A DNA stretch of 64,000 bases, taken from assembly GCA_030065935.1 (NCBI GenBank), contig JASJCP010000025.1:1-64000 (forward strand). Reading direction: 5' to 3'. Under the pieces are notes generated by a model that was given only the letters and a program-made list of their open reading frames with translations, searched no databases and was not told where the DNA came from. Positions 1-64,000 of this stretch are shown in pieces (positions within the stretch are counted from its first letter, which is position 1; each line of letters starts with the position of its first letter). Both the position numbers and the translations under genes were made by a program. This DNA comes from Xenococcaceae cyanobacterium MO_167.B27. Lineage in GTDB: Bacteria; Cyanobacteriota; Cyanobacteriia; Cyanobacteriales; Xenococcaceae.

Positions 1-71
1 GAAGCATTTTGTAAAAGTTGTTTAAGAGTTTCTGCCGATTCAGTTATTTCAATTTTTACTACCCCTGACAT
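1..71 (-). pseudogene. N-terminus of a transposase-like protein, cut by window edge
   Basis: A reading frame starts with ATG at 71 and runs off the left edge. The 23 visible residues begin MSGVVKIEITESAETLKQLL. This resembles the N-terminus that precedes the helix-turn-helix of IS630-type transposases in cyanobacteria (from memory, not searched). Only the first tens of residues are visible, so intactness cannot be judged. It would be transcribed away from the phosphotransferase gene next to it. Confidence 0.4.
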
Positions 72-135
72 ATTTATTGGCGATCGCTATAAGTAACTAC
101 TTCTACAAGTGTAGCTGAAGTTAGTGAAATTGGTA

Positions 136-1146
136 TTAAATTTTTATTGACTCTAATCGTCCCTCGCACAAATTAAGTAAAGCTTCAGTATATGAGCGAC
201 GGTCGGGAAATTGATTACTAAGGTAAATATGACGTACTAAAGTTAAAGTCGTATATGCCGTAATAGCTCTACTGTCTTTTTCTTTTGTGAGTTTAATAAA
301 TTCTTTTTGTAAAGCAATTTCTCGATCTTGGAGAGCATTGACATTACCTAAAGTCCGCAGACTATATTCAGTAATATGTCCGATAAAGTTACCGATATCT
401 AGACTAGGATTGCCTTCACAATATAAATCGAGGTCTAGCAGATAAAAACGATCGCGATCAACTATAATCTGATCGAAATAAAAATCTCGATGGATACCAC
501 AGACGGGATGTTCTGGTGTATTTTCTCCTAAAATATTACATTTTTCTAAAATAGATTTAATCCGAGGTTGCCAGTGGGGATAATCTTCCAGAATTTGGGG
601 TAACTTTTGCTGTAATATTGCCAATTCATCTGCCATTGTATGACGACGATGACAGGGAATATTTGCTTGATGAAGTTTATGGGCAACATGGGCAACTTTT
701 TGGCTGATAGTAACTCCTCTTTCTGTTGTTAACCAGAAAGTTACTACTTGACCAGGCACTTTTTTTTGTAGCCACATTTGCCATTGGGGAATGATTCCTA
801 TCGGTTCAGGAACGGAAATTCCGTCATGACTATTACTATCAAATCCACTATGCCAAAGTTTTTTTTGTAAATTATAACTTTTGATATCTGTTCCTTTAGC
901 TCGAATTTTGCCAATTAAAATAAGTGGATTTTCTCCCTGGAAAGTATATTCAATTAGACAGCGTTTTTGGGGTTTATAACGAATTACTTTAATTTGAACG
1001 AGTTGTAATTTGTCAGTGATAAAAGAAAGATGTTGTTGAAATATATTTTTGACTTTAATCGGACAAATAACATCTTTTAAAAAAGGCATTTGGCTATTTT
1101 TCGTGATCTCAAATCGATTTGTAACTACACAATTCATATTTGTCAT
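136..1146 (-). CDS. Aminoglycoside phosphotransferase (APH)-fold kinase
   Basis: The 336-residue protein has the C-terminal catalytic signature of APH/choline-kinase-like enzymes: a Brenner-type motif HRDFYFDQ at about residues 219-226 (catalytic Asp 221), then a metal-binding LLDLDLY at about 236-242, followed by a GNPSLDIGNF stretch typical of the family. The N-terminal lobe is more divergent. The substrate cannot be told from sequence. It closes a minus-strand group with two glycosyltransferases and an ABC exporter remnant, so a role in phosphorylating a sugar or polyketide-like precursor of a surface glycan is an inference; antibiotic resistance is less likely. Start ATG at 1146; other ATGs lie at codons 4 and 20. 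Confidence 0.75.
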   Translation of the reverse strand: MTNMNCVVTNRFEITKNSQMPFLKDVICPIKVKNIFQQHLSFITDKLQLVQIKVIRYKPQKRCLIEYTFQGENPLILIGKIRAKGTDIKSYNLQKKLWHSGFDSNSHDGISVPEPIGIIPQWQMWLQKKVPGQVVTFWLTTERGVTISQKVAHVAHKLHQANIPCHRRHTMADELAILQQKLPQILEDYPHWQPRIKSILEKCNILGENTPEHPVCGIHRDFYFDQIIVDRDRFYLLDLDLYCEGNPSLDIGNFIGHITEYSLRTLGNVNALQDREIALQKEFIKLTKEKDSRAITAYTTLTLVRHIYLSNQFPDRRSYTEALLNLCEGRLESIKI

Positions 1147-1308
1147 TTGTCCTTTGGATAAAAAGTTACAAAGCTAACCAGGATAAATCATCTCTTTTTC
1201 ATTAGGTTTACTTTGATTTGATTGCATTTGATAATCAAAGGGGGTCAAGTTGGTCTAAAGCCTGGTAATACCGTTTTTGTTTAAGGCAAGCTACAGATGG
1301 GGGAAGTG

Positions 1309-1452
1309 GGGCACCGAAGGAGACTTCATTACAAAGTCGATACGGACATCGCTTCGCACCCTTCACCGAACACGGTGAGCCGTGCTCCCGCTCACCCGTG
1401 TCCTCCTCTTTTGGCTTCAATACCTAGATATATTAAGTCTCCTCCCGGGGGG
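1309..1452 (+). repeat. Dispersed inverted-repeat element, copy 1
   Basis: This roughly 144-bp segment is nearly identical, in opposite orientation, to 22154-22280. It is bounded by imperfect inverted ends: GAAGGAGACTT near 1316-1326 and AAGTCTCCTCCCGGG at 1435-1449. Relative to the other copy it has about 20 extra bases after GACATC (near 1350-1373). It carries a GC-rich central palindrome around CGGTGAGCCG. Short frames across it are not credible genes. Its size, ends and copy number fit a MITE-like element or a mobile structured repeat. It sits where the middle of an ABC transporter gene appears to have been lost. Confidence 0.7.
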
Positions 1453-1501
1453 AAATGGGGAAATGGGGGATTGGTATTAGATACGTTATTTGTAGCAAAT
1501 A

Positions 1502-1701
1502 TTTAGCAATTTGGTATAAGGAAGCCTATTGTCGCTTAAAACATAATCAAAAACTAATTTAAGCGGTAATGGTTCGAGGATGCGTAAACCTACATCTGCC
1601 ACTAGTGCCAAACTTGCTAAAATTAGCAACAATTTTTATTCAAGAAGATAGGGATAGAAACGACGTAATACTTCTGCCAGAATTGGTAAGGCTTGGTTCA
1701 T
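1502..1701 (-). pseudogene. Broken ABC transporter (MsbA-type) N-terminal remnant
   Basis: Reading minus from ATG at 1701 gives MNQALPILAEVLRRFYPYLL, then an in-frame TAA at 1636-1638. The same frame then continues with KLLLILASLALVADVGLRIL and a LEPLPLKLVFDYVL stretch. This is the first transmembrane region of multidrug/lipid ABC exporters fused to their ATPase. The ATG overlaps the stop of the glycosyltransferase upstream (ATGA), a sign of translational coupling. Homology stops near 1502 and no ATPase domain is present. A short frame at about 1174-1256 ending in YPG may be the lost C-terminus. A repeat element lies between the two pieces. Confidence 0.65.
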
Positions 1702-2879
1702 TGAGTTACCCCTGTAATCCGTCGCTGCTCCTGATTGGCAAGAAACAAGATTTTTTCTACTACTCGCCCCCAAGTATGATTATGTAAGATTTTTTCACGG
1801 GCTGAATCCCCCAAAGTGCGACGGAGTGAGGGATTTAGGCATAATTGCTCTAAAGCATCCGCTAATGCTGTCCCGTCCCCAGGAGGAAGTAATAAACCAT
1901 TTACCCCATCATCAATAATTTCTGTAAGTTGACCTATTTTACTAGCGACAACTGGCAATCCTGCTGCCATGTACTCATAAACTTTTAGGGGAGAAAAATA
2001 AAAATCTTCACTCTGTGGATAGGGAGCTACTGCCACATCCATCTGTGCCAACCAATGAGGGACGGTTTCGGGAGGGACAGCACCAGTTAAATGCACCGCA
2101 GACTCAAGCTTTTTGGTTGCAATCTCCTTTAAAAGGCGATCACGCTCCGTACCATCCCCCACAATTAACAGGCGGGTATTGGGATGGTTGCGATGAAAAC
2201 GAGCAAAGCCATCAATTAAAACAGGCAATCCGTGCCAGGGTTTTAACGAACCCACAAAACCCACGGTAAATTGAGAAGTTGAGGGTGCATTTGTCCCAGA
2301 TAAATTTTGAGAAAACCTTTGAGGATTAACTCCATTAGGAATTACCTGAATTTTGTCCTTATCTGTCACATATTGACTCAGATAATCTTTGATTTCACGG
2401 GAAACGGCTATGATTACTGCTGCTGCCTGAAAAACTCTTTTCGCAACTGCCTCCGCTTGTTCTCGATGTACTAACCCCCGATGTTTCTCCTGTTCTAAAA
2501 TCAAAGGAGCATTCACTTCTAAAATTCCTGGGATTCCCATCTTTTGGGCATATTCCATGCCACTGTAACTCCAGAGAGAATAACGTTCATAGACAAAATC
2601 GAAGGGTTGAGCCAGACTTAACTCTAACTCCAAATCGGGATTAATCGATAAAGCAATTCGTTCTCTAACGGCTCGCTCTACTTTAGGAATAGTAGGAAGC
2701 TGATAAACTTTGACTCCCTGAAAATCTGGGGGTATTTCCTGGCTCAAACAAGTTGTGAATAAACAAATTTGTACATTTTTTTGTAATAAAGACCTAATAA
2801 CTTCCTGTACGTGAATCGAACAGCCTTTTTGTCCGAATACAGGAATACCAGGATCTGCACAAACATAAGCCACTCTCAA
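1698..2879 (-). CDS. Glycosyltransferase family 4 / GT-B fold
   Basis: The 393-residue protein has a GT-B architecture. The N-terminal acceptor domain starts MRVAYVCADPGIPVFGQKGC with the G-rich loop of family 4 enzymes. The C-terminal nucleotide-sugar domain contains VGFVGSLKPWHG (about 210-225), LLIVGDG, and the EX7E-like region SPLKVYEYMAAGLPVVAS (about 300-320). It would transfer a sugar from a nucleotide donor onto a growing glycan or lipid carrier; donor and acceptor are unknown. It lies 70 bp downstream of a second glycosyltransferase and overlaps the start of the ABC exporter remnant, so the three look like one transcription unit. Confidence 0.85.
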   Translation of the reverse strand: MRVAYVCADPGIPVFGQKGCSIHVQEVIRSLLQKNVQICLFTTCLSQEIPPDFQGVKVYQLPTIPKVERAVRERIALSINPDLELELSLAQPFDFVYERYSLWSYSGMEYAQKMGIPGILEVNAPLILEQEKHRGLVHREQAEAVAKRVFQAAAVIIAVSREIKDYLSQYVTDKDKIQVIPNGVNPQRFSQNLSGTNAPSTSQFTVGFVGSLKPWHGLPVLIDGFARFHRNHPNTRLLIVGDGTERDRLLKEIATKKLESAVHLTGAVPPETVPHWLAQMDVAVAPYPQSEDFYFSPLKVYEYMAAGLPVVASKIGQLTEIIDDGVNGLLLPPGDGTALADALEQLCLNPSLRRTLGDSAREKILHNHTWGRVVEKILFLANQEQRRITGVTQ

Positions 2880-2949
2880 AATTAATACCTCCTAGGGAAC
2901 GCAGCTTTTAAAAAATTTTGATTCTAGCTTTCTCGAATTGCGACTAGCA

Positions 2950-4233
2950 TCAAGTACCAATCGCCATCAAATGAGAATTAAGATTTTCCAGTTTGGATGG
3001 TGATTGGAAAAGCTGACGTAATGATGTTGCATTAGCGTGAATATCAAACTCTGATTCCATCAATTTTCGAGCTTCAGTAGCAAATTTAACTCGTAAAGAG
3101 GAATTCTCTAAAAGTTTTTGTAGTGCTAAAGCTAAAGCATTAGGATTCTCTTGAGGAACAATCAATCCCGTTTGTTCGTGACGAATCAACTCAGGAATTC
3201 CTGTTACATCCGTTCCCACACAAGGCGTACCTAAAGCCATTGCTTCTAATAGTACCGTTGGTAATCCATCACGGTTGCCATCTTTACCGATAATATAGGG
3301 AGCAGCAAAAACCGCAGCCTGTTGTACCAATTCAAACACTTCATTTTGAGGACGCGCGCCCACAAGACACACTTGATCTACTAACCCCAATGCCTCAATT
3401 TGTGCTTTTAATTTGCTTTCTAATTCGCCAGTACCGACGATTTGACACTGAAAATCACAACCCCACTGTTTTAATAAAGCACAAGCATCAATCAGAATCG
3501 AAAGTCCTTTCTTTTCCACCAAGCGTCCTACAGAAATTATCTGTGCTGGACGATTTCGAGGTGAAGCATAAGCAAATTGAGTTAAATCCAAGCCATTGTA
3601 AATGCGCTGTACGCCATCTGCTACACTTCCATAGACTTGCCTTAAATACTGACGATTATAATTACTCACCGTAACCACAGCAGCACTATCCCTAATCTTG
3701 CGCCTCATATCTTCAGGATCGACACTATTGTGGAAAATGTCTTTCGCATGGGCGGTAAAAGTGTAGGGAACATCGGCAAAATGTGCAGCTAACCGCGTAA
3801 CACTGGTAGCCACCGAACCAAAATGCGCGTGTAAATGGGTGATTTGCCTCAGACCCACTTCTCGCGCTAACCATGCAGCTTGATAAACAGTACTGGCTCT
3901 TTCTCCAGCAGCAAATGCCAATTTACTCCAAAAATCAGGAATAACCAGAGAAATTTCTTGTAATTCTGCCCAAAAATAACTCGCTGCATTGGGAGACAAG
4001 GTATTAAGAGAATCACTCCCTCGCCCTTGTATCGGCTTGTGAATATGGGTAACAGATGCTCGAACTTTAGCAATAATATTTTGAAAATGACTATCGTTGG
4101 TAGGACGAAGGGCAAAAATATCAATATCTAGTCCTACAGTTTCATGGGCTAAAATCTCGTTGACAACAAAGGTTTCAGAATAGCGGGGATAGCGTTTGAG
4201 CACATAACCTACTCTTATTGATTGTTTATTCAT
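2950..4233 (-). CDS. Glycosyltransferase family 4 (colanic-acid type)
   Basis: The 427-residue GT-B enzyme begins MNKQSIRVGYVLKRYPRYSE; this opening with SETFVVNEI is characteristic of WcaL/AmsK-type polysaccharide glycosyltransferases. The acceptor domain has HLHAHFG (about 165) and TFTAHAKDIF. The donor domain shows IISVGRLVEKKG, QIVGTGELE and DGLPTVLLEAMALGTPCVGT (about 350-370), the donor-binding region with its conserved Glu. The product is probably cytoplasmic or membrane-associated in exopolysaccharide or lipopolysaccharide assembly. It is the first gene of the minus-strand cluster; a strong hairpin terminator lies upstream at 4308-4341. Confidence 0.85.
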   Translation of the reverse strand: MNKQSIRVGYVLKRYPRYSETFVVNEILAHETVGLDIDIFALRPTNDSHFQNIIAKVRASVTHIHKPIQGRGSDSLNTLSPNAASYFWAELQEISLVIPDFWSKLAFAAGERASTVYQAAWLAREVGLRQITHLHAHFGSVATSVTRLAAHFADVPYTFTAHAKDIFHNSVDPEDMRRKIRDSAAVVTVSNYNRQYLRQVYGSVADGVQRIYNGLDLTQFAYASPRNRPAQIISVGRLVEKKGLSILIDACALLKQWGCDFQCQIVGTGELESKLKAQIEALGLVDQVCLVGARPQNEVFELVQQAAVFAAPYIIGKDGNRDGLPTVLLEAMALGTPCVGTDVTGIPELIRHEQTGLIVPQENPNALALALQKLLENSSLRVKFATEARKLMESEFDIHANATSLRQLFQSPSKLENLNSHLMAIGT

Positions 4234-4307
4234 TTTGTTTATTTACTCTTCACTACAGATGGCAGATAACTAATTTCTTTTTCCCGCATTTCAGCCCAAA
4301 ATTGTGA

Positions 4308-4341
4308 AATAGGCTCTAATCTTTTTAGAGCCTATTTTTGC
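4308..4341. terminator. Bidirectional-looking intrinsic terminator
   Basis: A perfect 12-bp stem (AATAGGCTCTAA / TTAGAGCCTATT) with a 5-base loop is flanked by A on the left and T on the right. No intact gene now ends here: it lies upstream of the glycosyltransferase start at 4233 and upstream of a transposase fragment at 4683. It may terminate a gene that was lost. Confidence 0.7.
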
Positions 4342-4682
4342 TGAATTTGGGAAGCTGATTTTTCTTGACTCAAGATCAGGAGATTATTTAAGTGTTAATC
4401 AATGTTTAATAAAAGGTTAATAACTTTACATACTTTACCATAATCATGAAGTATTCATGAAAAAATGATCAAAAAGTTCTTATCTCCCACCTTCCGCACG
4501 TCAAAATGTAATATAAAGCAATCAAAATAATCACGAGAAAAATAGACAAAAATAAACACCGCTCCGTCTCTGCTCTAGTAATAAATACTCAAAGAGTCAT
4601 CAAATAGAACAAAATTTAATAATCACTGGAATTAATTATTAGGTCAAATCGAAAAATATCCATCAACAATGCCACGGCGAAG

Positions 4683-5111
4683 GTGCTAGATAATATAGAA
4701 ATTAAAAACCTTAATCATCTGGGAATAATAGCAGGAATAATAGATGAGATAGGAATTGTAGAGATAGTAAATGAACAATTAGGGACAGACTCAAAAGAGA
4801 TTATAAGCCCTGGAGTAATCATCAAGGCAATTATTCTTAATGGATTAGGTTTTCTGTCAAGACCACTTTATTTATTTCAACAATTTTTTGAGGATAAACC
4901 TACAGACCATTTATTAGGAAAAGGTGTATTACCTGAACATTTAAATGATGATCAAATTGGGGGAGTAATGGATAAATGTTATAGCTATGGAATCTCAGAA
5001 TTATTTTTATTAATAGCGTTAGCTGGGGTAAAAAAGTACCAGATAAATCTGGATTATTCTCACTTAGATTCTAGTTCCTTCTCAGTTCATGGGGAATACA
5101 AAAACTTATGA
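4683..5111 (+). pseudogene. Truncated IS1634/IS4-like transposase (DUF4277 N-terminus)
   Basis: The 142 residues, from a GTG start at 4683, match the DUF4277 N-terminal domain of IS1634-type transposases (remembered family pattern): an LDNIEIKNLNHLGI opening, DQIGGVMDKCY, and a first catalytic-region LDYSHLDSSSFSVHGEY. The frame stops right after GEYKNL; the family is usually about 500-600 residues with the remaining catalytic residues further on. The downstream DNA (5112-5540) does not continue the domain in any frame I could follow, so it is a decayed insertion sequence. Confidence 0.75.
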
Positions 5112-5540
5112 CTGACGCTTAGGACGCGGGGCACCGAATGGGGGACATATCCAATCAGATAACCTCCCCTTTCTGGGGGAGAAATATGTGTAGCAGTAAT
5201 TTTTGGAATTGGTATAATGACGAAAATAGTTATATTCGCGAGTAATAATTAACCATTAGACCTCTTGCACCCACTCCCATAAACCCTCGTCAAATTAAGG
5301 GAATAGGGAATAGGCAATAGATAGAAATTTTGATTTTATATTTATTTGTGTAGTGTAGGTCTATCTTAGATGTCATGAGAGGACTCCCGCTACAAGCACT
5401 CTTCGCAGAGAAATACGAAGTTATTGGTGAGCGCGGTGAGATGAATCATGACCAATATACGCGCACCGCGTAGCGACAATATTTAGATACATTTTCTCAG
5501 TGAGTAACTTTAAGTTTTCAAGGATTAAATAGTGCAATAA
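5112..5540. other. Intergenic, no gene seen
   Basis: About 430 bp between the transposase remnant and the tnpB-like remnant. It holds short cyanobacterial filler repeats such as a GGGAATAGGGAATAGGCAA run near 5300 and GC-rich bits around 5380-5475. No reading frame, tRNA or clear terminator was recognised. Confidence 0.5.
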
Positions 5541-5542
5541 TA

Positions 5543-5955
5543 CTAGTGGTGTAAAACAGCCCGTCGAACGTGAGTCAAAGGTAGGTCAGTAGCTAGTTTG
5601 GAAGCTAGTGAAGTTAAGTCCAGAACCTCCCTAGTGAGAGAAATGTTTTTGTACCTCGAAAAACGAATACATGGGTTGCGACAAGGAAAAGCCTGTTGTC
5701 GCGTAAAAGTATTCCAGTTGCGTATCGGAGAGAAATTAATATGTTTCTTGAGTGGGCGGTTCCCGCGCGTCGTGTACTTAAAACAAACTGTCTGTGGATT
5801 CGGGCTGTCGGGGTCAGTACCAATGGGAGAAATTAACATTTCGTTTGAACTACTGTGGGCTAGACAAGTGAAAAGGAAGCAGAAATCTAACATCGTGAGA
5901 GTTAGAATCTCCCGTTAAACCGCTTGCGGTTAACGGCGAGAGTCGTCAACACCTA
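5543..5955 (+). pseudogene. Probable 3' remnant of an IS200/IS605-type tnpB with right-end hairpin
   Basis: The segment ends with a strong imperfect hairpin (CTCCCGTTAA ... TTAACGGCGAG, about 5910-5943) directly followed by GTCAAC. This is the layout at the right end of IS200/IS605 tnpB elements: stop codon, hairpin, TCAA. The intact TnpB in this window shows the same layout at 39807. At the left edge a frame reads GVKQPVERESKVGQ and then stops; a second frame (5598-5918) ends VRVRISR next to the hairpin. Neither contains RuvC motifs. I read this as a tnpB C-terminus fractured by frameshifts, or a tnpB-less derivative. Confidence 0.35.
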
Positions 5956-6077
5956 GTTATCTCCCTTCCGCAGAGGGAATAGGCAACAGGTAACGGGCAA
6001 CAGTAGGATTTTTTCATCTCTAGAGCGTTGGCTGTTGCGTTTCTGAAACCAATATGAAGGATATAAGACCCCCGCGC

Positions 6078-6122
6078 TCTAGGCGCAGAAAGCGAAGAAC
6101 GGGGGTTCAATCCCCCGATACA
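6078..6122 (+). other. Structured GC-rich segment with a tRNA T-arm-like hairpin
   Basis: GGGGG-TTCAATC-CCCCC forms a perfect T-arm-like stem and loop, preceded by a second possible pairing of CCCCCG near 6081 with CGGGGG near 6106. A matching tRNA 5' acceptor strand was not found upstream, so this is not a tRNA gene. It could be a tRNA 3'-end fragment left by an integration event, or part of the structured 3' flank of the neighbouring tnpB remnant. Confidence 0.35.
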
Positions 6123-6127
6123 CGCCT

Positions 6128-6913
6128 TTACTGTTCCCTATTCCCTGTTCCCTGTTGCCTTGAATTGATAGTTAATTTGGGTTTAAAAGGATGAACTACG
6201 ACCCATTCTAATAGTTCCAAAGGTACAGTTAATTCTACTTCTGCTTCTGGTGTTACACCTTTATCGTATCTGACGGATTTAATACTACCAATGGGTATTC
6301 CAGAAGGATATAAATTACTGATGGGAGAAGTTGTAACAGCATCTCCTGGTTGGAGATCTGATACTTGAGCAAAAAAGGTCATAGTAGCAGTCTGAGAGTT
6401 TTTACCCTGAAGATATCCCACATGACGATTACGAGAAACCACTGCTCCGATACGACTATTAGGATCACTAATTAGCAAAATGCGACTGGTATTGGGGGTG
6501 ACTCCAATAACTCTACCTACTACACCACCAATACCTGTAACGATGTATCCTTCTTCAATACCCTCATTACTGCCTTTTCCTAAAATAACTTGATGCCACC
6601 AACTGTCAACATTACGACCAATAATAGGAGCGATGACCCCTGATTTTGATTCTGACCCTTGATAGCCTAGAAGTTTTTTGAATTGGGTATTTTGCTGTTC
6701 TAGTTCTTCTAATCTGTGTTCTAATTCTAAAATACGGGCATTAGTTAAGCGATCTTCTAGTAATAGTTGTCGATTAGAAGTAAAGGGGGAAGCTGCTAAA
6801 TAGTAAATTTCCATAAGGGGTGATGCTTGAGCATACTTGAGTAGCCAAGCAATACCTAATGCAGCGATGATTTGGAGAGTGCGCCAACGTCTTTTATCTC
6901 GCCAACGATTCAT
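6128..6913 (-). CDS. mreC: Rod shape-determining protein MreC
   Basis: The 261-residue protein has the MreC plan: a short cytoplasmic N-terminus, one membrane helix (about 12-28), a coiled coil (about 45-82), and the periplasmic beta-barrel domain with GVIAPIIGRNVDSWWHQVIL, GIGGVVGRVIGVTPNTSRILLI and DPNSRIGAVVSRNRHVGYLQG. MreC links MreB filaments to the wall-elongation machinery. It lies 209 bp downstream of mreB on the same strand. The last residues (NSRQQGTGNREQ) are encoded by the GGGAACAGGG-type filler repeat, so the natural C-terminus seems to have been extended into repeat DNA. mreD, usually next, is absent from the adjacent sequence. Confidence 0.93.
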   Translation of the reverse strand: MNRWRDKRRWRTLQIIAALGIAWLLKYAQASPLMEIYYLAASPFTSNRQLLLEDRLTNARILELEHRLEELEQQNTQFKKLLGYQGSESKSGVIAPIIGRNVDSWWHQVILGKGSNEGIEEGYIVTGIGGVVGRVIGVTPNTSRILLISDPNSRIGAVVSRNRHVGYLQGKNSQTATMTFFAQVSDLQPGDAVTTSPISNLYPSGIPIGSIKSVRYDKGVTPEAEVELTVPLELLEWVVVHPFKPKLTINSRQQGTGNREQ

Positions 6914-6993
6914 AAGTAGTTATGGGTTCATTAAGAGCGATAGTTGAGGTAGGGATTGGGGACTGGGGATTGGGGGTACGGGGATGATTGAGG

Positions 6994-7115
6994 AGTTGGG
7001 GAGTTGGGGAGTTGGGGAGTTGGGGAGTTGGGGAGTTGGGGAATTAATTGTTATTACTGATTACTGATTACTGATTACTGATTACTTTCTTCCTCATCCT
7101 TCATCCTTCATCCTT
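6994..7115. repeat. Cluster of three short tandem repeats
   Basis: Six exact copies of the octamer AGTTGGGG (6994-7041), four copies of TGATTAC (7058-7085) and three copies of CATCCTT (7095-7115) follow one another in the mreB-mreC gap. Such short tandemly repeated repetitive sequences are common in cyanobacterial intergenic DNA. Copy number is likely variable between strains. Confidence 0.9.
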
Positions 7116-7122
7116 ATTACTT

Positions 7123-8160
7123 TTACACTAGTATAGAGCGATCGCTGAATACTCGGTCTAAAGTCTTATCTTCTAGCACCCGACCGGTTCCTAACACTAC
7201 ACATTTAAGGGGGTCGGCTGCAACATGGGTAACTATACCTGTTTCACGACCAATGAGAATATCTAAACCTTTTAACAATGCACCGCCACCAGCTAGCATG
7301 ATTCCGCGATCAATAATATCTGATGCTAAATCGGGGGGAGTTTGTTCTAGGGTACGTTTTACTGCGTCAATAATGGCAGTTACAGGCTCATTTATACAAT
7401 CTCTAATCTCTGCGCCACCAATGTTGATGGTGCGAGGAAGTCCCGAAAGTAAATGTAACCCGCTAACATCCATAGTTGGGTCTTCTTCATCGACGGGATA
7501 AGCAGAACTAAGAGACAATTTAATGCGTTCTGCGGTATTTTCTCCAATCGCTAATTGATGTTCTTTTCTAACATAGTGAATAATAGATTCGGTGAGTTCA
7601 TCTCCTGCAATTTTCACTGACTCACTAATAACTTTACCTTGAGAGCTAATTACTGCTACTTCTGTCGTACCTCCACCAATATCTACAATCATATTTCCTG
7701 TGGGTTCTGCGACTGGTAATCCTGCTCCTATTGCTGCTGCTAGAGGTTCTTCTATTAAATCGACTTGTCTTGCTCCTGCTTGGGAAGCTGCTTCCATCAC
7801 GGCTCTGCGTTCGAGTTTGGTTACACCACTAGGAATACCAATCACCATCCTCGGATGTACTAGGGGGTTTCCTTCATAGGCGCGACGAATAAACTCTTTG
7901 AGCATGATTTCTGTAGCTTCAAAGTCTGCAATCACTCCGTCTCTAAGAGGACGTACTGCTTCAACAGTTTCCGGGGCGCGTCCTAGCATTAATTTCGCCT
8001 CTTTCCCTACTGCTCTAGCTTCTTCAGTTCTTTTTTCGATCGCCACAACTGAAGGTTCTTCTAGAACAATTCCTTGACCAGATACATAAACTAAGGTGTT
8101 GGCAGTTCCTAAATCGATTCCTATATCCCTTGATAGGGTAAAACGACGAAACAAGTTCAC
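7123..8160 (-). CDS. mreB: Rod shape-determining protein MreB
   Basis: At 345 residues this is full-length bacterial actin. It shows IGIDLGTANTLVYV (phosphate 1, about 15-28), MVIGIPSGVT, MIVDIGGGTTEVAVIS (phosphate 2, about 158-173) and IMLAGGGALLKGLD (adenosine loop, about 288-301). It forms membrane-bound filaments that guide cell-wall elongation. It starts with MNLFRRFTLSRDIGIDLG, including the amphipathic N-terminus that binds membrane. First gene of an mreB-mreC unit. Confidence 0.96.
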   Translation of the reverse strand: MNLFRRFTLSRDIGIDLGTANTLVYVSGQGIVLEEPSVVAIEKRTEEARAVGKEAKLMLGRAPETVEAVRPLRDGVIADFEATEIMLKEFIRRAYEGNPLVHPRMVIGIPSGVTKLERRAVMEAASQAGARQVDLIEEPLAAAIGAGLPVAEPTGNMIVDIGGGTTEVAVISSQGKVISESVKIAGDELTESIIHYVRKEHQLAIGENTAERIKLSLSSAYPVDEEDPTMDVSGLHLLSGLPRTINIGGAEIRDCINEPVTAIIDAVKRTLEQTPPDLASDIIDRGIMLAGGGALLKGLDILIGRETGIVTHVAADPLKCVVLGTGRVLEDKTLDRVFSDRSILV

Positions 8161-8252
8161 GGTGCTTTACTTCTCCCCACAAACGGCGTTGCTTTGCACA
8201 AGTCGCATCTAATTTACCCTCACTATAGCAGTATTGTCGAATTAGAAGATCA

Positions 8253-9617
8253 TCAAGTGATGACTTGTTGTAGGGTAGTTACAAAATTCGGATAGGAAAT
8301 AGAAGCAGCCTCCGCATGGTGAATTGTACTGGTGTTGCTGGCAACTATAGCAGCGATCGCCAGACTCATGGCAATACGGTGATCGGTATAACTATCCATC
8401 TCTGCTCCTTTCAGGGTTTGACCCCCTGTAATTTCTAAGCCATCAGGCAATTCTGTAACTTTTGCCCCCATTTTAGTTAATTCTGATGCCATTACGGCTA
8501 GGCGATCGCTTTCTTTGACTCTCAATTCCGCAGCATCTTTGATTACAGTTGTACCTTCAGCCAGAGTAGCAGCCACAGCTAAGATGGGTATTTCATCAAT
8601 CAAACGAGGAATCAGATCACCACCAATAGTGCAAGCTTTCAGCTTACTGTGTTTAACTCTCAAGTCCGCTACTGGTTCTCCTGCAACTAGGCGTTTATTT
8701 TCTTGAGAGATATCTGCTTCCATCATTGCCAAGACTTCTAGGATACCTGTACGAGTGGGATTAACTCCTACATTGGTAATTACTAACTCTGAGCCTGGAG
8801 CGATCGCTCCAGCCACCAGCCAAAAAGCAGCAGAACTAATATCCCCAGGTACTATCACCTTTTGACCTCGTAGAGTAGGTTGTCCTGTAATAGTTACACT
8901 GTTGGTTTTAGAATTAATTTCTAACTCTGCTCCAAAAGCCTGTAACATTCTTTCACTATGATCGCGGGATAAAGCTGGTTCTGTTACTGTAGTTTTGCCT
9001 TCTACCATCAAGCCAGCCAGTAACACACAGGATTTTACTTGAGCCGATGCTACAGGAGAGAGATAGTGTATGGGTTTGAGTGTTGTCCCTTTAACAGCCA
9101 GAGGAGCGAGAGCATTATCTTTTCTACCCCAAATATTTGCTCCCATTTGTACCAGGGGTTTAACCACACGGGACATAGGACGCGAGCGCAAAGAATTATC
9201 CCCAGTCACCACGAAAAAGCGATCGCTATGGGATGCTAAAATTCCTAACATCAATCGCATGGTAGTTCCTGAATTGCCAGCATCTAAGACATCTAAAGGT
9301 TCTCTGAGGTTGCCTAGTCCTACACCTTGAACCACCACCTTTTTAGTATTGAGTTTTCCTATTTTTGCTCCCATAGCCCGAAAACATTGTGCGGTACTAC
9401 GGGGGTCTTCTCCTAGCAATAATCCTTCAATAATTGTCTCTCCCTCAGCGATCGCTCCTAACATTAAGGAGCGGTGAGAGATGGATTTATCTCCAGGGAC
9501 GGTAATACTACCTTTTAGAGCCAGTCCCGAGCTAGAAGGAGTAATAACTAAATCTTGAGAATGGTCTGGTCGATCTTGGATAGTAATAGGAGAGATTGAC
9601 ATGAGTATGGCTGGCAA
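8253..9617 (-). CDS. aroA: 3-phosphoshikimate 1-carboxyvinyltransferase (EPSP synthase)
   Basis: The enzyme joins phosphoenolpyruvate to shikimate 3-phosphate in the shikimate pathway. Motifs visible: [20 protein letters not shown] (about 38-57), [19 protein letters not shown] (about 109-127, glyphosate/PEP-binding region with Gly-Thr-Thr), [12 protein letters not shown] (about 373) and [14 protein letters not shown] (about 420). Length 454 is normal. An internal ATG at codon 6 is an alternative start. It lies divergent from pnp and about 90 bp upstream of mreB; cotranscription with mreB is possible but not shown. Confidence 0.95.
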
Positions 9618-9838
9618 ACAATATTCGTAGCCGATTTTAGCAGAATTTTTAGAGGATAATTTATCTGTTGCAATGTTAAGAACAGTTAAAGAGATTTCAG
9701 TAAAATCCTTGTCACATCAAGCACATACAGCTATTGCCAGACAACAATCTTGGAACTTTAGTGGGCAGGATTTACCTTCAAGATAGTGTTAGGATCGCAT
9801 CAATATAGCAAAGAGAAAGAGAAAGGAAAATAAACTTA

Positions 9839-11989
9839 ATGCAAGAATTTGACAAGTTGATATCCTTTGATGGTAGGGATATTGGGCTGAAGGTTGGCTT
9901 GCTCGCACCACAAGCAGGCGGTTCAGTTCTAATTCAGTCAAGAGATACAGCAGTACTAGTTACTGCAACTCAGTCTAAGGGAAGAGAAGGAATTGATTTT
10001 TTACCCCTCATAGTTGATTACGAAGAAAAATTGTACGCTGTAGGTCGTATTCCTGGGGGATTCTTGAGAAGGGAAGGCAGACCACCTGAAAAAGCTATCC
10101 TGACTAGTAGATTAATAGATCGTCCTTTGCGTCCTCTTTTTCCTTCTTGGTTACGAGATGATATTCAGATTGTAGCTACCACCATGTCTATGGATGAGGA
10201 AGTCCCACCAGATGTTTTAGCCGTCACAGGGTCTTCTATAGCAGTACTGTTGGCACAAATCCCCTTTTATGGACCAATGGCAGCAGTAAGAGTAGGTCTA
10301 GTGGGAGATGATTTTATTATCAATCCTACTTATAAAGAAATCGAAAAGGGGGATTTAGACCTAGTAGTAGCAGGTAGCCCTAATGGAGTGGTAATGGTAG
10401 AAGCAGGAGCAAACCAACTGCCAGAAGAAGATATCATTGAGGCGATAGACTTTGGTTACGAAGCAGTACAAGAACTAATACAAGAACAAAGAAACTTAAT
10501 CAAAGAATTGGGGATTGAAATTGCTACTGCTGAACCTCCCGAAGTTAATCAAGAATTACATAACTTTATTAACGAGAAGGCTAGTGATGAAATCAAGAAA
10601 GTGTTAGCTCAATACGACCTAGATAAAAATGGTCGAGATGAACTTTTAGATAATATCAAAGCTAGCAAAATCGAAGATGCGATCGCCGAACTTCCTGAAG
10701 AAGACCCCCTCAAAATAGCTACCACCGAATACCCGAAAGCAGTTCCGACTCTCTTTAAATCTCTGACTAAAAAGCTAATGCGGAGTCAGATTATTGAAGA
10801 AGGAATCAGAGTTGACGGACGCAAACTAGACCAAGTAAGACCTATTACTTGTCGAACTAGTATCCTCCCCCAAAGAGTCCACGGTTGCGGATTATTCAAA
10901 AGAGGCTTAACTCAAGTTCTTTCTATTGCTACTTTGGGAACTTCGGGAGATGCTCAAGATTTAGGTGATGACCTCCATCCCGAATCAGAAAAACGCTATA
11001 TTCATCACTACAATTTTCCTCCCTTCTCTGTAGGAGAGACAAAACCCTTACGTTCTCCTGGTCGTAGAGAAATTGGTCACGGAGCATTAGCAGAACGTTC
11101 CTTAGTTCCTGTATTACCACCCCAAGAAGAATTCCCCTATGTGTTGCGGGTAGTCTCAGAAGTTCTGTCTTCTAATGGCTCTACCTCTATGGGTTCAGTA
11201 TGTGGCTCGACCCTAGCTCTGATGGATGCTGGTGTACCCATTATTAAACCCGTAAGCGGTGCAGCTATGGGTTTAATCAAAGAAGGGGATGAAGTTCGTA
11301 TTCTCACCGATATTCAAGGTATTGAAGACTTTTTAGGAGATATGGACTTTAAAGTAGCAGGAACAGATAGCGGAATTACTGCTTTACAGATGGATATGAA
11401 AATTACTGGCTTATCTATGGATACTGTTGCTAAAGCAATTCATCAAGCCAAACCTGCTCGGCTACATATCCTAGAGGAAATGCTCAAAGCTATTCCTGAA
11501 CCCCGTACAGAGCTTTCCCCCTATGCACCACGGTTGTTAACTATGAGGATCGATCCTGACCTCATTGGTATGGTGATTGGTCCTTCTGGTAAAACTATTA
11601 AAGCGATTGTGGAACAAACTGATACCAAAATTGATATTGAAGATGATGGTACAGTAATCATCGCAGCCGTTGAAGCTCATAAAGCAGAAAAAGCCCGAAA
11701 ACTGATCTTTAACATGACTCGAAAGCTTAATGAAGGAGATGTTTATCTCGGTAAAGTGACTCGAATTATTGATATTGGGGCTTTTGTCGAGGTTTTACCT
11801 GGTAAAGAGGGGATGATCCACATTTCCCAATTAGCTGAAGGTAGAGTCGGAAAAGTAGAAGATGAAGTTGCAGTGGGGGATGAAATTGTTGTTAAAGTTA
11901 GAGGCTTTGACAATAAAGGTCGTCTTAACCTCACCAGATTGGGTATTCATCCCGAGGAAGCAGCAGAAGCCAGAGCAGCAGCAGTGTAG
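9839..11989 (+). CDS. pnp: Polyribonucleotide nucleotidyltransferase (PNPase)
   Basis: The 716-residue exoribonuclease degrades RNA 3' to 5' by phosphorolysis and can add 3' tails. Domain order is standard: first RNase PH domain ([20 protein letters not shown] at the start, [20 protein letters not shown]), helical linker, second RNase PH domain ([40 protein letters not shown] near 500), KH domain ([15 protein letters not shown] near 580) and C-terminal S1 domain ([20 protein letters not shown] near 640). The S1 domain ends at RAAAV without a long tail. A purine-rich GAAAGGAAAATAAACTTA precedes the ATG. Confidence 0.97.
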
Positions 11990-12159
11990 TTAGATAAATT
12001 AGTAATAAGTAATCAGTAACCAGTAACCAGTCATCAGATCCAACTGCTTACTGGTTATTGTTTATGAATTTGTTGCTTGGGAAATTTATTACGACTATCA
12101 GAACTACCTTTACTTTCTAGAATTTTACCGCTCACAGCATTGTTCTAGATAGAGTTAAG

Positions 12160-12192
12160 GAGGAGGAAATTCAATATTTTGATTTCCTCCTC
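12160..12192. terminator. Stem-loop between convergent genes
   Basis: A perfect 11-bp stem (GAGGAGGAAAT / ATTTCCTCCTC) with an 11-base loop lies between the converging pnp and transporter genes. There is no good T-run on either side, so it may be a weak terminator or an RNA 3'-end stabiliser. Confidence 0.5.
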
Positions 12193-12216
12193 TGCTAAGT
12201 AATCGATACGGAAATT

Positions 12217-13890
12217 TTACATACGCATAATTAAGCTTCCCGCAATCGTTAATAAGACGTTGGCAAAGGCATAGGCTCCAGTGTAACCCAAGGCAGGTAT
12301 AGAACTTTTGGCTTCTGAAGTAACAATCTTTAATGATGCTCCACTAGTCATTGAACCAGTAATTCCTCCCATCAATAAGACTGGAGAAATTTTTAAGATA
12401 TAACGCCCGAAAAAATAAGCAATAATTACTGGCAAACAGGTTACTAAAACTCCTGAAATCAAGAGCGTCAGACCCACAGATTGTAAGGTCGGCAGGAAAG
12501 TCTGACCAGCTTTTAACCCTACCCCAGCCATGAAAATAAGCAACCCCAATTCTGTAAACAACCAAATTACTCCTGCAGGAACTCGTCCAAAAGTAGGACG
12601 AATTGAGCGCAGATAGCCGACAATTAAACCAGCACTCAACAAACCTCCTGCCGATCCTAACCCTAGAGACAGTCCTCCTAATTTAATGGCCAAAGTTCCT
12701 AACAATCCACCCACAGCAATTCCCAGACCCATAGTAATCAAATCTGTTTCATCAATCTGTCTTTCTAAATAGCCCAATCGCTTCGCCAGTCTTTCTAAAT
12801 TGGCCTGGGGACCTGTTAGCCAGAGGACATCACCATTGAGGACTTTAACATGGGGTTTTAGGGGTATATTGACCCCTAATCGCTTAATTTTGGAGAGTAC
12901 ACAGCCATAATTCTCACTGATAGCTAATTTTTTTAGTCTCAATCCTTTTGGTTTGAGTTTATGAACCACAATTTGGGCACTTTCGCTAGGAAGATCTAGT
13001 AAGTCATCTTCAGCTATTTCTGGTCCAAGTGCATCCCAAGCTCCTACTAATTGGTTTAGATAGCCTACCAGCGTTACGCGATCTCCTAATTGTAAAGTAG
13101 TATCAGGAGTTATGGGTACAAATTCATGGTCTCGTTTAATTTTGACAACCGTGACTTCCCCTGGAACCATTTCGTAGAGTTTCAACAATCGACGATTTGT
13201 TAAGTCAGGTTTAGTAACGTGGTAAGCCCTGGTGAGAATAGTACGACTAGCTTTCTGATTCTTGCTTTCATCAGCGTTAATAGTTTGACGTTCTAACTCA
13301 GCTGCTTCCTGAGTCAAATTGATTCCCAATAATCTTGGTAAAAAGCGAATAATCGCGATTAACCCCACCAAACCAAAGATATAGGTAATGGCATAACCTG
13401 TATTGATATTTCCGATCAGTTCATCAGTGGTCAAACCTTCTGGAATCGGAATCTGACCAGCTTGAACAGCTGCTTGGGCTGCCGCTAAGGTAGGAGTACT
13501 AGTCATTCCTCCTGCTAATAGTCCCGCAGGAATCCCTGGTGCAAACCCGAAAACTTTGGACATTCCTAAAGCAACAGCAAATCCTGTCCCTGTAACTACC
13601 AGAGCCAGTACTAGATATTTTAATCCTTGGGTGAATAAGACTTGAAAAAATTTTGGACCTGCTTGATAACCAACTGAAGCGATAAAAAGAGTAAATCCTA
13701 ATGATTGGATCACGGGAGAGATTGCATAGTCAAACTGACCCAAAATCAATCCTACTAACAACACCCCAGCCACTGAGCCAACATCGAAGCTGCCGATTTT
13801 GATTTGCCCTACCAAATAGCCCAAGCCAATGACTAGAAACAGTAGGCTAATTTGATCGGTCTGGAGAAAGTTATCAATATATGCGCTCAT
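12217..13890 (-). CDS. AspT/YidE/YbjL-family membrane transporter with TrkA-C domains
   Basis: The 557-residue protein has the internally duplicated layout of the aspartate:alanine exchanger (AAE) family: five to six N-terminal helices (about 15-185) including the motif GYQAGPKFFQ and LLAGGMTSTPTLAAA, two soluble TrkA-C (RCK_C) modules (about 230-370, with VPITPDTTLQLGDRVTLVG), then a second hydrophobic half (about 385-557) with GLKAGQTFLP and MGGITGSMTSGASL. The paired GGM/ITxSxTS loops are the conserved re-entrant elements. Substrate is unknown; an organic anion exchanger is likely. The RCK_C modules suggest ligand control. Its upstream DNA is occupied by mobile-element debris. Confidence 0.85.
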   Translation of the reverse strand: MSAYIDNFLQTDQISLLFLVIGLGYLVGQIKIGSFDVGSVAGVLLVGLILGQFDYAISPVIQSLGFTLFIASVGYQAGPKFFQVLFTQGLKYLVLALVVTGTGFAVALGMSKVFGFAPGIPAGLLAGGMTSTPTLAAAQAAVQAGQIPIPEGLTTDELIGNINTGYAITYIFGLVGLIAIIRFLPRLLGINLTQEAAELERQTINADESKNQKASRTILTRAYHVTKPDLTNRRLLKLYEMVPGEVTVVKIKRDHEFVPITPDTTLQLGDRVTLVGYLNQLVGAWDALGPEIAEDDLLDLPSESAQIVVHKLKPKGLRLKKLAISENYGCVLSKIKRLGVNIPLKPHVKVLNGDVLWLTGPQANLERLAKRLGYLERQIDETDLITMGLGIAVGGLLGTLAIKLGGLSLGLGSAGGLLSAGLIVGYLRSIRPTFGRVPAGVIWLFTELGLLIFMAGVGLKAGQTFLPTLQSVGLTLLISGVLVTCLPVIIAYFFGRYILKISPVLLMGGITGSMTSGASLKIVTSEAKSSIPALGYTGAYAFANVLLTIAGSLIMRM

Positions 13891-13957
13891 TTTTTACTTA
13901 TTCTGAAATAAATATTGAATTTCCGGTAGTCTCTGCAAACTGACTGGGTTGCTTCAA

Positions 13958-14184
13958 TTAACCGCTTTTAGGAATAGGAGCAGTAATTAAAAATCTCCAA
14001 CGGCTCGATTGGGTATGCCGAGGGAACCTAAGCACCCCTCTCGCCCAATTTAATTGATTGGTTGTTAAGCCAATTTTCATAGCAGGAGTAACTTCTTTAT
14101 ATCTTTTTTTAAACTTATTTTTTGAGCCAGTTAAATCTTGACGAAGACTTTTATGAAACTGACAGTAATTATAGTCAATTGAAT
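13958..14184 (-). pseudogene. C-terminal remnant of a DDE transposase
   Basis: An open frame without a start codon (open from about 14184 to TAA at 13958-13960) encodes DYNYCQFHKSLRQDLTG, then VTPAMKIGLTTNQLNWARGV and LRFPRH. The YNxCxxHxSLR ... TPAMxxGLT pattern is the conserved C-terminus of a common cyanobacterial transposase group containing the last catalytic region. An ATG at MKIG would give only 40 residues. The upstream part is gone, replaced near 14222 by an intron-like fragment. Confidence 0.65.
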
Positions 14185-14221
14185 TTTATTATTTGTTGAT
14201 TGAAAAGTCAAAAGTTTTACC

Positions 14222-14290
14222 ATTTCACGCTCGGTTCGGAAAGGAAGGGTAAGCTGGAAACAGCTACCTCGACCTTAACCCCAAACCAAT
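14222..14290 (+). pseudogene. Possible group II intron 3'-end remnant (domain V/VI)
   Basis: CACGCTCGGTTCGG near 14226-14239 resembles the 3' half of a group II intron domain V. It is followed by a domain-VI-like hairpin GGTAAGCTGGAAACAGCTACC with an unpaired A, and ends in ACCTTAACCCC. The 5' half of domain V (expected GAGCGTG) is not upstream, and no reverse-transcriptase frame is present. If the call is right, it is a cut-down intron tail next to the transposase remnant. Confidence 0.4.
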
Positions 14291-14716
14291 TAATCACAAT
14301 GAGCGACAGCCTTGATGGTTGGGTCAATAATTAGAGACGGCGAATTGTGACCACTTCGTTTTAACTGGTTCAATACTTAAATTGAAGTAAGAAGTAATTT
14401 AAGTTATATAACTTGATATTTTTGGCTATTAAGCTTGAATAATGCCAGAAATACTCAATTTATTTATTGATGTCGTTTAACAGTATTATATTAAAGTAAA
14501 TTTAGGAATAATATATAGCTTATCCCTATAAAAAGTAGAAGACAAAAGTAAAACTCGTATAAATAGCTAATAATTCTATATTTTGCTATTTGTAACGAAT
14601 TTATCTATTTCTGTAGTTTAACAGTATTACGATAAAGTTCTCGGAAATCAATGATTTTCCCAGACTGACAAAAGAGGGATAATTAGAACAAAAGGCTAAC
14701 TTCAATATTACATTTA
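14291..14716. other. AT-rich intergenic stretch, no gene seen
   Basis: About 425 bp upstream of the mobile-element debris and downstream of the 490-residue gene. It is AT-rich with scattered near-repeats of AACAGTATTA (near 14477 and 14620). No frame, RNA or terminator of good quality was recognised. Confidence 0.5.
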
Positions 14717-16189
14717 TTAACGCAAATTAGTATCAATATCCGATACATTATTATTTAATCGAGTTAATAAATTTGGAATAAAGTATTCGATAAATCCCGC
14801 TATTGTAGAAATAACTGATATTCTCCAACTATTTTGTTCTATGTCATCAGTTAAAATATTTGTTAAATCAGGAATATAGTTTGATTTAATCATTGCATAA
14901 ACTAATATTCCAGAAATAACTGCAATATATATTCGTATAGTTGCAGATTGATTTATATTGATATCTTCAATTAATCCAAGATTACTACTTTTTATCGCAG
15001 ATGACAATAAACCGCCTAGTGAACTAAATAGTACAGCTATTAGAATATCATTGGGAATATTGAAATCAATAATTATATTTTGAGATAATTTAGGAATTGT
15101 CGCGAGAAGTATTGTTACAAATATCAAGATAATAAATGTTTTAAAGCTTGATAATAAATATTCTAATCTATCCTTTTTAATTCTATAATTAATTACACTT
15201 TGTTTTGCTTTTTTCAGAGTATTTTCAATGATTTCATCAACTTTAATACCTCGATCAGTATTATCATCACCATCATTAGTCATGGAACTATCATTTAATC
15301 TAATCGCAGTATATATAGCATGTGCAATTTGATAATTTACACTTTCTGGATTGTCAAAACCTTTGGTTTGACTTGCATATATTTCAATAATTTGATGAGT
15401 AAATTTGTCGAATCTTTTTAGTATCTCCTGTTTTCCTGCATAAGTTACGTAGCCACTTTCATAAATTCCTTGTGCCAGATAAATAACATAGTTTTTATTA
15501 ATTTTATAAATAGAAATTATTTTATGTCCTTCAAAATCAGCTTGTCCACATTTGAATTTTTTTTTCACCTTATTAAGGTTACCCCATACTTGTTCTTCTT
15601 CTTCTTCTGCTTCTTCTTCTCCTTCTTTTTTTTGTTCGTTTTCACAAGCTCTATTTCTATTTTTTGGGTGCCAAATAAACTTATTTTTAATATTCTCTAA
15701 TGTAAGATTGAACATTATTGGTGCGAATGTTAAGACAAAAATAAACCCATAAAAAATTATACTTGGAATTAAATTACCTAGTACTGTAAAAATATTATAT
15801 TTTTCTAATTGGCTTTGAACTTCTTCAGCAAAATTATTTAGTTCTCTTCCATTTAAATCTTTATCGGTTAAAGTCATTAATGAGTCTTTTAAATAAATAA
15901 TATATTGACCATTTTTATTGTTTTTTGTTTCAATATTATCAATATTTATTTGATTATTTAATACCTTATTTTTAAATTCATCTGAAATCTTTTTAGCTCT
16001 GTTTTCCTTAGTATAAGTAACTAATTCAGATTGGAACTCAATAATTATTGCATCTCCCAATTTTACGATACTATCTTGACCATTTTTAGCTTGACTATTT
16101 TCAGCTTGAGAGTATGCAGATGTTAAAAATACTACTGTTAAAAAGGTTAATATTACTATTATAAATTTATGCTTCAAAAACTTGATCAT
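14717..16189 (-). CDS. Unknown multi-pass membrane protein with acidic segment
   Basis: No family recognised. The 490 residues show a signal peptide or membrane anchor (about 1-28), an exported domain (about 29-135), a membrane helix (138-163), an acidic low-complexity run of Glu (about 186-200), a soluble domain (about 200-340, with a GYVTYAGKQEILKRFDKF stretch), and three or four C-terminal helices (about 345-475). DNA is more AT-rich than neighbouring genes, which together with flanking mobile debris suggests acquisition by transfer. Its start codon is only 4 bp from a 264-bp inverted-repeat element, so its promoter must lie in or beyond that element. A sensor or channel-like role is only a guess. 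Confidence 0.6.
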   Translation of the reverse strand: MIKFLKHKFIIVILTFLTVVFLTSAYSQAENSQAKNGQDSIVKLGDAIIIEFQSELVTYTKENRAKKISDEFKNKVLNNQINIDNIETKNNKNGQYIIYLKDSLMTLTDKDLNGRELNNFAEEVQSQLEKYNIFTVLGNLIPSIIFYGFIFVLTFAPIMFNLTLENIKNKFIWHPKNRNRACENEQKKEGEEEAEEEEEQVWGNLNKVKKKFKCGQADFEGHKIISIYKINKNYVIYLAQGIYESGYVTYAGKQEILKRFDKFTHQIIEIYASQTKGFDNPESVNYQIAHAIYTAIRLNDSSMTNDGDDNTDRGIKVDEIIENTLKKAKQSVINYRIKKDRLEYLLSSFKTFIILIFVTILLATIPKLSQNIIIDFNIPNDILIAVLFSSLGGLLSSAIKSSNLGLIEDININQSATIRIYIAVISGILVYAMIKSNYIPDLTNILTDDIEQNSWRISVISTIAGFIEYFIPNLLTRLNNNVSDIDTNLR

Positions 16190-16192
16190 AAT

Positions 16193-16456
16193 CAGGGTAA
16201 GCTCATCTAAATTCGTATCAAAAACTAAAGATCAAACTTCAAAGATAGTATCACAAACCTAAAATCCGCTTCATTAAATGTCAATAAGTAACCTTTATTC
16301 TCAATAATACCAAGATTATCTCGTATGTGATTTGAGAAATCTGAAAAATCCTAATTGCGATCACAATAGTTAATTTTTTCCAACTTCAAGAAAAATTGAT
16401 TTAATCAGATTTTTAAGTGACAATTTATATCAAACAAATTAGATGAGCTTACCCTG
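16193..16456. repeat. 264-bp element with perfect 18-bp terminal inverted repeats
   Basis: CAGGGTAAGCTCATCTAA at 16193-16210 is repeated exactly in inverse at 16439-16456. The interior is AT-rich and encodes nothing. Size and ends fit a MITE. No target-site duplication is obvious in the flanks. It abuts the start codon of the 490-residue membrane protein gene (ATG at 16187-16189), so it may carry that gene's promoter or leader. Confidence 0.7.
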
Positions 16457-16644
16457 GAACTTTGAATTTTTAACACATTCTTTAAATAGTCACTAATTAA
16501 TTGATTTCGTCGAATTCCTTTCTGTAACGATCTGATTGTTCTCTAAACTTTACCTTAATATGACCCTTAAAAGCTTACTGTGAAAGAATTAAGCAAGTTT
16601 ATTAAGTCTAGAAACTAGAAAATAAAATCACCATTTGACCTTCT

Positions 16645-16687
16645 AAAAAAGGGCGATCGCTTTTTGACGCAGAGTGTGATCGCCCTA
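16645..16687 (-). terminator. Intrinsic terminator of the SRPBCC gene
   Basis: Read on the minus strand, GGGCGATC pairs with GATCGCCC across a loop of about 20 bases, followed by TTTTTT. It lies about 85 bp past the stop codon of the gene ending at 16771. The stem is built from a HIP1-type GCGATCGC sequence. Confidence 0.75.
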
Positions 16688-16770
16688 TGGCTATATATTA
16701 CAAATTTAAGACTCCTTAACAAATCCATATGATTGCTACCATGTCTAAGATTTCGTTTGGATACTCGCTT

Positions 16771-17268
16771 TTAATATTGAATCAGTCTGGCATTTAGCTT
16801 GTTTGCCAATCCCTTAGCACCCCAACGCATCATCTCATCGTGATTCCAAGCAAGTAATGGTTTGAGAAAAAAAGCTAGAAAATTTATTCCTTTTTGTTTG
16901 GTCTTGGCATCCCAATTATATTGAACTGTTACTATCCCTTCTTCTTCAGTAAAAGTCCATTTGCCTCTGCCTTCTACATCTCCAGTTGCTACAAGTTTAA
17001 TTGATTTAAGATTATCTACCTCAGTAATTTTAGAAGTCATGGATAGTTTATAAGGCAATACTCCTTTCCAAGTTTGTTCGGAGAGGTGATTAATTCCATT
17101 CATATCTCCGAGATCTAAAACCTTCGTACTAACTACTGCTTTCCACCAATCTGGTAAATCTTCAACATTGCAAATGACATCCCAAACTGCTTGCAAAGGT
17201 GCTTCTATTTTCAAGACGGTGACAAAATTATATTCGTTGACTGACATGACCGAGAGGCTATTTATCAA
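16771..17268 (-). CDS. SRPBCC/polyketide-cyclase-like protein
   Basis: The 165 residues fit the START/SRPBCC helix-grip fold: an N-terminal strand (VTVLKIEAPLQAVWDVICNV), then EDLPDWWKAVVSTKVLD, several beta strands, and a long C-terminal helix (LKPLLAWNHDEMMRWGAKGL). The family binds lipids or other hydrophobic ligands in a central cavity. WDVICNVEDLPDWW is the typical opening helix region. No catalytic residue can be named. It is divergent from nadB with only 64 bp between the starts, so the two probably share a promoter region. Confidence 0.75.
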   Translation of the reverse strand: MINSLSVMSVNEYNFVTVLKIEAPLQAVWDVICNVEDLPDWWKAVVSTKVLDLGDMNGINHLSEQTWKGVLPYKLSMTSKITEVDNLKSIKLVATGDVEGRGKWTFTEEEGIVTVQYNWDAKTKQKGINFLAFFLKPLLAWNHDEMMRWGAKGLANKLNARLIQY

Positions 17269-17332
17269 GAAATTATTATTATGACATGATAAAATGCAAT
17301 ATTTTATTTTGAGATTTTGAAGATAGTATAAG

Positions 17333-18964
17333 TTGAAAGATTATTCCCAATTTGATGTATTAGTTATCGGTTCTGGTGCTGCTGGACTCTACGCAGCCTT
17401 GTGTATAGAACCTCGCTATAAAGTAGGATTAATTACTAAAAGTAAACTCAAAACAGGTGCTAGTGGTTGGGCGCAAGGAGGAATTGCAGCAGCAATTAAC
17501 CCTAATGACTCTTATCTGTTGCATCTGGAAGATACTTTAAAAGCTGGTGCCGGATTATGCGATCGCGTAGCGGTAGAATTTTTGGTAACTCATGGAGCTA
17601 AGGCGATCCGCTCTCTGGTAGATATGGGAGTAGCTTTTGACCGCAAAAACGACCACTTAGCGATGACTCTGGAGGCTGCTCATTCTCGTCCTAGAGTACT
17701 CCATGCAGCGGATACAACAGGTAAGGCGATCGTTACTAGTTTGATGGAACAAGTCTTACAACGTTCTAATATTCAGGTATTATCCCAAGCTTTTGCTCTT
17801 AAACTGTGGCTAAATGAAGCAACAGGAAGATGTCAAGGGATTAGTCTGCTTTATAACCACAAAATTACTTGGATTTCTGCTTCAGCCGTAGTTTTAGCTA
17901 CAGGGGGCGGGGGTCAGGTATTTGCTCAAACTACTAATCCTTCGGTGAGTACAGGGGATGGAGTTGCGATCGCCTATCGCAGTGGTGCAACAGTAAGAGA
18001 TTTGGAATTTGTCCAGTTTCATCCTACTGCTTTAACTAAACCAGGCGCACCAAGATTTTTGATTAGTGAAGCAGTTAGAGGAGAAGGAGCGCATTTAATT
18101 GATGAGACGGGAAGACGTTTTGCTTTTGACTATCATCCCCAGGGAGAGTTAGCAGCTAGGGATATTGTCAGTCGAGCCATTTTTACTCACTTACAGAAAA
18201 CAAATACCAATAACGTTTATCTGGATTTAAGACCAATTCCAGAAGCTAAGATTCGCTATCGTTTTCCGAATATAATTCACGTATGTAGTAAGTGGGGTGT
18301 AGATTTATTTAATGAGCCAATTCCTGTAGCTCCTGCTGCTCACTATTGGATGGGGGGAATATTAACAGACACTAATAATTTAACTTCCATTCCTGGTCTA
18401 TATGCTGTGGGGGAAACTGCTAGTACAGGGGTTCACGGTGCAAATCGTTTGGCGAGCAATTCTCTTTTGGAGTGTATTGTCTATGCTCAACAGTTATCTA
18501 ATTTAACTATCAAGCCAGTAGAAACAGAGCTTATATCACCATCAGTACAAGTAATAGAAACTAGTTTTCCTATCGAAGAAGTTAAGAAGATTAGAGAAGA
18601 ATTACCTGTTTTAGTGTGGCAAAGTGCAGGTATTTGTCGTACTGAGAAAGTTTTAGAAAATGCGATCGCAAAAATTCAATCTTGGCGTACTTACTTACGC
18701 TCTCTTCCTTGGAATAAATATCTAGAGCAGTTATCTCCCACTCAAACTGTTGAATTTACTTTCCCTGAAGCAGAAACTAATTTAAGGCTCTATGCAGAAA
18801 CCCTTAATTTGTTAGATATTGCTTACTTAATTCTCCAAAGTGCTGTATTTCGTACTGAAAGCCGAGGTGGTCATTATCGTCTAGATTATCCTGAAACCGA
18901 TCCATTGTGGCAAGTCCATACATTAGTTAAAAGGGATAGTTGGCAAAAATCAATTATTAATTAA
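17333..18964 (+). CDS. nadB: L-aspartate oxidase
   Basis: The flavoenzyme oxidises L-aspartate to iminoaspartate, first step of NAD synthesis. The 543 residues show the FAD dinucleotide fold VLVIGSGAAGLYAALCIE (about 9-26), GASGWAQGGIAAAI (about 43-56), AAHSRPRVLHAADTTGKAIV (about 114-133), the active-site region QFHPTAL and ISEAVRGEGAHLID, and the C-terminal flavin motif YAVGETASTGVHGANRLASN (about 362-381). An in-frame TAG lies three codons upstream, and no ATG or GTG is available before the FAD motif, so TTG at 17333 is the start. Its neighbour upstream is divergent. Confidence 0.95.
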   Translation: MKDYSQFDVLVIGSGAAGLYAALCIEPRYKVGLITKSKLKTGASGWAQGGIAAAINPNDSYLLHLEDTLKAGAGLCDRVAVEFLVTHGAKAIRSLVDMGVAFDRKNDHLAMTLEAAHSRPRVLHAADTTGKAIVTSLMEQVLQRSNIQVLSQAFALKLWLNEATGRCQGISLLYNHKITWISASAVVLATGGGGQVFAQTTNPSVSTGDGVAIAYRSGATVRDLEFVQFHPTALTKPGAPRFLISEAVRGEGAHLIDETGRRFAFDYHPQGELAARDIVSRAIFTHLQKTNTNNVYLDLRPIPEAKIRYRFPNIIHVCSKWGVDLFNEPIPVAPAAHYWMGGILTDTNNLTSIPGLYAVGETASTGVHGANRLASNSLLECIVYAQQLSNLTIKPVETELISPSVQVIETSFPIEEVKKIREELPVLVWQSAGICRTEKVLENAIAKIQSWRTYLRSLPWNKYLEQLSPTQTVEFTFPEAETNLRLYAETLNLLDIAYLILQSAVFRTESRGGHYRLDYPETDPLWQVHTLVKRDSWQKSIIN

Positions 18965-19081
18965 GTAATAAGAGACGAAAGTAGAAGTAAGGGCAACAGG
19001 TTAAATAAGGGTTTGAGAGTTTTTTCCTAATAACAAATAACTTTCTATCTATTTAGCAACTTTCAATAATTGGTATAACCT

Positions 19082-19321
19082 ATGAATAAATTTGCAGGGG
19101 AAGAAGATCCATTAAAAAAAATCAAGACTGTTGATGTGAACACTTATTATGATGGGCTTTTCAAGGATTACCGATCTGTTTTAGAAAGAGATTATTCATC
19201 AGATATATACGTTAGCCAACCCAGTGCTTATATTATTGAGGGTGAAATTGTTGCTTTTGCTCCTTGGGTTCCTACGGAGACTGAATATACTATTTTTGTA
19301 CTGTTCATTATCTTATGCTAA
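19082..19321 (+). CDS. Small hypothetical protein
   Basis: A 79-residue protein, MNKFAGEEDPLKKIKTVDVN onward, with a soluble N-terminal part and a hydrophobic C-terminal tail (TIFVLFIILC). Family not recognised. Its last 7 bases overlap the start of the next small frame. The hydrophobic tail looks unlike the rest and could be produced by a frameshift that joins what was once a single gene with the next frame. Confidence 0.4.
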   Translation: MNKFAGEEDPLKKIKTVDVNTYYDGLFKDYRSVLERDYSSDIYVSQPSAYIIEGEIVAFAPWVPTETEYTIFVLFIILC

Positions 19322-19548
19322 CCAACGTAGTAGGAGATAGCATCCTCACAAAGCAGTATAAGTTTGATGAGGTTATTGATTTACTTCAAGAGAATTATGA
19401 GTTTCGAGAAGTGGAAAAACCTTTCTTTCATTATGTACTGAGAGTAACTCAAGAGCAGCGAATAGATTTTGAGAGCAAGATTCTCGAACTATTTGAAAAA
19501 CTCACACCTATTCAACAACATGAGCAGCCTCTAACCGATAAAAGATGA
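19315..19548 (+). CDS. Small hypothetical protein
   Basis: A 77-residue soluble, acidic protein (FDEVIDLLQENYEFREVEKP; helical C-terminus ending QQHEQPLTDKR). Family not recognised. It overlaps the preceding small frame by 7 bases and is followed by a strong terminator 37 bp downstream, so the pair is probably expressed together. It may be the second half of one frameshifted gene. Confidence 0.45.
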   Translation: MLTNVVGDSILTKQYKFDEVIDLLQENYEFREVEKPFFHYVLRVTQEQRIDFESKILELFEKLTPIQQHEQPLTDKR

Positions 19549-19584
19549 AAGGGTTGTTCCAAAACATTAGTAGGTTGGGTTGCG

Positions 19585-19628
19585 CCAAATTATGTTTTGG
19601 GACAACCCAAAACATAATTTGGTTTTTT
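19585..19628 (+). terminator. Strong intrinsic terminator
   Basis: A perfect 17-bp stem starting CCAAATTATGTTTTGGG closes on a 4-base loop (ACAA) and is followed by TTTTTT. It terminates the two small genes. GTAGGTTGGGTTGCG just upstream is a motif also seen at the 63.6-kb palindromic element. Confidence 0.9.
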
Positions 19629-19881
19629 AATCATGGTTGTGATTAGTTCCTAATAATTAGGTAAAGTGTGCTTCGAGAAACTTAGATTGGCTTTTTACAT
19701 CAAGAACACGCTTGGCTATAAACCTTTTTACCCGTTCCTTAATCCTTGACGACAGAGCCTTGGACTAGCGTTCATCCAAGGGTGTCATGACCAATTTAAG
19801 GGAGATTCTATTTCTAGAATCTGACTCTGCAACCTATGACAAGATACATTCTGCCGATTTAACTAAGTTTGTATAGGTTTT
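19629..19881. other. Intergenic, nothing clear
   Basis: About 250 bp between the terminator and the stop of panC/cmk. A short minus-strand frame (about 19662-19735, encoding IKERVKRFIAKRVLD) has no start codon and no recognised family. It may be a decayed coding scrap. Confidence 0.4.
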
Positions 19882-21417
19882 TCATAGGTGATTAAGAGAC
19901 AGATAAAGCTGAACAATCTTATCGATTACTTCTTGGATCGCCAAATCATCTGTAATTAATTCTACGGCATCCTCTGCTTGTTTCAAAGGTGCGATCGCTC
20001 TATTGCTATCTTTTTCATCTCGCTGTTGAATTTCTGTTTCGAGTTGAGCTAAATCTAGATCTTTATAGCCTTGATTTTGTAAGTCTAACATTCTTCTTTT
20101 GGCTCTTTCTGCGACAGAAGCAGTCAGAAAAATCTTTAATTCTGCATCAGGAAACACATTAGTTCCAATGTCTCTTCCTTCTGCAATAATACCTCCTGTT
20201 TCACCATAACTTTGTTGAATTGCAACCAACTCTTCTCTAACTGCACTTTGGGCTGCAATAGTAGAAACATTAGCAGTAACTTCAGGAGTACGAATAGCTG
20301 TAGTAACTTCTTGCTCATTGACATATACTCCTACAGGAAGCTCGGGAGAGTTACTGGGAATAAGATCGATTTTGACTCCCTTTACTAAATCTGCAATTCT
20401 ATCTTGAGCATTTACATTAATACCAGAATTCATCACTAACCAAGTGACAGCGCGATACATCGCCCCAGTATCGAGATATAGTAATCCTAGTTTTTCACCG
20501 ACACGACGGGTAACAGTGGATTTTCCTGCTCCAGCAGGACCATCAATAGCTACAATAGGTTGGCGTAATATGATGTTATCTATCAAGCGAGTATTTCCTA
20601 AGTAAGCAGCAACAGCTAATAACCCTGTGGTTTCTACAGTTTCTAAAGGTTGCAAGGTAATGGTATTGACTAATTCTACATACTGAGTCTTAATTTCTGA
20701 TACAGTAGCCAACTTTTCCTTAACTATTTTGGTGAGAATATGGGCTTGCTTTTCTCCTTGGTAAAATGAGATCGCAGCTTGTTTCAGACTACGATATATT
20801 ATGGTTGCTTGAGTTTTTTCTGTAGAGGTTAAATACTGGTTACGAGAACTTAAAGCTAATCCTGATTCTTCCCTGATGATAGGACAACCGACAATCTTTA
20901 CAGGTAACTTTAAGTCTGAGACTAAACTACTAATAATAGCCAATTGTTGAGCATCTTTTTGACCGAAGTAAGCACAGTCAGGTCTAATGATATTGAGTAA
21001 TTTAGTAACTATGGTAGCGACTCCCTGAAAATGTCCATGGCGATATTTTCCACATAACCCAGAAGTCATGGAGACAGGAGGGATAACCATAGTTGTTAGA
21101 GATTGAGTATCCGTATCTCCAGTAATTCCCATTGTTTCTGGAGTCGGTGCAAAAATTAAATCAACTCCCAATGCTTCACACAGTTGAGAGTCGGTTTCTA
21201 ATTGACGGGGATATTGTTTTAAATCTTCTGTAGGCGCAAATTGTAGGGGATTAACAAAAATACTAACAATAACGCGATCGCATTCACTACTAGCTCTTTT
21301 AATTAAGCTAATATGTCCCTGATGCAACGCTCCCATTGTGGGAACTAAACCTATTTTATGATTTTGTTGTTTCTGAAGATAAGAATTTACTTCAGAGATA
21401 GTTTTAGCAATTAACAT
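19882..21417 (-). CDS. panC/cmk: Bifunctional pantothenate synthetase / cytidylate kinase
   Basis: This fused protein is characteristic of cyanobacteria. Residues about 1-280 are pantoate-beta-alanine ligase (coenzyme A pathway) with the HIGH-type motif VPTMGALHQGHISLI (about 24-38), KYRHGHFQGVATIV and YFGQKDAQQLAII. Residues about 285-511 are CMP kinase with the P-loop AIDGPAGAGKSTVTRRVG (about 288-305), LYLDTGAMYRAVTW and GRDIGTNVFPDAELKIFLTA. The kinase phosphorylates CMP/dCMP. Both halves look complete. An 80-residue membrane protein is encoded 68 bp upstream on the same strand. Confidence 0.96.
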   Translation of the reverse strand: MLIAKTISEVNSYLQKQQNHKIGLVPTMGALHQGHISLIKRASSECDRVIVSIFVNPLQFAPTEDLKQYPRQLETDSQLCEALGVDLIFAPTPETMGITGDTDTQSLTTMVIPPVSMTSGLCGKYRHGHFQGVATIVTKLLNIIRPDCAYFGQKDAQQLAIISSLVSDLKLPVKIVGCPIIREESGLALSSRNQYLTSTEKTQATIIYRSLKQAAISFYQGEKQAHILTKIVKEKLATVSEIKTQYVELVNTITLQPLETVETTGLLAVAAYLGNTRLIDNIILRQPIVAIDGPAGAGKSTVTRRVGEKLGLLYLDTGAMYRAVTWLVMNSGINVNAQDRIADLVKGVKIDLIPSNSPELPVGVYVNEQEVTTAIRTPEVTANVSTIAAQSAVREELVAIQQSYGETGGIIAEGRDIGTNVFPDAELKIFLTASVAERAKRRMLDLQNQGYKDLDLAQLETEIQQRDEKDSNRAIAPLKQAEDAVELITDDLAIQEVIDKIVQLYLSLNHL

Positions 21418-21485
21418 TAAAGATTGAGAATACCAACTAACCCAGAGTAAAACTATGTTTCCTTCAAGATCAACTTAGAGTCTCG

Positions 21486-21728
21486 TTACTTTTTTAATTG
21501 GTGATACAACAACCTATTTAGATGCTCACCCATAACTAACCAAACCAGATACAAAATCAGAACTAAGACTAGCTTCATCCATAAAGAGCTAAACAAAAAA
21601 CTCAACAATAAAATTGCTACCCCAATCATTCCAGTAATTTGAGCTACTGTTCGATCTTTAGCTTGAAGACTAGTATAAATCAATAAAATGGGAATCAACA
21701 ATTGCAAACAAGAATTGATCAGGCTCAT
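21486..21728 (-). CDS. Small membrane protein
   Basis: The 80 residues are mostly hydrophobic with three predicted helices (about 6-20, 31-47, 49-66) and a basic C-terminus (HLNRLLYHQLKK), suggesting an inner-membrane protein with a cytoplasmic tail. The pattern is that of small conserved cyanobacterial membrane proteins but I cannot name a family. It lies just upstream of panC/cmk on the same strand and may be cotranscribed. Confidence 0.55.
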   Translation of the reverse strand: MSLINSCLQLLIPILLIYTSLQAKDRTVAQITGMIGVAILLLSFLFSSLWMKLVLVLILYLVWLVMGEHLNRLLYHQLKK

Positions 21729-22153
21729 AACAAAATAATCTCTTTGGCAGTTTACTTATTAGTAATTTAAAAAATATGCTTTCTTTTCACTCCAATGTAC
21801 ATTAAATCCTAAAATAACTATTCCAGATTATGCTTTTATTGGATATCAAATAAAACTAATAATTTACCCGTAAGTATATGTGCTTTAGGCTAATCTTTCA
21901 ACTAATTTCGTTGCAAAACTATATACTTATAAGAATTTCCTGTAGGTAACTAATTTTAACCAAGAATTAAGATTATTAAACTGCATAGATAAACTTGATT
22001 ATAAAAGCGTTTTACTATTTAGTTTTCTCTTTTTTGATAGCCTCAAGCAGTTAATTGAATTTTGTCCAAGTATTTACTATTCCAATACTTCTCGTTTAGG
22101 GAGATAGGGATGTAGGGAGATAGGAAAATAATTAATACCCCAATACCCCAATT
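21729..22153. other. AT-rich intergenic region
   Basis: About 425 bp, very AT-rich, with an inverted pair AAGTATAT ... ATATACTT (near 21871 and 21923). The right edge (22095-22153) is CCCCAATACCCC-type filler. No gene, tRNA or clear regulatory site seen. Confidence 0.45.
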
Positions 22154-22280
22154 CCCCCCGGGAGGAGACTTAATAAATCTAGGTATTGAAGCCAAAAGAG
22201 GAGGACACGGGTGAGCGGGAGCACGGCTCACCGTAAGATGTCCGTATCGACTTTGTAATGAAGTCTCCTTCGGTGCCCCA
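22154..22280 (-). repeat. Dispersed inverted-repeat element, copy 2
   Basis: Inverse-oriented copy of the element at 1309-1452, shorter by about 20 bases in the middle but otherwise nearly identical. Ends are CCCCCCGGGAGGAGACTT and AAGTCTCCTTCGGTGCCCC. It sits just downstream of the CYTH gene stop, between filler repeats. Confidence 0.75.
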
Positions 22281-22296
22281 ATTCCCTATTCCCCAA

Positions 22297-22758
22297 TCAC
22301 CACTTACTATAAGGATTTTTGACCAAATTAGCGTTATAGTATTTCGGGTCAGTAACTTGTCGAGCGATCCATTCAGGTAATTCGATTTGTTGATTTTCCT
22401 CTTGCAATTCCACTTCTGCGATAATTAAACCAGCGTTTTCTCCTGCAAATTCATCCACTTCCCAGACTAAATCCCCTACAGGTATTTTGTAACGAGTCTT
22501 TTCAATTAACGGGCGATCGCATAAACTATTGAGCATTTCTTCCGCATCTTCTACAGGGATAGGATATTCAAACTCTGAGCGAGTTTCCCCGATATTTTCG
22601 CCTTTGATAGTGAGATAGCCTTGATTCCCCACAATACGCACTCTAACAGTAGTGTTGCCCACTGTAGGAATATAACCCTGACGATAAACCACCCCTTGAG
22701 CGAGGTTTTTCCACTGATTACCCTTTACTAGATATTTACGCTCTATTTCCTTTCCCAT
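22297..22758 (-). CDS. CYTH domain protein (inorganic/organic triphosphatase family)
   Basis: The 153 residues form one CYTH domain. The signature MGKEIERKYLVKG (ExExK: E4, E6, K8) is at the extreme N-terminus, followed by RVRIVGNQGYLTIKGE (RxRxxxxxxxLTxK), EFEYPI and VDEFAGENAGLIIAEVEL. These charged residues line a tunnel that binds triphosphates with metal ions. Family members are thiamine triphosphatases, tripolyphosphatases or class IV adenylyl cyclases; short single-domain bacterial forms are most often tripolyphosphatases, so that is the likelier activity. Confidence 0.85.
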   Translation of the reverse strand: MGKEIERKYLVKGNQWKNLAQGVVYRQGYIPTVGNTTVRVRIVGNQGYLTIKGENIGETRSEFEYPIPVEDAEEMLNSLCDRPLIEKTRYKIPVGDLVWEVDEFAGENAGLIIAEVELQEENQQIELPEWIARQVTDPKYYNANLVKNPYSKW

Positions 22759-22903
22759 CAGACACCTTAGCTAATATGAACTACAAAATTAATAAGTAAT
22801 AAGTATGACTTCCCCATCACCCCATCACCCCATTCCCCAAAAATAGTTGTACGGTAAACCGCACTAAACAAGTAGTTGCCATATTCTATGGTAGTTAGCT
22901 AAA

Positions 22904-22930
22904 TTAGCACTCGTAAGGTGAGAGTGCTAA
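22904..22930 (+). promoter_or_regulatory. CIRCE operator (HrcA repressor site)
   Basis: TTAGCACTC at 22904-22912, nine bases, then GAGTGCTAA at 22922-22930: a perfect match to the CIRCE consensus. HrcA binds it and represses groESL until heat shock. It lies 86 bp upstream of the groES start. Confidence 0.97.
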
Positions 22931-23015
22931 AACAAACTCAAGTATTTTCATCACAACAAAATATAGACTGAAAATCAGTAAACACACACTTTGTTTTTCG
23001 TTGGGAGGATTTTTT

Positions 23016-23327
23016 ATGGCAGCTATTAGCATTAACGTTTCTACTGTAAAACCCTTGGGCGATCGCGTTTTCGTAAAAGTCAGTGCTTCTGAAGAAAAAA
23101 CTTCTGGTGGAATCTTACTCCCTGACACTGCAAAAGAAAAACCCCAAGTAGGAGAAGTAGCAGCAGTGGGTCCTGGTAAGCGCAATGATGATGGTAGTTA
23201 CACCGCTCCTGAAGTCAAAGTAGGAGATAAAGTTCTTTACTCCAAATATGCTGGTACTGACATCAAACTTGGTGGCGAAGACTATGTACTACTCTCTGAG
23301 AAAGACATCCTAGCAGCAGTTTCCTAG
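23016..23327 (+). CDS. groS: Co-chaperonin GroES
   Basis: The 103-residue heptameric lid of the GroEL chamber. It shows [20 protein letters not shown], the mobile-loop region [20 protein letters not shown] and C-terminal [17 protein letters not shown] at 23016 is preferred because GGGAGG lies just upstream (23003-23008); a TTG in frame at 23001 would place that Shine-Dalgarno inside the coding region. First gene of the CIRCE-controlled groESL operon, 92 bp before groEL. Confidence 0.96.
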
Positions 23328-23419
23328 TTGTTAACCCCGAATCATTTTGTCTTGTAGTTGATTACAAACAACTGTATTTTTGCACCAAAATCTAGATATA
23401 AACAGAGGAAAACATACTC

Positions 23420-25042
23420 ATGGCAAAGTCTATAATCTATAATGACGAAGCTCGTCGCGCTCTCGAAAAAGGTATCGACCTCCTAGCAGAATCAGTAGCG
23501 GTAACTCTAGGACCCAAAGGACGTAACGTAGTACTAGAGAAAAAATTTGGCGCACCCCAAATTGTCAACGATGGGGTGACAATTGCCAAAGAAATTGAAT
23601 TAGAAGATCATATCGAGAATACTGGTGTGTCCCTAATTCGTCAAGCTGCTTCCAAGACTAACGATGTAGCTGGAGACGGGACTACCACTGCAACAGTATT
23701 AGCTCACGCCATTGTAAAAGAAGGTCTGCGTAACGTGGCTGCTGGTTCTAACCCCATCGCTCTCAAACGCGGTATTGATAAGGCTACTGACTACTTAGTA
23801 GCCAAAATTAAGGAACACGCTAAATCGGTAGAAGACTCTAAAGCGATCGCTCAAGTTGCTGCAATTTCTGCTGGTAATGACGAAGAAGTCGGTAGCATGA
23901 TTGCAGAAGCAATGGACAAAGTCGGTAAAGAAGGGGTTATCTCTCTTGAAGAAGGTAAATCCATGACTACTGAATTAGAAATCACTGAAGGTATGCGCTT
24001 CGATAAAGGATATATCTCTCCTTACTTCGCAACCGACACTGAGCGCATGGAAGCAATTTTAGAAGAGCCTCTCATCCTCATTACTGATAAAAAAATCACT
24101 TTAGTTCAAGACTTAGTACCAGTATTAGAACAAGTTGCGCGTCAAAGCAAAACTCTACTAATTATTGCAGAAGACATTGAGAAAGAAGCTCTAGCAACTC
24201 TAGTAGTTAACCGTCTGCGTGGTGTACTCAATGTAGCTGCTGTTAAAGCTCCTGGTTTTGGCGATCGCCGTAAACAAATGTTAGAAGACATTGCAGTACT
24301 TACTGGTGGTCAAGTAATCTCTGAAGATGCAGGCTTAAAACTCGAAAGTACCAAGGTGGAAATGCTAGGGTCAGCACGTCGCATCAATATTACCAAAGAC
24401 AACACCACTATTGTTGCGGAAGGTCATGAAACAGAAGTTAAAGCGCGTTGTGAGCAAATCCGCCGTCAAATGGAAGAAACTGAATCTTCTTACGACAAAG
24501 AAAAACTCCAAGAGCGTCTAGCAAAACTCAGTGGTGGTGTTGCAGTAGTTAAAGTCGGTGCTGCAACTGAAACCGAAATGAAAGACCGCAAACTACGCCT
24601 AGAAGATGCGATCAACGCAACCAAAGCAGCAGTAGAAGAAGGTATTGTTCCTGGTGGTGGTACTACTCTAGCGCACCTCACCCCTGACCTAGAAAGTTGG
24701 GCAAACTCCAATCTCACAGACGAAGGCTTAACAGGTGCATTAATCGTAGCTCGCGCTCTGTCTGCTCCTCTCAAAAGAATTGCCGAAAACGCCGGACAAA
24801 ATGGCGCAGTAATTGCAGAAAGAGTCAAAGAAAAAGAATTTAACGTCGGTTACAATGCTGCTAACAACGAATTTGTTGATATGTTTGAAGCTGGTATTGT
24901 GGATCCTGCAAAAGTAACTCGCTCTGCACTACAAAATGCTGCTTCCATTGCAGGTATGGTATTAACTACCGAATGTATCGTCGTTGAGAAGCCTGAGAAA
25001 GATAAAGCTCCTGCTGCTCCTGGTGGAGACTTCGACTACTAG
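23420..25042 (+). CDS. groL1: Chaperonin GroEL (operon copy)
   Basis: The 540-residue ATP-dependent folding chamber subunit. Visible: [17 protein letters not shown] (about 28-44), [19 protein letters not shown] (ATP-binding, about 81-99), the family signature [15 protein letters not shown] (about 400-414) and [20 protein letters not shown]. The C-terminus is [10 protein letters not shown], without a GGM tail, as in cyanobacterial GroEL1. Coupled to groES under CIRCE control. The stop codon TAG straddles the insertion point of a MITE-like element: TA belongs to the target and G is the element's first base. Confidence 0.97.
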
Positions 25043-25203
25043 GGCGTGTCATCAATGAGAAAAAAAGTGCTTTTTGACCCATTTTCACGACCTACTTTGT
25101 CGAAAAATAACCTACATAGCTCTGCTATCCAGAACATTTTTCTCCTTGTATCTCGCAAAAATGGCTTCAAAAATCATCTTTCCCCTTAATTGATGACACA
25201 CCC
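25042..25203. repeat. 162-bp MITE-like element at the groEL stop codon
   Basis: Terminal inverted repeats GGGCGTGTCATCAAT (left) and ATTGATGACACACCC (right) match at 14 of 15 positions. The dinucleotide TA flanks both ends (25040-25041 and 25204-25205), fitting a TA target-site duplication as made by IS630/Tc1-type transposases. No coding capacity. Without the element the sequence would read TAC TAA, so the ancestral stop was TAA and is now TAG. Confidence 0.8.
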
Positions 25204-25205
25204 TA

Positions 25206-25560
25206 AACTAATAAGGATGAGGTATTAGGGATGAAGGATAAGGTCTAGATAATAATTCCCTTGCATCTAAACCAACCTTCTTCTGTCTCATAATTCATCA
25301 TTTCAATTTTCTAGCTGCTCCTCTTTGGGAGTGGCTAATTTTTTATGTAGGAGCATAACTTTTGCCAGAAGTTTAATTAAACTTTTAGCAAAAATCAACT
25401 AAAAATCCAAGCAGACAATGTTTCCCTTTTCCCTTTTAGCTTTGCCCTTTACTCAACCGAGGTTTTTTATACTTATGCAAGAGGTATATTTTTCAATGAC
25501 CAATCCCCACTTCACCCTAGATGGGGTTTCTCGCACTAAGATATATATATATTTGGGAAC
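25206..25560. other. Intergenic filler
   Basis: About 355 bp with GGATGAGGTATTAGGGATGA-type filler, a CTCC...GGAG bit near 25320 and a TA run (25540-25552). No gene recognised. Confidence 0.4.
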
Positions 25561-25965
25561 TTACTGAATTGACCCACTCCGCTAAATTCTATTTAGCGGA
25601 TTCAGGGATACTGGCGTAGATTGCGGGGAAACCCACCGTCTGACATCTACTCTCCCTCTAGACAGAGTCCTGCCTAGTTGGAATACTCCAAACAACCAGG
25701 AGTGGTTTTCTTTCTTTAGGCTTTCTAGACTGCACAAAACCTGTCTTTTATCGACTAGCAAATTGCTATGTTCCCACTCAAACTAGAAAAACTACATCCT
25801 TACGGTGCGTTAAAGGTTTTACCGATTCAACTTCCGAATCGAACCCTATACCTTAAGTATGTCGAAGAACTTACGAATATTATACAACGGCTCAAAACCT
25901 TGCTATATAAAGATTTAGTGTCGAAAATGTATATTTCTCTGCCAGTTTTAACTGGCTATTCGTAG
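25561..25965 (-). pseudogene. Probable IS200/IS605 tnpB right-end remnant
   Basis: On the minus strand a hairpin CCGCTAAAT / ATTTAGCGG (25580-25600) is followed by AGTGGGTCAAT, the same hairpin-plus-TCAA right-end layout as the intact TnpB element (39807) and the 5.5-kb remnant. Upstream on that strand one frame reads SEVESVKPLTHRKDVVFLV and then stops, resembling a TnpB C-terminal tail. No RuvC motif is present. The opposite-strand 65-residue frame here has no recognisable family. Confidence 0.35.
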
Positions 25966-26024
25966 AGCAATCCCCCGAATGAATTACGCCCCGCTTTACA
26001 CATCACTATCGTAAAAAACAAATA

Positions 26025-27494
26025 ATGCAGATTAAAGCTACAGATAAATCATTATTAGATTGGACTGGAGATACTTTAGCCCTAGGTTTCTATGAAGATG
26101 CTACAGAGCTAACTGGGGATTATGCTAAGTTAGACGAGAAATTAGCAGGTACGCTTCAAGAATTAATTGCTGAAGAAGAATTTAAAGGTAAATCTGGTAC
26201 TACTGCTGTCACCAGAATTGCTGGAAAGAATAATTTTCGCAAACTAATTCTGATTGGTTTAGGCAAAACAGAAGATTTAAAAGTTGCCACTTATCGTACT
26301 ACCGCAGCAGCGATCGCCCGTAAAGCTACCAAAGACACAACTTTAGGTATTAGTTTATCCCTAGAAGGAGAAGCAGGAGCAATTACCCAAGCCATCACTG
26401 AGGGAATTCATCTAGCTCTCCATCAAGATAACCGCTTCAAGTCTGAGCCAGAGGAAAAAGCTCCTAAACTCGAAACCATTGAGCTTTTGGGCATAACAGG
26501 ACAAGATGCAGCCATTGCTAAAGCAGAAACCATAGTCTCTGGAGTCATTTTGGCAAGGGAATTAGTTAACGCCCCTGCTAACGAAGTTACACCAGTAACT
26601 ATGGCAGAAACCGCCCAGCAAATTGCCACAGAATACGGCTTAGAAATCGAAATTTTAGAACAAGCCGACTGTGAAAAATTCGAGCAAGGAATGGGGGCGT
26701 ATCTAGGAGTAGCCAAAGCTTCCGATCTTCCCCCCAAGTTTATTCACCTCACCTATAAGCCTGAAGGTACAGCAAAACGCAAACTGGCAATTATAGGTAA
26801 AAGTCTCACCTTCGACTCTGGTGGACTCAACCTCAAAGTAGGTAAAAGCGGTATTGAAACCATGAAAATGGATATGGGAGGAGGTGCAGCAACCCTAGGG
26901 GCTGCCAAGGCGATCGCTCAAATCAAGCCTGATGTAGAAGTTCACTTTATTTGTGCTGCTACCGAAAACATGATTAGTGGCAAAGCCATGCACCCAGGAG
27001 ACATCCTCAAAGCTGCTAATGGTAAGACCATTGAAGTCAATAATACCGACGCAGAAGGCAGACTTACTCTAGCAGATGCTTTAGTATTTGCCGAATCTCT
27101 AGAAGTAGATGCGATAGTTGATTTAGCAACCCTTACAGGAGCTTGTATTGTCGCTTTAGGTAATGAGATGGCTGGTTTGTGGAGTACTGATGAAACCCTA
27201 GCCAGTGAAATCAAATCCGCAGCGGAAACCGCAGGAGAGAAATTTTGGCAACTACCTTTAGAAGACAAGTATTTTGAAGGCTTAAAATCTAAAATTGCCG
27301 ACATGAAAAATACTGGTCCTCGTGCTGGTGGCTCAATTACGGCTGCTCTCTTCCTCAAGCAATTTATTAAAGATACTCCTTGGGTACATCTAGATATTGC
27401 AGGTCCGGTATGGTCAGACAAACCTGAAGGTATCAATAATGCTGGTGGTACAGGTTTCCCTGTAAAAACACTGGTGGAATGGGTACTAGGATGA
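26025..27494 (+). CDS. pepA: Leucyl aminopeptidase (M17)
   Basis: The 489-residue cytosolic metallopeptidase removes N-terminal residues from peptides; hexameric, two metal ions. The N-terminal macro-like domain spans about 1-160. The catalytic domain has [16 protein letters not shown] (about 258-273, metal-binding Lys and Asp), [18 protein letters not shown], the signature [18 protein letters not shown] (about 338-355) and [12 protein letters not shown]. The C-terminus [13 protein letters not shown] is normal. ATG start follows a spacer of tnpB-like debris, so its promoter lies within about 60 bp upstream or inside that debris. Confidence 0.96.
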
Positions 27495-27724
27495 ATTATG
27501 AGGGATGAATGATGAGGTAAGAGGTATTAGGAATTGATTGTTATTACTTATTACTTTCTTCTGAGTCCTTCATCCCTTACTCGGTGACTCTTCATCTCTC
27601 ATCCCTTCATTGACACTACAAGAAATTTCAAGAAACATTTGCAAGCCTAATAAGAACGATTACAATGGCAAGGATACTTGTGTTCTAAAACATCGTGTAG
27701 TGTAATTTTTTAGGTGTGAGGAAA

Positions 27725-29290
27725 ATGTCGAAACTATTACGTAATCTATTGCTGGTAAGCCCAGCAATTCTTGGGCTAGCTATGTCATCTAGCGTAGTTG
27801 CTCAAACCGCAACAGATAACACTCAGCTATTAAACCAGCTAAACAACTATAGTCGTGAAGGCAACAGTAATTCTGTCAACCAAGTAACAAACGTCAACCA
27901 ACTTCGAGATGTTTCCCCTACTGATTGGGCTTATGAAGCTTTACGCAGCTTGGTAGATCGTTATGGCTGTATTGCTGGTTATCCTAACCAAACTTATCGT
28001 GGTAATCGAGCCTTATCTCGTTATGAATTTGCTGCTGGCTTAAACTCTTGCTTAAATCAAATCGAGCGTCTCATTGCTTCTTCTGAAGCTGTACTAAGAG
28101 AAGATATTGATACTATCAACAGACTTACTCAAGAATTTGAAGCAGAGCTAGCTGCTCTTGGTGGGAGAATCGACAGTATAGAAAGTCGTACAGCTTTCTT
28201 AGAAGATCACCAGTTTTCTACTACTACCAAACTTGAAGGGGAAGTGGTCTTTGGTATCGCTCAAGAATTTAACTACGATAACCAAGTAGTCTTCCAAGAT
28301 AGAGTACGTTTATCATTTGTATCCAGCTTCACAGGAAAAGATGCTTTATACACTCGTCTTGATGCTTCTAATGCTGGAACATTTAACGGAATAGATACAG
28401 GTGCATTCACTTACCAAACTTCTGATAGCGATAATGATGTAGGAATTGGTTGGTTAGCTTACTACTTCCCCATTGGCGACAAAATTGACGTTTATCTTCC
28501 TGCTGTTTTCCCTCTTTGGGTTGACTTTGTTCCTTCTGTTAGCCCCTATCTAGACTCTTTCACTGGTGCTACTGGCTCTCTCTCTAGCTTTGGTGAATCT
28601 AGCCCCATCTACAAAATTGGTCTAGCTTCTGGTGGCGGTATCGGTATCAATGTCAATCCCATTGATATGGTCACTGTCAGTGCTGGTTTCTTTGGTGGTG
28701 ACACATTTAACCCTGATGACGATACTGATGGTGGTCTATTCAACGAAGAATACTCCGTCTTAGGACAAGTTACTGTCAACTTGTTAGATGACAAGCTGCA
28801 ATTAGCTGCAACTTACGTCAATGGTCAATTTTCTCCTAATACTGGAGATAACAATATTTTCGACCTCGGAGTTGGTACTGTTAACGCTAGACAACCTCTA
28901 GGTGAATTTAGGAAAGTGAGTGTCAATGCTTATGGTGTAGCTGCTTCCTATCAATTTGGTACTAGATTAGCAATTAACGCCTTTGGTATGTATGCTGATG
29001 CTGATGCTGCTGAAGGTAGAGGGAGTGATTCTGAAATCTGGTCTTATGGTCTTGCTTTAGCATTCCCAGACCTCCTTAAAGAAGGTAGCTTGGGCGGTGT
29101 TATTATAGGTGCAGAACCCTACGAGGGTGAAGACGACGATCTTCCTATCCACGTTGAAGGCTTTTACAAATACCAACTTAACGACCATATATCTATCACT
29201 CCTGGTGTAATTTGGATTCAAGCACCTAACGGAGATAACGATGAAGACGATGCTTTCATTGGTGTAGTTAGAACTACTTTCACTTTCTAA
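27725..29290 (+). CDS. SLH-domain carbohydrate porin (Som/OprB type)
   Basis: The 521-residue outer-membrane protein has a signal peptide (MSKLLRNLLLVSPAILGLAM ... VAQT), an SLH domain (about 55-110: LRDVSPTDWAYEALRSLVDR, CIAGYPN, ALSRYEFAAGLN) that anchors the outer membrane to peptidoglycan-linked glycan, a coiled coil (about 115-155), then an OprB-like beta-barrel ending in F (VVRTTFTF). These are the major porins of cyanobacteria. ATG at 27725 is preferred over an in-frame GTG at 27716 because GAGGAAA lies directly upstream and the signal peptide starts there. A terminator follows. Confidence 0.92.
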   Translation: MSKLLRNLLLVSPAILGLAMSSSVVAQTATDNTQLLNQLNNYSREGNSNSVNQVTNVNQLRDVSPTDWAYEALRSLVDRYGCIAGYPNQTYRGNRALSRYEFAAGLNSCLNQIERLIASSEAVLREDIDTINRLTQEFEAELAALGGRIDSIESRTAFLEDHQFSTTTKLEGEVVFGIAQEFNYDNQVVFQDRVRLSFVSSFTGKDALYTRLDASNAGTFNGIDTGAFTYQTSDSDNDVGIGWLAYYFPIGDKIDVYLPAVFPLWVDFVPSVSPYLDSFTGATGSLSSFGESSPIYKIGLASGGGIGINVNPIDMVTVSAGFFGGDTFNPDDDTDGGLFNEEYSVLGQVTVNLLDDKLQLAATYVNGQFSPNTGDNNIFDLGVGTVNARQPLGEFRKVSVNAYGVAASYQFGTRLAINAFGMYADADAAEGRGSDSEIWSYGLALAFPDLLKEGSLGGVIIGAEPYEGEDDDLPIHVEGFYKYQLNDHISITPGVIWIQAPNGDNDEDDAFIGVVRTTFTF

Positions 29291-29321
29291 ACTCTAGTCC
29301 TGAGACTTAATCATCAGAGTC

Positions 29322-29356
29322 AGGGGCGTTTCTTGTGAAGCGTCCCTACTTTTATT
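29322..29356 (+). terminator. Intrinsic terminator of the porin gene
   Basis: AGGGGCGTTTC and GAAGCGTCCCT pair around TTGT with two wobble pairs, followed by ACTTTTATTT. Lies 32 bp after the porin stop codon; it faces the convergent protease gene. Confidence 0.75.
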
Positions 29357-29367
29357 TAAGTGGTGTT

Positions 29368-29943
29368 TTATCTAGGACGAAATTCAATAACACCATACTT
29401 AATCGTAATGTCATACATCTGATAAAAATTTTGTCCGAGAAGTCCAATTTCTAAACTAGGAGCGATCGCAATATATAAATCTTCACTAACCATTCCCCCC
29501 GTTGCTACAGAAGGAACTTGAGCAATATCAAATTCGACACTACTACTACTAGGAGTTTGAAAGGTAAGAGATTGTTGTGGTTTAACCTTGAGAGTTTTTG
29601 CCATTTGATTAGTGATGACCGTCCAAGTAGCACCAGTATCCACTAGCATTTCAAAAACATATCGGTCATTAAATTTAACTTCAATTACTGGTGTTCCCCC
29701 TTCTCTTCTCTTGATGGGGACAACGAATACATCAGGTTCAGAATTATTAGGCGCAACTTGTCTAGGATTAGTAATACTTTGGGTACGAGATTTAAAATTA
29801 GATTCCCCACACAAATGACCTAAATCCCTAGGATTCCCATTACTATCTAGCATAAAGCATCCAGACTCTTGCTGTGCTGAAATATGATAAGGTATCAAAC
29901 TAAAACTTATAGATAAAAGTATTAATTTAGATATTTTGTTCAT
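29368..29943 (-). CDS. Secreted retropepsin-like aspartic protease
   Basis: The 191-residue protein has a signal peptide (about 1-23, ending near ISAQ) and one clan AA aspartyl protease domain with the catalytic loop FEMLVDTGATWTVIT (about 110-124; Asp in DTG) and the second hydrophobic region LEIGLLGQNFYQMYDITIKY (about 165-184). A single DTG per chain means it must dimerise, like retropepsins. The family (gag-asp_proteas / TIGR02281) is common in bacteria; substrates unknown. It converges on the porin gene. Confidence 0.85.
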   Translation of the reverse strand: MNKISKLILLSISFSLIPYHISAQQESGCFMLDSNGNPRDLGHLCGESNFKSRTQSITNPRQVAPNNSEPDVFVVPIKRREGGTPVIEVKFNDRYVFEMLVDTGATWTVITNQMAKTLKVKPQQSLTFQTPSSSSVEFDIAQVPSVATGGMVSEDLYIAIAPSLEIGLLGQNFYQMYDITIKYGVIEFRPR

Positions 29944-30147
29944 AATTTATTCTTGGGAATTTTTTTGAGTATTATTTCTATTTTTATAATTCCCAAAAAT
30001 CTATCTAATTACTGCTCTAAAAAATTAGCTAAATAAAAAGATTAAGTAAATTTGCTCAATCAAAATACTAGTTGATAATCAGAAATTTTGTGTAAGTAAT
30101 TCCCGCAATTGAGTATAGTTAGTTTAGTTTGAATCGCTCTTATAACT

Positions 30148-31098
30148 ATGCAATCTTATTCTCTAATTGCTCCTGGGAAAATAAATCTTTATCTGGAAAT
30201 AATTGGCGATCGCCCTGATGGATTTCACGAATTAGTGATGATTCTTCAGAGTATCGAACTAGCAGACCGCATTGATATCAAAGCCAATGATACTCAAGCT
30301 ATTACTCTCCACTGTCATCATCCTCAAGTTCCAGCAGATGAGACGAATTTAGCTTATCGCGCTGCCCAACTTATGTGTAAAACTTTTCCTGAAGTTTATG
30401 CTAACTATGGTGGTGTTGATATTTCCATCACGAAAAATGTCCCCGTAGCAGCAGGTTTGGCTGGAGGCTCAACCGACGCAGCAGCTGTTTTGGTAGGAAT
30501 TAACTTGATGTGGGGATTAGGCTTAACTAAGCCTGAGTTAGAAGCATTAGCAGCGAAACTAGGTTCGGATATTCCTTTTTGTATTTCTGGAGGAACAGCG
30601 ATCGCCACAGGTAGAGGAGAAACCTTAGACCCCATCCCAGACTTAGATCATCTCTGGGTAATTCTCGCCAAACACCGCAATATTAGTGTTTCAACTCCCT
30701 GGGCATACAAAACTTATCGTCAACACTACAGTAAAAACTATGTCTCTGAGCCAGAAAATATCAAAATCCGTCGGGAATTAGTCAATTCTGGAGCTTTAGT
30801 CAGTGCTATTACCCATCAAAATAGTAGAGAAATTGGGAATTTACTATACAATGACCTGGAAAAAGTTGTCTTACCAGAATATCCCCTAGTTGCTCAGGTA
30901 AAATCTGCCTTTGCTAATTGTGAAGTGCTAGGTACAATGATGTCGGGTTCAGGGCCTACAGTATTCGCCCTTTGTGAGTCAGAATCCCAGGCTAAAACTG
31001 TAGCCGAGAAAGTCAAAAAGGCGATCGCAGACCCCAATTTAGATTTTTGGGTAACTAAGCTTTCTAGTGGTGGTATTCAACTACAAGTTACTCACTAA
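30148..31098 (+). CDS. ispE: 4-diphosphocytidyl-2-C-methyl-D-erythritol kinase
   Basis: A GHMP kinase of the MEP isoprenoid pathway, feeding carotenoid and phytol synthesis. The 316 residues start SYSLIAPGKINLYLEIIGDR (substrate-binding Lys), and contain the ATP-binding signature PVAAGLAGGSTDAAAVL (about 96-112), DIPFCISGGTAIATGRGE and the C-terminal MMSGSGPTVFAL (about 270-281). Length and motifs are complete. Its stop codon overlaps the stop of a small minus-strand gene. Confidence 0.96.
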   Translation: MQSYSLIAPGKINLYLEIIGDRPDGFHELVMILQSIELADRIDIKANDTQAITLHCHHPQVPADETNLAYRAAQLMCKTFPEVYANYGGVDISITKNVPVAAGLAGGSTDAAAVLVGINLMWGLGLTKPELEALAAKLGSDIPFCISGGTAIATGRGETLDPIPDLDHLWVILAKHRNISVSTPWAYKTYRQHYSKNYVSEPENIKIRRELVNSGALVSAITHQNSREIGNLLYNDLEKVVLPEYPLVAQVKSAFANCEVLGTMMSGSGPTVFALCESESQAKTVAEKVKKAIADPNLDFWVTKLSSGGIQLQVTH

Positions 31099-31232
31099 GT
31101 AGTCTCTTCTTGATTCAATTGACGTTCTAGAGTAGCTATAGCTGCATTAATTCCCGCCAGTCGAGTTTCTAGATCGTCTCTGATCCATTGGAGAAACTTA
31201 AGTCTCCGTTCTTTATAACTTTTAGCAGACAT
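31095..31232 (-). CDS. 45-residue conserved-looking small protein
   Basis: ATG at 31232 to TAG at 31095 encodes MSAKSYKERRLKFLQWIRDD and then LETRLAGINAAIATLERQLN, a basic N-terminus followed by one long amphipathic helix. I recall similar 45-60-residue proteins of unknown function in cyanobacteria, but no function is known to me. It ends in a tail-to-tail overlap with ispE (4 bases). The helix could dimerise. Confidence 0.6.
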   Translation of the reverse strand: MSAKSYKERRLKFLQWIRDDLETRLAGINAAIATLERQLNQEETT

Positions 31233-31443
31233 AGATTTTTCCCCACTACAGGGAACAAAGAAAAAAGGAAACATAATAAATAATTCAGAACTTATATTTT
31301 TATGATCCTTTCCTACAGGAAGAATTTTTCCATTTCTTTAGTTTGATTTTATTTTTACCAAAATTCCTCACTTGCTACTTAGGTGCAAAGCTACTTGAAG
31401 CACACCGAGATTTATCATACTTACCCAAAGAGGTCTAATAAAC

Positions 31444-31755
31444 GTGAAGTATTTTTTTCTCTCAGAAGGATGGACATATGGAAGAGTTTGGGAATTTGGT
31501 GGTTTATGGGGTCAAGCAACTTGGCGCAAACCACCATACATCCAACGTCTCAACTGTGGAATTTTGCAACGAGGAGAAACTTTGTGGCTTTATCAGGTAG
31601 AAGATGAGGTGATTATGCTTGAGGTTAAGCCCATAGCCAAAGAGGAATCAAATATCGGACAAGTAGTACTCAAACGTTTAATCACTGCTGAACAAGCTAT
31701 CAAAGTTCTTACTGAAGCCGAAACAATCATTCAGCACCCAAAAAATATAATGTAA
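31444..31755 (+). CDS. Conserved hypothetical protein of cyanobacteria
   Basis: The 103 residues from a GTG start at 31444 read MKYFFLSEGWTYGRVWEFGG ... WRKPPYIQRLNCGI ... LWLYQVEDEVIMLEVKP ... GQVVLKRLITAEQAIKVL. Strongly aromatic N-terminus and a C-terminal helix; no membrane segments. I recognise the pattern as a cyanobacterial protein of unknown function. No ATG lies in frame upstream; an overlapping frame at 31383 is an out-of-frame shadow. It lies about 275 bp upstream of psbB on the same strand. Confidence 0.6.
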   Translation: MKYFFLSEGWTYGRVWEFGGLWGQATWRKPPYIQRLNCGILQRGETLWLYQVEDEVIMLEVKPIAKEESNIGQVVLKRLITAEQAIKVLTEAETIIQHPKNIM

Positions 31756-32029
31756 TAATTCTTAACTTTTATCAGATAAAAACCGTTAACTCTTGCAATA
31801 GGTTCTAACAATAGTTACACTTCTTTAAATAATAGGAAAATCAAGACATCCTAAATTAAGTCTATCTCTTTGCTACTCACCGTCAGAAATATTTGACGAA
31901 GTCGAAGCATATTTCACCTAATCATAGGGGGAGTACCTTCGAGGGAGTAAGAGCATAAGACAAAAAAAAATACAAATTAGAACATAAAAGTCTAAGTAGG
32001 CAAATTACTCAACAGGAGGAGTGTAGTCA

Positions 32030-33562
32030 ATGGGACTACCTTGGTATAGAGTTCACACAGTCGTCCTGAATGATCCAGGTCGTCTAATCTCAGTTCACCT
32101 AATGCACACCGCTTTAGTAGCAGGTTGGGCAGGTTCAATGGCTCTATTTGAGCTAGCAGTATTCGATCCAAGCGATCCCGCTTTGAATCCCATGTGGCGA
32201 CAAGGTATGTACGTATTACCTTTTATGGCACGTTTGGGTGTAACAGGTTCTTGGGGTGGCTGGAGCGTCACTGGTGAAACTGGGGTTGATCCTGGTTTCT
32301 GGTCTTTTGAAGGAGTTGCGATCGCACACATCGTTCTCTCAGGACTACTGTTCTTAGCAGCAGTTTGGCACTGGGTTTATTGGGATTTAGAATTATTCGT
32401 CGATCCTCGTACTGGTAAGCCAGCACTGGACTTACCAAAAATGTTTGGTATTCATCTTTTCTTATCTGGTTTGCTTTGCTTCGGTTTTGGAGCATTCCAC
32501 CTCACAGGTCTTTGGGGACCTGGAATGTGGGTTTCCGATGGTTATGGCATAACTGGTCATGTCCAAGCAGTAGCACCAGAATGGGGACCTGCTGGGTTTA
32601 ACCCCTTCAACCCTGGTGGAGTTGTAGCTCACCACATCGCAGCAGGTATTGTGGGAATTATTGCTGGGTTGTTCCACCTCAGTGTTCGTCCTCCCGAAAG
32701 ACTTTATAAAGCACTAAGGATGGGTAACATTGAGACTGTACTATCTAGCAGTATTGCAGCAGTTTTCTTTGCAGCATTCATCGTTACTGGAACAATGTGG
32801 TATGGTAACGCTACTACTCCCATAGAATTATTTGGTCCAACTCGTTATCAATGGGATCAAGGCTACTTCCAACAAGAAATTCAGCGTCGTGTAGAAACTG
32901 CGATCGCAGATGGTAAATCTGAATCTGAAGCTTGGTCAGAAATCCCTGAAAAACTTGCTTTTTATGACTATGTAGGAAACAGCCCCGCTAAAGGTGGTTT
33001 ATTCCGTACTGGTTCAATGGTAAGTGGTGACGGTATTGCTCAAGAATGGTTAGGACACGCTGTATTTAAAGATAGTGAAGGAAGAGAGCTATTCGTGCGT
33101 CGGATGCCTAACTTCTTTGAAACTTTCCCTGTGGTTCTAGCAGATGCTGATGGAGTAGTCCGCGCTGATATTCCTTTCCGTCGTGCAGAATCTAAATACA
33201 GTATCGAACAAAGTGGCGTTAGTGTTGCGTTCTACGGCGGTTCTTTAGACGGACAAACTTTCACCGATCCTCAACAGGTGAAGAAATACGCTCGTAAAGC
33301 ACAACTTGGTGAAGCTTTCGGGTTTGATACCGAAACTTTCAACTCTGATGGTGTATTCCGCACCAGTCCCAGAGGTTGGTTTACCTTTGGTCACGCTTGT
33401 TTCGCTTTACTATTCTTCTTTGGTCATATTTGGCATGGTTCTCGTACCCTGTACAGAGACGTATTTGCTGGTGTTGACCCCGAACTAGAAGAGGCACAAG
33501 TAGAATGGGGCTTCTATGCCAAAGTAGGTGATAAATCTACTCGTCGTAAAGAAGCTATCTAA
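32030..33562 (+). CDS. psbB: Photosystem II core antenna CP47
   Basis: The 510-residue chlorophyll-binding inner antenna of photosystem II, with six transmembrane helices. Start [20 protein letters not shown]; conserved His-rich helices include [37 protein letters not shown] and [20 protein letters not shown]; these histidines ligate chlorophyll. The large lumenal loop between helices 5 and 6 (about 255-450) is intact and the protein ends [18 protein letters not shown] lies 12-15 bp upstream of ATG. Followed by a terminator-like hairpin and psbT. Confidence 0.99.
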
Positions 33563-33582
33563 GCAGATCTGAAGGCTTGATA

Positions 33583-33628
33583 AGAGTGATGAAGGAAAGT
33601 AAATATTCCCTCATCGCTCTTTATTTTT
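33583..33628 (+). terminator. Hairpin after psbB
   Basis: AGAGTGATGAAGG pairs with CCCTCATCGCTCT (two wobbles), followed by TTATTTTT. It probably terminates or attenuates psbB transcription before psbT. Confidence 0.75.
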
Positions 33629-33719
33629 GAGGCTATTTCCAGAGAATTTTCTTAGTTAGATTATTAGTTGTAGTTTTCTTGATAAAATATTAAATATAAA
33701 AAGAGAGGCAGAGAAAAAC

Positions 33720-33815
33720 ATGGAAAGCGTTGCTTACATTCTAATCTTAGCTATGGCACTAGCCGTACTATTTTTTGCGATCGCATTTCGCGAACCACCC
33801 CGTATTGAAAAGTAA
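33720..33815 (+). CDS. psbT: Photosystem II protein PsbT
   Basis: The 31-residue single-helix subunit reads MESVAYILILAMALAVLFFA, then IAFREPPRIEK, the typical PsbT C-terminus. It sits at the photosystem II dimer interface near D1/D2. The psbB-psbT order is conserved in cyanobacteria and plastids. GAGAGGCAGAG provides a ribosome-binding site just upstream. Confidence 0.97.
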   Translation: MESVAYILILAMALAVLFFAIAFREPPRIEK

Positions 33816-33983
33816 ATAACTAATTTTCAACTTCATATATTTTAAGTTTTTTTGCAGTTCTGAGTCGTTTTCTGTTGTAACCTGCTATTAGCAGATTAGT
33901 ATAAAGCAAACGGCTCAGGTTTATATTTGGAAACAAATTTAATTAACCTGAAAATATGAACCTAACCTAGTATAAAAAAAATC

Positions 33984-34490
33984 ATGCTATGTCCCAATTG
34001 TCAGCATAAAGAAAGTCGCGTTCTGGAATCTCGTTCTACGGAAGCTAAACAAAGCATTAGACGCAGAAGAGAATGCCTTAATTGTAAATATCGCTTCACC
34101 ACCTACGAACGTATCGAGATTGTTCCTGTGACAATAATTAAGAGGGATGGTAGTAGAGAATCATTTGATCGCTCAAAGTTATTTAGGGGTATCATGAGAG
34201 CCTGTGAAAAAACCGAAGTATCTCACCAAACCATAGAATCTATAGTAGATGAAATAGAAAATACTATACAACAGAGCATCACTAGAGAATTTTCTAGTAA
34301 TGAAATCGGAGAATTAGTACTAAAACGTCTCAGCCGAGAAAACGAAGTTGCTTATGTTCGTTTTGCCTCAGTCTATCGCAAATTTCAAGGCATCAAAGAT
34401 TTTGTAGAAACCCTAAATCAACTACAAAACAATACACTAACTGGGGAAATTGAGAGTCCCAACAACAACTACACTGCTGTTAGCCTTTAG
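33984..34490 (+). CDS. nrdR: Transcriptional repressor NrdR
   Basis: The 168 residues combine an N-terminal zinc ribbon (CPNC at 3-6, CLNC at 31-34), a basic link (SIRRRRE) and an ATP-cone domain (about 49-139; [17 protein letters not shown]). NrdR senses dATP/ATP and represses ribonucleotide reductase genes. Standard length. It follows psbT, an arrangement I recall in other cyanobacteria. Confidence 0.95.
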
Positions 34491-34669
34491 CTGGCGTGCT
34501 ATTAGCTTCAATATTCCCACGGAATATCTATTTAAGTTCTAAGGTGCAAAACGTGAGTTTCCTTTATTTGTAGCGTTTTTTTGGTATTTCATATAAAAAT
34601 TTAAGGTTGTTTACTGTTTTGCTATCTGTTTAGATTTTTTCCAACAGAACCTGAAATCCCAAAATAATC

Positions 34670-34993
34670 ATGGAAATAAATTCTTTTATTTTGCTACAAA
34701 ATTGGTATGAATCTCAATGCGATGGAGATTGGGAGCATACTTATGGAATTGAAATTAAAACTTTAGATAATTCTGGTTGGCTGATTCTTGTCGATCTATT
34801 GGAAACAGAACTTGAAGATTATGATTTTCAAGACATTTCAGTCCAAACTTCTGATAATGACTGGATTAGCTGTCTTATAAATAATGGCAAGTTTCAAGGG
34901 GCAGGTGGCTCGCTTAATTTGTTAGAAATTTTAGACATATTTCGGGAGTGGGTTGAATCCAAAAATTGTGACCAAAACAGAATTACAGATTAA
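34670..34993 (+). CDS. Imm53-family immunity-like protein
   Basis: The 107 residues fit the Imm53 family pattern: an N-terminal LLQNWYESQCDGDWEHTYGI motif, IKTLDNSGWLILVDL and an acidic body (overall strongly negative), ending with FREWVESKN. Imm53 proteins were defined as immunity partners in polymorphic toxin loci. No toxin gene is visible within several kb, so this is an orphan. The family is also found without toxins, so its role here is uncertain. Confidence 0.7.
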   Translation: MEINSFILLQNWYESQCDGDWEHTYGIEIKTLDNSGWLILVDLLETELEDYDFQDISVQTSDNDWISCLINNGKFQGAGGSLNLLEILDIFREWVESKNCDQNRITD

Positions 34994-35268
34994 GACCAAT
35001 AGAGACTGAATCAGAAAAATCTGAAAAATTAGTTGGTTCTGACCCAAGAAAAAGTTAGAATAGTTTAATGGAATATTGCCCCGAAGCAAAATAAACACCA
35101 AAATCGCAACAAACCCACCGAGTTAGATAAAACAGATGAGGTGAGTTTGTTTTAATGCGTATGAAAAACACTGAATGTGGGTGTAGGCTACACAATCTCA
35201 TTGAGAGTGTACATAAATGGGAGGCACGTTAACCAAAGAGAGAATAAAAACAAGGACAACTAACACAC

Positions 35269-36318
35269 ATGGTCAATCAGCAAGTAAATAGTACTAGAGA
35301 CATTGGTTTCACTCACGAAGATTTCGCAGCCCTTCTCGATAAATATGATTATCACTTCAGTCCTGGCGATGTAGTAGCAGGAACAGTGTTTAGCATGGAA
35401 CCGAGGGGAGCTCTGATTGACATCGGTGCCAAAACAGCAGCCTATATTCCCATTCAGGAAATGTCAATCAACCGAGTTGATGACCCTTCAGAGGTGCTTC
35501 AAGCCGAAGAAACTAGAGAATTTTTTATTCTTACCGACGAAAATGAAGATGGACAGTTAACTCTATCCATTAGACGTATTGAATATATGCGTGCTTGGGA
35601 AAGAGTAAGACAACTTCAACAAGAAGATGCAACAGTTCGTTCTAATGTATTTGCCACAAATCGCGGTGGTGCATTAGTTAGGATAGAAGGTCTGCGAGGT
35701 TTTATTCCTGGTTCTCACATCAGCGCCAAAGAAACTAAAGAAGATTTAGTAGGAGAAGATTTACCCCTCAAATTTTTAGAAGTAGATGAGGAGCGTAATC
35801 GCCTAGTCCTAAGTCATCGCCGTGCTTTAGTAGAGCGTAAGATGAATGGCTTAGAAGTAGGTCAAGTAGTTAAAGGCTCAGTAAGAGGTATTAAACCTTA
35901 CGGTGCATTTATCGATATCGGCGGAGTTAGTGGTCTGCTACACATTTCCGAAATTTCTCACGATCACATCGATACTCCCCACAGTGTATTCGGAGTTAAC
36001 GATGAATTAAAAGTCATGATTATTGACTTAGATGCAGAAAGAGGCAGAATATCTCTTTCTACCAAGCAATTAGAACCCGAACCAGGGGATATGCTGAAAA
36101 ATAGAGAACTGGTATTTGAAAAAGCTGAAGAAATGGCTGAAAAATACCGTCAAAAACTTCTTGCTGAAGCTCAAGGTTTAACTTTGGAAGAAACTGAGAT
36201 TCCTACTGCTAGTGAAGAACCAGAAACACCAGTAGAAGAACCAGAAACACCAGTAGAAGAAGAGGCTACTTCTGAACCTGAAGCAGAAATGGAAGTAGCA
36301 ACAGAAGAAGAAGAATAA
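35269..36318 (+). CDS. rpsA: 30S ribosomal protein S1 (cyanobacterial three-domain type)
   Basis: The 349-residue protein has three S1 domains (about 35-100, 118-185, 200-270): GDVVAGTVFSMEPRGALIDI, GGALVRIEGLRGFIPGSHIS and GQVVKGSVRGIKPYGAFIDI. Cyanobacterial and plastid S1 have three domains rather than six. It binds mRNA on the small subunit. The C-terminal tail is an acidic Pro-Glu repeat (two copies of EEPETPV). The 275-bp leader upstream may hold regulatory elements. An intrinsic terminator follows. Confidence 0.95.
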   Translation: MVNQQVNSTRDIGFTHEDFAALLDKYDYHFSPGDVVAGTVFSMEPRGALIDIGAKTAAYIPIQEMSINRVDDPSEVLQAEETREFFILTDENEDGQLTLSIRRIEYMRAWERVRQLQQEDATVRSNVFATNRGGALVRIEGLRGFIPGSHISAKETKEDLVGEDLPLKFLEVDEERNRLVLSHRRALVERKMNGLEVGQVVKGSVRGIKPYGAFIDIGGVSGLLHISEISHDHIDTPHSVFGVNDELKVMIIDLDAERGRISLSTKQLEPEPGDMLKNRELVFEKAEEMAEKYRQKLLAEAQGLTLEETEIPTASEEPETPVEEPETPVEEEATSEPEAEMEVATEEEE

Positions 36319-36362
36319 AGATTTGTGGAAAATCTGACATTTTGTTAATTGAAAATGGAATT

Positions 36363-36396
36363 CGCGAGAAGACAATAAACCTCTCGCGTTTTTTTT
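36363..36396 (+). terminator. Intrinsic terminator of rpsA
   Basis: CGCGAGA pairs with TCTCGCG across a 12-base loop, followed by a run of eight T. Confidence 0.9.
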
Positions 36397-36419
36397 ATTG
36401 AAATTGAGGAGATAATAAC

Positions 36420-37181
36420 TTGGTAACGATTTGCTGTGGTGTTAGAAAATTTACTAACATTAAATCAATCCTATTGGATAAAGATGGTACTCTGGAAAAT
36501 TCTTACAGTTTTTTACGGGATTTAGCCAAAGAAAGAGTACGCCTTATAGAATCTCAGATTAAACCTACTGCAAATTTCAGTGAACCTCTGCTTTCGGCTT
36601 TCGGAATCAGAGATAGTATTTTTGAACCAACAGGTTTAATGGCAGTAGGAAGTCGAGGGGAAAACGCTATTGCTGCTGCTGCTTATGTTGCAGAGAAAGG
36701 ATACAGTTGGTTTGAAGCCAAACAAATAGTTGATAATGCTTTTGAACAAGCCCAAAAAAACTGCATCAAAACCGCAAAATCTAGTCCTTTGTTTCCTGGT
36801 ATCATGGAAATACTGCAAGCTTTTTCAGAAGCGGGTCTAAAACTGGGTATTGTATCTGCTGATTCAACCTTAGAAGTAGAAATGTTTATGAAACGCCACC
36901 AGCTTTATGACTATATTAATCTAACTTTAGGAAGCGATCGCGCCTTGAGTAAACCAGACCCTCAATTATTTATTCAAGCTTGTCAAATGTTAGAAGTATC
37001 CCCCTCTCAAACCATAATGATTGGAGACTCCCTAGGGGATATTCAAATGGCTCAGAAAGCAGGAGCAGCAGGTACAATAGGTATTTCTTGGTCAGAATCA
37101 TTAGCTGGTCATCTAGAGACCGCAGATGTAGAAATTAGAAATCTTCAGCAAATTAAAATTTTTTTATCAGATCAAAAATAA
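36420..37181 (+). CDS. HAD-superfamily hydrolase
   Basis: The 253 residues show the four HAD motifs: [13 protein letters not shown] (motif I, nucleophile Asp about residue 19), LGIVSADS (motif II), a Lys in LSKPDPQLF (motif III) and [18 protein letters not shown] (motif IV). The helical cap between motifs I and II places it near phosphoglycolate-phosphatase-like enzymes. Substrate unknown. The start is a TTG at 36420 preceded by GAGGAGATAATAAC; no ATG precedes motif I, so TTG is required. metK follows 68 bp downstream and may be cotranscribed. Confidence 0.82.
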
Positions 37182-37249
37182 CTGATATTAAAAACTATGG
37201 ATTACACTATCTATTACTAACAAACCTACCTATAGAGGAATTAACAAAA

Positions 37250-38485
37250 TTGTCTCGTCGTTATTTATTTACATCAGAATCAGTTACAGAAGGTCATCCT
37301 GATAAAATATGCGATCAAATTTCCGACGCTATCTTAGATGCTCTACTATCACAAGACCCACTAAGTCGTGTTGCAGCAGAAGTAATAGTAAACACAGGTT
37401 TAGTGTTAATTACTGGTGAAATTACTACCAAAGCACAAGTAAATTATATCGATCTGGCTAGAAAAAAAATAGCGGAAATTGGCTATATTCACGGTGATAA
37501 CGGCTTTTCAGCCGAGAGTTGCTCTGTTTTAGTAGCTTTAGATGAACAATCACCTGATATTGCTCAAGGAGTGACAACAGCACAAGAACAAAGAACGCAA
37601 CTCAGTGATGATGAACTAGACCAAATTGGTGCAGGAGACCAAGGTATTATGTTCGGGTATGCTTGTAACGAAACCCCTGAACTAATGCCGATGCCTATTA
37701 GTTTGGCACATCGTATCTCTCGTCGTCTAGCAAATGTTCGCAAAACAGAGGAACTTCCTTATCTGCGTCCTGATGGTAAAACCCAGGTGTCGGTTATATA
37801 CGAAGATGGTAAACCAGTAGGAATTGACACCATTTTAATTTCTACCCAGCATACAGAAACTATTGGGGATATTACTGAAGACAGCAAAATCCAGCAAAAA
37901 ATCAAGAATGATCTGTGGGAATTCGTAGTACTTCCTGTGTTTTCGGATTTAGCAATTAAACCAGATGAGAATACTCGTTTTCTAGTTAATCCTACAGGCA
38001 AATTCGTTATTGGGGGACCCCAAGGAGATTCAGGTCTAACAGGAAGAAAAATTATTATTGATACCTACGGTGGTTATTCTCGTCATGGTGGTGGTGCATT
38101 TTCAGGAAAAGACCCTACAAAAGTAGATCGTAGTGCTTCTTACGCTTGTCGTTATGTAGCTAAAAATATAGTTGCTGCGGGTTTGGCGGATAAGTGTGAA
38201 GTTCAAGTAAGTTATGCTATTGGGGTAGCTAGACCAGTAAGTATTTTTGTAGAGACTTTTGGTACTGCCAAAATTGAGGAAGATAAAATACTACAGCTAA
38301 TTAAACATTACTTTGAATTGCGTCCTGCTGGAATCATTCAAACCCTCAATCTTCGTAACCTACCTACAGAAAAAGGTGGTCGCTTTTATCAAAATGTCGC
38401 AGCTTATGGACACTTCGGTAGAAATGACCTAGACCTACCTTGGGAAAAAACCGATAAGGTGGATATTTTACGAAAATATCTTTAA
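37250..38485 (+). CDS. metK: S-adenosylmethionine synthase
   Basis: The 411-residue enzyme makes SAM from methionine and ATP. It starts [20 protein letters not shown], with [20 protein letters not shown] (about 127-146), [20 protein letters not shown] and the phosphate-binding loop [16 protein letters not shown] (about 282-297). The start is TTG at 37250; AGAGGAA lies 10 bases before it and no ATG fits. This is the second TTG start in a row with the HAD gene. Confidence 0.96.
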
Positions 38486-38511
38486 CTATTAGGTATTATT
38501 CTTAGATTGAG

Positions 38512-38535
38512 TCTCAAAACTATTGAGATTTTTTT
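38512..38535 (+). terminator. Intrinsic terminator of metK
   Basis: TCTCAA and TTGAGA pair around AACTA, followed by TTTTTTT, 27 bp after the metK stop. Confidence 0.7.
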
Positions 38536-38726
38536 AGGGTAATACCCCTCGAATCATTTGTTATTGGTCAATTCATTAATAAATTCAACCTATTGCATCT
38601 GGGATTGAAGTTAATTGGGCAACATTTGTCAGTTCAATGTTCAAAAGATTTGAAGTAGCATTACAAAATTATTTGTACATTCCCTATTCCCTATTTGAAC
38701 TACCTAATTAATGAGCGCGTAACTAC

Positions 38727-39014
38727 TTATTGCTTTTTTTGCCCTAATATTGCTTGTCGAAAACCTAAAACTACTAGGATATTAGAAAAGCTTAAGAATA
38801 GTTCTGCACTCCCATGTAGCCAATCTACATTAGCAAGTGATTCACCATAATGAACTTGGGCATAAATTCCCGCAGGAATTGTAACCGCTACAAAAATTAA
38901 AAGTACATAAAATCCAATTAAGGCTAAACGAGGGGTTTCTCCTGAACGAGTTAGAAACCAGAGAAATCCAAGATAGGGAAAAAGAGATAAAGCAAATAGT
39001 GTATCTTTAGTCAT
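38727..39014 (-). CDS. DUF3593 membrane protein
   Basis: The 95 residues contain three hydrophobic helices (about 4-20, 30-52, 67-87) with the pattern LFPYLGFLWFLTRSGETPRL and WLHGSAELFLSFSNILVVLG, which matches DUF3593, a family of cyanobacteria and plastid-bearing eukaryotes. Function is not established; location is likely the thylakoid or plasma membrane. Confidence 0.75.
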   Translation of the reverse strand: MTKDTLFALSLFPYLGFLWFLTRSGETPRLALIGFYVLLIFVAVTIPAGIYAQVHYGESLANVDWLHGSAELFLSFSNILVVLGFRQAILGQKKQ

Positions 39015-39213
39015 TGTCGCCAGAAGCTAAATTTTGTGGCTAATGCCATAAATAGTCTAAAGTATATGCTATTACTAGATGTCAGAATTGACTAGTAGAA
39101 CGGATATCTCTGCTATTGAGCGATCGCTATTTTAGAAAATGTTGATGCTAATTTGAGTATCGACAATTCTGCTTTTATTTTTGTTTAATCCCTATAAGGA
39201 AATTAACTTTATT

Positions 39214-39750
39214 ATGAATAAGCTATCAATGTTTATTGTTATGGGGTTAGCTTTATTATTAGCTATTCCCAAGGTTAAAGCGAGTTCTTCGTTCAGCTAC
39301 TTTCAACCAGGTACAGGTAAGGCTTATCTTTTATTAGATACAGTTACTATTACTAAGGGAGTTGATAATGAGAATAATTTTATTTTTGTGCCATCTAATA
39401 ATAAGTCATATATAGAGTCTAGTTCTATTCAAACAACTTCTATTAGTTTAGATAGCCATGATTTAGCTCATCCTATTTGGCTGAAAATTAATAGTCTTCA
39501 GTCCCTTCAAAGTATTAATGGAACTATCAAAGTGAATGGTCGAGTTATCCAGCAGCTAAAACAGCGTTCCAATCAAATAAATTTAGTACCCTATCTGATT
39601 AGGGGTAACAATAAGGTCGAGATAGTAGCGGAATATTATCCATCCACTGCATCTATAACAGTACAGCTAACAAGTTCCACTAATAGCGTAACCCAACAAA
39701 GCTCTGGGACTGGTAAACTCAATCAAACTCTAGAAATTACTCTGAACTAA
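39214..39750 (+). CDS. Secreted hypothetical protein
   Basis: The 178 residues begin with a signal peptide (MNKLSMFIVMGLALLLAIPK ... VKAS) followed by a beta-rich body with Ser/Thr-rich patches and a C-terminal SSTNSVTQQSSGTGKLNQTL stretch. The middle (KINSLQSLQSINGTIKVNGR ... IRGNNKVEIVAEYYP) looks like an immunoglobulin-like or jelly-roll fold, but no family is recognised. ATG at 39214 is preferred over an in-frame TTG at 39181 because the signal peptide starts there. Probably periplasmic or surface-exposed. Confidence 0.6.
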   Translation: MNKLSMFIVMGLALLLAIPKVKASSSFSYFQPGTGKAYLLLDTVTITKGVDNENNFIFVPSNNKSYIESSSIQTTSISLDSHDLAHPIWLKINSLQSLQSINGTIKVNGRVIQQLKQRSNQINLVPYLIRGNNKVEIVAEYYPSTASITVQLTSSTNSVTQQSSGTGKLNQTLEITLN

Positions 39751-39806
39751 TAATAAATAAGTAAGCCTATTTGTCAAGAAGTCAAAGAAAAAGAGCAGGA
39801 AACAAA

Positions 39807-39975
39807 TTGACACTCCCCACAAATCAATCCTGAACGAACGTTCTAGGAATTTGGGGGATTCTTAAGAGATAAAAATCCTTAAAGGGTTAGCCAAAAACCC
39901 GCTACTCATATCAAATCACTTTAGATATGCTGCACATTAATCTCCCTTGTCCTCCTTGTCTCCCTTGTCTCCCCA
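39807..39975 (-). ncRNA. Putative right-end RNA (omegaRNA) region of the TnpB element
   Basis: Directly after the tnpB stop on the minus strand lies a segment with a right-end hairpin (CCCCCAAAT ... ATTTGTGGGG around an inner GAACG/CGTTC stem) and then GAGTGTCAA ending at 39807. In IS200/IS605 elements the guide RNA spans the 3' end of tnpB to this right end, with the guide copied from flanking DNA beyond it (39806 downward). The call rests on position and hairpin only. Confidence 0.45.
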
Positions 39976-41214
39976 TCAGTCATCTGTAGCAAATTTAAAG
40001 GGAAATGATATCACTCGCTCTCTATCGAGTCTGTGCATACTTTTAACTAATATATTGGCACTTCCATTAATATCACTCGAAACAAGATGTTTACCTTTTT
40101 TTGTCCGATACAATCCACGCTTTATTCTCCTCCCAGAGAACTTGTGTTTAGTGGGATTGTCGGCGTTGTAAACAGGTATTTCATCTCGGTCATAAAAACT
40201 TGCTTTCGACGAGTAGGACTCCTCTTGTTCTTGATATTCAATTCCATACCTAAAACAAAGAGCTTCAAGTTTTCGTCTCAATTTCCAAAAAGGTATGCTC
40301 ACAAAGTTTTGGTTGCAAAGCCTTCCAATATTAATTTCTTGTTTGATACCTGGGTTGTACCCAACTATCAATTTCCCTATTTGATATTCGAGACAGTGGT
40401 TAATTATTACCTTTGCTGCTTTATTCAAATAGTCTCGGACGCAATTATTACGCCATTGATAAAGTCTTGCCTGTTTATGGGTAAAAGACTTTATACCTTG
40501 TTGGTCTTTCTTGGACTGAAGATAAGCATTTTGCTTATTGTACCACTGATTTATGCTTTTGAGTCGTTTACCATCAATCAAAAATTGATGCCCGTCGGTA
40601 TCAATACAAGCACACAAATTATCAACCCCCAAATCGAGAGCAATACCTTTACTAGGATCAACAGATGTTTCTATTTTTTCATCTTCATATATATATTCTA
40701 TTTCAAACCATCGAGCGGAATATTTTGGATGTATTCTTACCTCCTTAATTTCTTTGTCTTTCAGTCTTTCTGGCAGTTGGATTTTAACCTCTCCATACTC
40801 CTTTTTAAACTCGCGAGACATAGGAACAGCAAATATTCCATCTTTAAGTTTGATTCGAGGAATAATCAGAGGGAAATAACCTTCTTGGGGCAAGTAACGA
40901 GGCAATTGTGGTCTTTGGTCACAACGTCCGATACTAATAGCCTTAAGCAATCCCAAGAAAGACCGCATACTCCTATCTACCACTTTCATCGTCTGTTGAG
41001 CAATATCGGTATTAAGCAACCGATAATTCTCATTGAACTTGCAGATATGGTAGTTAGATTCATAAGTCAGACGTTTTCTTTCAGCAAAGAAATATTGTCT
41101 GCATTCATACAAGGCCACGTTAAACAGATTTTTACTCAAGCGAGTCAAAGCTACAAGAGCCTTAAACTCTTGCTTGCTAAGTCTTCTGAGTTGATTCTTT
41201 TGGGTGGCGTACAT
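39976..41214 (-). CDS. tnpB: RNA-guided endonuclease TnpB-family protein (stand-alone)
   Basis: The 412 residues have the N-terminal OrfB/TnpB helical domain and a RuvC-like nuclease with all three acidic residues: IALDLGVDN (Asp about 194), EQEESYSSKAS (Glu about 331-332) and SSDINGSANI (Asp about 381). The CxxC zinc-ribbon pair usual between the second and third RuvC motifs is absent; YDRDEIPVY takes its place, as in a subgroup of TnpB. No TnpA transposase is adjacent, so mobility would need help in trans. The left end near 41240-41275 has an 8-bp inverted pair (ATATAGCG-like and GCTATAT) and a repeated AAGATAACTA. It appears catalytically intact. Confidence 0.88.
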   Translation of the reverse strand: MYATQKNQLRRLSKQEFKALVALTRLSKNLFNVALYECRQYFFAERKRLTYESNYHICKFNENYRLLNTDIAQQTMKVVDRSMRSFLGLLKAISIGRCDQRPQLPRYLPQEGYFPLIIPRIKLKDGIFAVPMSREFKKEYGEVKIQLPERLKDKEIKEVRIHPKYSARWFEIEYIYEDEKIETSVDPSKGIALDLGVDNLCACIDTDGHQFLIDGKRLKSINQWYNKQNAYLQSKKDQQGIKSFTHKQARLYQWRNNCVRDYLNKAAKVIINHCLEYQIGKLIVGYNPGIKQEINIGRLCNQNFVSIPFWKLRRKLEALCFRYGIEYQEQEESYSSKASFYDRDEIPVYNADNPTKHKFSGRRIKRGLYRTKKGKHLVSSDINGSANILVKSMHRLDRERVISFPFKFATDD

Positions 41215-41376
41215 AATAACTTAATTCACTGTTTTTAACATATATAGCGAATTAGTTATCTTGTAAACCCTAGTTATCTTGCTATATGGATGTCGCTGCG
41301 CTCCTGTGGTTTTAGTGGTGCGCTTCTCCTCCCTCATAGAAAGAAGCTAGGGGTAGAAGAAGCGCACGTTAATTTG

Positions 41377-42600
41377 ATGAGTATTAAAATTCTGCATCTT
41401 TCTGATATTCACATGGGGAGTGGCTTTTCTCACGGGAAGGTTAATCCTGAAACAGCGATAAATACTAGGCTGGAAGATTTTATTAAGACTTTAAGTATCT
41501 GTATAGACAGGGCGATTAGTGAACCAGCAGATTTAGTTTTGTTTGGGGGGGATGCTTTTCCTGATGCGACACCTGCGCCCTATATTCATGAGGCTTTTGC
41601 AAGTCAGTTTCGTCGTTTAGCAGATGCGAAAATTCCTACCATTCTATTAGTGGGGAATCACGATCAGCATTCTCAAGGTACTGGGGGTGCTAGTTTGTCG
41701 ATTTATCGCACTTTGGTTGTACCAGGGTTTATTGTGGGAGACACCATTACAACTCACAGAATTACTACCGCTAATGGGGATATTCAAGTTATTACCCTCC
41801 CCTGGCTAAATCATTCCACTTTGTTAACTCGTCCTGAAACTGAAGGGCTATCTTTAGGGGAAGTTGGTCAGTTATTGTTAGAACGTCTGCAACCTGTAAT
41901 AGAAGCAGAAATCCGTCGTCTCGATCCAGCAATTCCTACGGTGTTATTAGGACATTTGATGGCAGATCGAGCTAATTTGGGGGCAGAGAGATTTTTAGCA
42001 GTAGGAAAGGGCTTTACTATTCCTGTTTCTTTTCTGATTCGTCCTGAGTTAGATTATGTGGCGTTGGGTCATGTTCATAAACATCAAAACCTCAATCCAG
42101 CTAATAACCCTCCCATAATTTACCCAGGAAGTATTGAGCGTGTTGATTTTAGTGAGGAGAAAGAAGATAAGGGTTATGTAATGATCGCTCTGGTAAAAGG
42201 GGAGGTGCAATGGGAATTTTGTCCTTTACCTGTGCGGACTTTCTGTACTATTGAAGTGGATGTATCAGAAGCAGAAGAACCACAACAAAAAATCTTAGAT
42301 GCGATCGCCAGTAAAGACATTAGGGATGCAGTAGTACGTCTCATCTATAAGTTGCGTTCTGAACAACTAGAACTTATTACTACCACAGCTTTAGACGAAG
42401 CTTTAAAATTGGCTCATAGCTATACAATTCGTCCAGAATTAGTTAGTCAGTTAGCGCGTCCCCGTCTTCCAGAGTTAGGCTTAGGGGATACTCTCGATCC
42501 TATAGACGCACTGGAAGCTTATCTCAATAACAGGGAAGACCTTAAGGAGATTGCACCTGATATGTTAGAAGCTGCAAGGAAGTTGATAGAAGCTAGTTAA
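41377..42600 (+). CDS. sbcD: Exonuclease SbcCD subunit D (metallophosphoesterase)
   Basis: The 407-residue DNA-repair nuclease has the phosphoesterase motifs ILHLSDIHMG (about 4-13), DLVLFGGDAF, ILLVGNHDQHS and YVALGHVHKHQ plus NPPIIYPGSIER. With SbcC it cleaves DNA hairpins and ends. ATG at 41377 is chosen because motif I follows immediately; an in-frame extension back to 41290 crosses repeat-like DNA. sbcC is not adjacent. The stop overlaps tail-to-tail with the gene ending at 42597. Confidence 0.88.
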   Translation: MSIKILHLSDIHMGSGFSHGKVNPETAINTRLEDFIKTLSICIDRAISEPADLVLFGGDAFPDATPAPYIHEAFASQFRRLADAKIPTILLVGNHDQHSQGTGGASLSIYRTLVVPGFIVGDTITTHRITTANGDIQVITLPWLNHSTLLTRPETEGLSLGEVGQLLLERLQPVIEAEIRRLDPAIPTVLLGHLMADRANLGAERFLAVGKGFTIPVSFLIRPELDYVALGHVHKHQNLNPANNPPIIYPGSIERVDFSEEKEDKGYVMIALVKGEVQWEFCPLPVRTFCTIEVDVSEAEEPQQKILDAIASKDIRDAVVRLIYKLRSEQLELITTTALDEALKLAHSYTIRPELVSQLARPRLPELGLGDTLDPIDALEAYLNNREDLKEIAPDMLEAARKLIEAS

Positions 42601-43031
42601 TTATAGTCTTTATCTGGATATTTAAGTTCATACAATCTTTTGATGAAAGCTTCTTTATTTGAGAATATTTGTCCGATTAAGAGTTCTGCGATCGCATCTT
42701 CAATCTTGACTTTACTTGTTCCACCAAAAACACCAGAATTTTCAGCTTCTAATCCATTCCTTACTCGATCTGCATTTTCAGCAGAAGTTAAAAATTGATT
42801 CAATTCATCTAGAATTTCTTGATCTTTCTCAATTACGCTTACCCAAGCATTGAAAGGATTAAAAGGAACACCAAGATCGGGCAGAACTATCCCCTGGAAA
42901 TGTTGGAGAAACTCCTCTTTTGATTCGTAATATTTCCTCTCTTTCAAATCTTTAAGGATGCGATCGCCTTCCCTATTACTAGGTAGTTTTAATATCCGCC
43001 TTAGTTCTGCATCGGAAATTCTATTCTTCAT
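42597..43031 (-). CDS. Hypothetical protein downstream of a pentapeptide-repeat gene
   Basis: The 144-residue protein is soluble, helical and charged (start MKNRISDAELRRILKLPSNR; end KRLYELKYPDKDYN). No family recognised. Its ATG overlaps the stop region of a pentapeptide-repeat frame upstream (ATG at 43031, TAG at 43021-43023), so the two were probably translated together. The middle part, IVLPDLGVPFNPFNAWVSVI, is the only hydrophobic stretch. Confidence 0.5.
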   Translation of the reverse strand: MKNRISDAELRRILKLPSNREGDRILKDLKERKYYESKEEFLQHFQGIVLPDLGVPFNPFNAWVSVIEKDQEILDELNQFLTSAENADRVRNGLEAENSGVFGGTSKVKIEDAIAELLIGQIFSNKEAFIKRLYELKYPDKDYN

Positions 43032-43180
43032 ATGCCCCAGTAAGAGTAGCCTTTGTAAAATCGGTTTTATCTAATTGAGTTTGAACCAATTTAGCTCTGG
43101 ATAAATTTGCATTTTGTAAGTTAGCTTCACTAAGGTCTGCACCAATAAAACTAGCATTGGTGAGATTTGCTCCTTGTAAA
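43021..43180 (-). pseudogene. Pentapeptide-repeat protein, 5' end lost
   Basis: Read on the minus strand, the frame encodes LQGANLTNASFIGADLSEAN and LQNANLSRAKL, classic A(D/N)LXX pentapeptide repeats, ending TLTGAYEE at TAG 43021-43023. There is no start codon: the frame is cut at 43181 by an inverted-repeat element and does not resume beyond it. The gene overlaps the downstream 144-residue gene. Confidence 0.75.
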
Positions 43181-43391
43181 CTGACGGGGTGACAACACAG
43201 TCAAAGGTACGGCAGGGCGGGCTTTTTACACGATAACCTGCTGAAAAGATAAATTCATTTATCTTTATTTCATAACGAGGGATTAGGATTTAAAGATGAT
43301 TTTGAGCAAAATATTGCTCAAATCTTTTCAGCTATCGCAATACCAGAAAGCCCGCCCTGCCTAACTTATAGGTTGCTTGTCACCCCGTCAG
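43181..43391. repeat. 211-bp inverted-repeat element truncating the pentapeptide gene
   Basis: Ends CTGACGGGGTGACAA (43181) and TTGTCACCCCGTCAG (to 43391) are inverted repeats. A second inner inverted pair (GGCAGGGCGGGCTTT / AAAGCCCGCCCTGCC) lies about 30 bases inside. The interior is AT-rich and noncoding. Size and ends fit a MITE. No target duplication is evident, so one flank may have been deleted. Confidence 0.75.
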
Positions 43392-43436
43392 GAGAAATAC
43401 ACATATTTTCGAGCTATTGAAAAAACTCGGTATTGA

Positions 43437-44825
43437 TTACACTAAATTAGTAAAATCTTCTACAGTGATATTGTCCGCATTAGCACCGAAAATAACAGCC
43501 AACTCTTCGTTAGTTTCAGTAACGCTAATGACAGCTTCCCCGACACCTTGAGTAATAGTTAACTGCTCAAATTCCAAGCCATCAGCTAAGGCAAAAGAAT
43601 CGACGTTGTCTTGATAATCCAGAATCGTATCTCTTCCATCACCCAATCTCAAGACAAATTGGTCAGCACCAGAATTACCTGAAATTCGGTCATTGCCTTT
43701 ACCTCCATCTATTAAATCATCTCCAGCACCGCCAAGAATTACATCTCGACCTCTGTTTCCTAATAAATAGTCATCTCCTCTGTTCCCCAAAATTTGGTCG
43801 CGTCCTGCTCCACCTTCTACCGTGTCATCTCCAGCACCGCCAAGAATTACATCTCGACCTCTGTTTCCTAATAAATAGTCATCTCCTCTATTGCCTAAAA
43901 TGTGGTCCCGTCCTGCTCCACCTTCTACCGTATCATCTCCAGCACCGGCAAGAATCTGGTCGTCTCCCTCAAATCCTCTAATTTTTTCTCTATTACTAGT
44001 ACCAAAAAGCAAATCGCTTTCACTACTACCATTAATTACAGGATTAATAGAAATGCGAAAAATTGGATCGTCTGAAGCAGTAAAGTCGGCATTGCCAAAA
44101 ACTCCATCGTTAAAATCTAAGACTCCACCACTACCTGGTGGGAGAAAGCCTGGATGAGGTTGGACTGTTCCATTTTCCTCAATACCATTGCCAATTTCAT
44201 CAAAAGTAAAAGGTACGTTGTTAGGGCTTTCATCGTTGACTTCTGTCCCCGCATCCCAGACATCATCTCCAGTAATAATAATGTCCTCTGCAATAAAGTT
44301 ACCAAAAGCATCAAAAAGTTCTATCGCATCATCATTAGCTACAAAAGCATCATTGCTAGGAAAGTACATAGCTCCGTAGTTAAAAAAGCGATTGTTATCT
44401 AAATTATTACTGTCAATATCAACAGTTACGGAAAGACTTTGACCAGGAAAAAGTCCTAGGGGAAGGTCAGGACTAATAACTACACCTTGAGTACCACCAT
44501 TAGCTGCTGCAGAACTATTGGCAAATATACCCGCAATAGTATTTTCTTCTGGTGGTAAAACGTCAGGATTTAAGCCAAGGTCGATTACAGCCTCAACTAC
44601 ACCTGGAACACTACCTTCATTGCCAGTAAGACCGTCTTGAGCTAGGTACATAACTCCAGAAGAAGCATCTTCGCCAACGTCAAAAGTATCAAAACTACCA
44701 TCGTGAAGACCAAACCAAACTGGAGTGATGAAAGCACCATTTTCTGGAGCTAAATTTTCAACCTTAATTTCTAATGTAATGTTGGATTCTGAGGGTACGG
44801 AATTTTGGGGAAATGAATTGTCCAT
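43437..44825 (-). CDS. Spondin-domain protein with RTX calcium-binding repeats
   Basis: The 462 residues contain an N-terminal spondin_N-like domain (about 15-265; LEIKVENLAPENGAFITPVW, SVPGVVEAVIDLG, YGAMYFPSNDAFVAND) and then RTX nonapeptides (about 280-395; GDDQILAGAGDDTVEGGAGRD-type GGxGxDxUx units) that bind calcium outside the cell. The C-terminus (VDSFALADGLEFEQLTI ...) is the usual tail after RTX blocks and may act as the type I secretion signal. No classical signal peptide. Two identical 108-bp units in the RTX region suggest unequal crossing over. Likely secreted or surface-bound. Confidence 0.85.
   Translation of the reverse strand: MDNSFPQNSVPSESNITLEIKVENLAPENGAFITPVWFGLHDGSFDTFDVGEDASSGVMYLAQDGLTGNEGSVPGVVEAVIDLGLNPDVLPPEENTIAGIFANSSAAANGGTQGVVISPDLPLGLFPGQSLSVTVDIDSNNLDNNRFFNYGAMYFPSNDAFVANDDAIELFDAFGNFIAEDIIITGDDVWDAGTEVNDESPNNVPFTFDEIGNGIEENGTVQPHPGFLPPGSGGVLDFNDGVFGNADFTASDDPIFRISINPVINGSSESDLLFGTSNREKIRGFEGDDQILAGAGDDTVEGGAGRDHILGNRGDDYLLGNRGRDVILGGAGDDTVEGGAGRDQILGNRGDDYLLGNRGRDVILGGAGDDLIDGGKGNDRISGNSGADQFVLRLGDGRDTILDYQDNVDSFALADGLEFEQLTITQGVGEAVISVTETNEELAVIFGANADNITVEDFTNLV
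43718..43933 (-). repeat. 108-bp tandem duplication inside the RTX region
   Basis: Two nearly identical 108-bp units (43718-43825 and 43826-43933), each coding four RTX nonapeptides (36 residues), followed by a partial third. Length is a multiple of three so the frame is kept; units differ at only a few bases. Confidence 0.85.
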
Positions 44826-45440
44826 TAGTTTCTCCTTAATGAGTTATGAATGGTGTAAAATCTGTTTAATTAGACGAATCAAAAATCCTCGTCTGTTCGT
44901 ATCTGGAGCTTATTCTTATCAATCCTATTGAGAACTATTCATATGTCTTTATGATTGTCTAATTTTAATCAAAATTGTTGGAATTCAATTCAACTTTCAA
45001 AATACAGATTCCAGTTATATATTACTTATGCAAAATATTTTTTATTTATGCACAGTGTCTATGAAAAATTCCAACTAATTTATTTAAAAAACTTATTTTG
45101 ATTTGAGGAGAGCATTCCATTTTGGTAAATATACTTACCAGCAAGTTGTCCCTTGAGATAAACAAAGCGTAAACGCAGTATCTTATTGATAGAACTATAA
45201 GTCCAATGGTACAGAAAACAACAATACCTTTTTTAATTCTCCTATTTTTACATCATCCACTCCAAGCAGCTTCAAGATTATCCGCTGTGAAATCTTGATG
45301 AAAATTTTAAGAATAAATCGGGAAAAACTAGGGAATAAATCGGGAAAAACTAGGGAAAATAGCCTATATATTAACAAAATTAGAACATATCTTGTGTGGG
45401 AAATCCCAATTTGCTAGTCTTGTAGAAGTAATCCTATAGA
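44826..45440. other. Intergenic, AT-rich, no gene seen
   Basis: Over 600 bp upstream of the spondin/RTX gene. AT-rich, with one exact tandem pair (22-bp unit at 45311-45354). A 60-residue minus-strand frame at 45195-45377 spans this tandem pair and is hydrophobic and repetitive, so I do not call it a gene. Confidence 0.5.
45311..45354. repeat. Two exact copies of a 22-bp unit
   Basis: The unit starting GAATAAATCGGGAAAAACTA occurs twice head to tail, and a third partial copy begins after it. Confidence 0.85.
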
Positions 45441-45719
45441 ATAAGCTTTGACATCAACAAACTTCTGCCAATCCCAAATTTCCCAAGTTGTTCTTGTGCG
45501 AAAACTGTCAAAAATGGTCACATTCACAATGGAAAACAAAGGTTTAAATGCAATGAATGTAGTCGGCAATTTGTCGAAAATCCACAGAAGATAGTGGTTG
45601 ACAAATCATATTGGTGCTACAGGAGAATTGTGTATATTACTATAATGCTTCATTACATCTTGAGTACTACCGTCAGTTGCAATTTTTCTTTTAACTTGGT
45701 TGTAATTGATACTTCCTGA
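45441..45719 (+). pseudogene. IS1-like transposase N-terminal remnant
   Basis: A frame without a proper start reads PSCSCAKTVKNGHIHNGKQR, FKCNECSRQFVENPQKIVVD, then diverges after about KSYWCYRR. The CxxC ... CxxC zinc-finger with KNGHxHNGKQRFKC and GRQFVE-like wording is the N-terminal DNA-binding region of IS1-type transposases common in cyanobacteria. The catalytic domain is missing. It is a decayed fragment. Confidence 0.75.
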
Positions 45720-45847
45720 GATAATATAAGATAATTTAGACCAATAATAAATAATTATTAACTATCAATTATCCATTGGTCAAAGTTTTTGTGTTCCTGT
45801 AGGGAAGTAGTATGCTACATCCCTACTGACTCCTTATTTCTTGTGCT

Positions 45848-46249
45848 TTATCCCATCAAGATGACATTATCAATAACATGAATAATGCCATTATCTGCTT
45901 CAATATCAGCAGCAATCACAGTAGCATTTTTAACTTCAAAATTATCTCCGACTTTAACAGTAATCGGCGAACCTTCCACAGAAGTCAAGGGATCAATTCC
46001 TACTAAATCTGCTTGCTTATATTTTCCGGATACAACATGAAAAGTCAAAATTCTTGACAGTTGAGGAATATTATCGACTAAAGTTGTAATTGTTCCTGGT
46101 GGTAATTTAGCAAAAGCATCATCGGTGGGAGCAAAAACAGTAAAAGGACCAGGACTTTTAAGAGTTTCTACTAAATTAGCTGCTTTAACTGCGGTAACTA
46201 AAGTAGTAAATCCTTCTGTATTAACTGCAATATCAACAATATCTGCCAT
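45848..46249 (-). CDS. Fasciclin (FAS1) domain protein
   Basis: The 133 residues make one FAS1 domain: the H1 motif [20 protein letters not shown] (about 37-56), the YH-like region [12 protein letters not shown] (about 87-98) and the H2 motif [18 protein letters not shown] at the end. No signal peptide. FAS1 domains mediate adhesion or bind small hydrophobic ligands; single-domain cytosolic forms are common in cyanobacteria with unknown roles. Confidence 0.9.
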
Positions 46250-46646
46250 TACTGAAAAATTAGCCTTGAACTATATTATCAAAATTATATATTCTACCTT
46301 AAAATAAATAAATCTTAAATTAATTGTTAGGAATAAACACAACTCTTACCAAATTAAATTCATCATCAATATTTATCTGTGTCAAGGCTGTGGATAATAT
46401 TCAAACTAGCAACTTATGCCAGAAATATAAATTAAATCAATCTATTCTAAAAGTTAGGGATGCTAAATTTATTTGAGCATATTCAACCACCTTATTGAAA
46501 CCAGTAGTACCAATATTTCTAACTCCTGTACTGGCGCAAACTGTTCGCGGATACCTGAATAATGAATACTGAATACTGACTCAGTGACCCCTCAAATTAT
46601 CTGATTATTTTACTAAGATATATCTGTAAAACTTCTCAATGAGTTT
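46250..46646. other. Intergenic, no gene seen
   Basis: About 395 bp between the fasciclin gene (divergent) and the ene-reductase. Contains short AATACTGAATACTGA repeats near 46565. No gene recognised; it probably holds both promoters. Confidence 0.45.
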
Positions 46647-47747
46647 ATGGCTACTGTAACCAAATCACCAGCACTACTTAGTTCTTGTACTATCGGAGAT
46701 TTGACCCTAAAAAATCGGGTTCTTATGGCACCTTTGACTAGAGGAAGAGCAGGGGAAACCAGAATACCTAACGACTTAATGGTAGAGTACTATGCTCAAA
46801 GGGCTGGTGCAGGATTAATAATTACCGAAGCTACAGCAATTTCGACTCAAGGTTATGGCTGGAATAATGCACCTGGTATCTATACTGATGAGCAAGCAGC
46901 AGCTTGGAAACCCGTTGTAGATGCAGTACATCAACAAGAAACACCGATTTTTTTGCAACTATGGCACACTGGACGAGCTTCCCACAGTAGTTATCAACCA
47001 GAAGGGAAACTTCCTGTTGCTCCTTCAGCAATTAAAATTGCAGGAGATAAAGCTCACACTCCTAATGGGAAACAGCCCTACGAGACTCCCAGAGCTTTAG
47101 AAACCGCAGAAATACCAGGAATTGTGGAAGACTATCGTAAAGCTGCCGAAAGAGCCAAAAATGCTGGCTTTGATGGGGTAGAAATTCACAGTGCGAATGG
47201 CTATCTAATCGATCAGTTTCTCCAATCTAAAACCAATCATAGAAGCGATCGCTATGGCGGAAGTATCGAAAATCGCTATCATTTCTTACAAGAAGTTGTA
47301 GAAGCGGTGTTAACAGTTTTTCCTGCGGGGCGAGTTGGAGTCAGACTATCTCCTAATGGTGTTTTTAATGATATGGGTTCACCAGATTATCGAGAAACTT
47401 TCTTATACGTTGCTCAACAGTTAAATAACTACAACCTAGCTTATCTACATTTCCTTGATGGTTTAGCTTTTGGCTTCCACGAATTAGGAGAACCCATGAA
47501 TCTAGAGGAATTTCGTCAAGTATTTGATAATGCCTTAATTGGAAACTGCGGTTACACTCAAGAGACAGCAGAAAAAGCTATTACTGAAGGTAAAGCAGAC
47601 GCTATAGCCTTTGGTCGGTATTTTATCAGCAATCCTGATCTTGTAGAGCGTTTTGCTAATGGTTGGGAACTTGACCCCTCGGCAGATATGAGTATTTGGT
47701 ACTCTTCTGGAAAAGAAGGTTATACTGATTTTCCGACTTATAAGTAG
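46647..47747 (+). CDS. Old yellow enzyme family ene-reductase
   Basis: The 366-residue FMN oxidoreductase reduces activated C=C bonds with NAD(P)H. It shows LKNRVLMAPLTRGRAGE (about 22-38), FLQLWHTGRASHS (about 102-114), GFDGVEIHSANGYLIDQFLQ (about 175-194; His and Asn of the active site), DRYGGSIENRYHF and ADAIAFGRYFISNPDL (phosphate/FMN binding, about 322-337). Close to bacterial NemA-type reductases. Natural substrate unknown; stress-related electrophile detoxification is plausible. Confidence 0.9.
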   Translation: MATVTKSPALLSSCTIGDLTLKNRVLMAPLTRGRAGETRIPNDLMVEYYAQRAGAGLIITEATAISTQGYGWNNAPGIYTDEQAAAWKPVVDAVHQQETPIFLQLWHTGRASHSSYQPEGKLPVAPSAIKIAGDKAHTPNGKQPYETPRALETAEIPGIVEDYRKAAERAKNAGFDGVEIHSANGYLIDQFLQSKTNHRSDRYGGSIENRYHFLQEVVEAVLTVFPAGRVGVRLSPNGVFNDMGSPDYRETFLYVAQQLNNYNLAYLHFLDGLAFGFHELGEPMNLEEFRQVFDNALIGNCGYTQETAEKAITEGKADAIAFGRYFISNPDLVERFANGWELDPSADMSIWYSSGKEGYTDFPTYK

Positions 47748-47802
47748 CAAGTTTTAATCCCCATTCCCCATTCCCCATTCAACAACTAACCACCATTTCC
47801 TT

Positions 47803-49578
47803 ATGACCCTAATCGGTTCTACATATAAAACAAAACAATCAGATAAACAACGTAGTGTCGGAAGACAATTTCAGTCTTTCCTGATTATGGGAACTATCAC
47901 TGTAGTTTTCTTCGGTGGTATTGCTGGGCGTTTAGCATATTTACAATTGGAACAGGGAGAAATCAACCGCGCTAAAGCTAAAGAAAATCGGATTCGCACT
48001 ATTCCCAAACCCCCAATTCGAGGAAATATCTTTGATCGCAAGGGTAAGGTTTTAGCTACTACTCGCCTGTCTTATTCGGCTTATTTATGGCCCAAAGCTC
48101 AAAAACAAGAGAATTGGGAAGATATAAAAGACTTATTGGCAAAAGTCCTCGCAATACCAGCCTCAGAGCTTCAAAAACGAGTGGAAGAGGCTGGTTACAA
48201 TTATCCCAGTCTCATCCCCATTGCTAGTAACCTCAATGCCAAACAACTAACTGCTTACGCTGAATATCACCAACAACTGAAATGGTTAGAAATAGATGCT
48301 GGAAAAGTTCGCTACTATCCCCAGGGTAAAGTTGCTGCTCATGTTTTAGGTTATACAGGAGAACTCAACCGCAAAGAACTCAAACAGCGCAAAAAACAGG
48401 GGTATCGTTTGGGAGACGTTATGGGGAAAATGGGGGTAGAAGCTTCCTATGAGTCTCTCTTAAGAGGAAAATGGGGGAGTTTAAATTTAAAAGTAGATGG
48501 GGCTGGTAGAATTTTACAAATCTTGGGGGAAACAGCACCCCAGTCAGGACAAGATATTACTCTAACTATCGATCTAGAAGTACAGAAAGCAGCAGAATCC
48601 GCCTTGGGAAATAGAAGGGGTGCAATAGTGGCTCTTAATCCCCAAGATGGTTCAGTACTTGCGATCGCCAGCTATCCCAGTTTTGACCCTAATATGTTCT
48701 CAAACCCTATTACTCCCCAAATGTGGCGCGAACTTCAAGCCCAAGGTAATCCCTTTCTCAATCTGGCTTTACGGGGTTTTCCTCCTGCTTCTACTTTTAA
48801 AATTGTCACTGCTACTGCGGGAATGGAATCAGGATTGTATCCCCCTAATACCATCCTCGGAACTTATCCCTATCTCAATGTTGGGGGTACTCGCTTTGGG
48901 GAGTGGAATAAACGGGGTTTTGGCAAAATGGGTTATGTAGGTTCATTAGCTTGGAGTAGTAACACCTTTTATGGTCAAATTGGTAGAGGTGTAGGAGGAG
49001 AAGCCCTCATTGAGTGGGCGCGAAAATATGGGTTTGGTTCACCTACTGGTATCGAGTTAGCTGGAGAGACTTCGGGTTTAATTGCGGATGATGCTTGGAA
49101 ACGGCGTAATTTTCGCGGGTGGGGCTGGACAGCAGGAGACACAGTAAATATGTCTATTGGTCAAGGTTTTACCCTCGCTACCCCCCTACAAGTCGCCGTT
49201 ATGTTTTCTGCGATCGCTAATAACGGTTATAAAATTTCCCCTCATCTGTTAAGCACCAAAGAAGTTACAAAAATTAACCTTAATCTCCAACCCGCCAGCG
49301 TTAGTACCCTCAAACAAGGCTTAAGAGCGGTAGTAGCAGGAGGAACAGGAGGCAAACTCAATGTCCCAGAAATCCCGCCAGCAGCAGGAAAAAGTGGCAC
49401 AGCAGAAGCACCCCCAGGGAAATCCCATGCTTGGTTTGGAGCTTTTGCACCTTTTGACCAACCAGAAATCGTAGTAGTAGCTTTTGCGGAACACTCTGGA
49501 GGCGGTGGAAGTTCAGTAGCAGCACCTATGGTACGTCAAGTAATGGAAGCTTATTTCCACAAACAATCTAAATTATAA
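47803..49578 (+). CDS. mrdA: Penicillin-binding protein 2 (elongation transpeptidase)
   Basis: The 591 residues have one N-terminal membrane helix (about 27-47), a dimerisation domain (RGNIFDRKGKVLATTRLSYS) and a transpeptidase domain with the serine motif PPASTFKIV (SxxK, about 328-331), SSN in SLAWSSNTFYGQIGRG (about 385) and KSGTAEAPPGKS (KTG equivalent, about 530). It cross-links peptidoglycan during side-wall elongation and works with MreB/MreC, also in this window. Complete and typical in length. Confidence 0.93.
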   Translation: MTLIGSTYKTKQSDKQRSVGRQFQSFLIMGTITVVFFGGIAGRLAYLQLEQGEINRAKAKENRIRTIPKPPIRGNIFDRKGKVLATTRLSYSAYLWPKAQKQENWEDIKDLLAKVLAIPASELQKRVEEAGYNYPSLIPIASNLNAKQLTAYAEYHQQLKWLEIDAGKVRYYPQGKVAAHVLGYTGELNRKELKQRKKQGYRLGDVMGKMGVEASYESLLRGKWGSLNLKVDGAGRILQILGETAPQSGQDITLTIDLEVQKAAESALGNRRGAIVALNPQDGSVLAIASYPSFDPNMFSNPITPQMWRELQAQGNPFLNLALRGFPPASTFKIVTATAGMESGLYPPNTILGTYPYLNVGGTRFGEWNKRGFGKMGYVGSLAWSSNTFYGQIGRGVGGEALIEWARKYGFGSPTGIELAGETSGLIADDAWKRRNFRGWGWTAGDTVNMSIGQGFTLATPLQVAVMFSAIANNGYKISPHLLSTKEVTKINLNLQPASVSTLKQGLRAVVAGGTGGKLNVPEIPPAAGKSGTAEAPPGKSHAWFGAFAPFDQPEIVVVAFAEHSGGGGSSVAAPMVRQVMEAYFHKQSKL

Positions 49579-49633
49579 ATCTTTAGGATAGAATTAGACC
49601 GACGCAACCTAAGATCACAGAAGGAGCAAAGAG

Positions 49634-50383
49634 TTGAGTTGGCTGTTAAAATTATCTAATTGGTTATCTGGGGGAGCTTTAGAAAAATACCGTGAACAAG
49701 CAAAATTAGCTAAGGCTCAATTGCAAAACAATGAATCGGAAATTGAGAATTTGAGTACCCAGAATCAAAAACTGCAATCAGAAATTGAGCAACTTCAAGC
49801 TCAACTACAAATCAGAAAAGGTTTTCAAATTGAATTAGGGCAAACTCAATTAAAGTTACAACAAAAGCAAGAAGAATTAACCAATTCTCAACAAAGATTG
49901 TTCATTGCCAAAGAGCAACTGCAAAAACTACAAATTAAGTTTAACGAAGTTAATACCCAATTAGTTAATCATCAAGATTGGTTAAGCCAAATACAAGCAG
50001 AAATAGAAATAGTAGCCATTGAAAAAAGGTTGCCAAAAACTGAATTTGACACTCTCTGGGGATTTGGTATCAGTAGTCCTCAGCCTCAAACTCTAGCTAA
50101 GGCTGGTTCACTTCTAATTAAAGGTTGGATTTTGGGCAAAAGAGCCAAAGTTAACAGGGTAGAAATTATCTATGAAGGACAAAGTTTATTAGCAACTAGC
50201 GTCGATCAATTGCGCCCTTTAGTTACTCAGCAATATCCTGACATCCCTAAAGCTGAGGAAAGTGGGTTTGAAACATCTCTTTCTATAGTAGCCATGCCAA
50301 CCGATGCAACTCTAGAATTGCAAGCTATGCTAGAAGATAATACTAGTGTGCCTATTTGTGCTATTGTCCTCAAACGCAAATAA
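49634..50383 (+). CDS. Coiled-coil protein with C-terminal beta domain
   Basis: The 249 residues: a short N-terminus (MSWLLKLSNWLSGGALEKYR), a long coiled coil (about 20-125, many Gln/Glu/Leu heptads), then a beta domain (about 150-249) with GWILGKRAKVNRVEIIYEGQ, LRPLVTQQYPDIPKAEESGF and FETSLSI. That C-terminal pattern resembles a module I recall attached to glycosyltransferases and sulfotransferases in cyanobacteria. Here it is linked to a coiled coil and ends 9 bp from a convergent sulfotransferase gene. The start is TTG at 49634, preceded by GAAGGAGCAAAGAG. Function unknown; a role in glycan assembly is an inference. Confidence 0.6.
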   Translation: MSWLLKLSNWLSGGALEKYREQAKLAKAQLQNNESEIENLSTQNQKLQSEIEQLQAQLQIRKGFQIELGQTQLKLQQKQEELTNSQQRLFIAKEQLQKLQIKFNEVNTQLVNHQDWLSQIQAEIEIVAIEKRLPKTEFDTLWGFGISSPQPQTLAKAGSLLIKGWILGKRAKVNRVEIIYEGQSLLATSVDQLRPLVTQQYPDIPKAEESGFETSLSIVAMPTDATLELQAMLEDNTSVPICAIVLKRK

Positions 50384-50392
50384 GTTATTTAA

Positions 50393-51163
50393 TCATGGCT
50401 GTGGTTGGGGTAAATTAGCCAAGGCGATATTATAGGCTACTTCATACAACTGATTATCTAGCTGATTTCTGTCTTCGAGTTCTAGAACTAAATCTTTTCC
50501 CAATTTTAAAACTAAATTTTCTCTTATTTGTTTGACTCTACTAACGGAAGGGGATGTTCGGTTTAAAAAGGTATATCTTAATTTAATGTCAGGATAAAAC
50601 TGACGCAGTTTATCTTGAGCAACTGTTAAAAAGTCTTCATAACCTTCAACTGTACCCACAATGGCACAATTTTTGAGGTTTTTAATGGCTATTTCTAAAC
50701 TTTCTGGGGTTGGACGTTTGTTAATCTCAGATTGCTTAGTTCTAGAACAGTAATGAGTCTGATAATTACAAAGCATATTGGGAGTTTTCTCTAACCGCCA
50801 CACAACATAATCTTTAAATCCAAATTCTTTGGCTTTAATAGCTCCTTCAGTATTAGCTTCTTGTTGATGCTCAAACTTATATATCGATTCAATTCTAGCT
50901 AATGGCTGTCTCAATAATACGGAAGAAATAGTTTGATAATCTATCCCTTGAGGAGTAGGAAGACAAGCATGATGACTGGATATAGCTAAAGCTTCAGGAT
51001 TTCCTAAAATAAACTCTCTTAAATGTTCGTTGGTAACTAAACTACTGTTAGGTAAATCGTACTCAACAAACTTGTCCTTAAAATACTGTTTTAAAGCATG
51101 ATTAAAAGAAGTGCCTGCATTTTTGAAAATATGGTGATGAATTAGTATGGTTTTGTGTGCCAT
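50393..51163 (-). CDS. Sulfotransferase family protein
   Basis: The 256 residues carry PAPS-binding elements: the 5'-phosphosulfate loop HHHIFKNAGTSF (about 9-20; catalytic Lys and Thr-Ser) and the 3'-phosphate motif LRQPLARIESIYKFEHQQ (about 83-100; Arg and Ser). This layout fits heparan-sulfate-2-O / chondroitin-type and bacterial polysaccharide sulfotransferases. It likely sulfates a cell-surface or released polysaccharide, common in cyanobacteria. No membrane anchor. Convergent with the coiled-coil protein gene whose C-terminal domain often accompanies such enzymes. Confidence 0.82.
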   Translation of the reverse strand: MAHKTILIHHHIFKNAGTSFNHALKQYFKDKFVEYDLPNSSLVTNEHLREFILGNPEALAISSHHACLPTPQGIDYQTISSVLLRQPLARIESIYKFEHQQEANTEGAIKAKEFGFKDYVVWRLEKTPNMLCNYQTHYCSRTKQSEINKRPTPESLEIAIKNLKNCAIVGTVEGYEDFLTVAQDKLRQFYPDIKLRYTFLNRTSPSVSRVKQIRENLVLKLGKDLVLELEDRNQLDNQLYEVAYNIALANLPQPQP

Positions 51164-51365
51164 TGCAAAATAATAGGGTTATCTTATAGGTTCTCTACTT
51201 GGCTTTTAAACCTTAGTTTCAGAGCTACACCTCATTATAGCCATTTACTGTTTCCAAATTTATTGACCTAGACAAAGATTAAGACGAACGCTATACAGTC
51301 CTTACTAGAAGTACCAAAAGCGATCGCCTTAACTAGAAAGTCAAATAAATTTTAATAATGGAATT

Positions 51366-51409
51366 AGTCCCAGGTACTCCACCGTGCAACGGCGACTCCT
51401 GCTTGGACT
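51366..51409. repeat. Palindromic repeat, copy 1 (3' flank of TPR gene)
   Basis: A 44-bp palindromic unit starting AGTCCCAGGTACTCC and ending CTGCTTGGACT, four bases past the TPR gene stop codon. It shares both ends with the 35-bp copy inside the TpsB gene at 53382-53416, which lacks about 9 central bases. It could serve as a terminator hairpin. Confidence 0.65.
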
Positions 51410-51412
51410 TCT

Positions 51413-52276
51413 TTAATAATCAGCCTTATCATAGCAATGCTGTGCCTCTTCTTCCTTTCCTTGTTGAGCAAAAACATCTCCCAATAAACTATAGATGTAA
51501 GTCGCTTCTGGATTAATTTCTAAAGCTTTCTGATAGCAACGAATTGCAGTATCAAACTGCTCTTTCCGAACCAGAATATCCCCCAGTTTTTTATACACAA
51601 CAGCCATATCTGGTTTTAGCTGTATGGCTTTTTGATAGCTACTTATAGCTTCATCTAATCGTTCTTTTTGTGCCAAAACGTTACCCAAAGACACATAGTT
51701 TTTGGCTTTATCTGGGCTAAGAGCGATCGCTTTTTTGTAAGATTCAATAGCTTCGTCTGGTTGCTCTTTCTTAGCTAGCAAATCTCCGTAGTTGATATAA
51801 AAGCTTGATTTCCAGTCAGAACTTAATTCTGCTGCTTTTTGGTAAGCGGAAAGTGCCTCTCCTACCACATCTTTTTCTTGAATTAGAAGCTCGCCTAAAT
51901 TTTTATATACCATAGCAGACACATCAGATTTTAGAGCAATTGCCTCTTGATAAGCTGCGATCGCACCATAAATTTTATTTTGTTTGGCTAGAATTTTTGC
52001 TAACTGAATGTAAGCTGATGGACTATTTGGTTTCAGTCCGATAATCCGTCGATAACACTTAACTGCTTCCTCCCAATTTTCCTGAGATTCGTAGATTTCA
52101 GCCAAAGCATTGAGAGGCTTTATATATTCTGGCCTCATTTGAATCGCTTTTTGGTAACTTTGGCTCGCTTCTTCAATATTGCCACTTTCCTTTAACTTAT
52201 TTCCTTCTTCAAAAATTGCCTGTGCTTTTTCCATTTTGGTTGCTTTGGCTTTTTCCATTTTGGTTTCTTTTGCCAT
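51413..52276 (-). CDS. Tetratricopeptide repeat protein
   Basis: The 287 residues hold seven consecutive TPR units (about 25-275), each of 34-36 residues with the usual pattern (AIxxYxxAIxLxPxxxxxYxxLGxxLxxxxxxDE). The N-terminus is a short internal repeat (KETKMEKAKATKMEKA) from a small in-frame duplication. No signal or membrane segment. TPR arrays bind partner proteins; the partner is unknown. It is upstream of, and on the same strand as, the sulfotransferase gene, about 250 bp away. TPR proteins often accompany polysaccharide modification genes. Confidence 0.85.
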   Translation of the reverse strand: MAKETKMEKAKATKMEKAQAIFEEGNKLKESGNIEEASQSYQKAIQMRPEYIKPLNALAEIYESQENWEEAVKCYRRIIGLKPNSPSAYIQLAKILAKQNKIYGAIAAYQEAIALKSDVSAMVYKNLGELLIQEKDVVGEALSAYQKAAELSSDWKSSFYINYGDLLAKKEQPDEAIESYKKAIALSPDKAKNYVSLGNVLAQKERLDEAISSYQKAIQLKPDMAVVYKKLGDILVRKEQFDTAIRCYQKALEINPEATYIYSLLGDVFAQQGKEEEAQHCYDKADY

Positions 52277-52896
52277 GACAGTTTTTCCCTATTAATACAA
52301 CTACAATAAATTTTCTTCAGTCCCTATTTTACTTAACCAATAATTAAAGTTAAAAAATTCTCAAATCTTGCCCAGAGTCTAGATTTCAGTTACACTCAAA
52401 CTAGATTTTCAAATATTTCTCTAACCAAGGGTAATAAGTATTATCAAATTCAGATAATTGGAACAATATTTATCCGATTTCCAATATAATCTATAGCTAA
52501 ACCATTGGAAACTATTAGAGCTTTGTCATCAATTAATTTTAAAAATCATAGTATTGCTCTAACTTTATGACATCGGAACTGTAGCCCATAACTTGAACTT
52601 GATTCTTTCTTGGGATAATAGCTTTTTGGGTATAATTACTACTTAGTAGAATTAGAGTTACTTGCGGGATTTTTCTCAGATTAAGAGCATAACTACTTAG
52701 CGCGGCCATAAGAAACCGTCGATTTTGGGTGGATGGTTATGATTGTTGATCAACAGGATATTATATTTTCGCCCTAAATCTTGATTTTTTCTTAAGTTAA
52801 CATATTACAAGAGCTTAACACTTTAATATGTCAAGATTTTAAAAGATAATGTATCAAGGGTTGGCTGGTACAAGAACTCAGTTATAACATATAGAG
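52277..52896. other. Intergenic, no gene seen
   Basis: About 620 bp upstream of the TPR gene and downstream of the TpsB gene (both minus). On the minus strand a startless frame at about 52545-52620 (TQKAIIPRKNQVQVM) vaguely resembles a transposase fragment but is too short to call. The rest is AT-rich without recognised signals. Confidence 0.4.
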
Positions 52897-54663
52897 CTAA
52901 AGCTGGGTTTGTATAGAGAAATAAACCCCATTTTCTTGTAGAGAATCTCCCAGAGAACTAAATTCAATCAAAGGAATTCCCCAGTCGATGCGACCAGTGA
53001 GGTTATTACCTAGAGAAACTTGAAATCCTATACCCATCGACAACAGAGTATTTACTGATTCAGGTAAACTTGTTTTAGTATTCCAAACTTTACCAAAATC
53101 AACAAATGGAATAAGCTCAAAAGTTATTTCTTGATTTTCAATAGTGGCAATGTTATTAAGAATTTCTGTAGAGATAAACAATCCGTTGTCTCCTACTAAA
53201 GCATTTTGACTATAACCACGGACACTTAGAGCACCACCTAAACTAAACTTTTGCAAGCTGACTAAACTATCATTGGCTAGTTGTAATTGCGATCTGATGT
53301 ATAAAGTTGTCTGGGGAGAGAGTAACCTGAGATACTGGGCTTGTCCTTGCCATGAAACAAATCTACTATCTGCTAATTCAGAGTCCAAGGTACTCCGCCG
53401 TGAGCCTGCTTGGACTTCGTCAATTGTAGAATCTAAAATATCCAAACCGAAATTAAACTGCGATCGCAATGCTATAACTTGTTTTTGATCTCGACTGACA
53501 AAGTTTTGAAACAACTGGAGGACATTGACTTTAGTTTCACCATCTTCATTGATAGCATTCCCTGTATTAGGAAACGGCTCATCATCTAAAAATCTAGTCC
53601 GAGAAGTTTCTTGAGAAAATCTAATCCCTACGATCGCTTCCTGATTCAGGGATTGTATTATGGGTTGAGTATAAGAAATTTCGTAGCGACGGGTTTTATT
53701 CCTAATATCCAAAGAGTCAAAAGGTTCTTGAATAATGGTACTATCACCACGACCATGAGCTATTCTAATTTTGCCATTACGAGCATTGATGGGAATTTCA
53801 TAACTAAGATTATCCAGTGTGTCACTACCGTCAGTGTTAACATAGGAAACATTAAAGCGATCGCCTTGTCCCAATAAGTTATTATGGTTAACTGCTATTC
53901 CACGGCGAAACGTCCCGACACTAGGTACTCGATTATTATCCAGATTTAAAGTAACAGAAAAAGTATCTGCTTCTGTAACTTCTACTTGTAACGAACTAGT
54001 ACCGGGTTCAATTCCTGCGGATAATTCGGCGCTAATATTAGCAATTAAAGGGTCAAATTGCAATACTTGTAGTGCATTAAGCAACCTATTTTGATTCAGG
54101 GGTGCTTGAGTAGCAATTTCCAAACGACGGCGAACATAATCAGGATTCAGTCTTTTTAGCCCTAATATCTCAATATCTTCAAGTTTTCCTTCAAGAATTT
54201 GCACCTTAACTACTCTATCTTCTATAATCTGGGGTAAGATTACTGCACCAGAAGTAATGTAACCATTTTCCCGATAGAGTTGGCTAATTTTTCTTGTTAC
54301 TTCTTGCAACTCAATAAAAGAAATCTGCCTTAGAGTATAAGGCTCAGTGAGGCGAGTAATTTCCTCTGGGTCAAAAACCGTATTACCAACTATTTCAAAT
54401 CTTTTAATCAGGATTGTACCTGGTATTCCTTCTGGGGGTAAAACAAAAGAAGGATTAGAAACATCAGGGGAAGGGAGAATTTCTGGGAGAGGAGATAACC
54501 GCTCAGGGGTTGATGGTTGTTGTCGCTGTGGTAATGGGGGAGAAGGTAAATTTTGCCCTTGTACTACAATAGACTGAATTGATGAATGAGCTATAGATAT
54601 AATGATCGTTGTGGCAATAAACGGCAGTTTTTTCCTCAAGCTATAGGACTTACTTTTCCCCAT
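52897..54663 (-). CDS. ShlB/FhaC-type two-partner secretion transporter (TpsB)
   Basis: The 588 residues have a signal peptide (about 1-36), a Pro-rich linker (about 38-75), two POTRA domains (about 83-230: ILIKRFEIVGNTVFDPEEIT and LEDIEILGLKRLNPDYVRRR) and a 16-strand barrel (about 235-588) with the conserved VRGYSQN motif (near 505) and C-terminal aromatic strand (GVYFSIQTQL). TpsB proteins export a partner TpsA exoprotein through the outer membrane. No TpsA-like gene (filamentous haemagglutinin type) is within this window. A palindromic repeat lies in frame within the barrel at 53382-53416. Confidence 0.9.
   Translation of the reverse strand: MGKSKSYSLRKKLPFIATTIIISIAHSSIQSIVVQGQNLPSPPLPQRQQPSTPERLSPLPEILPSPDVSNPSFVLPPEGIPGTILIKRFEIVGNTVFDPEEITRLTEPYTLRQISFIELQEVTRKISQLYRENGYITSGAVILPQIIEDRVVKVQILEGKLEDIEILGLKRLNPDYVRRRLEIATQAPLNQNRLLNALQVLQFDPLIANISAELSAGIEPGTSSLQVEVTEADTFSVTLNLDNNRVPSVGTFRRGIAVNHNNLLGQGDRFNVSYVNTDGSDTLDNLSYEIPINARNGKIRIAHGRGDSTIIQEPFDSLDIRNKTRRYEISYTQPIIQSLNQEAIVGIRFSQETSRTRFLDDEPFPNTGNAINEDGETKVNVLQLFQNFVSRDQKQVIALRSQFNFGLDILDSTIDEVQAGSRRSTLDSELADSRFVSWQGQAQYLRLLSPQTTLYIRSQLQLANDSLVSLQKFSLGGALSVRGYSQNALVGDNGLFISTEILNNIATIENQEITFELIPFVDFGKVWNTKTSLPESVNTLLSMGIGFQVSLGNNLTGRIDWGIPLIEFSSLGDSLQENGVYFSIQTQL
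53382..53416. repeat. Palindromic repeat, copy 2, in frame inside the TpsB gene
   Basis: AGTCCAAG and CTTGGACT arms (8 bp) bound a 35-bp unit sharing most bases with 51366-51409. On the minus strand it encodes roughly VQAGSRRSTLDSEL, in a barrel loop. Outer loops of beta-barrels tolerate insertions, so protein function can be retained. Confidence 0.65.
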
Positions 54664-54862
54664 TCTGTATCTTGGATAAATATCACGCTCGATACCTAGT
54701 TTAGAATTACTAAATTATCTCAAGATACAATATTTTTGCCGAATTTTATTATGTTATTTTCATACATCAAGCCTTAGCGCGATCGCCTTTTGTTCCCTCA
54801 AGATAGGCGATCGCGCTCTCAGTTCAAATAAATAGTTTATCTTTAATGAAATAGATTCGATT

Positions 54863-55099
54863 TTAGTACTTATTAAGATCAATTCCAGCTTCTTTTGCCA
54901 TAGCATGAATCCCCTTTTTTTCAAGGGTTTTAATTGCTTTAGTAGAAAGGCGCAATTTTACCCAACGATTACCCTCTGGCCACCAAACTCGTTTTGATTG
55001 TAAGTTAGCCTGTTGCAATCTTTTAGTCCGACGGTGAGAGTGAGAGATAGCAAAAGCGTTGTTAGCTTTCTTTCCAGTTAGGTCACATTTACGAGACAC
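54863..55099 (-). CDS. rpmB: 50S ribosomal protein L28
   Basis: The 78-residue basic protein starts [20 protein letters not shown] and continues [20 protein letters not shown], the conserved L28 pattern. It belongs to the large ribosomal subunit. Monocistronic by position. A HIP1-rich stem (GCGATCGC near 54779 and 54809) lies past the stop. Confidence 0.97.
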
Positions 55100-55267
55100 A
55101 ATTAAGCTCCAATTTTACATCACAGTTTATAATTCTAACAGGATTTCGGGGAAAATTTTGGCATCAATATTATAATGATTCAGGAATGCGATCGCTATTT
55201 TCAAGGAACTGGGTAATTTCATTTCGTCCCTACCAATTGTGGCGGAAATGCGATCGCTTTATAAGCC

Positions 55268-55757
55268 TTATACAATCTTGTGACTGAATAACTGTTCTTT
55301 AAAATAAGAAATTACAACATCAAACAAATCTTTTACTGTTGTTATATGTTCTGCTGTTTCATCAGGTATTTCTATATCAAACTCTTCTTCAACTGCCATA
55401 ATCAATTCTATAAATTCTAATTGCTTATCACTGTATATACTGTCCGTATATACTGTCCCCTGAACTAGATGAAGAACAGACTGATAACAGTGTAACAATC
55501 CCCGTTAAAAAATCATTATTTTTTTGATAGTGGTTATTTTGATTGTTCTGTTCGCTTAATATATCTAAATATGTACTTTGAATTACTGTTTCAGTATTGA
55601 TATCTTCTTCTAGTATTTCTAGTTGCTCAGAAATTACGATTTTTAACCTTTTCCATATTGGTTCATCCCTAATATTTTCTGGATGTTGGAATATACTATT
55701 ACAGTTATCTGATAAATTGTCTGTCTCTTTTTGTTCTGATTGAGATAAATCAATCAA
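55268..55757 (-). pseudogene. Acyl-carrier-like protein gene broken by a 13-bp tandem duplication
   Basis: Two overlapping frames encode the halves of one carrier-like protein: 55757-55428 gives IWKRLKIVISEQLEILEEDI (helix I of ACP), and 55498-55268 gives [20 protein letters not shown], then [18 protein letters not shown] (helices II-IV). The unit GTATATACTGTCC occurs twice in tandem at 55433-55458; removing one copy fuses the frames into a 158-residue protein. The phosphopantetheine serine of the DSLEFIEL motif is not present (KQLEFIEL instead), so even the repaired protein would not be a normal carrier. The central linker is long and Ser/Asn-rich. Confidence 0.7.
55433..55458. repeat. Exact 13-bp tandem duplication
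   Basis: GTATATACTGTCC at 55433-55445 and again at 55446-55458. It is the cause of the frame break in the ACP-like gene. Confidence 0.95.
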
Positions 55758-55832
55758 GCATTTTTCTTTTTCACAATTATATTTCTTTGGGAAATTAGAG
55801 TAAGAAGTATTACTGTAGGTAGTTTCGTTTTC

Positions 55833-55991
55833 TTAGACTGCATTATTGAAATAACTTTCTATCAAACAAGTAATTTCTTTTGTCAAATTCCAGTCTTCAT
55901 TTTCTGTAGCTTCTAGTAATTTTTCTTTTAAAGTTTCTTTGACTTTATTTTGACCAACAATTTCAATGTATCTTGTAAAAATTCGCTCCAT
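55833..55991 (-). CDS. Small hypothetical protein
   Basis: ATG at 55991 to TAA at 55833 encodes 52 residues, MERIFTRYIEIVGQNKVKET ... LLEATENEDWNLTKEITCLI. Helical and charged, no family recognised. It lies just upstream of the ACP-like gene on the same strand, separated by about 75 bp, so the two may form a unit. Confidence 0.4.
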   Translation of the reverse strand: MERIFTRYIEIVGQNKVKETLKEKLLEATENEDWNLTKEITCLIESYFNNAV

Positions 55992-56085
55992 ATTAGTAAA
56001 TATTAAGTTTCAATTTAATTTATTTATATTCATAACTCAAATCATTACTTAACTAATACCGTATAGATAGTTATTTTCTCAAATT

Positions 56086-56400
56086 CCTCTGCGTCTTTGC
56101 GACTCTGGGCGAGAAAACATCAAACATGAGACAAAACCCATAACCCCCTCTTTCTTCTCCTCATAAAACTCTGCAACATACCAATCAACCCCTCTGCGCC
56201 TTTGCGACTCTGCGAGAGAAAAAATCAAACATGGGACAAAACCCATAACCCCCTCTTTCTTCTCCCAATCAAACCTTGCAACATAGCAATCAACCCCTCT
56301 GCGCCTTGGCGACTCTGCGAGAGAAAAAATCAAACATGGGACAAAACCCATAACCCCCTCTTTCTTCTCCCAATCAAACCTTGCAACATAGCAATCAACC
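56086..56400. repeat. Minisatellite: three 105-bp units
   Basis: Units start at 56086, 56191 and 56296 with CCTCTGCG; a partial fourth begins at 56401. Copies 2 and 3 are almost identical; copy 1 differs at about ten positions. Because 105 is a multiple of three, a 121-residue minus-strand frame of 35-residue repeats stays open, but it overlaps the alaS leader and looks like a by-product. The array ends about 65 bp upstream of the alaS start. Confidence 0.85.
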
Positions 56401-56464
56401 CCTCTGCGGGAGAATAAAAATGCAAAAATAAATAGATACAACAACTTGCATTACACAAACTACT

Positions 56465-59194
56465 ATGGCTGAATCCCTCCAGTACTTAAGTGGAAGCGAC
56501 ATCCGCGACAAATTCCTGAAATTCTTTGAAAAGAGACAGCACAAAATCTTACCCAGTGCATCCTTAGTACCAGAAGACCCCACAGTACTATTAACCATAG
56601 CAGGGATGCTACCCTTTAAACCAATATTCTTAGGACAACGCAAAGCACCTCAAACCCGCGCTACCACATCCCAAAAATGTATCCGCACCAATGATATAGA
56701 AAACGTGGGACGCACTGCGAGACATCATACCTTCTTTGAGATGTTAGGTAACTTTAGTTTCGGAGATTATTTTAAAGAACAAGCGATAGAATGGGCGTGG
56801 GAACTCTCCACACAAGTATATAAGTTACCCCCTGAAAGAATAGTTGTCAGCGTGTTTGAAGATGATGATGAAGCTTTTGCAATTTGGCGTGACAAAATAG
56901 GAATACCCCCACATCGTATTAAGCGCATGGGAGAAGATGATAACTATTGGAATTCTGGTGCTACTGGTCCGTGCGGTCCTTGTTCAGAATTATATTATGA
57001 TTTTCATCCAGAATTGGGGGATGAGAATATAGATTTAGAAGATGACAGCAGGTTTATCGAGTTTTATAACTTGGTATTCATGCAGTATAACCAAGATGCA
57101 GAAGAAAACCGTACCCCACTTCAAAATAAAAACATTGATACGGGTTTGGGTTTGGAAAGGATGGCGCAAATTCTCCAGAAAGTACCCAATAATTATGAAA
57201 CCGATCTAATCTTCCCTATTATTAAGACTGCTAGTTCAATAGCAGAGATTAATTACAGCAAAGCGGATGAGAAAACTAAGACATCTCTAAAAGTAATAGG
57301 CGATCATGTGCGGGCTGTAGTTCATATGATCGCTGATGGCATTACTGCTTCTAATACAGATAGAGGTTATGTGTTGCGTCGTCTCATTCGTCGGGTGGTG
57401 CGTCACGGAAGACTAGTAGGGATTGAGGGGAATTTTATTAACCAGGTAGCAGAAACAGCTATTTCTCTTTCTGAGTCTGCTTATCCTAGTGTCAGAGAAA
57501 GGGAAGAGTTTATCAAAAATGAATTGCAACGGGAAGAATCTCAATTCCTCAAGACGCTGGAAAGAGGAGAAAAATTACTTGCAGAGATAATTGAGAAAGT
57601 TAAAAATTCTAGTTCCCTGTTGAATGATGTGATGAATGATCTTCTACAGTCAAATTCTCCATCACCTAATATGCCTTTTATAGTTAAGAAACCCAAACAA
57701 AGACAAATATCAGGAGTTGATGCCTTTACTCTCTATGATACCTATGGTTTCCCTTTAGAGTTGACTCAAGAAATTGCCGAAGAACAAGGCTTAACTGTTG
57801 ATGTAAATGGCTTTGAAGCTGAAATGGAACAACAGCGCATTAGAGCTAGAGCAGCCCATGAAACTATCGATCTTACAGTTCAGGGTAGCATAGATAAGCT
57901 GGCAGAACATATCCATCCCACAGAATTTTCTGGTTATACACAATTACAAGCAACAGCTAAAGTGGAAGCTGTCTTAGTAGAAGGAAAAGCAGTAGCAACG
58001 GCTGAAGCAGGTACAGAAATACAAATTATCCTAGATACAACCCCATTTTATGCAGAGTCTGGGGGACAAATTGGGGATAAGGGTTATCTGTCGGGAGATA
58101 ATCTCCTAATTCGCATTTCTGATGTACAAAAAGAATCAGGTTTCTTTGTTCACTACGGAAAGATAGAAAGGGGTACTCTTAATACAGGAGACAGTGTAAA
58201 TGCAACTATAGATCGCGCTTGTCGTCGTCGCGCCCAAGCTAATCATACCGCAACCCACTTGTTACAGGCAGCTTTAAAGAAAGTTGTAGATGATTCTATC
58301 TCTCAAGCAGGTTCATTAGTAGATTTCGATCGCCTACGCTTTGATTTTAACTCCCCCCGCGCTTTAAAAGCTGAAGAAATACAGCAGGTAGAAGATTTAG
58401 TTAATACTTGGATTTCTGAGGCACATGAAGCAGATGTTAACATTATGCCCTTAGAAGAAGCTAAAGCAAAGGGTGCAACAGCTATGTTTGGGGAAAAATA
58501 TGCTGATGAAGTGAGAGTAATTGATTTCCCTGGGGTTTCTATGGAACTTTGTGGCGGTACTCATGTTCAGAATACTGCGGAAATTGGCATCTTTAAAATC
58601 ATCTCCGAAACTGGTATTTCTTCAGGAATAAGACGTATTGAAGCTGTTGCTGGTGCTTCAGTTTTAGACTACTTAAATGTCCGCGAGCAAGTAGTTAAAG
58701 AATTGAGCGATAAGTTTAAAGCCAAACCAGAAGAGATAGGAGACAGAGTCAATAATTTACAAGCAGAACTTAAAGCGACTCAGAAAGCATTAGAAGCAGC
58801 TAAACAAGAACTTGCTGTTGCTAAATCCGACAGTTTATTATCTCAAGCAGAAACAGTAGGAGAGTTTAAAGTCTTAGTAACAAACATGGGAGAAATGGAT
58901 GCTAAATCTTTACAAGCTGCTGGAGAAAGATTGCAACAAAAACTCGGAGAATCTGCTGTAGTAATTGCTTCCATTACCTCAGAAGGAAAAGTAAGTTTAG
59001 TTGCAGCTTTTAGCCAGAAGATAATTAAAGAAAAGAAACTACAAGCAGGTACATTCATCGGCGGTATCGCTAAAATCTGTGGTGGTGGAGGCGGTGGAAG
59101 ACCAAATCTAGCACAAGCTGGTGGAAGAGATGCTAGTAAGTTAGGTGAAGCTTTAGAGACTGCGAAGCAACAGTTAATTGAAGGTTTGAGTTAG
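56465..59194 (+). CDS. alaS: Alanyl-tRNA synthetase
   Basis: The 909-residue class II synthetase has motif 1 near [20 protein letters not shown], motif 2 [20 protein letters not shown] and [15 protein letters not shown], the editing domain with [16 protein letters not shown] (HxxxH zinc site, about 594-598) and [16 protein letters not shown] (about 695), and the C-terminal C-Ala domain ending [18 protein letters not shown]. Usual length is about 875; the extra comes from a Ser/Asn/Pro-rich insertion at about 379-417. The leader contains a 105-bp minisatellite. Confidence 0.96.
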
Positions 59195-59235
59195 ATTTAA
59201 TTGGTGGGTTAATTCCCACCTTTTACTATTTATAA

Positions 59236-60210
59236 TTACCTAAATAAATTATAAACTGCACTAATTTGTTCACCAGATTTTTCTTGTGCTTGTTTTTCAT
59301 GTCCATCTCTAATATAGAGTTTATTTTTGTACCATGCTGGTTCATTACCTGCTTGAACCTTAATCATTAAAACTGTGTAATTGCTATAATTAATAGGAGT
59401 TAAACTAGTATTAACTTGTGTTTTTAACCATTCGGCTAATTGAGAATCCCTGATTTTCCTACTAATAAACAGAATATAATCATCTAAGCTAATATTTTTT
59501 ATATTGGCTTCTCTTTCTAAGCCAACAATTCCGAATGAACCAAATCTAGGAGCGTTAATTTTATCTAAGTTTTCAACACGCTGCGTATCTTGTTCATTAT
59601 CAGTAACTCCTAATAAAATAAATCCTTTTTTGCCCTTACCTAAATTGGCAATAGCAGATATATTCTGACAAATTTTGTCAAAACATTGTTCATCAAAGCA
59701 TCTATTTTTATTATTTAAATTATAAACACCTTGTTTAAAGTCATAGTGAGGGGCTTCGATTTTTGAACGTCTTAAGCAATTTTCTAAGTCCATCACATAA
59801 GAACCAGAACTACGAGCCGAATTCTGAGATGATTTGAAATAGTTTTGTATTAAACCTTTAGTTAAATTAATGTTTGAAATCCTATCTTTAGTAGTAGTTG
59901 TAGCAGTTATTTTAAGTTTACTTTTTAAAGAATGGACAGCTTGAAAGATTTTTTGATTATCTAAAGGCTCTTTTGATTCCTTGATTATTAATTCATAAAA
60001 AGCCATAAATAAAGTATAGAAAGGTTGTTTGACTGGATTTCCACCACCTTGAGGATTTAATGTTTTTCTTAAAAAGTTTTTATCATTTTCTTCTGCTACT
60101 ATCTTAACAGCACTAATTATATGAGACCAAACAGTTTTAATATCTTGCCGAAGATTATCTATGCCATATTTAGCAATAGCTAACTCTATCTTTTTGATAG
60201 TTATACCTAA
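59236..60210 (-). pseudogene. AlbA_2-domain protein lacking its N-terminus
   Basis: From ATG at 60006 the frame gives 256 residues with a C-terminal AlbA_2 (Schlafen-like) domain: LRRSKIEAPHYDFKQGVYNL, ISAIANLGKGKKGFILLGVT and YIRDGHEKQAQEKSGEQ. The same frame is open for 68 more codons upstream to TAG at 60211-60213, encoding IELAIAKYGIDNLRQDI, FLRKTLNPQGGG and QPFYTLFMAFYELIIKE, with no ATG, GTG or TTG. This looks like the C-terminal part of a DUF262-like N-terminal region (weak memory match) joined to AlbA_2, whose beginning was deleted. Expression from ATG 60006 remains possible. Confidence 0.6.
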
Positions 60211-60310
60211 CTAAATTAACCTAGGAAATATTTAATCATCCAGATTCTCGAACAATGCGATCGCTAAAATTCCAAATCATGCTAACCTAATAGAATAGAC
60301 ATAACAGAAG

Positions 60311-60670
60311 ATGAGAACTGCTATAGAGTTAATAAATGCTTTTCCACCTCGTCCAATTACTAATGAAGCAGAGTTAATTGCTACACAAAAACAAATTAAT
60401 TCTCTTTTAGATAAGAAACAGTTAACTCAAGACGATAGAGATTATTTAAAACTTTTGGGAATGTTGGTTTATGAATATGAAGAAAAATACGAACAAATAC
60501 GAGAAATCAAAGGAGTTGAATTGTTGAAAGCTGTATCTGAAGGGTTTGGAAGACAGGATCAAGATTTAATACGTATATTTAATAGTGAAGCAGTGATTTT
60601 AGATATTTTACAAGGTAAACAGCAATTAACCAAAGAACAAGAGCAACAATTAAGAAAACTTTTTTGCTAA
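60311..60670 (+). CDS. HigA-like antitoxin / helix-turn-helix regulator
   Basis: The 119 residues have a conserved pattern of HigA-type antitoxins: an N-terminal helical dimerisation part (NEAELIATQKQINSLLDKKQ, YLKLLGMLVYEYEEKYEQI) and a helix-turn-helix (VELLKAVSEGFGRQDQDLIR, FNSEAVILDILQGKQQLTKE). The C-terminus stops at LRKLFC, slightly shorter than usual. No HigB toxin is adjacent. It would bind DNA at its own promoter. Confidence 0.55.
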   Translation: MRTAIELINAFPPRPITNEAELIATQKQINSLLDKKQLTQDDRDYLKLLGMLVYEYEEKYEQIREIKGVELLKAVSEGFGRQDQDLIRIFNSEAVILDILQGKQQLTKEQEQQLRKLFC

Positions 60671-60735
60671 AATTGTCAACAATAAAATATCTTATATTAA
60701 ATAATAAATTAGAAATACTATCTAACTTAAAGACC

Positions 60736-60912
60736 ATGAATCCTCATCCTACAGTAGAAGAAATTAAACAAATAATCTTTCAGTTACCAATACAAGAACA
60801 AATAATACTTAAAGAACAATTAGAGGAGAGATTAGAAACCATTAAAATGATGCAGCTAGCAGAAACAGGTTTTACCGAATGGAATGACGAGGAAGAAGAT
60901 ATTTATAATTAA
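60736..60912 (+). CDS. Antitoxin-like protein upstream of a MazF stub
   Basis: The 58 residues from ATG 60736 (MNPHPTVEEIKQIIFQLPIQ onward) have the form of small helical antitoxins in which an N-terminal segment precedes a toxin-binding acidic tail (FTEWNDEEEDIYN). The tail overlaps the MazF-like frame (60884-60985), the usual antitoxin-toxin arrangement. A longer in-frame extension back to 60664 has no ribosome-binding site and overlaps the HigA-like gene. Confidence 0.6.
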   Translation: MNPHPTVEEIKQIIFQLPIQEQIILKEQLEERLETIKMMQLAETGFTEWNDEEEDIYN

Positions 60913-60985
60913 TAATCCTCGACCTAAAGAAATTTGGTTAGTTAAATTTCCTTTTAGTGATTTGACTTCAGCTAAACATAGATAA
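60884..60985 (+). pseudogene. Truncated MazF/PemK-type toxin
   Basis: ATG at 60884 overlaps the antitoxin-like gene by 29 bases and encodes 33 residues, including RPKEIWLVKFPFSDLTSAKH, then stops at TAA 60983-60985. The RPxEIWLVxFPFxDLTSxKxRP pattern is the first strand and loop of PemK/MazF mRNA interferases, normally about 110-120 residues. The remaining domain is not found downstream. The toxin is dead; the antitoxin remains. Confidence 0.7.
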
Positions 60986-61104
60986 TATAGATTCATATTT
61001 AATTACTGTCTTTTTGTAGAAAAACTAAACATAAACTGAAACCATAGCTAATTAGATAGCAATCCTGGTAACATAAACAATCTAGACCTTGTTTGCTATC
61101 TGTT

Positions 61105-63426
61105 ATGAATACTGATTTTCTGAGCCATCTTAACCCTTCTCAACGTAGTGCTGTAGAACACTATTGTGGTCCAATGCTAGTGGTTGCTGGCGCAGGTTCA
61201 GGTAAAACTAGAGCCTTAACTTATCGTATTGCTAATCTAATTCGCAATCATGGAGTAGAACCCGACAATATTTTAGCTGTTACCTTTACTAATAAAGCTG
61301 CGCGAGAGATGCGCGAGAGAATTGAAAATATTTTTGTTCAAGAATTAGCGCAGGAAGTTCATGGACAAAGATTAGAGTTACTGTCAGAATACGACCAGAA
61401 AAAATTAAGGTCGCGTGTTTATAAAAGCACTACTAAACCCCTTTGGATGGGAACTTTTCACAGTTTGTGTGGTCGGATTTTACGGTTTGATATTAACAAG
61501 TATCAAGATGAACAAGGACGCACTTGGAAGCGGAATTTTTCTATTTTTGATGAGTCTGATGTTCAGAGTATAATTAAAAATATTGTAACTAAACAGTTGA
61601 ACTTAGATGATAAAAAGTTTGACCCTCGCAAGATAAGATATCGTATCAGTAATGCTAAAAATATGGGATTTACTCCCCAAGATTATCAGAAGGCAAATCA
61701 GGGTTATCAAGGACGAGTTATCGCTGAAATTTATAATGAATATCAAGCCCAATTAGCTGCTAATAATGCTTTAGACTTTGATGATTTGATTTTAATACCT
61801 GTAAGACTGTTTCAGCAGAATGAATCACTACTGGGTTATTGGCACAGTCAATTTCATCATATTCTAGTCGATGAATATCAAGATACAAATCGTATCCAAT
61901 ATGACTTAATTAGACTATTAACTACTAATAATGAGCCTAATAAAAAGTATTGGAATTGGCAAGGACGCTCTCTATTTGTCGTCGGAGATGCTGACCAGTC
62001 TATCTATTCTTTCCGTCTAGCAGATTTTACTATCTTATTAGACTTTCAACAAGATTTTGGGGATGGTTTGCCTGATGATGATACCAGAACCATGATCAAG
62101 TTAGAAGAAAATTATCGCTCCCATGAAAATATTTTACAAGCTGCAAATTCTCTCATTGAAAATAATACCCAAAGAATTGACAAGATATTAAAAGCAACTA
62201 GAGGGGTTGGGGAATACATTTATCTTTATAAAGCAGATGAAGAACAGTTAGAAGCGAGATTTGTCATCAATCAAATTCAGCACATGACTAAAGATAACCC
62301 AGAACTTAACTGGGGAAGTTTTGCTATTTTATATCGTACCAATGCTCAATCTCGTCCCTTTGAAGATTTACTGATTCAAAATAACATTCCTTATAATATT
62401 GTCGGGGGGTTAAAGTTTTATGACCGCAAAGAAATTAAAGACGCGCTAGCCTATTTACGACTGTTAGTTAATCCTGATGACACTGTTAGTCTGCTTCGCA
62501 TTATTAATACTCCCCGTCGTGGTATTGGTAAAGCTACAATTAATTCTCTAGTTGATGCTTCTCAACAGTTGGGTGTTCCTCTATGGGAAATTATCAGTGA
62601 TGAAACTTCGGTTAATACTATGTCGGGAAGAGCAGCAAAAGCTGTTGGTAAGTTCGTTAATCTTATCCAAGATGCTCAAGCAAAGTTAGAAGAGTTAACC
62701 GCAGCAGAAATACTTAGCTATATTATGGAAAATTCTGGTTATGTAGAGACATTAAAACAACAGGGTACAGATGAAGCAGATAACCGCATTGAAAACATTT
62801 ATGAACTCTATAATGCGGTGATGCAGTTCCAAGAAGATAATGAAGAAACTAGTTTAGAAGCTTTTTTGTCCAGTGCTGCACTAGCTTCAGATTTAGATAA
62901 CCTGGAAGAAGGAGAATCAAAAGTATCTTTAATGACTCTTCATTCTGCAAAAGGTTTAGAATTTCCTGTAGTTTTTCTTGTAGGAGTAGAACAAGGCTTA
63001 TTACCTCATGGTCGCACTATTAACGACCCTTTACAGTTAGAAGAAGAGCGTCGTCTTTGCTATGTGGGAATTACTCGCGCCCAAGAACAACTATTTTTAA
63101 CTTATACTAGAGAGCGTCGTCTTTGGGGTTCTCGCGAACCTGCTGTTGCTTCTCAGTTTCTTCAAGAAATACCAGAAGATTTAATTAGTAGCAATATTCC
63201 TTACAGTTCCTATTCCCGTCGTCGTAATGATTACTCTGAGCGCACCATATCTAATAATAATGTAACTTGGCAGATAGGCGATCGCGTTTTCCATAAAGAG
63301 TTTGGCGAAGGGGAAGTTACTCACATACTCAATTCAGGAACAAAGCCAACTTTGGGTATTAAGTTTGCGAGTATTAAACGTACTAAAATATTGTCTCAAA
63401 ATTCTGAGATGGAAAAAATTGAGTAA
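61105..63426 (+). CDS. pcrA: UvrD/PcrA-type DNA helicase (SF1)
   Basis: The 773-residue 3'-5' helicase has motif Q/I (LNPSQRSAVEH; VVAGAGSGKTRALTYRIANL, about 29-48), motif Ia (AVTFTNKAAREMRERIE), motif II (VDEYQDTNRIQYDL), motif III (FVVGDADQSIYSFRLAD), motif IV-VI (LEENYRSHENIL; VSLMTLHSAKGLEFPVVFLV; RRLCYVGITRAQEQLFLTYT). It acts in mismatch and excision repair and rolling-circle replication. ATG at 61105 is preferred over the in-frame TTG at 61093. The C-terminus has a TUDOR-like tail (IGDRVFHKEFGEGEVTHILN). Confidence 0.94.
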   Translation: MNTDFLSHLNPSQRSAVEHYCGPMLVVAGAGSGKTRALTYRIANLIRNHGVEPDNILAVTFTNKAAREMRERIENIFVQELAQEVHGQRLELLSEYDQKKLRSRVYKSTTKPLWMGTFHSLCGRILRFDINKYQDEQGRTWKRNFSIFDESDVQSIIKNIVTKQLNLDDKKFDPRKIRYRISNAKNMGFTPQDYQKANQGYQGRVIAEIYNEYQAQLAANNALDFDDLILIPVRLFQQNESLLGYWHSQFHHILVDEYQDTNRIQYDLIRLLTTNNEPNKKYWNWQGRSLFVVGDADQSIYSFRLADFTILLDFQQDFGDGLPDDDTRTMIKLEENYRSHENILQAANSLIENNTQRIDKILKATRGVGEYIYLYKADEEQLEARFVINQIQHMTKDNPELNWGSFAILYRTNAQSRPFEDLLIQNNIPYNIVGGLKFYDRKEIKDALAYLRLLVNPDDTVSLLRIINTPRRGIGKATINSLVDASQQLGVPLWEIISDETSVNTMSGRAAKAVGKFVNLIQDAQAKLEELTAAEILSYIMENSGYVETLKQQGTDEADNRIENIYELYNAVMQFQEDNEETSLEAFLSSAALASDLDNLEEGESKVSLMTLHSAKGLEFPVVFLVGVEQGLLPHGRTINDPLQLEEERRLCYVGITRAQEQLFLTYTRERRLWGSREPAVASQFLQEIPEDLISSNIPYSSYSRRRNDYSERTISNNNVTWQIGDRVFHKEFGEGEVTHILNSGTKPTLGIKFASIKRTKILSQNSEMEKIE

Positions 63427-63472
63427 TAAGGGATGAGGGATGAAGGATGAATTAGGAATTGATTGAACAAAG

Positions 63473-63503
63473 TTGACACTTGACATGATATTATATATAT
63501 AAT
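63473..63503 (+). promoter_or_regulatory. Candidate sigma-70-type promoter
   Basis: TTGACA at 63473-63478 with TATATA at 63496-63501 (17-bp spacer) or TATAAT at 63498-63503 (19-bp spacer). A second TTGACA (63480-63485) overlaps. No protein-coding gene follows; downstream is a strongly palindromic element at 63622-63746. Confidence 0.4.
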
Positions 63504-63621
63504 GGAAGATAGTGCGTCCAGCAACCCTTCAAATTTTCCATAATTGCTAGAAGCTTAAACAGCAGACACATCCGCAAGACAAACAAAGTGAGCATCTAAA
63601 GTGACAACGCAACTTAGCAAG

Positions 63622-63746
63622 TAGGTTGGGTTGCTCTCGTAGTGCGGTCTTGGGCGGGGCTGTGTGCGGACGCAGGTTCCGCACACAGCCCCTTGGCTTT
63701 CCCCACCGAAGCATCTTTCGTAAGAAGAAGAATCAAACCCAACCAA
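63622..63746. repeat. Nested palindromic element
   Basis: Outer arms GGTTGGGTT (63624-63632) and AACCCAACC (63736-63744) enclose a perfect 15-bp stem, GGGGCTGTGTGCGGA / TCCGCACACAGCCCC (63656-63692), with a 7-base loop. The GC-rich core contrasts with AT-rich flanks. Likely a small mobile palindrome or structured RNA. GTAGGTTGGGTTG also occurs near the terminator at 19571. Confidence 0.7.
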
Positions 63747-64000
63747 ACATAATATTTCAGAGGCTTTGTTAGTCAACCAATAAGTATCTTTGAACCAAAT
63801 AATTTAGTTTTACTGTCAAGTTAAGTTTCACTAACAGCAATAGTGTTTCTATTTTGGTTTAATTTTGATAAGCCTTTTGATACTAAGAACCTCATTTTCT
63901 AGATGTTTTTAAACCAACAGTGATTTAATTACTGATGTTACGCTATCATTGCTCTGTAGAGATTTATAACTGGTAATTATTAGTTATTTTCTAGTTTCAA
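63747..64000. other. AT-rich end of window, no gene seen
   Basis: About 250 bp of AT-rich DNA after the palindromic element, without a recognisable frame in the visible part. Confidence 0.4.

Follow-up and report, generated by a model that had tools for sequence, protein, structure and literature searches.

The gene for a two-partner secretion transporter in Xenococcaceae cyanobacterium MO_167.B27 carries a short palindromic unit whose relative lies just beyond the end of a second gene, which raises the question of whether both derive from a small mobile palindrome that adds peptide loops to proteins, as the first-pass annotation proposed. Both units exist, with sizes that had to be corrected, from 35 bp to 36 nt for the copy in tpsB and from 44 bp to 45 nt for its sister; that the former is coding and in frame, and the latter noncoding, was described correctly. 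The features that are relevant to this question within the window, by which is meant the whole stretch of 64,000 nucleotides analysed, are as follows:

52897..54663, minus strand: tpsB, a TpsB/ShlB-FhaC-type two-partner secretion transporter of 588 aa, with POTRA_2 and ShlB barrel (Pfam PF03865, 6.5e-26; PF08479, 1.6e-17)
53383..53418, minus strand: 36-nt element copy in the tpsB ORF, gene strand GAAGTCCAAGCAGGCTCACGGCGGAGTACCTTGGAC, encoding EVQAGSRRSTLD (residues 416-427), delimited from orthologue DNA and the alignment of copies
53419..53423, minus strand: target pentamer directly 5' of the tpsB element, GTCAA, which is TTGAC on the gene strand (TTGAT or TTGAC at the orthologues' empty site)
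51413..52276, minus strand: TPR-repeat protein gene, whose 3' end adjoins the sister copy
51367..51411, minus strand: 45-nt sister copy, starting one base past the stop codon of the TPR gene
51412..51416: flank of the sister copy, TTAAA on the minus strand
31898..31943, minus strand: third, diverged copy of 46 nt (a frame-changing length), intergenic; the covariance model match spans 31893-31943
31893..31897: flank of the third copy
32030..33562: psbB, from the ORF list

The filled site in tpsB reads ACA ATT GAC, followed by 36 nt and then by TCT GAA TTA, and the corresponding empty site in the relative G001 reads ACA ATT GAT TCG GAG TTA. In orthologue DNA (loci L005 and L006), ACAATTGA(T/C) runs straight into TCG.. 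or CCT.., with no insert. At the protein level, the two closest TpsB homologues, those of G001 (76% identical, same genus) and G002 (71%), are short by exactly 12 residues, and the insert residues are present in none of the other TpsB homologues aligned, which range from same-genus to order-level relatives; the lineage-specific insertion suspected in the first-pass annotation was thus borne out, with the reservation that the inserted residues are EVQAGSRRSTLD, not exactly VQAGSRRSTLDSEL. Two further homologues (L019, L020) display a longer loop of unrelated sequence at the same site. In the AlphaFold model the insert falls in a stretch of pLDDT below 50 (residues 418-428), a disordered loop that connects barrel strands 395-407 and 435-449, and precedes the loop with the VRGY motif. 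FhaC-type barrels are 16-stranded and their topology is established; by analogy with it, the insert loop should be extracellular. The alignment of copies reveals that the TpsB copy corresponds to the 45-nt unit minus 9 nt of the inner arm, a derivative that would add 12 residues to a surface-type barrel loop.

The family to which these units belong could be defined from its dispersed copies. The consensus, preceded by the flank TTGAC, is 5'-GAAGTC(C/G)AAGCAGGCTCCGYCGTnnnACGGCGGAGTACCTT(G/C)GAC-3', a nested imperfect palindrome of 45 nt with an outer stem of 7 bp and an inner stem of 9 bp. Among 22 aligned copies, the fourth pair of the outer stem is C-G in nine and G-C in eight, a compensatory change. 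A pattern search for 13 bases, with one mismatch allowed, matched 34 places in the genome, and a covariance model built from the 22 copies yielded 92 matches, including opposite-strand duplicates, which reduce to 71 distinct ones (about 50 of them strong and secure), a copy number that is to be read as a lower bound, since 150 of 1125 first-look candidates were scored by the model. The further copies that the first-pass annotation called for are therefore plentiful. Net lengths among the 71 distinct matches are 45 nt in 35, 46 nt in 22 and 44 nt in six, with a few other lengths besides. Within the window, both units and the third copy were recovered by pattern and covariance searches. The TpsB copy scores 49.0 bits (E 1e-10) and the sister copy 53.8 bits (E 6e-12), both being among the training copies of the model; the third copy, which is outside the training set, reaches 39.8 bits (E 3e-8). 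It is of note that a photosystem gene, psbB (CP47), has this third copy in its 5' region, about 90 bp upstream.

Variants of the element were also encountered. Longer versions of 95 and 74 nt (L203 and L295, 1501-1595; L299 and L300, 1501-1574) have the appearance of an element whose loop has taken up a second insert, and the one in L203, with 90 nt net, is still in frame. In several genomes (L314-L318, L323, L333) there is a subfamily with arms GTCAGAGGAAGCCCC...GGGGTCTCTCTGAC and TTCAC or TTTAC flanks, a pattern in the sequences that suggests several lineages of the element.

Within its own genome, protein genes accommodate at least 13 strong copies in frame. The hosts include the gyrB and dnaE inteins, a TPR-sulfotransferase, a nitroreductase-family protein, a CBS/GAF protein, a subtilase, a PMT-type glycosyltransferase, an MHYT histidine kinase, a Ser/Thr kinase, TpsB and the N terminus of RNase HII; in addition, one strong copy is found at the C terminus of a TnpB and two tandem copies at the N terminus of a histidine kinase. 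Weaker intragenic matches occur in TPR, CHAT, DUF389 and CheA-type proteins, and some low-scoring intragenic matches (L199, L200, L203, L204) could be due to chance or be ancient. Eight clean empty sites were identified in orthologues or homologues: seven with gaps of exactly 15 aa (the gyrB and dnaE inteins, TPR-sulfotransferase, nitroreductase, CBS/GAF protein, Ser/Thr kinase and RNase HII) and that of TpsB with 12 aa. The sites in TpsB, nitroreductase, CBS/GAF protein and RNase HII are empty in genomes of the same genus or family; for several linker sites (L168, L175, L204) no clean empty site was found. In sister species, in-frame copies are harboured by pheT (TIGR00472, 1e-162), leuS (TIGR00396, 2e-211), crtE, nagB-like and CheA-type genes, among others. 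Because cells normally cannot do without pheT and leuS, their products presumably tolerate the insert.

Several intragenic copies are worth mentioning in their own right. Those within the gyrB and dnaE inteins (L066, L070) represent a mobile palindrome inside another selfish element, and related inteins (L210, and L232/L220) are devoid of it. In the CheA-type gene L200 (1501-1550) and its G001 counterpart L263, the 45-nt unit occupies an apparently equal position with different arms (GTCAAA vs GTCAGAG), and the CheA-type genes L296 and L320, from different species, also have the unit at an apparently matching position; such units were either shared and then diverged, or arose from repeated insertion into one linker. 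A degraded counterpart of the copy in the CHAT gene L191 is present in L238.

The relationship between copy length and reading frame was examined by excising each copy in silico and requiring that the frame across the joined flanks stay open for 60 codons or more to either side of the site. In the genome itself, an open frame crosses the excised site for 15 of the 37 copies whose net length is divisible by three, vs none of the other 32 (Fisher p=1.8e-5), and in relatives for 18 of 82 frame-neutral copies vs none of the other four. As the test looked at the excised state, it would have revealed genes that a frame-changing copy had broken, unless what was left of them had decayed, and the fact that no such open frame was seen therefore indicates that frame-changing copies survive only between genes. 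Random positions in the tested loci meet the open-frame condition 55% of the time, so that frame-neutral copies, 41% of which are in genes in the genome itself, are rarer there than random positions, as expected under purifying selection. Taken together, the eight empty sites, the roughly 50 to 71 copies and the frame-length test support the notion of a small mobile palindrome that adds peptide loops to proteins, with mobility itself being what we infer from presence and absence between species.

The element is spread through one cyanobacterial family (Xenococcaceae/Pleurocapsales) and is nearly absent outside it. Model matches at E<=1e-4 were obtained in 23 of 40 genomes, the genome itself included: 22 of the 25 from the same family, and one of the 15 others of the order, with two weak matches. 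A scan of 84,980 species genomes with an exact pattern, whose strictness makes absence elsewhere weaker evidence than the model search, recovered only Pleurocapsales/Xenococcaceae, namely Hyella patelloides, LEGE 06147 and Xenococcaceae metagenome assemblies.

The ends of the element and its target can be read from the flanks, with every copy oriented so that GAAGTC comes first. The pentamer preceding the element is TTGAC in 36 of the 71 genome copies, and most others have TTNAC or CTGAC; the background frequency of TTGAC in the window is 0.12% of positions. In relatives, 33 of 88 copies have the TTGAC flank. No strong conservation extends upstream beyond the pentamer, and downstream there is only a pyrimidine preference at +1. 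The orthologues' empty sites read TCGAT, TTGAT, TTGAC, CTGAC, TTAAA or TTGAG, and target specificity is loose, with TTTAC, TTAAC and CTGAC being accepted. The right end is (C/G)GAC regardless of the left flank. A duplication of a GAC target was considered and ruled out, as the right-end GAC is constant when the left flank is TTTAC or TTAAC; since the right end does not track the left flank, there is no target duplication. Insertion as read from these sites is directional, 3' of a TTGAC-like pentamer and without duplication of the target.

As for the enzyme that might move the element, the genome encodes 43 Y1_Tnp matches and one RAYT-type gene, and many Y1 transposase genes are present in relatives as well. 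No copy stands beside a Y1 or RAYT gene in the loci scanned in the genome itself and related ones, and none was seen within about 2 kb of such genes in relatives where listed coordinates were inspected. None of the 30 of 43 Y1 matches read as loci has the ends of the element, and pairwise alignment gave no clear link between it and the ends of the genome's IS200-type copies. Three IS200/IS605-type copies (L096, L116, L101) have TTGAC at or near their homology boundaries (TTGACATCCTCACC, TTTAATTGAC), and offer a lead for an IS with a matching target preference.

Comparison with described systems places the element close to several of them. Like RPEs, it consists of dispersed palindromic units lodged in frame in many unrelated protein genes, whose products remain full length, and the likeness to Rickettsia drawn in the first-pass annotation holds as an analogy of in-frame palindromes. 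However, RPEs measure about 150 bp (PMC10969869), and the RPE/CGTC REP definition requires CGTC at one end, beside an 8-9 bp stem that starts with A-T pairs, and a CCA-like tail (PMC3733652), so that by these descriptions the present element is set apart: it is 45 nt long, ends GAAGTCS.../...TTSGAC around a nested 7+9 bp stem, with no terminal CGTC tag, has a TTGAC-like target and is found in one cyanobacterial family. REP elements do include occasional in-frame intragenic copies (PMC3733652), and REPs lie in tnpAREP genes without frame loss in a subclass that is abundant in cyanobacteria (PMC6006769). Similarly to GTAG REPs, the element is a small single-hairpin repeat, presumed to be non-autonomous, with some in-frame intragenic copies; unlike GTAG REP/RAYT systems, it has no GTAG or GTGG foot 5' of the hairpin, its aligned copies and flanks reading TTGAC followed by GAAGTC, its stem is nested, and no RAYT gene lies beside the copies checked. 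No convincing model match was obtained around RAYT-type or other Y1 genes, as a REPtron arrangement would display. The element hence works like RPEs and intragenic REPs and is assigned to neither, because the defining CGTC and GTAG tags and the RAYT association are absent.

With IS200/IS605-derived non-autonomous elements it has in common hairpin DNA, insertion 3' of a short preferred sequence (TTGAC in half of the copies, by empty and filled sites), absence of target duplication, which also sets it apart from classical MITEs, and a right end that resembles the target (TTSGAC vs TTGAC). It differs in having one nested hairpin, not two subterminal ones, and no IS with its ends was found among the Y1 loci read in the genome. 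Very small mobile repeats also occur in cyanobacteria in the form of the small dispersed repeats of Nostoc and Anabaena, which would differ from the present element in size and host, being reportedly of 21-27 nt and in Nostocales (Elhai et al. 2008). The literature searched, which did not extend to that classic 2008 paper, holds no description of this element family, which appears to be undescribed; the kind of element is already known.

Alternative explanations of these observations must be weighed. That the TpsB insert results from a local duplication or from ordinary variation in loop length, with a chance likeness to the downstream repeat, is scarcely credible: TpsB loops do vary in length, as the longer loops of L019 and L020 illustrate, but the insert corresponds from end to end to a genome-wide family (E about 1e-10 in the window), and filled and empty sites differ in their DNA by a clean step of 36 nt at TTGA. 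Chance resemblance between the TpsB and sister units is ruled out by copy number and empty sites. A functional RNA element, such as a terminator or mRNA stabiliser that is only incidentally in genes, would account for the compensatory pair changes in the stem, for the many intergenic copies and for a sister copy right after a stop codon; it is nonetheless very improbable, as an Rfam search gave no match and copies occur in either orientation with respect to genes, and also amid coding sequence. Some intergenic copies may have a secondary role.

An old hairpin family that spread once, is no longer mobile and is now inherited vertically in decaying copies agrees with the divergence of many copies (E 1e-3 to 1e-7 in the genome model search) and with intragenic copies that look shared, such as those of the CheA-type and CHAT genes described above, but we judge it distinctly unlikely in view of near-identical copies (four of one sequence in G005) and of the sites that are empty in same-genus or same-family genomes. 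True REP/RAYT membership, in which a REP-type hairpin would have as its transposase a TnpAREP (RAYT) from the cyanobacterial subclasses, among them those with REPs in frame in their own tnpAREP, deserves somewhat more credit and is still unlikely. RAYT-type HUH genes (NHxH...YIxxNP) exist in the family, in several subclasses (L348, L334, L335, L339, L340, L342-L344) and once in the genome itself, and the in-frame REPs cited above point the same way; against this, the hairpin has no GT[AG]G foot and the RAYT-type genes examined have no copy within about 2 kb.

The reading that we favour, and regard as likely, is that of a non-autonomous, single-hairpin mobile element of 45 nt that would insert directionally 3' of a TTGAC-like pentamer and whose in-frame loops would be kept by selection. 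The logic of the IS200/IS605 group involves guide and target interactions in single-strand HUH transposition (PMC6006769). Since a hairpin, a short 5' target, the absence of duplication and a target-like right end are the expected traces of such a process, the single-stranded hairpin DNA would be moved by an HUH (Y1) transposase of the IS200/IS605/RAYT superfamily, and would be moved in trans because no copy adjoins a Y1 or RAYT gene in the loci scanned; by this analogy, mobilisation of that kind stands at about even odds. Insertion in the right phase would add a 15-residue loop, because the canonical 45 nt are divisible by three and stops are usually absent from four of the six frames of the element. 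Selection would then retain only those intragenic copies that are in frame and located in loops, linkers or termini, and the added loops are, we infer, mostly neutral.

Rickettsia provides the best-known in-frame palindromic elements, and REP cases are scattered elsewhere; here such elements are met in a free-living bacterial family, in whose genomes the ends, the target, the insertion step and the frame selection can be read to the base. For the annotation of these cyanobacteria, this implies that loops such as LTKSKQAP..GGVPST, DEVxAGS..RRSTxD and SPRYSAV..RRSLLGLR are translations of the element, and not conserved protein motifs. Loops of 12 or 15 residues are predicted in proteins as unlike as an outer-membrane transporter, inteins and, in sister species, tRNA synthetases. 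The chances are evenly balanced that the element acts as a family-wide natural inserter of in-frame peptides, by virtue of its 45 nt, largely stop-free frames and short target, and that it decorates a measurable fraction of the family's proteins, inteins and tRNA synthetases included, under the action of a trans-acting single-strand transposase. Two old questions become testable in the Xenococcaceae: what moves tiny hairpins, and whether the genome is thereby supplied with new protein segments or merely tolerates them.
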